From the IMG/VR virus record IMGVR_UViG_3300032116_001341, positions 1 to 23,269 of that record: a stretch of DNA of 23,269 nucleotides. One strand, 5' to 3'. Both the position numbers and the translations under genes were made by a program. Of this stretch, positions 1 through 23,269 are shown in pieces; within the stretch, counting starts at the first letter, position 1, and each line of letters opens with the position of its first letter. The stretch comes from a virus. The notes under the pieces were generated by a model. It was not told where the DNA came from, searched no databases, and was given only the letters and a program-made list of their open reading frames with translations.

Positions 1-46
1 TAGTATCGCCATTACTCCAAATCTCTAATGGTTGTATGTTTCTCAT
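1..46 (-). CDS. 5' end of a gene of unknown function, truncated by the window edge
   Basis: An ATG at 44-46 on the minus strand begins MRNIQPLEIWSNGDT and runs off the left edge. It starts one base after the stop codon of the fibre-like gene, so it is surely the next gene of the same leftward operon. Only 15 residues are visible, too few for a function. Its place after the fibre gene suggests a tail or baseplate protein, which is inference from position only. Confidence 0.6.
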   Translation of the reverse strand, partial: MRNIQPLEIWSNGDT

Positions 47-47
47 A

Positions 48-2534
48 TTATAATACTTCTTGATATTCGATTGTTGAACCTGCTCTCAGTGTTAATAAAG
101 CAGCAGTTGAACACCTAACACGAATGGTTACCGTTCCGTTTGCCGTTGGTCGAATCATGCCCTCGCCACTAACAATTCCGTTACTACTCATTGCAGCATT
201 CGTTCCCGCGTCATAAGCAGTACCATTAAAAATCGTTGTAGTAGTTGCGGCATTCGATACGATATAACGATAAGTATTGAATGTTGGTGACGCTGGTCCT
301 GTAATGCTAAATGTAGCAGTTGCAGTAGCAGTGAATGAGAATGTAGCACGCCACTTATATGTCTTATTCGCAGTAACCGCAAAAGACAAATCAGTCACAC
401 TTTCAAAACCAGTTCCGACATTGGTGAATGTTGTTGCCAGTATTGCAGTTTGTGTTGCAACAATAGACAAATCAGTTGCAAGTTGTGATGCACTAATACT
501 ACTAACCGAATTATCTGCATTTACTCTCAAATATCGAATGGCGTTAGGATTGGTTAGAGTAGCAAGGTTAGTACCTACTGTTGTTAGTCCTATGTTGTTT
601 TGCTTACCATTGAACGTAGACCAATCCGCACTACTTAATGCACCACGATTTGACGCTGATGCCGTTGGTAAATTGAAAGTATGAACCGAACCCGCCGAGT
701 TAATTCCGAAATCGGTTCCGGTCGTGCCTGTTGCGAACGTCTGGGTGTTTGCCGTTAATCCGTTCAACGAGCTGAGGCCAATCGCATAAGTTGAATGAAC
801 CTCGCCAATTTTGCCGTCTTCAGTGTAAAGTGTGACAGTCTTGCCGTTTGTGTTTTGAATATCAAACTCAATATATATTCGGTCGGTTGCGAGCGTGATG
901 GTGTTCGGAACCGAAATAGTGAAAGTGTATAAATCAGGCACGTTGCCGTTCGTAATTTGTTCGAGCGGTGACGTTGCTATTAACGTAAACGTTGAACCGT
1001 TGTACGTATAAAGTTTGGCCACTATCTCAGCATTATTCGAACCGCCACCAGTCTCGCTTAAATAAACGTCGATCGTCCAAACGCCCGAGGGAATAATTGT
1101 ATGGTTGGGTGAACCGACGTCAGTAATGAATCGAGCGATCGCGCCAGTGGTCGCCCTTGTGAAATTTGCCGCCGGGCCTGTGTTCGCCGCAGTTCCGAGT
1201 TGATAATAAGGATTGCCGCCAATACTTCCCTGGCTAACATTTCCATTAAAATAGAAAATTTGACCGCCACCACCCCCGGTGCTCGGGAAATTAGCGAGAG
1301 TGCCATCGCCCCTAATATATTGCGAGGTTGTTCCCGCCCCGGAAACCGCGAGGGTTCCCGCTGTGGTAACTGGCGAACCCAAAACAGTAAAGGCGCTTGG
1401 CATTGTCAAACCAACCGACGTAACCGAACCGCCCGCCGCGGGTGTTATTGCTTCCCAATCGCCCGAGCTCGAGTTAAACGCTAGAATCTGGCCGTTGGTT
1501 GGGCTCGGTGTATTAACGTCGCCCAGGTCGTCCAAATTAACCGGAATGGTTGGTTTATTCAATATCTGAGCGACGCCACTAACGGCATTCCAATCCGAAT
1601 TTACTTGAGCCGCGGGAATAGTTGGTAAATTACTCAAGTCGTTGTAATCGCCCGAGGTTGCAACGGCCGCTAAATTTGGCTTATTGAGAATTTCAGCAAC
1701 CCCGCTCACGGCGTCCCAATCGCTGTTAACCTGAGCCGCAGGAATAGTTGGGAATGATTGAACCGCCCCGGTTCCGTCAATGTAATCGCTCGAGGTTCCG
1801 TTAACCGTAACCGCTAATGTTCCCGCTCCGGTAATAGGCGAATTGGCAACTGTAAAACCCGACGGCATCGAAAGTCCCACACTAGAAACCCCGCCGCCGC
1901 CACCGCCACCTGTGGCACTTATTAAAACCGTTCCATTACCTTGATCGACTAGCGTTATGTTTGTCCCTTGCTGTAAATTCAAAATGGACTGAACCGCATT
2001 GTTAACGCCGTTCGTTTTTAAAACCAAACCAACGCCGCCGCCCGAACCTCCAGAACCCGAACCGCCAACAGTCCAATCCGCTGGAATATCGCAAGCGCTC
2101 CAATCCCAAGGAACCGAGAGCGTAATAGCTAGGTTTACGCCTGTCAACGTCTGGCTATATTCCTGAATAAAAACCTCAATAGAAGGCGAGCCCTCGAGCT
2201 CAACCGTTGGCCCGAAAAGAACCAACCCATTTTGTATTTCGGCCACTAAATCCTCGGCCAGTTTAATACAGTCGCTAATTATTTCGCGCTCATATTCAGC
2301 CGGGGTTTCCTTGTCTCGAGGCAAATCGGCAAACGTTACAACGAATGAGTAAAGGCGAGAGCCCGGACGTGGTTCAACCTCAACTGGAAAAACGTGCATC
2401 CAAGGAAACTCCAAACCCTTTTCAATGTCAATAACCGAAGGGTGGCCGTGAGTAAATTGCTTAATTAAGTAATGGCCCGCGGCAAACGCTTTGAACCTCT
2501 CGATTAAAACATTATAACTTATTTGTGTAATCAT
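48..2534 (-). CDS. Tail fibre-like protein with an N-terminal globular domain
   Basis: 828 residues. Residues 1 to about 155 look globular (FAAGHYLIKQFTHGHP, then FPWMHVFPVEV) and resemble small tail or neck proteins of Bacteroidota phages. A Gly/Ser linker (about 156-168) follows, then a low-complexity fibre. Repeated units include IPAAQVNSDW-AVSGVA-ILNKP (two copies, about 265-335), a VGL-MPS-FTV unit followed by GTLAV (two copies), and LSSADWSTFNGKQ near 640, a phrase common in phage fibres. The C-terminal ~150 residues look like a beta-rich head domain that could bind the host. It probably forms a trimeric fibre joined to the tail by its N-terminus. The start codon overlaps the stop of the frameshifted chaperone (ATGA), so it is in the same operon. 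The repeats and Gly-rich linkers are seen directly; receptor binding is inferred. Confidence 0.8.
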   Translation of the reverse strand: MITQISYNVLIERFKAFAAGHYLIKQFTHGHPSVIDIEKGLEFPWMHVFPVEVEPRPGSRLYSFVVTFADLPRDKETPAEYEREIISDCIKLAEDLVAEIQNGLVLFGPTVELEGSPSIEVFIQEYSQTLTGVNLAITLSVPWDWSACDIPADWTVGGSGSGGSGGGVGLVLKTNGVNNAVQSILNLQQGTNITLVDQGNGTVLISATGGGGGGGVSSVGLSMPSGFTVANSPITGAGTLAVTVNGTSSDYIDGTGAVQSFPTIPAAQVNSDWDAVSGVAEILNKPNLAAVATSGDYNDLSNLPTIPAAQVNSDWNAVSGVAQILNKPTIPVNLDDLGDVNTPSPTNGQILAFNSSSGDWEAITPAAGGSVTSVGLTMPSAFTVLGSPVTTAGTLAVSGAGTTSQYIRGDGTLANFPSTGGGGGQIFYFNGNVSQGSIGGNPYYQLGTAANTGPAANFTRATTGAIARFITDVGSPNHTIIPSGVWTIDVYLSETGGGSNNAEIVAKLYTYNGSTFTLIATSPLEQITNGNVPDLYTFTISVPNTITLATDRIYIEFDIQNTNGKTVTLYTEDGKIGEVHSTYAIGLSSLNGLTANTQTFATGTTGTDFGINSAGSVHTFNLPTASASNRGALSSADWSTFNGKQNNIGLTTVGTNLATLTNPNAIRYLRVNADNSVSSISASQLATDLSIVATQTAILATTFTNVGTGFESVTDLSFAVTANKTYKWRATFSFTATATATFSITGPASPTFNTYRYIVSNAATTTTIFNGTAYDAGTNAAMSSNGIVSGEGMIRPTANGTVTIRVRCSTAALLTLRAGSTIEYQEVL

Positions 2535-3285
2535 TTGTATGCTTGTTTCATTATTCGCGCTTGCTCGGCGTTGTAATCTCTCATATAACTTAAATAAACA
2601 AAAATTTCCGTTGCCTGTTTATCCAAAACCTGTTCGTGTTTAGTAATGTCGTTATTGCTTACTGACTGGAGTATGTGATACCAGCCCCATTTTGCGAGTC
2701 CTGAGGGCGTATGATCTCGCTCAGTTCCCTCGTCATCATCTTGTCTAAATAGTCCAGAGAATTGTTCACCAATTCGGCGCCGATACTCGAAAAAAAAACC
2801 AACGCTCCGTTTACTTGCTCGAGAGTTAAACCCATAACCTCTTGCATGTAATCGCTCATTTTTGCCGCGTCATATTTTTGAACGTTGTAAAAGTCACCAA
2901 CTTGTTCCGTAACTGGACGAAATAGGATTGCCATTAAACGCGGGAATTCTTTATAATTAACCTTTCCGTCTTTATGCCAAATAACTTTCGCCAATGAATC
3001 TAAATCGACGTGTTCGCGAAACGTCATGCCGTTAATATCCGGAATAAACCCGAGGCGCTTTCCGTTAATTATTGTCACACGTTCGAATTTACTCGCGCTC
3101 GCATCTATTACTTCCTCGAATAAAGTTATAATTGTTTGAACGCTGTCGGCTTTTAAACTCTCGCAATACTCCCTCGATTTGTTTATTATTACCATTACGC
3201 GCTCAATATCATCAACCGCATTATGATAATCCATGAATTGTTGTAACGTTATTTGCGAGCCATCGCCTGGAATCTTCAGTTTCAT
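2531..3285 (-). CDS. Tail assembly chaperone, long form made by -1 frameshift
   Basis: The reading frame lying -1 to the 208-residue chaperone frame is open from a stop near 2850 down to a TGA at 2531-2533. From its upstream stop to near its end it has no ATG, GTG or TTG; the first Met lies only about 17 codons before the stop. It encodes a well-formed domain: TERDHTPSGLAKWGWYHILQ, then KHEQVLDKQATEIF and VYLSYMRDYNAEQ. The KWGWY...LSY pattern resembles the C-terminal extensions of G/GT-type tail chaperones. Slippage on the poly-U run would join about 163 residues of the short form to about 88 new ones, giving 251 residues. The long form would bind the tape measure while the short form coats it, as in lambda gpG/gpGT. 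The ORF ends in an ATGA overlap with the fibre gene. A sequencing indel could mimic this, but the short frame also makes a plausible full-length protein. Confidence 0.75.
2659..3285 (-). CDS. Tail assembly chaperone, short form (unshifted frame)
   Basis: 208 residues. The N-terminal half (MKLKIPGDGSQITLQQFMDY) holds NGKRLGFIPDINGMTF, then KVIWHKDGKVNYKEFPRLMA and ILFRPVTEQVG, and near 155-165 LEQVNGALVFFSS. This order (surface beta region, FPRLMAILFRP, alpha-helical ALVFF end) is what I know from tail-chaperone proteins of Bacteroidota siphophages. It starts in an ATGA overlap with the HTH gene upstream. Its role would be to keep the tape measure soluble and guide tail-tube polymerisation. 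No tape measure is visible; one would be expected downstream, beyond position 1. Family assignment rests on motif resemblance and the frameshift. Confidence 0.7.
   Translation of the reverse strand: MKLKIPGDGSQITLQQFMDYHNAVDDIERVMVIINKSREYCESLKADSVQTIITLFEEVIDASASKFERVTIINGKRLGFIPDINGMTFREHVDLDSLAKVIWHKDGKVNYKEFPRLMAILFRPVTEQVGDFYNVQKYDAAKMSDYMQEVMGLTLEQVNGALVFFSSIGAELVNNSLDYLDKMMTRELSEIIRPQDSQNGAGITYSSQ
2790..2798 (-). promoter_or_regulatory. Poly-U slippery site for -1 ribosomal frameshifting
   Basis: The plus strand has nine A's here, read as G GUU UUU UUU UCG on the message. In the chaperone frame this is Val-Phe-Phe-Ser. Slipping back one base keeps U-U pairing in both sites (U UUU UUU heptamer) and enters the frame encoding the KWGWY extension. 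I did not find a convincing pseudoknot or hairpin just downstream by eye. Confidence 0.7.
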
Positions 3286-3611
3286 AGATTCGAACTAATT
3301 GTAATTATTGGTTGGTTGTCGGCTCCGGTTAATTCCTGGCGTTCAACGTAACCGCGTTTTTTGCCTTTCGTTTTTAACCTGAAAATAATCGCCGTTATTT
3401 CGCCCGCTTCGACCGCTTCCATTAACTTAACCTCGGCCCGGTCAGTTGCCTTTTCGTCCTCAATTTGAAGCTCGGCCGTTAACTCGAATTGTTTAATGTA
3501 CTTGTCGGCGGTATGCCAATCGCAACCCAGGCGGCGGGCTATTTCGCTAATGTAACCGCCAGAGCCATCGATCGCTTTTTTAACTTCGGACTTTTGGAAA
3601 TTGTAAGCCAT
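3282..3611 (-). CDS. HTH protein resembling small terminase subunits
   Basis: 109 residues. Residues 8-40 form a helix-turn-helix (IDGSGGYISEIARRLGCDWH, then TADKYIKQF). A charged middle (EDEKATDRAEVKLMEAVEAG) follows, then AIIFRLKTKGKKRGYVERQE and a short tail. The E-x-KL...AIIF-LKTKGK-RGYVERQ ending is a pattern I associate with phage small terminases and related DNA-binding proteins. It would recognise the packaging site and hand DNA to the large subunit. Unusually, the large terminase lies on the other strand about 3 kb away. It shares ATGA with the chaperone downstream. It could instead be a regulator. Confidence 0.55.
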   Translation of the reverse strand: MAYNFQKSEVKKAIDGSGGYISEIARRLGCDWHTADKYIKQFELTAELQIEDEKATDRAEVKLMEAVEAGEITAIIFRLKTKGKKRGYVERQELTGADNQPIITISSNL

Positions 3612-3612
3612 G

Positions 3613-3717
3613 TTATTTATTGTTTTTTGTTTCCCTTATTGCGTCAATAGTGCCCCAGATACCGAATGAAATTAGAGCTATTGCCCCAATGTAGTAAAGT
3701 ATTTCAGTAATTTCCAT
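3613..3717 (-). CDS. 34-residue single-span membrane protein
   Basis: A short reading frame, MEITEILYYIGAIALISFGI followed by WGTIDAIRETKNNK. Residues 5-25 are a strongly hydrophobic helix, and the end is charged. It ends just before the ATG of the HTH gene and lies in the leftward operon. I do not recognise it. The clean membrane helix with a basic tail, plus the tight spacing, support a real gene. Confidence 0.55.
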   Translation of the reverse strand: MEITEILYYIGAIALISFGIWGTIDAIRETKNNK

Positions 3718-3795
3718 TTTTCTAATGTGTTAATAACTCTATTTTGCCCGAAAACATTGCTATTTCACCGATGGCTCAACCGCACTTTTTAACAA

Positions 3796-3933
3796 CTATT
3801 TCGACCATTGCGCTTGACAAACGGCGAAGCGTTGCGGTGCGTCCGGGAATTCATCGAGCGTTTTGGCGTCGGCCATACAGCGCGAAATGAATTCGGCTTT
3901 AGTTTCGTTGGGTTGTTTCTCGGGTAACGGCAT
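3796..3933 (-). CDS. 45-residue phage protein with FISRCM...RFAVCQ signature
   Basis: Reads MPLPEKQPNETKAEFISRCM then ADAKTLDEFPDAPQRFAVCQ. The pattern F-I-S-x-C-M ... FPD-x-x-QR-x-AVC is a short module I have seen in phage head regions, often beside or fused to prohead proteases. Here it stands alone between the zinc-binding and membrane proteins, about 19 kb from the XkdF-like protease. The two conserved Cys could bind metal. Function unknown; the conserved motif makes the gene itself likely. Confidence 0.6.
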   Translation of the reverse strand: MPLPEKQPNETKAEFISRCMADAKTLDEFPDAPQRFAVCQAQWSK

Positions 3934-3967
3934 ATTGTTTAGTTATAAAACGGCGATGCGGTTTTTA

Positions 3968-4435
3968 TTACCCCAAATCGTCATCGCTAGCATCCTTAAT
4001 CGCTTTTTTTAAATAGTTAAAAACAACTTTCGCGTTACAACTCGAGCAACCGTAACTCTTGCCAGTCATCTTTGTAAACCAATTTGCGGCCTGTTTAACA
4101 TGTTCCTGAGTATAAACGCCCTGAGTTGGCAACCCCGAAAGGAACTCACGTAATGCGGCCGTTTCGGCGTCGGTTAATTTATAACGGCCCCATTTATTTA
4201 CCGGACAACGAAATAGGGCGAGGTGTGTTTTCATATTCATTTTACAACCGCATAACCGGAGTCGTTTACGGTAATGAGTTATTTCGTTTGCCTTTTCAGC
4301 TTCGGCTAAATCTTCGGCACTAATGCGATCGCCCAAAATCAGGGTTCCACAACTTTTCGTCGGAGCGCGAAAGTGTTTGCATGACTGACATATTTTATAT
4401 CGCTCAGCGGCGATTTGTGGCGGGACTAGAAACAT
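3968..4435 (-). CDS. Zinc-binding phage protein
   Basis: 155 residues. Residues 12-30 hold ERYKICQSCKHF with Cys16, Cys19 and Cys29; residues 60-82 hold LCGCKMNMKTHLALFRCPVN then KW, with Cys62, Cys64 and Cys77. A further CSSC lies at 130-133. The C-x2-C ... CGC-x-M-x-K ... CP-x-x-KW arrangement is a zinc-ribbon type found repeatedly in phages, of unknown function. Its ATG lies inside the end of the sigma-like gene (32-base overlap), implying translational coupling. A nucleic-acid binding or regulatory role alongside the sigma-like factor is possible but is inference. Confidence 0.6.
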   Translation of the reverse strand: MFLVPPQIAAERYKICQSCKHFRAPTKSCGTLILGDRISAEDLAEAEKANEITHYRKRLRLCGCKMNMKTHLALFRCPVNKWGRYKLTDAETAALREFLSGLPTQGVYTQEHVKQAANWFTKMTGKSYGCSSCNAKVVFNYLKKAIKDASDDDLG

Positions 4436-4964
4436 TCTTTTTTATTTTGGAAATTGCGTTTTCGACTAATTTATAAAGGTGCTTAACTGGAATTCCTGTT
4501 TCTTTACTTGCTTGCTTGTAACTGAAATCGTCCAACATATATAACCTCAAAATAACGGCGTCCAACTGTGGCATTAACTGAATATATGCATCTAAATACT
4601 CGTTGTCGATCCTCGAGCCAATCCAAGGCGCAAGAGGTTCGTCCATATGCTTTTCGCTGAGGGTTTCCCAATTACGTGCGAACTTGCCATATTTAACCCC
4701 GAAACGTCCCGAGGAATCAATGAACATTAGGTACAACGAACGGTTAACGTAATAAAACAATTTTCCCTCAGCCGCCAGTTTCTCGGCCTTTTCGCGTTGA
4801 TTCTCGAGTATTTTTAAAAGCGTTTCCGAAAGCAGGTCATCACCTTTTACGCTGTCCCGGGTTAACCCTTTGGCAAACTTGCGCCAGGTCGTGTAATGCC
4901 GCTCCAACTCAATATCGAGAACATTTTTTTTCAACCTTTTGTCAATGTAGCAAAAAACTAACAT
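4404..4964 (-). CDS. Sigma-70-like RNA polymerase sigma factor
   Basis: 186 residues. Residues 40-55 (GDDLLSETLLKILEN) look like sigma region 2.1-2.2, where D-L-x-Q-E is usual. Residues 130-176 (MPQLDAVILRLYMLDDFSYK, then QASKETGIPVKHLYKLVENA and ISKIKK) match the sigma region 4 helix-turn-helix that reads the -35 element. Length fits a compact ECF-like factor. It heads the leftward operon carrying terminase-like and tail genes, directly opposite the early genes. It would therefore be well placed to direct host RNA polymerase to late promoters. The ATG at 4964 touches the rightward promoter's -7 box, so the two directions may interfere. Region 4 is the stronger match; region 2 is weaker. Confidence 0.65.
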   Translation of the reverse strand: MLVFCYIDKRLKKNVLDIELERHYTTWRKFAKGLTRDSVKGDDLLSETLLKILENQREKAEKLAAEGKLFYYVNRSLYLMFIDSSGRFGVKYGKFARNWETLSEKHMDEPLAPWIGSRIDNEYLDAYIQLMPQLDAVILRLYMLDDFSYKQASKETGIPVKHLYKLVENAISKIKKNVSSPATNRR

Positions 4965-4971
4965 ATATTTG
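4938..4971 (+). promoter_or_regulatory. Bacteroidota-type promoter for the rightward early genes
   Basis: TATATTTG at 4964-4971 matches the -7 box TAnnTTTG exactly. TTTG at 4938-4941 lies 22 bases upstream as the -33 box. The start codon at 4997 follows after an A-rich leader. The core ACATATATTTGC occurs again at the other early promoter near 8180. Confidence 0.7.
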
Positions 4972-4976
4972 CGCTA

Positions 4977-5006
4977 CTAATTTAAAACAATTTACAATGG
5001 AACCAA
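4977..5006 (-). promoter_or_regulatory. Possible leftward promoter for the sigma-like operon
   Basis: On the minus strand, TAAATTAG (4984-4977) matches the -7 box with one mismatch. A TTG at 5006-5004 lies 19 bases upstream of it. The implied leader before the ATG at 4964 would be only about 5 bases, so the message would be nearly leaderless. Confidence 0.3.
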
Positions 5007-5275
5007 TTTCAGTTATTAACGAACCGAAACCGCCACAGTTAACTCCGGTTAACGAGTTTCTGTTAATCATTCAAAAGCGGTACAATTCGAGCCCCAACTC
5101 GCTGGCGGCGGCTGGCTATCGCGAGGTTTTAAAAATGGCCGAGAAATTTTTGAGTGCCGAACACGAATGTTTAACCGCCGCCTATTCGGCCGGGTATGAA
5201 ATGGCGTTTAATGAATTAAGAGAAACACTAACAAAAAAACCCGAAAATGAAGCTGAAACAAAGTCCGAAAATTGA
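4997..5275 (+). CDS. Early phage protein of unknown function (92 aa)
   Basis: First gene of the rightward early block, 25 bases after the promoter's -7 box. The N-terminus is proline-rich (INEPKPPQLTPVNEF). The middle is helical (LAAAGYREVLKMAEKFLSAE) and is followed by an alternating stretch, YSAGYEMAFNELRET. The C-terminus is charged and disordered-looking. I do not recognise the family. The end overlaps the next gene by 29 bases. Confidence 0.65.
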   Translation: MEPISVINEPKPPQLTPVNEFLLIIQKRYNSSPNSLAAAGYREVLKMAEKFLSAEHECLTAAYSAGYEMAFNELRETLTKKPENEAETKSEN

Positions 5276-5417
5276 GGAACTCCAGGCGAGGCGTTATGAT
5301 ATTCTCGCGCTTTACCCGCATATTAAAACCGAATTCGTGCGCGGCTTTATGCAACGCAAGCTCGAGAGCGTTAATCGCGATCTTTACACATTAACGAAAA
5401 ATTCAATTTATAAGTGA
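5247..5417 (+). CDS. Small basic protein (56 aa), unknown function
   Basis: Frame MKLKQSPKIEELQARRYDIL then ALYPHIKTEFVRGFMQRKLE, ending NSIYK. It starts inside the previous gene, and its stop overlaps the next start (GTGA), a coupling common in this phage. Predicted mostly helical and basic. Function unknown. Confidence 0.55.
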   Translation: MKLKQSPKIEELQARRYDILALYPHIKTEFVRGFMQRKLESVNRDLYTLTKNSIYK

Positions 5418-5860
5418 TTAAAACCTTAATTATTTGGGGCGGAATGTACTATGCAACGCCAAACTGGATGCAGGAACAGATACCCGAAAGGGTTTTAAAC
5501 CGTTACGAAATTCATTTTTATAAGTATGGCCAACCATTAACATTACAACATAACCCGGAAACAACAGCGTTAATCGGTTTCAGCGCTGGCGGGTTGGACG
5601 TTTTGAAAAATTACCAAACCAATTACGCCCTCGTTGCGCTTATTGATCCAACAACGCAAAAGAAATACGCCGACTTAAATTTTGGAGTTAATACCGTTAT
5701 TGTTTATAACTCGAAAAATTGGGGTAAAATCAACCAAAGTTTAGAAACCGTTGCGAGAAAAATAAACGCTTGTGGCGGGTTGGTTATCAAAAGCGAGTTA
5801 AGTCATTCGGAAATACCAAAACACTTTTTTAACAATTATTTTTATGAAAAAAATCGGTAA
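5414..5860 (+). CDS. Alpha/beta-hydrolase-like protein (148 aa)
   Basis: Starts with GTG overlapping the previous stop. The N-terminal strand MIKTLIIWGG is followed at 52-60 by ALIGFSAGG, a G-x-S-x-G nucleophile elbow (Ser57). Residues 72-80 (ALVALIDPTT) give a strand ending in Asp78. Residues 95-104 (VIVYNSKNWG) form another strand, and ELSHSEIPKHF near 128-138 offers His131 or His137 as the catalytic base. This order of Ser, Asp and His fits a minimal alpha/beta hydrolase, although 148 residues is short for the fold and no cap domain is seen. It has no signal peptide, so it should act in the cytoplasm. Substrate unknown. Confidence 0.55.
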   Translation: MIKTLIIWGGMYYATPNWMQEQIPERVLNRYEIHFYKYGQPLTLQHNPETTALIGFSAGGLDVLKNYQTNYALVALIDPTTQKKYADLNFGVNTVIVYNSKNWGKINQSLETVARKINACGGLVIKSELSHSEIPKHFFNNYFYEKNR

Positions 5861-6101
5861 ATACACGCCTGGCGAAATGAAAATTGTCGAACCTCAGTTA
5901 ATGCTATCCGAGCGCTGGGCAATAAAGTATAACGAGCGGGCCAAAACGAAAACCATTTATTGGTATGAGATAAAACCTCAACTTGTTCGTTTATTCGAAC
6001 CTTATGTTGGTTGGGGTTGCCGCCTAGATTGTTTCAACAATATGGAGTCATTCGATACCTGGCTCGATTACCTTAAAACATTAACACCAAACACGAAATG
6101 A
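5844..6101 (+). CDS. Unknown early protein (85 aa)
   Basis: Overlaps the hydrolase-like gene by 17 bases. The sequence is rich in aromatics (KTIYWYEIKPQLVRLFEPYV then GWGCRLDCFNNMESFDTWLD). This suggests a compact folded domain. No family recognised. It overlaps the next gene in an ATGA. Confidence 0.55.
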   Translation: MKKIGKYTPGEMKIVEPQLMLSERWAIKYNERAKTKTIYWYEIKPQLVRLFEPYVGWGCRLDCFNNMESFDTWLDYLKTLTPNTK

Positions 6102-6283
6102 CAACCGATAAATTAAAACAAATTATTACTGAACACTTCGGAACCCGGGCGCTCTTTTCGGCCCGAATGAAAGTTAGTCGGTTCACGACTTACCGCTGGA
6201 TAAAAGAGCCGGAGCGAATGACGTTAAAAGACCTCGAGAGGCTGAGCGTAATAACAAAGAAACCAATATGTGAACTCTTATGA
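6098..6283 (+). CDS. Small helix-turn-helix DNA-binding protein (61 aa)
   Basis: The whole protein is one HTH unit: LKQIITEHFGTRALFSARM then KVSRFTTYRWIKEPERMTLK, ending DLERLSVITKKPICELL. It resembles Cro/XRE-type domains, with the recognition helix near VSRFTTYRWI and the typical closing helix of such proteins. It probably represses or activates phage promoters. It is coupled by ATGA to both neighbours. Confidence 0.6.
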   Translation: MTTDKLKQIITEHFGTRALFSARMKVSRFTTYRWIKEPERMTLKDLERLSVITKKPICELL

Positions 6284-6777
6284 ACGCCGCCAATAATTTA
6301 CATGAAGCTATGAAATTGGTTCCGTTACGATCGCAAAAGGCCGTTTTAACTATTCTCGGGCCGTATTTCAGCCCCGAAATGTTGGCGGCCGCTGTCGATT
6401 ACGTTGAACGGTTCGAAACGCTCCCAATGGGCCCTGAGGAAATAACCGAAATAATTTTTAAATTGGTGGCCGACATAACTGAAAATACAGCGTTTCGTAA
6501 AAGTAAAACCCGCAAGGTTGAATTTGTTTTTTCTCGGCAACTCGCCATGTTTGCTATTTATTCCGAGGTGGCTCAATATAGTCTTCAAAAAGTTGGTTGT
6601 TTGTTTACGCCAAAATATGACCACGCAACGGTTTTACACGCATGCAAATCAATGGAAGCTCGTTACTCGGCAAATAAGAGCTCGAGGGAAACAATAAACG
6701 CACTGGCCTCGCTTATGGCTGAACATTCGCTTTATAGCTTTCAAAATCGCCTCGAAACAATAAAAGTTATTGCATAA
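6280..6777 (+). CDS. DnaA domain IV-like DNA-binding protein directly before TerL
   Basis: 165 residues. Residues 78-130 (KVEFVFSRQLAMFAIYSEVA, then SLQKVGCLFTPKYDHATVLH and ACKSME) follow the DnaA C-terminal pattern: S-R-Q-x-A-M-F, then SL--VG--F, then DHATVLHACK. In DnaA this part reads the DnaA box. There is no AAA+ ATPase domain. The N-terminal 75 residues are helical and unfamiliar. It ends directly at the ATG of the large terminase, the usual site of a small terminase. It may serve as the DNA-recognition partner in packaging, or as a replication or regulatory protein. The domain resemblance is good; the role is inferred from position. Confidence 0.65.
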   Translation: MNAANNLHEAMKLVPLRSQKAVLTILGPYFSPEMLAAAVDYVERFETLPMGPEEITEIIFKLVADITENTAFRKSKTRKVEFVFSRQLAMFAIYSEVAQYSLQKVGCLFTPKYDHATVLHACKSMEARYSANKSSRETINALASLMAEHSLYSFQNRLETIKVIA

Positions 6778-8076
6778 ATGGCGATTCAGTTTTTACCGAA
6801 ACAAAACCAATGCCTGGACGCGCTCGGCCTCGATTCGACCGCCGAGGTTGTATTGTTCGGTGGCGCCGCCGGTGGCGCAAAATCTTTTACAGGTTGCGCT
6901 TGGCAAATAATGAGGCGGTTAAAATATCCGGGAACGCGCGGGTTAATTGGTCGCTCGAAACTCGATACACTTAAAAAAACAACCCTCAAAACGTTTTTCG
7001 AAGTTGCGGCAATGTTCGGATTGGTTGCCAATAAACACTACCAATTTAACGCGCAGAGTAACATAATAATTTTCTCGAACGGTTCGGAAATAATTTTAAA
7101 AGATTTATTTGCATACCCTAGCGATCCCTCGTTTGATTCTTTGGGCTCTCTCGAAATAACCGATGCGTTTGTTGATGAGTGTTCTCAGGTTTCAAAAAAG
7201 GCCGTCGATATTGTCCGCTCACGAATTCGCTACCGATTAACTCAATACAACCTAGCGCCCAAAACGTTGCTAACTTGCAACCCCTCGAAAGGTTGGTTAT
7301 ATAACGAGTTTTTCGCTCCATTCCGGGCGGGCCAATTACCCGAACATTTAGTATTTATTCAATCGCGTGTGGCCGACAACCCACATTTACCGCCAACATA
7401 CGCCGAAACGCTCGCTCGGTTGCCTGAGGTTGATCGTAAACGCTTGCTTGAGGGTGACTGGGATTACGACGAAACCCTGGACGCCCTATTTACCACTGAT
7501 GATCTTTTACGCTGTTTTCGGACGCCCAACGAAACTGGCGAACTATATATTACCGCCGACGTTGCGCGCTTGGGCAAGGACAGAACGGTAATAGCCCTTT
7601 GGCGCGGGCTCTCACTCATTCAAATAACAGAGCTCCGAAAAAAGAAAATAGATGAAACCGCTGCGGTTATTCGTGAAATAGCTGATTATTACAAAGTAAA
7701 ATTGAGCAATGTAATCGCCGATGCCGACGGCCTGGGCGCCGGGCTCGTTGACGTTTTAAAATGTCGCGAGTTTCGGAACGGCTCAAGAGCAACGAAACCC
7801 GAGCGGTTCGTTAACTTGAAAGCCGAATGTTTTTTTAAGTTAGCTGAACTGATCGAGTTAAACCGAATAACTTTCCCACTTCAACACCGCGATACAATAG
7901 TAAAGGAACTCGATTTAATCCGGCGTAAAAACCCCGAGGGCGATGGAAAGCTCGCAGTAACAGGCAAAGAGGAAATTCAAAGAACCCACGGAATGAGCCC
8001 GGATTACGCCGACGCCGTTGCGATGCGAATGTTTTTCGAGCTGTTTCCTAATTATGGACGTTATTCATACGCCTAA
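6778..8076 (+). CDS. terL: Terminase large subunit
   Basis: 432 residues, normal for the family. The ATPase half has a Walker A motif GGAAGGAKS (28-36) and a Walker B with catalytic acid, DAFVDECSQ (129-137). LLTCNPSKGWLYNEFF near 164-179 is the coupling region. The nuclease half has ITADVARLGKDRTVIALW (Asp261), VIADADGLGAG (Asp315/Asp317) and SPDYADAVAMR (Asp409/Asp412), a complete RNase H-like metal site. It pumps DNA into the prohead and cuts concatemers. The start follows the previous stop directly. It is transcribed with early genes and not with the capsid genes, which is uncommon. I see no truncation. Confidence 0.95.
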   Translation: MAIQFLPKQNQCLDALGLDSTAEVVLFGGAAGGAKSFTGCAWQIMRRLKYPGTRGLIGRSKLDTLKKTTLKTFFEVAAMFGLVANKHYQFNAQSNIIIFSNGSEIILKDLFAYPSDPSFDSLGSLEITDAFVDECSQVSKKAVDIVRSRIRYRLTQYNLAPKTLLTCNPSKGWLYNEFFAPFRAGQLPEHLVFIQSRVADNPHLPPTYAETLARLPEVDRKRLLEGDWDYDETLDALFTTDDLLRCFRTPNETGELYITADVARLGKDRTVIALWRGLSLIQITELRKKKIDETAAVIREIADYYKVKLSNVIADADGLGAGLVDVLKCREFRNGSRATKPERFVNLKAECFFKLAELIELNRITFPLQHRDTIVKELDLIRRKNPEGDGKLAVTGKEEIQRTHGMSPDYADAVAMRMFFELFPNYGRYSYA

Positions 8077-8088
8077 TTATAAACATTA

Positions 8089-8111
8089 AAACCCGCGCCG
8101 TTATTGGGTTT
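8089..8111 (+). terminator. Weak hairpin after the terminase gene
   Basis: AAACCC (8089-8094) and GGGTTT (8106-8111) can pair around an 11-base loop just after the TerL stop. There is no clear U tract, so it would terminate poorly. It precedes a new promoter. Confidence 0.25.
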
Positions 8112-8161
8112 ATGGCGTTTATTAACAATCTATTTGAAAAATAAATTAAATTTTATTAGGA

Positions 8162-8188
8162 TTGTATCAAAAATGCTACATATATTTG
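8162..8188 (+). promoter_or_regulatory. Second early promoter, for the replication block
   Basis: TATATTTG at 8181-8188 matches TAnnTTTG exactly; a TTG at 8162-8164 lies 16 bases upstream. The 12-base core ACATATATTTGC is identical to that of the promoter near 4964. An A-rich leader leads to the ATG at 8219. Confidence 0.65.
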
Positions 8189-8218
8189 CCTAACAATTAA
8201 CAACAAAATCAAAAAAAA

Positions 8219-8407
8219 ATGAAACAAATCAATCACGCCGAGTACATGAAGAAAGTTAAAACCTTAACTGAAGAGCAATTGCGCTACATTATCAAAGATT
8301 GCCAAGAAGCGATTAACGCAATGCCAAACGGCGAAAAGGCGGGTTATTACCAGGATGAAATTCATTACTGTGCAATGGAACTCAGCCGCCGAGCATCCAC
8401 TAAATAA
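8219..8407 (+). CDS. Small early phage protein (62 aa), conserved type
   Basis: First gene after the second early promoter, preceded by nine A's. Mostly helical: LTEEQLRYIIKDCQEAINAM, then KAGYYQDEIHYCAMELSRR. The pattern L-RYIIKD-x-EA ... K-GYY-DE--Y--EL-RR is a recurring small protein of phage early regions, with no known function. Confidence 0.65.
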   Translation: MKQINHAEYMKKVKTLTEEQLRYIIKDCQEAINAMPNGEKAGYYQDEIHYCAMELSRRASTK

Positions 8408-8419
8408 AGAACCTCAGGG

Positions 8420-8438
8420 GCGCGACTGATCAACGCGC
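8420..8438 (+). terminator. GC-rich hairpin between two early genes
   Basis: GCGCG (8420-8424) and CGCGC (8434-8438) pair around a nine-base loop, followed by AATTTTC. It lies in the 60-base gap after the 62-residue gene. It may be an attenuator or a 3'-end stabiliser that lets the first gene be made in excess. Confidence 0.4.
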
Positions 8439-8467
8439 AATTTTCAATAGTAAATAAAAAAAACACT

Positions 8468-8692
8468 ATGTTCGAACAAGGTAAATACTTCAAAGAGTTT
8501 TTCATAGACAACAAATATATTGGACAATTACCCTGCACAAAAGACAGAGAGGAAATCGGTTATTATGGCAGAAAATACGAATTGCTCCAAGAGGACATTA
8601 TTTTAACGAATAAAAAGAAAATCAAGAAAGGAACCGAGGTAAACACTATTATTTACCCGGTATGCGGAAAAATCATAATAAAAACAATTTAA
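8468..8692 (+). CDS. Unknown early protein (74 aa)
   Basis: Begins MFEQGKYFKEFFIDNKYIGQ and ends in a beta-like hydrophobic stretch (VCGKIIIKTI) after a lysine-rich turn (TNKKKIKKGTEVN). It is more A-rich and lysine-rich than its neighbours, which may mean a recent arrival. No family recognised. Confidence 0.55.
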   Translation: MFEQGKYFKEFFIDNKYIGQLPCTKDREEIGYYGRKYELLQEDIILTNKKKIKKGTEVNTIIYPVCGKIIIKTI

Positions 8693-8704
8693 AACCCAAA
8701 TTTT

Positions 8705-8902
8705 ATGTACACAGTAACAATTTACTATCGCCCTATGAACGACATACGCACGTTCGAATTTAACAACATTCGCGAAGCTCTTAACTCGTTTATCGATCGT
8801 TGCGACGCCCTAGGTTACTCTTATGAGGAAGATAACGAGGGCAATTTTATCGCGGGCGGCCTCGGTCACGATTACACGATTGAACTCAATTCAAATTTTT
8901 AA
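8705..8902 (+). CDS. Unknown early protein (65 aa)
   Basis: Sequence MYTVTIYYRPMNDIRTFEFN then NIREALNSFIDRCDALGYSY. It looks like a small alpha/beta fold: two strands, a helix (REALNSFIDRC) and a final strand (DYTIELN). It sits 12 bases after the previous gene. Function unknown. Confidence 0.55.
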   Translation: MYTVTIYYRPMNDIRTFEFNNIREALNSFIDRCDALGYSYEEDNEGNFIAGGLGHDYTIELNSNF

Positions 8903-8923
8903 TCCTATAAAAACCCCAAAACA

Positions 8924-9202
8924 ATGGCAACTTACACGTTCCAAATTACACTTCCTCAGGTTGTTGACAGTCTGACGGTTGAACTCCCTTACTTCTGTAA
9001 CGAGGGCTCGAGCTTTTACGCTATGCTCGATGAAAAAACTATTATTTCAGTTAACGATTGGCAAACTATCGGACAAGCTAATGTTTGGCTTTATAACGAG
9101 GTTCCGCTCAGTATGAAAAGCCCGAATTGTAAACCAATAACGCGTTCCGAATTCATGGAAAAATACAATACTGTAATCGCTAAATTCATTGAAAAGCTAT
9201 GA
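8924..9202 (+). CDS. Unknown early protein (92 aa)
   Basis: Starts MATYTFQITLPQVVDSLTVE. An aromatic middle (DWQTIGQANVWLYNEVPL) and a helical end (FMEKYNTVIAKFIEKL) follow. Its stop overlaps the start of a 27-codon frame (ATGA). No family recognised. Confidence 0.55.
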   Translation: MATYTFQITLPQVVDSLTVELPYFCNEGSSFYAMLDEKTIISVNDWQTIGQANVWLYNEVPLSMKSPNCKPITRSEFMEKYNTVIAKFIEKL

Positions 9203-9282
9203 TAAAAGAAAACGTGAAAACCGAACTCCGAATTTTACTCATTTTAAACATTATTACACTTATATGGTTGCTTACCCGCTAG
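9199..9282 (+). CDS. 27-residue membrane peptide
   Basis: MIKENVKTELRILLILNIIT then LIWLLTR. A charged start is followed by one hydrophobic helix of about 17 residues. It begins in an ATGA overlap with the upstream gene and ends 19 bases inside the annealing-protein gene. Its coding status rests on the overlap pattern and the clean membrane helix only. Confidence 0.45.
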   Translation: MIKENVKTELRILLILNIITLIWLLTR

Positions 9283-9926
9283 CCCCCGAAACGCTGGACT
9301 CGCTCCAGAAATTTCAAACCCGGCTCAACTCCCTTCCGAGCGAGTTGGCCGTTGAGTCAACGCCAGATAGAAAGGCCCAAACCGTCGTTATTTCCCATAT
9401 CGAAATGACGTTGGACGAGCTCTTTTTTGGCCAATGGCGAACAGAGAATTTTAAATGGAACGCTATCGCCAACGAGGTTCAGGGTTCTATCGAGCTTGTC
9501 GCTGTGCATCCAGTTACAGGTTTCGAAATTCGCCGAACCGGAGCCGCTTCAATTATTATTATGGTCGACAAGGTTCCGGATGGCGTAACAGGAACCGAAC
9601 GAAACCAATGGGCACTAAACCCGAGCAATAAAAAAGCCAACGCGCTTGATTTAGCATTTCCAAAACTCAAATCGGAGTGTGTAAAGAATGCCGCTCAATC
9701 GCTTGGTAAAATTTTCGGACGCGATCTTAATAGGAAAAACGCCGACAATTACCAACCGTATAAACTCCAGATTGGCGAGCTGCCCCCGGCGGTATTTAAT
9801 AAACTCGAGGTTGGCATAATGAACCGCGACGCACAGGCAATCGAAGCTGTCGGAGCCCTCGACGCGGTAATGAGCCCGGCACAGAAAAACCATTTAAACA
9901 ACTTAATCCAACAAAACAATGGTTAA
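9264..9926 (+). CDS. Single-strand annealing protein, Rad52/Erf-like
   Basis: 220 residues from the ATG at 9264 (MVAYPLAPETLDSLQKF). A longer frame from TTG at 9189 would overlap the 27-residue frame and lacks a good start. The core holds FKWNAIANEVQGSIELVAVH, then PVTGFEIRRTGAASIIIMVD; later NALDLAFPKLKSECVKNAAQ and SLGKIFGRDLNRKNADNY. This I-ANEVQGSIEL...RTGAA...P-LKSE-VKNAAQSLGK-FGRDLNR pattern is that of Sak/Rad52-like or Erf-like phage annealing proteins. It would anneal complementary strands made by the nearby exonuclease in recombination-dependent replication. The pairing with YqaJ-type exonuclease two genes on strongly supports this. Confidence 0.8.
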   Translation: MVAYPLAPETLDSLQKFQTRLNSLPSELAVESTPDRKAQTVVISHIEMTLDELFFGQWRTENFKWNAIANEVQGSIELVAVHPVTGFEIRRTGAASIIIMVDKVPDGVTGTERNQWALNPSNKKANALDLAFPKLKSECVKNAAQSLGKIFGRDLNRKNADNYQPYKLQIGELPPAVFNKLEVGIMNRDAQAIEAVGALDAVMSPAQKNHLNNLIQQNNG

Positions 9927-10104
9927 AATTTTCGCTGTGGCTTTTATGCTAATTTTTACAGCCGCCGCTCTATTCCCCTTGTATATCATGTGGAAAACCG
10001 ACCGCGAGCTGAGCAAGCAAATCAAAGAATTGAGAAAAAAACTCAATAGAACAGATGACTTTTATTATTACGAAAATTCAAACAACGAACCAAATGAGCA
10101 GTAA
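9919..10104 (+). CDS. 61-residue membrane protein with basic coiled tail
   Basis: Residues 4-26 (IFAVAFMLIFTAAALFPLYI) form a membrane helix or uncleaved signal anchor. A charged helical segment (DRELSKQIKELRKKLNR) and an acidic, Tyr-rich end follow. It overlaps the annealing gene by 8 bases and the exonuclease gene by 11. The topology resembles phage spanin or inner-membrane inhibitor proteins, but the location in the recombination block argues against lysis. Confidence 0.5.
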   Translation: MVKIFAVAFMLIFTAAALFPLYIMWKTDRELSKQIKELRKKLNRTDDFYYYENSNNEPNEQ

Positions 10105-10798
10105 CCCTTATTTAAATGACTACCTGTTAACGGTGGCCCAGAACTCGAGCGCCTGGGATAAAATGCGCCTCGGACGTTTTACAGGTTCCGGCATTAGTGC
10201 GCTAATGACAAACCCCAAAACCAAGGCCGCGATCGAAGCGGGCGAGCTGAGCGAAACAGCCAAAAAATACATTTACGAAAAGGCAATGGAAACCGTCACC
10301 GGGCAAAGCTCGAATGAGGCAACCTCTCGCGCGATTGATTGGGGCAACGAATGGGAAGAACACGCCCTGCGTCAACTTCAAATTGCGCTCCAGAGCCCCG
10401 AGGAATTGACCGAGTTAAAACCCTCGTTTAAATTATTCAACGATTATTTCGGTTGTTCGCCCGACGCGTTTATGGATCATAAAGAATTTGGCCGCGTTGG
10501 TTGTGAAATAAAATGTCCTTGGAATTCGGTTAACCACTATTTACATTCCCAGGTCGAAACGGCCGAAGATTTAAAACGTGTTAACTCCGATTATTATTGG
10601 CAAGTGATGGGAAACATGTTAACGTTTAATTTGCCCGCCTGGGTGTTCGCTTCATACGATCCTCGCCAACCCGAACACCGAATGTTACACCACACGGTTA
10701 TTTTATTCGATCCTAGCGCGACGGCCGATTTATGCGAGGCGATGGAACGCGCTCATTCATACAAGGCCCAGATTTTACATAATTGGATGAAATTATAA
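10094..10798 (+). CDS. YqaJ-type viral exonuclease
   Basis: 234 residues from the ATG at 10094 (MSSNPYLNDYLLTVAQNSS); an earlier in-frame start at 10055 adds a low-quality 13-residue leader. Motifs: RLGRFTGSGI (25-34), RAIDWGNEWEEHAL (79-92), FGCSPDAF (119-126, Asp124), GCEIKCPW (136-143, the E-x-K of PD-(D/E)XK nucleases) and YYWQVMGNML. These are the lambda exonuclease/YqaJ landmarks. It would chew 5' ends to give 3' tails for the annealing protein just upstream. Confidence 0.88.
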   Translation: MSSNPYLNDYLLTVAQNSSAWDKMRLGRFTGSGISALMTNPKTKAAIEAGELSETAKKYIYEKAMETVTGQSSNEATSRAIDWGNEWEEHALRQLQIALQSPEELTELKPSFKLFNDYFGCSPDAFMDHKEFGRVGCEIKCPWNSVNHYLHSQVETAEDLKRVNSDYYWQVMGNMLTFNLPAWVFASYDPRQPEHRMLHHTVILFDPSATADLCEAMERAHSYKAQILHNWMKL

Positions 10799-10819
10799 AC
10801 ATTCCCAACTGTCCCAAAT

Positions 10820-10837
10820 GTGAAAATTGTGAAAATT
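10820..10837. repeat. Tandem GTGAAAATT repeat, possible operator
   Basis: Two exact back-to-back copies of GTGAAAATT lie in the 64-base gap between the exonuclease and the next gene, followed by a T tract. This could be a repressor or initiator binding site. No promoter is clear here. Confidence 0.35.
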
Positions 10838-10862
10838 TTTTAACCCTTAAAAACATTTAAAA

Positions 10863-11279
10863 GTGAATAAAGATTTAATTGAATTATTGATCGATACCAT
10901 TGGCAAAAAGCCCGAAATCGACGCCCAAAGTATTTACCAAACCTGCGAGAGCCACGGTTATAAAAAAGGAACGTACACGGCATATTTGTCTTTTCTAAAG
11001 AAAGCCGGGTATGTTCGCCGCGTTCGGCCCGAGGTTTACGCTATCGGGCGGCTTGCTAGTAATAAAACAATTGCGGTTAACTTGCAACGTTTGGCACTTC
11101 ATAAAAGAGAGCTGAAGGGAGTACGCCCCGAAAGCGCCCCGAAAAGCCCCCAGCCGAAAGTTGACAAATTGCCGCTGAGGGAAATCGCCCGGGCTGAATT
11201 TACAAATCAGCAGAACGAAATAACCCGCGCGGTTGAATTGTTAAAATCTTTTGGTTTCAAAGTAACACTGAGCGTTTAA
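10863..11279 (+). CDS. Winged-helix-like DNA-binding protein (138 aa)
   Basis: Starts with GTG after an A-rich leader. Residues 1-60 (IDAQSIYQTCESHGYKKGTY then TAYLSFLKKAGYVRRV and YAIG) have the helix-turn-helix plus wing layout of a winged helix, with the wing near RRVRPEVYAIG. A basic, Pro-rich linker (100-115) and a C-terminal helix (QQNEITRAVELLKSFGFKVT) follow. Probably a DNA-binding regulator or replication accessory. No specific family recognised. Confidence 0.55.
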   Translation: MNKDLIELLIDTIGKKPEIDAQSIYQTCESHGYKKGTYTAYLSFLKKAGYVRRVRPEVYAIGRLASNKTIAVNLQRLALHKRELKGVRPESAPKSPQPKVDKLPLREIARAEFTNQQNEITRAVELLKSFGFKVTLSV

Positions 11280-11325
11280 CTCTCGTTATTATTGCCACGC
11301 TAGTTCGTAATGAAAACATTTAAAA

Positions 11326-11402
11326 ACCCTCTGTTTCCGTAATGCCAAAAGCTCAATCGAGTGCGGACTAGCCATTGCGCGAAATAGAGGGTATTTTTTT
11401 TT
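11326..11402 (+). ncRNA. Long hairpin with U9 tract ahead of the replication organiser
   Basis: Bases 11326-11344 pair with 11373-11392 over 19 base pairs (two G-U) with one bulged C at 11380. A 28-base apical part can form a small CUC/GAG stem. Nine T's follow from 11394. It could be an intrinsic terminator or attenuator, or a structured leader or small RNA. The downstream ATG at 11405 lies just after the T run. The pairing is seen; the function is inferred. Confidence 0.6.
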
Positions 11403-11404
11403 AT

Positions 11405-12019
11405 ATGAGAACTTATTGCATTTTTTACCGCTCGTTTTACGAGTGCATTTCCGAACTCCCGGAAACAAACCAACTCGAAATTTATCGAGCTATTTTTGAA
11501 CTGTCACTGAATGAAAATCGTATCGAATTAACCGGATTGAACAAAACTATTTTCACACTGATCGAGCCGCAAATAACGGCTAACATTCAGCGTTTTAAGA
11601 ACGGAAGCAAACCAAAAGAAAAGCGAAACGGAAGCGAAATCGAAGCGAAACCGAAGCGGGTTAAAAGCGAAATCGAAGCTAATAAGAATAAGAATAAGAA
11701 TAAGAATAAGAATAATAATGAGAATATAAATGAAAAGAATAAAAAGAATTTTCAACCGCCAACGATCGACGAGGTAAAACAATGGTTTATCGAACAAGGA
11801 TCGAGCGCCGAACAAGGAATAAAAGCGTGGAACTATTACAACGACGGAAATTGGATTGACGCAAAAGGCCAACCAGTCAAAAATTGGCGACAAAAAATGA
11901 GAGGCGGCCGCTGGCTCGAAACCCAGGCCCAACCACAAACCCAAAAATACCAAAATTTATCACATGAACGAACCTATCAAAACCTTGCAGAATTTGACAA
12001 CCTTTTTACCACCGAGTGA
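11405..12019 (+). CDS. Phage replication organiser-like protein, DUF6291-like N-terminus
   Basis: 204 residues from the ATG at 11405. A TTG at 11375 would start within the hairpin and is less likely. Residues 1-60 (FYRSFYECISELPETNQLEI, then YRAIFELSLNENRIELTGLN and FTLIEPQITANIQRFKNG) match the DUF6291 type found in phage replication proteins. A disordered, lysine-rich linker (about 65-115) includes five Asn-Lys pairs. The C-terminal part (PTIDEVKQWFIEQG, then AWNYYNDGNWIDAKGQPVKN and W) is the second domain usual in replisome organisers. It would load the DnaB-type helicase, whose gene begins 56 bases before this one ends. Confidence 0.7.
   Translation: MRTYCIFYRSFYECISELPETNQLEIYRAIFELSLNENRIELTGLNKTIFTLIEPQITANIQRFKNGSKPKEKRNGSEIEAKPKRVKSEIEANKNKNKNKNKNNNENINEKNKKNFQPPTIDEVKQWFIEQGSSAEQGIKAWNYYNDGNWIDAKGQPVKNWRQKMRGGRWLETQAQPQTQKYQNLSHERTYQNLAEFDNLFTTE
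11681..11716 (+). repeat. AATAAG hexamer microsatellite in the linker of the replication gene
   Basis: Five exact AATAAG copies and one AATAAT follow each other, encoding alternating Asn and Lys. The preceding 60 bases hold looser GAAGCGAAA-type repeats. Copy number could vary by slippage in whole codon pairs without frame loss. Confidence 0.8.
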
Positions 12020-13328
12020 CACGGAACTGGAAAAGGTTATCTTGGGAGCTGTTTTGCTCGATTTTAAGGCATTGAATCGCGTTGAAGGTATGCTAACACC
12101 CAAAAAGTTTTTTGATCCGCGTAATGAGCTTATAATGGAATCGGTTTTAAAACTTAAAAGCGAGAACCTGCCGATTGATATTTTAACAGTTACCCAAACG
12201 CTCCGGAAATCAAAAGAGCTAACAAGCGCCGGAGGCCCTCAATACATTGCCGAATTAACCAACCGAGTAAGCTCAACGGCCAACCTGGAGGTTTGGGCGC
12301 TGAACTTAACCGAAATGTTTTTAAAAAGGGAACTAGCTAAAAGCGCAACCCGAATTGCTGAGCTCGCCCTTTCGCCCGAAAATGATCCATTTGAAATTTA
12401 CAACCAATTTAGCGCCGAGTTAACCGATTTAATTCGCGATAACCTCAAAGGCCAAAGCTCTCACGTTTCCACGATTACCCCGGAAACGTCCGAAAATATC
12501 GAAGCAAGAGAAAAAACAGGTATTGCCGGAATTCCAACCGGAATTCGAGCCATCGATAGTGTTCTTGGAGGCCATCAAAAAAGCGATCTCGTTTATATCG
12601 CCGCCCGCCCTGGAATGGGTAAAACCTCATTCGCTATTTCAGTCCTGTTAAACATGGCGAAAAACGGAAAGCCAGTAGCGTTTTTTTCCCTCGAAATGTC
12701 GCGCGTTCAAATTGTTTTTCGCATGGCTTCCATTCTCAGCGGGTTAAACGCCGAGCAATTAGCAAAACACCGCCTCGATCGCGAAACGAAAGTTAAATAC
12801 TACCAAACCGTTGACGAATTAAACGCGCTCCCTATCTTTATTGACGACAACGCGGCGCTCAGCGTTTACGATTTAAAAACCCGAATTCGAACGCTCAGGG
12901 AAAAACACAAAATAGAGGTTGTGTTTATCGATTACGTTCAATTAATTTCAGCGGCCAAAAGCAAAACAGCCAACAGGGAACAAGAGGTTTCCGCAATTAG
13001 TCGCGGGTTAAAATTGATCGCCAAAGAAAATGACATTCCTGTTATCGCCTTGGCTCAACTTTCGCGATCGCTCGAAACGCGAAGCGATAAACGGCCCATG
13101 CTTTCCGATTTACGTGACTCTGGCTCTCTCGAGCAAGATGCCGACGTTGTTTCGTTTCTGTATCGACAGGACTATTATGATAAGAATTCCGGTATTAACA
13201 ACGCTGAGTTTATAATAGCTAAACACCGAAACGGACGAACAGGGTTTGTAAACATAAATTTCACCCCCGAAATTATGCATTACACCGATATTCAAAACGT
13301 ACAACCTGAAAATTATTTCGAATTATGA
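11964..13328 (+). CDS. dnaB: DnaB-type replicative helicase
   Basis: 454 residues, normal for the family. The N-terminal helical domain (DTELEKVILGAVLLD near 19-33) binds primase or loader. RecA-like core: Walker A ARPGMGKTS (214-222), SLEMSRVQI (242-250), Walker B FIDYVQLI (321-328), ALAQLSRSLE (362-371), and RDSGSLEQDADVVSFLYR (384-401). KHRNGRTG near 422 carries the arginine-finger region. It unwinds DNA at the phage fork. The start overlaps the organiser gene by 56 bases, a coupled pair. Confidence 0.93.
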   Translation: MNEPIKTLQNLTTFLPPSDTELEKVILGAVLLDFKALNRVEGMLTPKKFFDPRNELIMESVLKLKSENLPIDILTVTQTLRKSKELTSAGGPQYIAELTNRVSSTANLEVWALNLTEMFLKRELAKSATRIAELALSPENDPFEIYNQFSAELTDLIRDNLKGQSSHVSTITPETSENIEAREKTGIAGIPTGIRAIDSVLGGHQKSDLVYIAARPGMGKTSFAISVLLNMAKNGKPVAFFSLEMSRVQIVFRMASILSGLNAEQLAKHRLDRETKVKYYQTVDELNALPIFIDDNAALSVYDLKTRIRTLREKHKIEVVFIDYVQLISAAKSKTANREQEVSAISRGLKLIAKENDIPVIALAQLSRSLETRSDKRPMLSDLRDSGSLEQDADVVSFLYRQDYYDKNSGINNAEFIIAKHRNGRTGFVNINFTPEIMHYTDIQNVQPENYFEL

Positions 13329-13558
13329 AACTCCCTATGTTTGAAAAAGACAAAGCCAACCATTTTATTTACGGTGTTATTATTTACGCGCTCACCGCTT
13401 TATTACTAGCCCCGGCGTTCGCCTTAATTAGCGTTTATGTGGCGGCTCTAGCAAAAGAATTTTACGACAAACACAAAACCAACCGTTTCGGTTACGGCGA
13501 TATAATGGCAACGTTATTCGGCGGGCTCGTTGGTTTCTTTATATCGTTAACCGCATGA
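13325..13558 (+). CDS. Small membrane protein (77 aa)
   Basis: Overlaps the helicase stop (ATGA). FEKDKANHFIYG (6-17) is followed by hydrophobic segments at about 14-43 and 58-75, joined by a polar loop (AKEFYDKHKTNRFGYGDI). The DK-NHF-G ... KE-YD ... GYGDI-A-L-GG order recurs in small phage and bacterial inner-membrane proteins of unknown function. The His and acidic residues near the membrane hint at a metal or ligand site, which is inference. It overlaps the next start (ATGA). Confidence 0.6.
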   Translation: MKLPMFEKDKANHFIYGVIIYALTALLLAPAFALISVYVAALAKEFYDKHKTNRFGYGDIMATLFGGLVGFFISLTA

Positions 13559-13749
13559 AAATTTATAAAAACTCCGACGGCTCGTTTGACGTCGTTAACT
13601 CAGATCGCGTATTGTTTCACACGAAACAGGGACGCTGTAAAGTAATTGGCCGAGTTTCCGGGAATTGGCGAACGGCCTCGAAACAAGTTTACAGAATTCC
13701 CAAAGACGTTTTAAAATTTAAAAAATTAATCGAAACAACGAAAATTTAA
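13555..13749 (+). CDS. Small basic protein (64 aa), unknown
   Basis: MKIYKNSDGSFDVVNSDRVL then FHTKQGRCKVIGRVSGNWRT. It looks like a small beta-rich, basic domain that could bind nucleic acid. It is coupled to its upstream neighbour by ATGA. No family recognised. Confidence 0.5.
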   Translation: MKIYKNSDGSFDVVNSDRVLFHTKQGRCKVIGRVSGNWRTASKQVYRIPKDVLKFKKLIETTKI

Positions 13750-13761
13750 TCAATAATAATT

Positions 13762-14163
13762 ATGAAACAATTTAACATGTTCGGCGATGAATTCGCCAAA
13801 GAGGATCCCGACGTTTACACAACTAAAATCGCAACGCCGATTTACAGGCCGTCGGCTCGTAAACCGCATATTTTCGAGCTAGTCGATAAATTCAAGACTA
13901 GTCATTTAATCAGGGAAATAGAAAATTCAAGCGTTACAGATGACGAAAAACATTTTTTAATTCAGGCGGCATACCGTCATAACGTTTTCAATTACGAGCT
14001 CATTGCGGATTATTACGCACAGGCGAGCGAGGAAATGCAAAAGTTGATGGAGCGCTCGGCTCTGGTAATAATCGATTTTCATAAAGCGATCGCGAACGGT
14101 TACGTTAAATATAGCGAAGAAATCGCTGACCTTTACACTAAAGAAAATGAAAAACTGGGATAA
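13762..14163 (+). CDS. Conserved phage protein of unknown function (133 aa)
   Basis: YRPSARKPHIFELVDKFKTS is followed by LIREIENSSVTDDEKHFLIQ, then AAYRHNVFNYELIADYYAQA and MERSALVIIDFHKAIANGYV. It is wholly helical after residue 35. I recall similar proteins (K-x-x-L-x-x-EI-x-S ... EK-FL--AA-RH--F-Y--IA-YYA ... SALVIIDF-KAI) in many phages, often near DNA-modification or ParB-like genes, but no function is known. It overlaps the glycosyltransferase gene downstream by 17 bases, so the two may work together. Confidence 0.65.
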   Translation: MKQFNMFGDEFAKEDPDVYTTKIATPIYRPSARKPHIFELVDKFKTSHLIREIENSSVTDDEKHFLIQAAYRHNVFNYELIADYYAQASEEMQKLMERSALVIIDFHKAIANGYVKYSEEIADLYTKENEKLG

Positions 14164-15022
14164 CTTTTGCGTTTTTATATTAACTCACGGCCGAGCCGAT
14201 AGGGTTATTACTTATGAAACATTGCGAAACTCCGGATATGACGGCCCGATTAAATTAATAATTGACGACGAAGATAAAAAAGGCCCGGAATATGTAAAAC
14301 GATTTGGCGATGAGGTTTATATTTTTAATAAAAAAGAGTCAGAGCACAAAACAGACACTTTCGATCGTTACGAAAATCGAGGTATTGTTGTTTATGCGAG
14401 AAACGAATGTTTTGATATTGCCGAAAAAATAGGAGTAACATACTTTTTGATGCTTGATGACGATTACCCTAGTTTTAAATTTAGGATTAACGACAAATTC
14501 CGTCACCCGGAGTCTTGCCCGAATATGAGATTTACATTAGGTGACGTTATTTACGCCACGCTTCAATTTTACAAGTCTACAAATATCGATAGTGTAGCGT
14601 TTTCACAGGGTGGCGATTGGTTCGGCGGGGAAGCGCAATTTGGGAAAAACCCCAAGCGTAAAATAATGAACTCGTTTTTTTTAAGCACCGAACGGAAATT
14701 TAAGTTTATGGGCCGAGTAAACGAGGACGTTAATGCATACGTTTGGCTAGGCAGTCAGGGCAGGGTTTTTTTCACAATACCGTTTATTCAACTCGATCAA
14801 TTTCAAACTCAAAGTAATAGTGGCGGGTTAACCGATATTTATTTGCAACAAGGTACATTTGTGAAAAGTTTTTACACCGTAATGTGTGCCCCAAGCTGTA
14901 CCTCGATCGTAATGATGGGCCGAACAAATAGGCGTTTACACCATAAAATTGATTGGAGCTTTGCGGTTCCGATGATTATTGATGAAAAATATAAAAAAAA
15001 CCAAACGTTGCCGAGTTTGTAA
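14147..15022 (+). CDS. TET-associated-type glycosyltransferase
   Basis: 291 residues. The start CVFILTHGRADRVITYETLR then NSGYDGPIKLIIDDEDKKG is the nucleotide-sugar binding half of a GT-A fold. GIVVYARNECFDIAEKIGVT then YFLMLDDDYPSF holds the metal-binding D-D-D motif (near 103-105). Later come FSQGGDWFGG, MNSFFLSTERKFKFMGRVNE and SNSGGLTDIYLQQGT, and RLHHKIDW close to the end. This whole pattern is the TAGT family found in phages and mobile elements. Some members add sugars to hydroxymethylated bases made by TET/JBP oxygenases. No oxygenase lies in this window, so the acceptor is not shown. It may glycosylate phage DNA to resist restriction, or another acceptor. Confidence 0.75.
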   Translation: MKNWDNFCVFILTHGRADRVITYETLRNSGYDGPIKLIIDDEDKKGPEYVKRFGDEVYIFNKKESEHKTDTFDRYENRGIVVYARNECFDIAEKIGVTYFLMLDDDYPSFKFRINDKFRHPESCPNMRFTLGDVIYATLQFYKSTNIDSVAFSQGGDWFGGEAQFGKNPKRKIMNSFFLSTERKFKFMGRVNEDVNAYVWLGSQGRVFFTIPFIQLDQFQTQSNSGGLTDIYLQQGTFVKSFYTVMCAPSCTSIVMMGRTNRRLHHKIDWSFAVPMIIDEKYKKNQTLPSL

Positions 15023-15533
15023 AACTCCGTTCGTGCCGACTTATTCCACGCTCCAGGCAACCTGTACAAAACCGAGATGTTTAATTGAATGGGGCCGAAT
15101 TGTTGAGCGCAAAAAGAGCAAGCGGGAAATTAAGGCAATGCGCGAAAAAATTAAAAGCGTTTCCCAATATCGACGCGAGTTGCAAAAGATTTTTAACGAG
15201 TTTATCCGGTTGCGCGATCAAAAAGAACCCTGTATTTCATGCGGGAAACCACTCCCGGCTAAATATGACGCGGGTCATTTTTATTCGGTTGGCTCTTATC
15301 CGAATTTAAGGTTTAACGAGGACAACGTACACGGGCAATGTGTGGAATGTAACCAACATAAACACGGAAATTTACTGGAATATGCCCCGAGGTTAACCGA
15401 GCGAATAGGGTTTGAACGCGCATCCAAACTTATGGCTATTCGCCACGAACCGTTAAAACTTTCACTCGAGGAAATTAAACAGTTAACCGAACACTATAAA
15501 AACAAGGTTCGCCAATGGAAACAGAATATGTAA
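14982..15533 (+). CDS. ninG: NinG/Rap-type recombination nuclease
   Basis: 183 residues from the ATG at 14982 (MKNIKKTKRCRVCKTPF). Cys10, Cys13, Cys28 and Cys33 form a first zinc site. A basic helical region (ERKKSKREIKAMREKIKSVS) follows. The HNH-like part has CISCGKPL (84-91), YDAGHFYSVGSYPNLRFNED (95-114), then VHGQCVECNQHKHGN (Cys120, Cys123, His126). This is the lambda NinG (Rap) architecture; the protein cuts branched DNA during phage recombination. It overlaps the glycosyltransferase gene by 41 bases. Confidence 0.88.
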   Translation: MKNIKKTKRCRVCKTPFVPTYSTLQATCTKPRCLIEWGRIVERKKSKREIKAMREKIKSVSQYRRELQKIFNEFIRLRDQKEPCISCGKPLPAKYDAGHFYSVGSYPNLRFNEDNVHGQCVECNQHKHGNLLEYAPRLTERIGFERASKLMAIRHEPLKLSLEEIKQLTEHYKNKVRQWKQNM

Positions 15534-15673
15534 ATGCGTTAAAAAGGGAGTTGTTTATTTTAACCGTTCGGCGAACACTCCGGCCCAGTATCAAAGAGAA
15601 CTCGAGAATGTGGGCGATATTGGCCGAACTTTACGAGCTAACAAACGAGGAAATTTATAATTTAAAACCATAA
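15515..15673 (+). CDS. 52-residue helical protein, unknown
   Basis: METEYVNALKRELFILTVRR then TLRPSIKENSRMWAILAELY, ending EEIYNLKP. It starts 19 bases inside the end of the ninG-like gene. Predicted as two helices. No family recognised; reality is supported by the overlap pattern and by covering an otherwise empty gap. Confidence 0.5.
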   Translation: METEYVNALKRELFILTVRRTLRPSIKENSRMWAILAELYELTNEEIYNLKP

Positions 15674-15678
15674 ATCAA

Positions 15679-15918
15679 ATGAGTACATTCGAACAAAAAG
15701 AGGGCCAGGGTTCCCTATTTAAAAACGAGAAAAAAACCCAACCAAACCAACCCGATTACCGCGGGTCAATGAAATGGCGCAACCAAACGTTGAACCTAGT
15801 TGGTTGGGTAAAAGAGTCAAAGAACGGTAAAAAATTCCTGAGCTTGAAAGTTGAGGAAATAGATTTAACGCCAAAAAAAGAAACTAATGAAGACACCGGA
15901 AACGACCTGCCTTTCTGA
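15679..15918 (+). CDS. Small SSB-like protein with acidic DLPF tip
   Basis: 79 residues. A flexible start (EQKEGQGSLFKNEKKTQPNQ) is followed by a beta-rich core, YRGSMKWRNQTLNLVGWVKE then SKNGKKFLSLKVEEIDL. It ends with acidic residues and DLPF. The end copies the SSB tip that contacts replication partners (D-D-I-P-F). The core looks like half an OB fold, as in DUF736-type small phage proteins. It may coat single-stranded DNA or compete for partners of the host SSB. It lies in the replication block, which fits. Confidence 0.55.
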   Translation: MSTFEQKEGQGSLFKNEKKTQPNQPDYRGSMKWRNQTLNLVGWVKESKNGKKFLSLKVEEIDLTPKKETNEDTGNDLPF

Positions 15919-16057
15919 GTTGATTGAGCAACTCGATTCGATCATTAATAGTTATAGCGAACAAAACGTAAACATAAGCGACGGCCTGCGGAACTATTTA
16001 AACGGCATTAAACAAGCTCGATACCTCGCCCAAAATCTTTTAAACCGAGAATTATGA
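15887..16057 (+). CDS. 56-residue protein, unknown
   Basis: MKTPETTCLSELIEQLDSII then NSYSEQNVNISDGLRNYLNG, ending RYLAQNLLNREL. Two predicted helices. It overlaps the SSB-like gene by 32 bases, and its stop overlaps the next start (ATGA). Confidence 0.45.
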   Translation: MKTPETTCLSELIEQLDSIINSYSEQNVNISDGLRNYLNGIKQARYLAQNLLNREL

Positions 16058-16218
16058 AACCATTTATTTACGACTTTACTCAGGTCATACGGATTTATAA
16101 ATTACGAAAGGAACGCCACGAATTATTGTACAGCAATAAACCGAACGTGAGGCGTCAAAAACAAGTTAGCGAGGAACTTTACACGTTAACAGGTAATGAT
16201 ATTTACCTCAGGTTTTAA
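16054..16218 (+). CDS. 54-residue basic protein, last gene of the rightward block
   Basis: MKPFIYDFTQVIRIYKLRKE then RHELLYSNKPNVRRQKQVSE, ending NDIYLRF. Basic, probably helical. Its stop codon overlaps that of the endolysin gene coming from the other side. No family recognised. Confidence 0.45.
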   Translation: MKPFIYDFTQVIRIYKLRKERHELLYSNKPNVRRQKQVSEELYTLTGNDIYLRF

Positions 16219-16224
16219 ACCTGA
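16208..16224. other. 17-base dyad at the convergent gene junction
   Basis: TCAGGTTT and AAACCTGA are exact reverse complements separated by one T, centred on the overlapping stop codons of the two converging operons. It could form a short hairpin (5-bp stem, 7-base loop) in either transcript. It lacks a U tract, so strong termination is unlikely. Confidence 0.4.
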
Positions 16225-16598
16225 AAGTGTGGCAAATCTTTGAACGTTCGCCAATTACCGCCCCATTGAACTTGAGGGTACTGGAGCGCGACAATGGCGG
16301 CAAACTTTTTAAAAAGGGCGGGGCTCCAATCGAGGGTTCCGTTCTTTTTTTTAAACGCTATGTCGAACGCTTTTGCGGGTTTCAAATTATGTTTTCCGTT
16401 CTGTCGAATTTGGGTAACTATTGGCCCGGGCTCCGTTCGGCCTTTCGCGTACAATTTTAATTGCTCAGCGTTTGAGCGGTATGTGCATGTAATAAACGGC
16501 TGAGGTTCGTCCGGGTGCAAAAACAAAAAAGTATTGGAGCAATCGCGCCAACAATACTGTAAAATTTCTTCGCAATCTTCAATTTTCCGGCTTGGCAT
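16215..16598 (-). CDS. Endolysin: M15-family peptidase
   Basis: 127 residues, the usual length for phage M15C L-alanyl-D-glutamate peptidases. TCTYRSNAEQLKLYAKGRTE (37-56) is the family's substrate-side motif (TSGYRS...Q--LYA-GRT). GKHNLKPAKAFDIAF (68-82) holds His70 and Asp79 of the H-x(n)-D zinc site. QWGGNWRTFKDLPHFQV gives the last zinc ligand, His124. It would cut the peptide stems of the host wall at the end of infection. No signal peptide is seen, so it needs a holin; two candidates lie just upstream. It overlaps the gene before it by 20 bases. Confidence 0.85.
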   Translation of the reverse strand: MPSRKIEDCEEILQYCWRDCSNTFLFLHPDEPQPFITCTYRSNAEQLKLYAKGRTEPGPIVTQIRQNGKHNLKPAKAFDIAFKKKNGTLDWSPALFKKFAAIVALQYPQVQWGGNWRTFKDLPHFQV

Positions 16599-17163
16599 AT
16601 GAAAAAAGTTTTTCGTCTTTTATTCGAGAGCCCCGAGAGCTCCCAACGTAATAAGCAAAAATTGAGGTGCCGATAGAGAGAACAGAACCAAACGTCATGT
16701 CGGCCAATCGTTGATTTTCGGCAGGAATAACGACAAAGATTAACGAGAGCACAACGCCAACCGTTAACGAAAGGCCAATTATAACAACTGCCCCAAATAA
16801 CCAATCGCGCTTTCCTGTGGCATTTAAAAACGCGGCTTCCCGAACACGCGCCGAATCTCTGTCATTTACCTCGGTTTTATAATACTCTAGTTCGGTTTGA
16901 AGATCGAGCCGCGTCATTTCCAATTCAAAGTCCAGGCGTAATTTTTCAAACTCGATATTTAACGCCGAATGTTCGTCGCTTTTATGCTTTTGACCATTAA
17001 GAAAGGCGCCAACGGTTTCGAGCGCCTGAATTCCTGTAATATCGCCCGCAATTTCGAGAATATCACCCGCCACGGGTTTTACCTTGTCGCGAACAAAAAC
17101 ACCGAATTTTGAGCCTTTTAAGCGCTCACCCAAAGGTTTTTTTTCTCGCTTTTTTTTGCTCAT
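16579..17163 (-). CDS. Probable holin, 3TM type
   Basis: 194 residues. A basic start (MSKKKREKKPLGERLKGSKF) is followed by a weakly hydrophobic stretch and a charged helical region (EFEKLRLDFELEMTRLDLQT). NDRDSARVREAAF precedes two clear membrane helices: WLFGAVVIIGLSLTVGVVLS and a second around FGSVLSIGTSIFAYYVGSS. It ends SRGSRIKDEKL. The D-R-D-SARVREA...FGSVLSIGTSIFAYYVGSS-GS--KDE pattern is common in Bacteroidota phages annotated as holins. It sits between another membrane protein and the endolysin. Pore formation is inferred. Confidence 0.7.
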   Translation of the reverse strand: MSKKKREKKPLGERLKGSKFGVFVRDKVKPVAGDILEIAGDITGIQALETVGAFLNGQKHKSDEHSALNIEFEKLRLDFELEMTRLDLQTELEYYKTEVNDRDSARVREAAFLNATGKRDWLFGAVVIIGLSLTVGVVLSLIFVVIPAENQRLADMTFGSVLSIGTSIFAYYVGSSRGSRIKDEKLFSYAKPEN

Positions 17164-17486
17164 TTTTTCGGCATGAAAAACCCGAGGACTCCGGTTAAAA
17201 TTCGTTTGTAATTAGTCATAATATAGATGAAAATCTTTTCACCCATCAGCGTTGCCATCGGAACGGCCCAGGTTGATTCCGTTTCGTGGCCGTTAACCTG
17301 ACAATAAATCGCGGTTTGATAACCGCAAAAAACAGACAGGCCAATCACGGCAATCCATTGAATAATTGATAATGCGCGTTTCATGTATATTTCATAAGAG
17401 ATTTTCCCGAGAATTCCAATAACGATCCCCATTGCCCAACTTGCCGAATCGCTTAACACGTCACCTAAATAATTAAACAAACTCAT
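17160..17486 (-). CDS. Membrane protein, holin or antiholin candidate
   Basis: 108 residues with three hydrophobic segments: about 15-27 (AMGIVIGILGKIS), 38-58 (ALSIIQWIAVIGLSVFCGYQ) and 92-106 (KRILTGVLGFFM). It is linked by ATGA overlaps on both sides. It lies directly before the second holin candidate and the endolysin, so a role in lysis timing is likely. Family unrecognised beyond holin-like topology. Confidence 0.6.
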   Translation of the reverse strand: MSLFNYLGDVLSDSASWAMGIVIGILGKISYEIYMKRALSIIQWIAVIGLSVFCGYQTAIYCQVNGHETESTWAVPMATLMGEKIFIYIMTNYKRILTGVLGFFMPKK

Positions 17487-17584
17487 TTCGTTTTTTTTGT
17501 TTTTGCTAGTAACTTCTGTTCGTAGCGTTTTAACGCTTCGGTATATAAACGGCGTTTCTCAGCAGTTTTACTAACTTTTGTCAT
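17483..17584 (-). CDS. 33-residue highly basic protein
   Basis: MTKVSKTAEKRRLYTEALKR then YEQKLLAKTKKTK. Its start follows the connector gene's stop by two bases, and its own stop overlaps the next ATG (ATGA). Ten lysines and four arginines in one helix suggest nucleic-acid or membrane contact. It fills the only gap in a tightly packed operon, which supports it being real. Confidence 0.55.
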   Translation of the reverse strand: MTKVSKTAEKRRLYTEALKRYEQKLLAKTKKTK

Positions 17585-17586
17585 AT

Positions 17587-18153
17587 TTAAGGAATTTGGT
17601 TAATTGAACGGTAACGGTACCCGGTGCGCGAGCTCGCAGTATTTCCGGAGCTAAAAATATAACTCGCTGAACTTTTTTGAATTGTAATGGGCGGACGCTG
17701 TGGCCATTGGTTGTTTGAATACTCCGGTAATAAACTCGAATTCGCGCAAAGCCAATCAACCATTAACGACGTGTAATGTTCGGCGTTCTGTTGCCAACGC
17801 GCTAATTGATCCTTAAAAATAACGTCACCAACTGGCTGAGAATCATCCGAGGTTCGTTGAACCATCGTGCCGTTATCGACTTTATACGTCAAAGTTGGCG
17901 CAGCTTCGACCATTGACCACCATAACACAACTCGGCGGGCGTAATCCTCAACCAGTGTTTGGTACGCCCCCGCGAGCGTGTTGTTTTGTATGTCTGTTTT
18001 TATCTTTTCGAACAACGAGGTTCCTAGATAGGGCGCCAAATGTTTGTCCTGGGCAAGGTATATCGCCGGGTACAACAAATTTGGATCAACCGCGCCATTT
18101 ATGTTCGTGTATTTTTTAACGTAAACGTCGGAAATAATAAGAATTTCAGCCAT
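17587..18153 (-). CDS. Head-tail connector-like protein, DUF6712 type
   Basis: 188 residues. The start MAEILIISDVYVKKYTNING then LLYPAIYLAQDKHLAPYLGT, followed by SLFEKIKTDIQNNTL, and later YARRVVLWWSMVEAAPTLTY then KVDNGTMVQRTSDDSQPVGD, matches DUF6712. I know this family from head-tail regions of Bacteroidota phages, where it is taken to be the adaptor between portal and tail. It directly follows the portal gene, as an adaptor should. The C-terminal 30 residues are Ser/Arg-rich and disordered-looking. Confidence 0.7.
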   Translation of the reverse strand: MAEILIISDVYVKKYTNINGAVDPNLLYPAIYLAQDKHLAPYLGTSLFEKIKTDIQNNTLAGAYQTLVEDYARRVVLWWSMVEAAPTLTYKVDNGTMVQRTSDDSQPVGDVIFKDQLARWQQNAEHYTSLMVDWLCANSSLLPEYSNNQWPQRPPITIQKSSASYIFSSGNTASSRTGYRYRSINQIP

Positions 18154-18164
18154 GATTTAAATTT

Positions 18165-20291
18165 TTAACGTCTGTAATTTTTGCCCTCGCGTCCATAAAT
18201 CGGGTTGTCCGCCAAGAAACCGTTATAATCCATGTCGATAGGCCACAATGCGACCAACTCCTCATTTCGAACTTTATAACCCATTTTTTCGGCTCGAGCC
18301 ACCGCGATTTGTTGCGCATCTTTTGCGAGCGGGTTTATTCCTTTCGCATTTATATACACCTCTTTGCGCCAATAGTGATGGCAATTTCCACCACCTTTGT
18401 ACAACCAAATATCGTAAACGCTCGCTCCCTTTGGGCCCCAACCCGGGTTAACGGCCTTTGTTTCCATTGCTATAATGTCCTCTTTTCTATAAAGTTTGTC
18501 GGCGGCTTTCATTTTCTGGCAAAACTCGCGCTCTGTAACTTGATCGCCCGAATATCTGTAACGCGTCATAAATGTAACTCCGGCATAATTAGTTTCGTCT
18601 TGATCGCTCGGCATCATCGCTTTCGCGCTTCCGGTACTTGCCAACTCGTGCGCCTCGATTTTAACCAATTCCTCGTTTTCGGCATCGTCGTTGTCGTAAT
18701 CGACATTGTAACTATCGATTAAAATATAACCCTCTGGGCTATCCTCGCCCAACGCAATTAATTCGTCGGCAACGGCTGAACTCAATTCCTCGCGTTTAAT
18801 TCGGGCGATTATTCGAGCCGCCCAATCACGACCAGGATCGCCGCCCCATAACTCCCATGCGATTCGCCCGGCGCTCGGGAAACCTTCCTCACCTTGCGCC
18901 CAACCTTTCCCTTGTTTGTCGATTTCATGACGTGCAAAGTAACTGTTCATTCGTTTAACAGTGTCAACCGATAGGTTTCTCAAGTTGCTAATATCGCGAG
19001 CCCTCGCAACACCGACCTCGGTTCCACCACGACCATATTGATCGCGCCACTTCAAACCCAATTCGGCTCGCTGAGCCATTTCGTTTGTTGGCTTGTAACT
19101 TTCCTCGGCCAATTCAACCCCGCAACACTTTTTTTTTTCGGCCTCGAGATCGGTCGGGCCCGGAGCGGGCGCAACCGTGACAGGCGCTTCTGTTTTTAAT
19201 GGAGTATTTGGAACAACGGTAATAGTTAAACCCGGCATTTCCCAACCCAAAACTTCCTCAAACGCTTTTGCTAACTTGCGCTGTGCGGGCTCAATAACCT
19301 GATTCGTGAAAATTTCTAAACCAACGGCCATTTCATCCTTGTTAGAACCGAAGCCGCTCACGTCTCGAATTCCGAAAAGTAACGGCGTTGTTACACGGTG
19401 TGCAACCATTATTAACGACGTCGATTCGGTGCTCAAAAATTGGTATTGCTTATCAGCGTCGCTAAGTGGAAATGTAGTAATATCAGGTTTCGGAGTGTCC
19501 CTCTCGTTAAAAGTCATTATAAACTTTCCCGCATTTTTTGCGCCTGTCAACTCACGCTCCCAATCGCGTTTCATTTCTCGCTGTTGTTCCGGATCAGGAG
19601 CACCTTGAAACATTGAAACAATAAACGACGGCATCAAGCCGTTGACTATATTGTTAATGTGATAAACTGAAATTTCCTTTGCTAGCTCGATCGAGTTTAT
19701 AGCGCTGTAATAATCTGGGCGCGGGTAAAATTGCGCTCCGGTATAATTATAACAATAATAAATTTGGCGCGGTTCGTCGCCTTTTTTTGCTAGGTTAAAA
19801 AGAGGAATAAACTCGGGTTTGTTTCTTTTTTTCTTTATGGCCGCCCAGTCGTTCGAATGCCACACGCCGCAAATTTCCTCATCTTCGCCATGAACCCCCA
19901 AACGACATTCCTCAAATGGAATGTGGCGCAATTTGGCCACGTTCTCGCGATCAAAAGTGTAAATAATCTCGATATAAAAACCGCCATATTTTTTATAATC
20001 GTGAGCGCAACCATAATAAACGTCGTATGTGTTAAGCTCTGTTAACCGTTTATCGTAAACGCCTGCCTCGAGCGATTTACCCGCGATCATATCGCCAATG
20101 GAAATACAAAGAGAACCGTGAACGGCGCCAGTCTGGGCCAATTCTCTAAGATATTGAGGGAATAAATTATTGACCCCGAAATTAACCCAACCGCCGCGGT
20201 CCATTCGCTCGGCTGAACTTACAACCGTGTAATCCGCAAGTTTTACGCTCACGGCGTTTTTAATCGTTTTATCCATTGTAAATGACATCAT
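18165..20291 (-). CDS. Portal protein fused to two C-terminal head domains
   Basis: 708 residues, much longer than a usual portal (400-500). Residues 1 to about 360 are the portal: LFPQYLRELAQTGAVHGSL near 43-61, YYGCAHDYKKYGGFYIEIIY at 92-111, and the long crown region AHRVTTPLLFGIRD at 297-310. A Pro/Ala linker (about 364-397) ends with CCGVEL. Residues 400-500 carry QYGRGGTEVGVARARDISNL and PSAGRIAWELWGGDPGRDWA, a small domain seen in other phage head-region proteins. Residues 540-700 hold RYRYSGDQVTEREFCQKMKA and VNPGWGPKGASVYDIWLYKG followed by GGNCHHYWRKE, another recurring head domain, perhaps a capsid-interior or MuF-like part. The start overlaps the previous gene by 23 bases. No frameshift seen. 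Confidence 0.78.
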   Translation of the reverse strand: MMSFTMDKTIKNAVSVKLADYTVVSSAERMDRGGWVNFGVNNLFPQYLRELAQTGAVHGSLCISIGDMIAGKSLEAGVYDKRLTELNTYDVYYGCAHDYKKYGGFYIEIIYTFDRENVAKLRHIPFEECRLGVHGEDEEICGVWHSNDWAAIKKKRNKPEFIPLFNLAKKGDEPRQIYYCYNYTGAQFYPRPDYYSAINSIELAKEISVYHINNIVNGLMPSFIVSMFQGAPDPEQQREMKRDWERELTGAKNAGKFIMTFNERDTPKPDITTFPLSDADKQYQFLSTESTSLIMVAHRVTTPLLFGIRDVSGFGSNKDEMAVGLEIFTNQVIEPAQRKLAKAFEEVLGWEMPGLTITVVPNTPLKTEAPVTVAPAPGPTDLEAEKKKCCGVELAEESYKPTNEMAQRAELGLKWRDQYGRGGTEVGVARARDISNLRNLSVDTVKRMNSYFARHEIDKQGKGWAQGEEGFPSAGRIAWELWGGDPGRDWAARIIARIKREELSSAVADELIALGEDSPEGYILIDSYNVDYDNDDAENEELVKIEAHELASTGSAKAMMPSDQDETNYAGVTFMTRYRYSGDQVTEREFCQKMKAADKLYRKEDIIAMETKAVNPGWGPKGASVYDIWLYKGGGNCHHYWRKEVYINAKGINPLAKDAQQIAVARAEKMGYKVRNEELVALWPIDMDYNGFLADNPIYGREGKNYRR

Positions 20292-20658
20292 CGTTTATTG
20301 TAATGTTGGGCAAATCATAATAACTCTCGTTACTAGTCATATCGAGCCAACCAATCCGGCAAAGCCCGACAACGTTCGCATCCTGTGGGTTTATATTAAC
20401 GGCTGAATTTTGGCCGTATACGGAATAACGATAACGTCCAGGCAAAGTTAAACCAACCGTGGTAACTGTGAGCGTTGTAATACGTTGATTTTCGTTAACA
20501 ATAACAGCAACTTGAGCAAGATCCGTCCCGGTTGTGGAATTTTCCTCATGGGTTAAAATCAAAAGATAATGAGTAAACGTCGTGGCGAAATACTGCCTAC
20601 TCTCGTTTAACGAAAGTCGTAACGTTTGAGTCGCTGTGTTTGTAATTAAATAAACCAT
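20269..20658 (-). CDS. Minor structural protein (129 aa)
   Basis: Beta-rich: MVYLITNTATQTLRLSLNES, then FATTFTHYLLILTHEENSTT, later RITTLTVTTVGLTLPGRYRY then SVYGQNSAVNINP. The L-L ... F-HYLLILTHEE-S ... LPGRYRYSVYGQ layout is common to small structural proteins of Bacteroidota phages next to capsid genes. It may be a capsid decoration or carbohydrate-binding protein. Its ATG lies just after the terminator that follows the tail-protein gene. Confidence 0.55.
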   Translation of the reverse strand: MVYLITNTATQTLRLSLNESRQYFATTFTHYLLILTHEENSTTGTDLAQVAVIVNENQRITTLTVTTVGLTLPGRYRYSVYGQNSAVNINPQDANVVGLCRIGWLDMTSNESYYDLPNITINDDVIYNG

Positions 20659-20669
20659 TTTTTTTATTT

Positions 20670-20697
20670 AAAAAAAAGGCGGCGTTTGATCGCCGCC
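20670..20697 (-). terminator. Strong intrinsic terminator after the tail-protein gene
   Basis: Minus strand: GGCGGCG, loop ATCAAA, CGCCGCC, then eight U's. The seven-base-pair stem is perfect. It lies between the 184- and 129-residue genes of a co-directional operon, so it must be partial if the portal is read from the same promoter. Confidence 0.8.
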
Positions 20698-20722
20698 CAT
20701 TTTAAAACTTTTAAAACTCCCT

Positions 20723-21277
20723 TTATGGTTGTGGTGTGTATGGTGGTTGAACGTCAACCCCAATAAAGTTGCTGAACGGTTCGGCTCCGGGTGTGTATGG
20801 ATCCAAAAAGTCAGGTTGGTTTGGTTCCTCGGCTGTCAAAGTAATTTGGTAACCGTTTAAATCGCCTTTTGCCTTTCCGCTCTGGTAGGTTCCCGCCGTT
20901 AAAAAGGCGCCGTCAGTACGGCCTACCATTACAATTTGATCATCGTATAAACGAACAAAAACGGCAACTTTTGCTTTTGACAAAATTTCCAATTCTTGTT
21001 TTTTGTCCAACGCCAATTTACCCAATGTAAATTCGACGGTTTGAACATAATAAAGTGTTCCGTTTTCGAGGTTTGGCGTTGGCGTAACCGTTAACGCTCC
21101 GGTGTTTCTATTCGGTTGATAACGGTAAATGGTCATTCCAGGCAATACGGTAATTTCACCGTTGCTAATTGTAATACCTGTTTCAACGTTTGACCAATTC
21201 GTCAAAAACACCTCTTTTACGCCACCGACTCCCTCGTTACAATCGAGCGTGAAGCCCTGAGTTAAGATACATGCCAT
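20723..21277 (-). CDS. Probable major tail protein (184 aa)
   Basis: MACILTQGFTLDCNEGVGGV is followed by KEVFLTNWSNVETGITISNG. Later come YYVQTVEFTLGKLALDKKQE and ILSKAKVAVFVRLYDDQIVM, then GRTDGAFLTAGTYQSGKAKG and NGYQITLTAEEPNQPDFLD. The C-KE-FL-NW ... VGR-DGA-LTAGTYQSGKAKGDLNGY-ITL-A-E pattern recurs in Bacteroidota phages right after the capsid gene. The beta-rich body and final ITLTAEEP strand resemble tail-tube proteins. Its isolation between two hairpins suggests high, separately tuned expression. The tail-tube role is inference. Confidence 0.55.
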   Translation of the reverse strand: MACILTQGFTLDCNEGVGGVKEVFLTNWSNVETGITISNGEITVLPGMTIYRYQPNRNTGALTVTPTPNLENGTLYYVQTVEFTLGKLALDKKQELEILSKAKVAVFVRLYDDQIVMVGRTDGAFLTAGTYQSGKAKGDLNGYQITLTAEEPNQPDFLDPYTPGAEPFSNFIGVDVQPPYTPQP

Positions 21278-21303
21278 GTTTTTCTGTTTGTTAAAAGTTA
21301 GTA

Positions 21304-21321
21304 GGGGGCTTTTACGCCCCC
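21304..21321 (-). terminator. Hairpin after the major capsid gene
   Basis: GGGGGC and GCCCCC pair perfectly around a six-base loop, in the 52-base gap between the capsid and tail-protein genes. The following minus-strand bases are only partly U-rich, so it may work as a partial terminator or as a 3'-end stabiliser. Confidence 0.6.
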
Positions 21322-21329
21322 ATAATTAT

Positions 21330-22229
21330 TTAAAACCAGGTTCCATATGCGGCAATCTCGTTACCGATTCCGAACTGGCATCCCGCGTAAAATTTAGCCG
21401 AGAAACGAACGTTGTCCTCAGCAAATTGGCCCATATCGACAACTTGAATGTTATTCCAATCGCCGAGAATGTTTGTGCCGAACCAGAGGTTTGATTTTTG
21501 AGCCATTACAATGGTATCATCCGGCATGCCTGGGCAAATTGCCATTTGATAACCCAAATAAGATTTCGGCATTTCCGGGCCGCCGTATGTATACCAACCA
21601 TTGCCAGCCGCCGCGCTCGCTTGCATGAATGCTTCCCAAACGTTTTGAGCGACGTAAATAACAGGTTTTTCGGTTGAACGCTTAACCGCTGTTGGGCACT
21701 CCGCAACAGTCAAAGCGATTTTTGCAATAACGTTGCTCGCGTCGATCGCTACCGGAGTTGCAACGAAATTAACGCCCGAGCCGCCCGCGTTCATAAGAGT
21801 CAACAGACCATCATATTCGCCAGTTGTTCCGTTCGCGCCTGTCCAAAGAATTTCCTCATTCTTTGCCGCGATACCTTCCAACATGTTTGCAATCAAAGTG
21901 TCGGCCAATGCTGGCTCGAGCTCGCCATCCTGAACGAATTCCGCACCCCAATCGGCAAGGAATGTGTTTTTACAAAGATTACGTTGAACCTGGAATTTCT
22001 CGAGTGTCAATGTGCGTTCGGTAATCGTAACCGTTCCGAGAGGTGTGAAATCGCATGTTGGCGCTTCGAACGTGATATTGTCAACGAGCTTTTTTACAAC
22101 TTGCTTGTAATCGATATTTTCCTTTACCGTTACGTGTTGCAATGATTCGTTCGCCAAAAATGCGGCTTTAATGTACCGACCCGCGTATTTACCCGCATAG
22201 GTAGTTGTTAAACTTGTAGTTGTTGCCAT
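21330..22229 (-). CDS. Major capsid protein
   Basis: 299 residues, a typical size for an HK97-fold capsid protein without a delta domain. Landmarks: YAGRYIKAAFLANESLQHVT (16-35), CDFTPLGTVTITERTLTLEK (59-78), FLADWGAEFVQDGEL (89-103) and a conserved middle (ANGTTGEYDGLLTLMNAGGS). YVAQNVWEAFMQASAAAG precedes YLGYQMAICPGMPDDTIVMA, and the end is FGIGNEIAAYGTWF. It follows a scaffold-like gene by ten bases and is flanked by hairpins. It lacks an obvious processed N-terminal arm, consistent with a separate scaffold. Confidence 0.85.
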   Translation of the reverse strand: MATTTSLTTTYAGKYAGRYIKAAFLANESLQHVTVKENIDYKQVVKKLVDNITFEAPTCDFTPLGTVTITERTLTLEKFQVQRNLCKNTFLADWGAEFVQDGELEPALADTLIANMLEGIAAKNEEILWTGANGTTGEYDGLLTLMNAGGSGVNFVATPVAIDASNVIAKIALTVAECPTAVKRSTEKPVIYVAQNVWEAFMQASAAAGNGWYTYGGPEMPKSYLGYQMAICPGMPDDTIVMAQKSNLWFGTNILGDWNNIQVVDMGQFAEDNVRFSAKFYAGCQFGIGNEIAAYGTWF

Positions 22230-22239
22230 ACTAATTTAA

Positions 22240-22842
22240 TTATTTAATGTTTTCGATATTTTTTAAAATTCTTTCCTTTAGCGTCATTTGTGAAAACGCC
22301 TTTTCTTTTTTCTCGCTACCCATTACAACGCGCTTGGTTTCCTTAACCGAGGGCGCGGCGGGTTGCTTTTTAAGTGAGCTCAATTCGGTTTTGGTATTTT
22401 TCAAAACGGCCGAAAGCTGTTCGATTTTATCCTCGGCGGTTGTGAGCTCGGCGCTCAGCGTTGCGTTTTGATTTTCTAGAGAGGCCACACGCTCAGTCAA
22501 CTTTTCGATAGCGCCCAATAAATCTTCGGAACTCATTTCGGTTTCCTCTAGCTCTGGCAATCCCATTTCGGCAACCATACCCATTTCGTTAACGTCGATA
22601 AACTCGCCAGTTTCGAGCTCGTAACGGCCCTGGGCGGCGGGAACCTTGTTGCCTTCCTCGTCTTTTGTGTAAACGTCAACGCCAATAGCAAACGCCGGAG
22701 CGCTTGTATAAATCGGGGTTCCGTCTTTTAATTTACCTTCGGTTTCCAAATTAACTTCGGTTTCCAAATCGATTCCGTATGCCTTTGGATCAACGGCGAA
22801 CTTTTCGAAAATCGCCTTTATTGAATTTTTTAAACTTGACAT
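22240..22842 (-). CDS. Capsid scaffolding-like protein
   Basis: 200 residues, acidic in the middle. Residues 26-90 form a repeated-strand region (LETEGKLKDGTPIYTSAPAF then YELETGEFIDVNEMGMVAEM). Residues 105-160 form a coiled coil (LLGAIEKLTERVASLENQNA then LSAELTTAEDKIEQLSAVLK). The tail is basic (KAFSQMTLKERILKNIENIK). Coiled coil plus basic C-terminus immediately before the capsid gene is the standard scaffold layout; the basic tail would bind the capsid shell and the protease upstream would degrade it. Confidence 0.7.
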   Translation of the reverse strand: MSSLKNSIKAIFEKFAVDPKAYGIDLETEVNLETEGKLKDGTPIYTSAPAFAIGVDVYTKDEEGNKVPAAQGRYELETGEFIDVNEMGMVAEMGLPELEETEMSSEDLLGAIEKLTERVASLENQNATLSAELTTAEDKIEQLSAVLKNTKTELSSLKKQPAAPSVKETKRVVMGSEKKEKAFSQMTLKERILKNIENIK

Positions 22843-22896
22843 TGTGCGAATTATTTACAGAAAAAACGGAGCGGTTAAGAATTTCCCTAATTGCAT

Positions 22897-22921
22897 AAAA
22901 AAAGCCCCCACGTTTGGAGGC
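22897..22921 (-). terminator. Strand-specific terminator between protease and scaffold genes
   Basis: Minus strand: GCCUCC, loop AAACGU, GGGGGC, then U7. One pair is U-G, which becomes a C-A mismatch on the plus strand, so the hairpin works only leftward. It separates the protease from scaffold and capsid. Confidence 0.65.
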
Positions 22922-22954
22922 CCTTTCACTCAACAATAAACACTATGAACCAAT

Positions 22955-23269
22955 TTATGACTTATAACCACTCAATAAATTTGTAATTTCTTTTAAAATT
23001 TCGTCCTCGTAATTGGCGGCCGTCATATTAACGGCCATTTCATGAAAATGCCCCTCGATCGAAAAGCCTTTTACCAATCCGTCTTTTACTTCTTGCCAAA
23101 TTTCGTCATCTGTTACATTAATGCCAACAACCCAGGAGCCAACCGGAGCGTTCAACCCAAAATGGTATGCCTTGTCCTTTTCGCCCTCAATAATCCAACT
23201 TTCGACAACAGGGCAACCCATAACCGAAAATTCGTGCTCGAGCGTTGTGTTATGCTGCAGATTTTTTTT
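22955..23269 (-). CDS. XkdF-like prohead protease, 3' part
   Basis: The frame is open to the right edge of the window, so the true start lies beyond it; the Met at 23221 is internal. Visible: HNTTLEHEFSVMGCPVVESW, then IIEGEKDKAYHFGLNAPVGS and WVVGINVTDDEIWQEVKDGL, then VKGFSIEGHFHEM. The VESW-I-E-DKAY-FGL-AP-GSWVVGI-V-DDEIW--VK-G-VKGFSIEG pattern is that of XkdF, a serine protease taken to mature the prohead. The His in the HNTTLEHE stretch and the S in GFSIEG are the likely catalytic pair. It is the most upstream structural gene seen here. Confidence 0.8.
   Translation of the reverse strand, partial: KKNLQHNTTLEHEFSVMGCPVVESWIIEGEKDKAYHFGLNAPVGSWVVGINVTDDEIWQEVKDGLVKGFSIEGHFHEMAVNMTAANYEDEILKEITNLLSGYKS

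Follow-up and report, generated by a model that had tools for sequence, protein, structure and literature searches.

gpG, the short protein of phage lambda, coats the tape-measure protein, and its rare long form gpGT, about 1 in 30, brings in tail-tube subunits; both forms bind the tape-measure and tube proteins and are absent from virions. A long product can also come from transcription, as in Shigella mxiE, where it is made by insertion in a U run through transcriptional slippage on T9 (PMC1088944). Here we analysed a 23,269-base virus record (IMGVR_UViG_3300032116_001341; the window, meaning this whole stretch of DNA) and the relatives of one of its genes, the slip gene, in which a run of nine U's precedes a second open frame. 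As a whole, the data are best explained by a two-product slippage gene with a G/GT-like role in a tailed phage of Bacteroidota, a reading to which we give a probability of about 0.6. A literature search returned no paper describing a frameshift in this gene.

A nine-U run and two reading frames

Most decoding of the slip gene would end at the 0-frame stop and yield the short, 208-residue protein, and some would slip at U9 into the -1 frame, giving a rarer protein of 251 residues with an 86-residue helical domain added (Table 1). After a slip at U_UUU_UUU, this predicted fusion would consist of residues 1-165 from frame 0 and 86 residues from frame -1. The predicted junction peptide of the window's virus is MSDYMQEVMGLTLEQVNGALVFFFEYR, with one Phe fewer if the mRNA loses two bases.

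Table 1. Coordinates of the slip gene, its overlapping frames and its neighbours in the window
Feature	Position	Strand	Description
0-frame ORF, 208 aa	3285-2659	minus	Short product: N domain and 43-residue 0-frame tail past the slip site
U9 slippery run	2798-2790	minus	Codons 163-166, GTT TTT TTT TCG
In-phase heptamer U_UUU_UUU	2797-2791	minus	Within U9
-1-frame extension, 86 codons	2534..2791	minus	Helix, linker, KWGWY...LSYMRDY helical domain
TGA stop of the -1 frame	2533-2531	minus	ATGA overlap with the ATG of the next ORF (2534-2532)
Stretch read in both frames past the run	2662..2789	minus	Used for codon-position entropy
Upstream neighbour, helix-turn-helix, small-terminase-like	3282..3611	minus	4-base overlap with the slip gene; weak HTH_29/HTH_23 matches
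Downstream neighbour	48..2534	minus	~150-aa conserved tail-module domain, then fibre repeats; phrog_9729 tail fiber match in the repeats

The initial annotation had described the nine-U run near codon 163 of the 208-residue frame, an open -1 frame with an organised domain and an ATGA overlap with the next gene, and all three are borne out, the -1 frame being open from before the run through to its TGA. The false gap predicted for an ORF-only annotation is likewise there, at 124 nt (2535-2658) and not the 125 given, and the loss of the long protein in such an annotation can be seen in Nonlabens phage P12024S, where gp38 and gp39 are listed separately. The -1 frame had further been said to lack a start until about 17 codons before its stop: an ATG does stand there, but a TTG (2626-2624, 31 codons before the stop) had been overlooked. 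This TTG lies 3' of the KWGWY motif and therefore does not rescue a separate gene.

AlphaFold2 modelled the short product with a mean pLDDT of 77, good as far as the slip site but below 50 from about residue 170 on, and the -1-frame domain as helices with a mean pLDDT of 71, best at residues 41-80. When predicted viral structures were searched, about ten viral single ORFs (220-267 aa; for example, A0A516L5A8, A0A6J5N0W0 and A0A516L611) matched both the N and the C models. Judged from predicted proteins, not DNA, such two-domain relatives support the existence of a fusion protein.

Conservation of the run and selection on the overlap

The 36 relatives from a first search (48-86% identity) share the offset of T9 within the gene, and, contig ends aside, both frames are open in all of them. 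Widening the set by profile searches and by queries with distant members gave four clades, the most distant members sharing about 20% identity with the window, and a final set of 269 distinct sequences in 95 clusters among the matches listed (family size, at least 269). The 0-frame ORF, which matches phrog_32199 (E 2.9e-15), has homologues in all 269 distinct sequences among these matches. Across them the run was T9 in 263, T10 in five and T11 in one; it was shorter than nine in none, and its codon phase was identical in all. The set includes two complete genomes of isolates, Nonlabens phages P12024S and P12024L. From run to stop the extension spans 81-96 codons in relatives among the matches listed, and its profile matched in the -1 frame only, wherever these could be scored. 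A sample of 395 genomes from the phylum of one member, L039, contained no member besides L039 itself.

By comparison of sequences, the slippage observation is thus confirmed, and the gene is real and deeply conserved across the listed relatives; the fusion is almost certainly made by slippage at the U run. The initial annotation had raised two other possibilities, that the extension forms a gene of its own with a separate start or that a sequencing indel broke the frame, and together these now carry hardly any weight. A separate gene is what the annotation of P12024S implies, with gp39 as its own 55-aa gene from a TAATG start, but 82 of 117 untruncated relatives lack ATG, GTG and TTG alike in the stretch from the run to the W.W motif (GTG or TTG in 29, ATG in 6; the count left out 30 relatives without W.W, nearly all of which have YGW instead). 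As both domains also occur in single-ORF relatives, the extension is very unlikely to be a gene of its own. In favour of an indel, two plasmid-database records show T7 and T8. These records are 99.7% identical to each other and are broken by further homopolymer indels, whereas hundreds of assemblies, and complete genomes of isolates too, agree on the run; in every reliable relative it is nine or longer. An indel or a chance ORF was excluded by the invariant run, the fixed phase and the occurrence of the C-terminal domain in the -1 frame only.

Selection appears to act on the run itself. Phe codons in these genes are TTT in 61% of cases; TTT-TTT is found in 63 of 63 clusters (p about 1e-27 under random choice of Phe codons at that frequency), and at the last base of the second TTT a T-to-C change, silent in both frames in 30 clusters, occurs in none (p about 4e-7), these p values being guides because the clusters are partly related and not fully independent. 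In the window's clade, all three codon positions of the overlap are constrained (entropy 0.46-0.60), compared with entropies of 1.24 for third positions ahead of the run and 1.02 for third positions of the -1 frame past the 0-frame stop, where the codon pattern is that of the -1 frame alone. This is the pattern to be expected of two coding frames. In clades B and C, it is mainly the -1-frame pattern that is seen in the overlap, and the 0-frame tail may therefore be less important in these clades. In one distant clade this tail has a conserved NGVGI motif, which was considered as a functional element and rejected: it is KWGWY read in the other frame, and in the window the 0-frame tail has a modelled pLDDT below 50.

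Two further observations concern the edges of the family. Flavobacterium phage 6H, considered as a relative with another slip site, carries a distant N-domain homologue (10352-10927, minus strand; profile E 8e-6, fold E 2e-4) that has no T9 run; next to it, down to 10047, lies an unannotated stretch of about 300 bases in which a long frame is open. The two plasmid records with T7 and T8 (NZ_CP040811.1, Escherichia fergusonii; CP045836.1, Lysinibacillus pakistanensis), whose 99.7% identity extends over 18.5 kb, contain the same phage genome, slip gene included, in repeated copies, with homopolymer indels disrupting the ORFs; a single contaminating phage that found its way into two unrelated assembly projects seems to be the source.

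Ribosome or RNA polymerase

The initial annotation had called this a programmed -1 frameshift. Slippage on the U run into the -1 frame stands, and its ribosomal nature is favoured by a narrow balance: a -1 shift at U_UUU_UUU is slightly better than an even bet. U9 suits either mechanism. A substantial though lesser share of the probability goes to transcriptional slippage, in which the polymerase would add one U (U10) or drop two (U7) on T9 and ribosomes would read the altered mRNA unslipped, and a small share to both mechanisms acting. The protein is identical by either route, except that one Phe is lost if the polymerase drops two bases.

The codon-phase test leans towards the ribosome, and the rule that the run is never shorter than nine leans towards the polymerase. 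In the genes of these phage contigs, T7-T8 runs with an in-phase U_UUU_UUU are depleted (0.50, z -4.1) and others are not (1.02), although with small counts and mechanical ORF calls; this dependence of T7-T8 avoidance on codon phase speaks against the polymerase, as does the use of ribosomal shifts for the G/GT gene pair by known long-tailed phages (PMC5009743). On the other side, the run stays at nine or more among the 269 listed sequences even though the ribosomal heptamer needs seven, and the two T's outside the heptamer, for which a ribosomal model has no need, are likewise invariant. Run length was set aside as proof of polymerase slippage, because each outer T helps to encode a hydrophobic residue in one of the two frames, and, of 12 other N-domain columns that are strongly hydrophobic, 4 are just as strict. 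Overlapping ORFs that share a conserved run of nine A or T are a published sign of transcriptional slippage (PMC1088944), and such a run is present here. Bacteroidota genes moreover deplete T and A runs by length from 8-9, whatever the codon phase, and runs of at least nine A are depleted in the genes of these phages too (0.41, again from small counts and mechanical ORF calls). Past the run, the +1 frame closes within 10 codons in 87% of cases, compared with 68% elsewhere, which also fits the polymerase.

Failure to detect a ribosomal stimulator points the same way. No conserved stem-loop or other stimulatory structure was found 3' of the run in relatives. A Shine-Dalgarno-like stimulator upstream, as in dnaX, was rejected as a candidate, being present in part of the window's clade and absent elsewhere; Bacteroidia ribosomes do not recognise Shine-Dalgarno sequences (PMC9976891). 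In E. coli, U_UUU_UUU is far less shift-prone than A_AAA_AAG (PMC5009743). Programmed polymerase slippage on an invariant T9, in place of the ribosomal shift of other long-tailed phages, as the source of the G/GT-like pair throughout a lineage of Bacteroidota phages seems to us less likely than not.

Elsewhere in the window, a portal-like ORF of 708 aa (18165-20291) appears to carry a long C-terminal extension. Inside it, the coding strand has ten A's (19129-19138), which stand out given the A-run depletion.

Gene order and a candidate tail-chaperone role

Relatives share a conserved order of terminase genes, slip gene, a ~150-aa protein, a neck/tail-completion-like protein, proteins of 350-470 aa and 750-1080 aa, and tape measure, and the slip gene therefore belongs to the tail module. 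Position beside terminase genes in relatives also contributes to the small-terminase-like label of the upstream neighbour. What the initial annotation named a fibre gene downstream does have fibre repeats, added in the window's clade, L121 and L142, but its core is the ~150-aa tail-module protein, which stands alone in two other clades (L189, 5751-6203; L235, 5755-6210). In the window and its clade, the large terminase gene (window 6778-8076) lies on the opposite strand and apart from the slip gene; outside that clade, it is directly upstream of the slip gene in other clades.

Judged from architecture and place, the two products probably work like the lambda gpG/gpGT tail-assembly chaperones, and tail chaperone is a plausible name for them. 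Among the features of such chaperones, the overlapping ORFs joined by a late -1 shift were found by comparison of sequences, and an X_XXY_YYZ heptamer in the right phase is present in all listed relatives. The slip gene does not lie between the major tail protein and tape-measure genes, adjoining the latter: the tape-measure gene lies 5-8 kb further on, with four or more genes in between. The lambda logic proposed in the initial annotation thus holds for the two-form architecture and fails for the place beside the tape measure. Profile searches gave no match between profiles of known tail chaperones and the slip gene, and solved structures in the PDB contained no relative by sequence or fold; viral fold matches to named chaperones were weak (N, E 0.011 with probability 0.90, and E 0.2; C, E 5.3), although the first of them, to a tail assembly chaperone, counts in favour of the tail role. 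Because of the gene's place, and because homology is at best putative, we do not file it as a member of the G/GT family.

A pair that truly slips could serve another purpose, for example as a head-completion or packaging factor, which we hold to be unlikely, if less so than the alternatives to slippage itself. Such a role would suit a gene that follows the terminase genes, directly after the large terminase gene in two clades, and that stands 5-8 kb ahead of the gene that lambda-type chaperone genes adjoin; the weak fold matches to named chaperones, with none in solved structures, agree with it. Yet the genes after the slip gene form a tail-module series up to the tape-measure gene, directly before which there is no other room for a G/GT pair, and pairing a short with a slip-extended form is, among phage structural genes, the distinguishing mark of tail chaperones (PMC5009743). 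A chaperone-like pair is the reading we retain.

The device is of a known kind; what is new is the invariant run of at least nine U's and the gene's place. Slippage here would provide a hidden protein and its expression mechanism for a large, nearly unannotated lineage of environmental Bacteroidota phages (at least 269 distinct sequences), for which current families divide the protein between two unrelated unknowns or lose the C-terminal domain, and databases hold the short form only or two pieces. The invariant U9 also offers a clean natural case for separating ribosome from RNA-polymerase slippage in a class whose ribosomes are blind to Shine-Dalgarno sequences (PMC9976891).

Compared with lambda gpG/gpGT and its counterparts in long-tailed phages (PMC5009743), the slip gene is alike in pairing a short protein with a rarer -1-shifted form that gains a C-terminal domain near the end of the first ORF, in its canonical X_XXY_YYZ and in keeping the shift at low sequence similarity. 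It differs from lambda in the all-U run of at least nine, invariant among the listed sequences of the family, in following the terminase several genes ahead of the tape measure, and in having no recognisable sequence homology. With Shigella mxiE and insertion-sequence genes (PMC1088944), it shares nine T's in the overlap of two ORFs, where the long product would need one extra base; unlike them, it is a gene of a phage structural region, has an in-phase ribosomal heptamer as well and is known from DNA alone. The gp38/gp39 pair of Nonlabens phage P12024S (PHROGs 32199 and 38404) has homologous N and C domains, the same placement of T9 and the same tail-module order, whereas its N domain is only about 29% identical to that of the window, and gp38 (175 aa) and gp39 (55 aa) are annotated as two unrelated hypothetical proteins.
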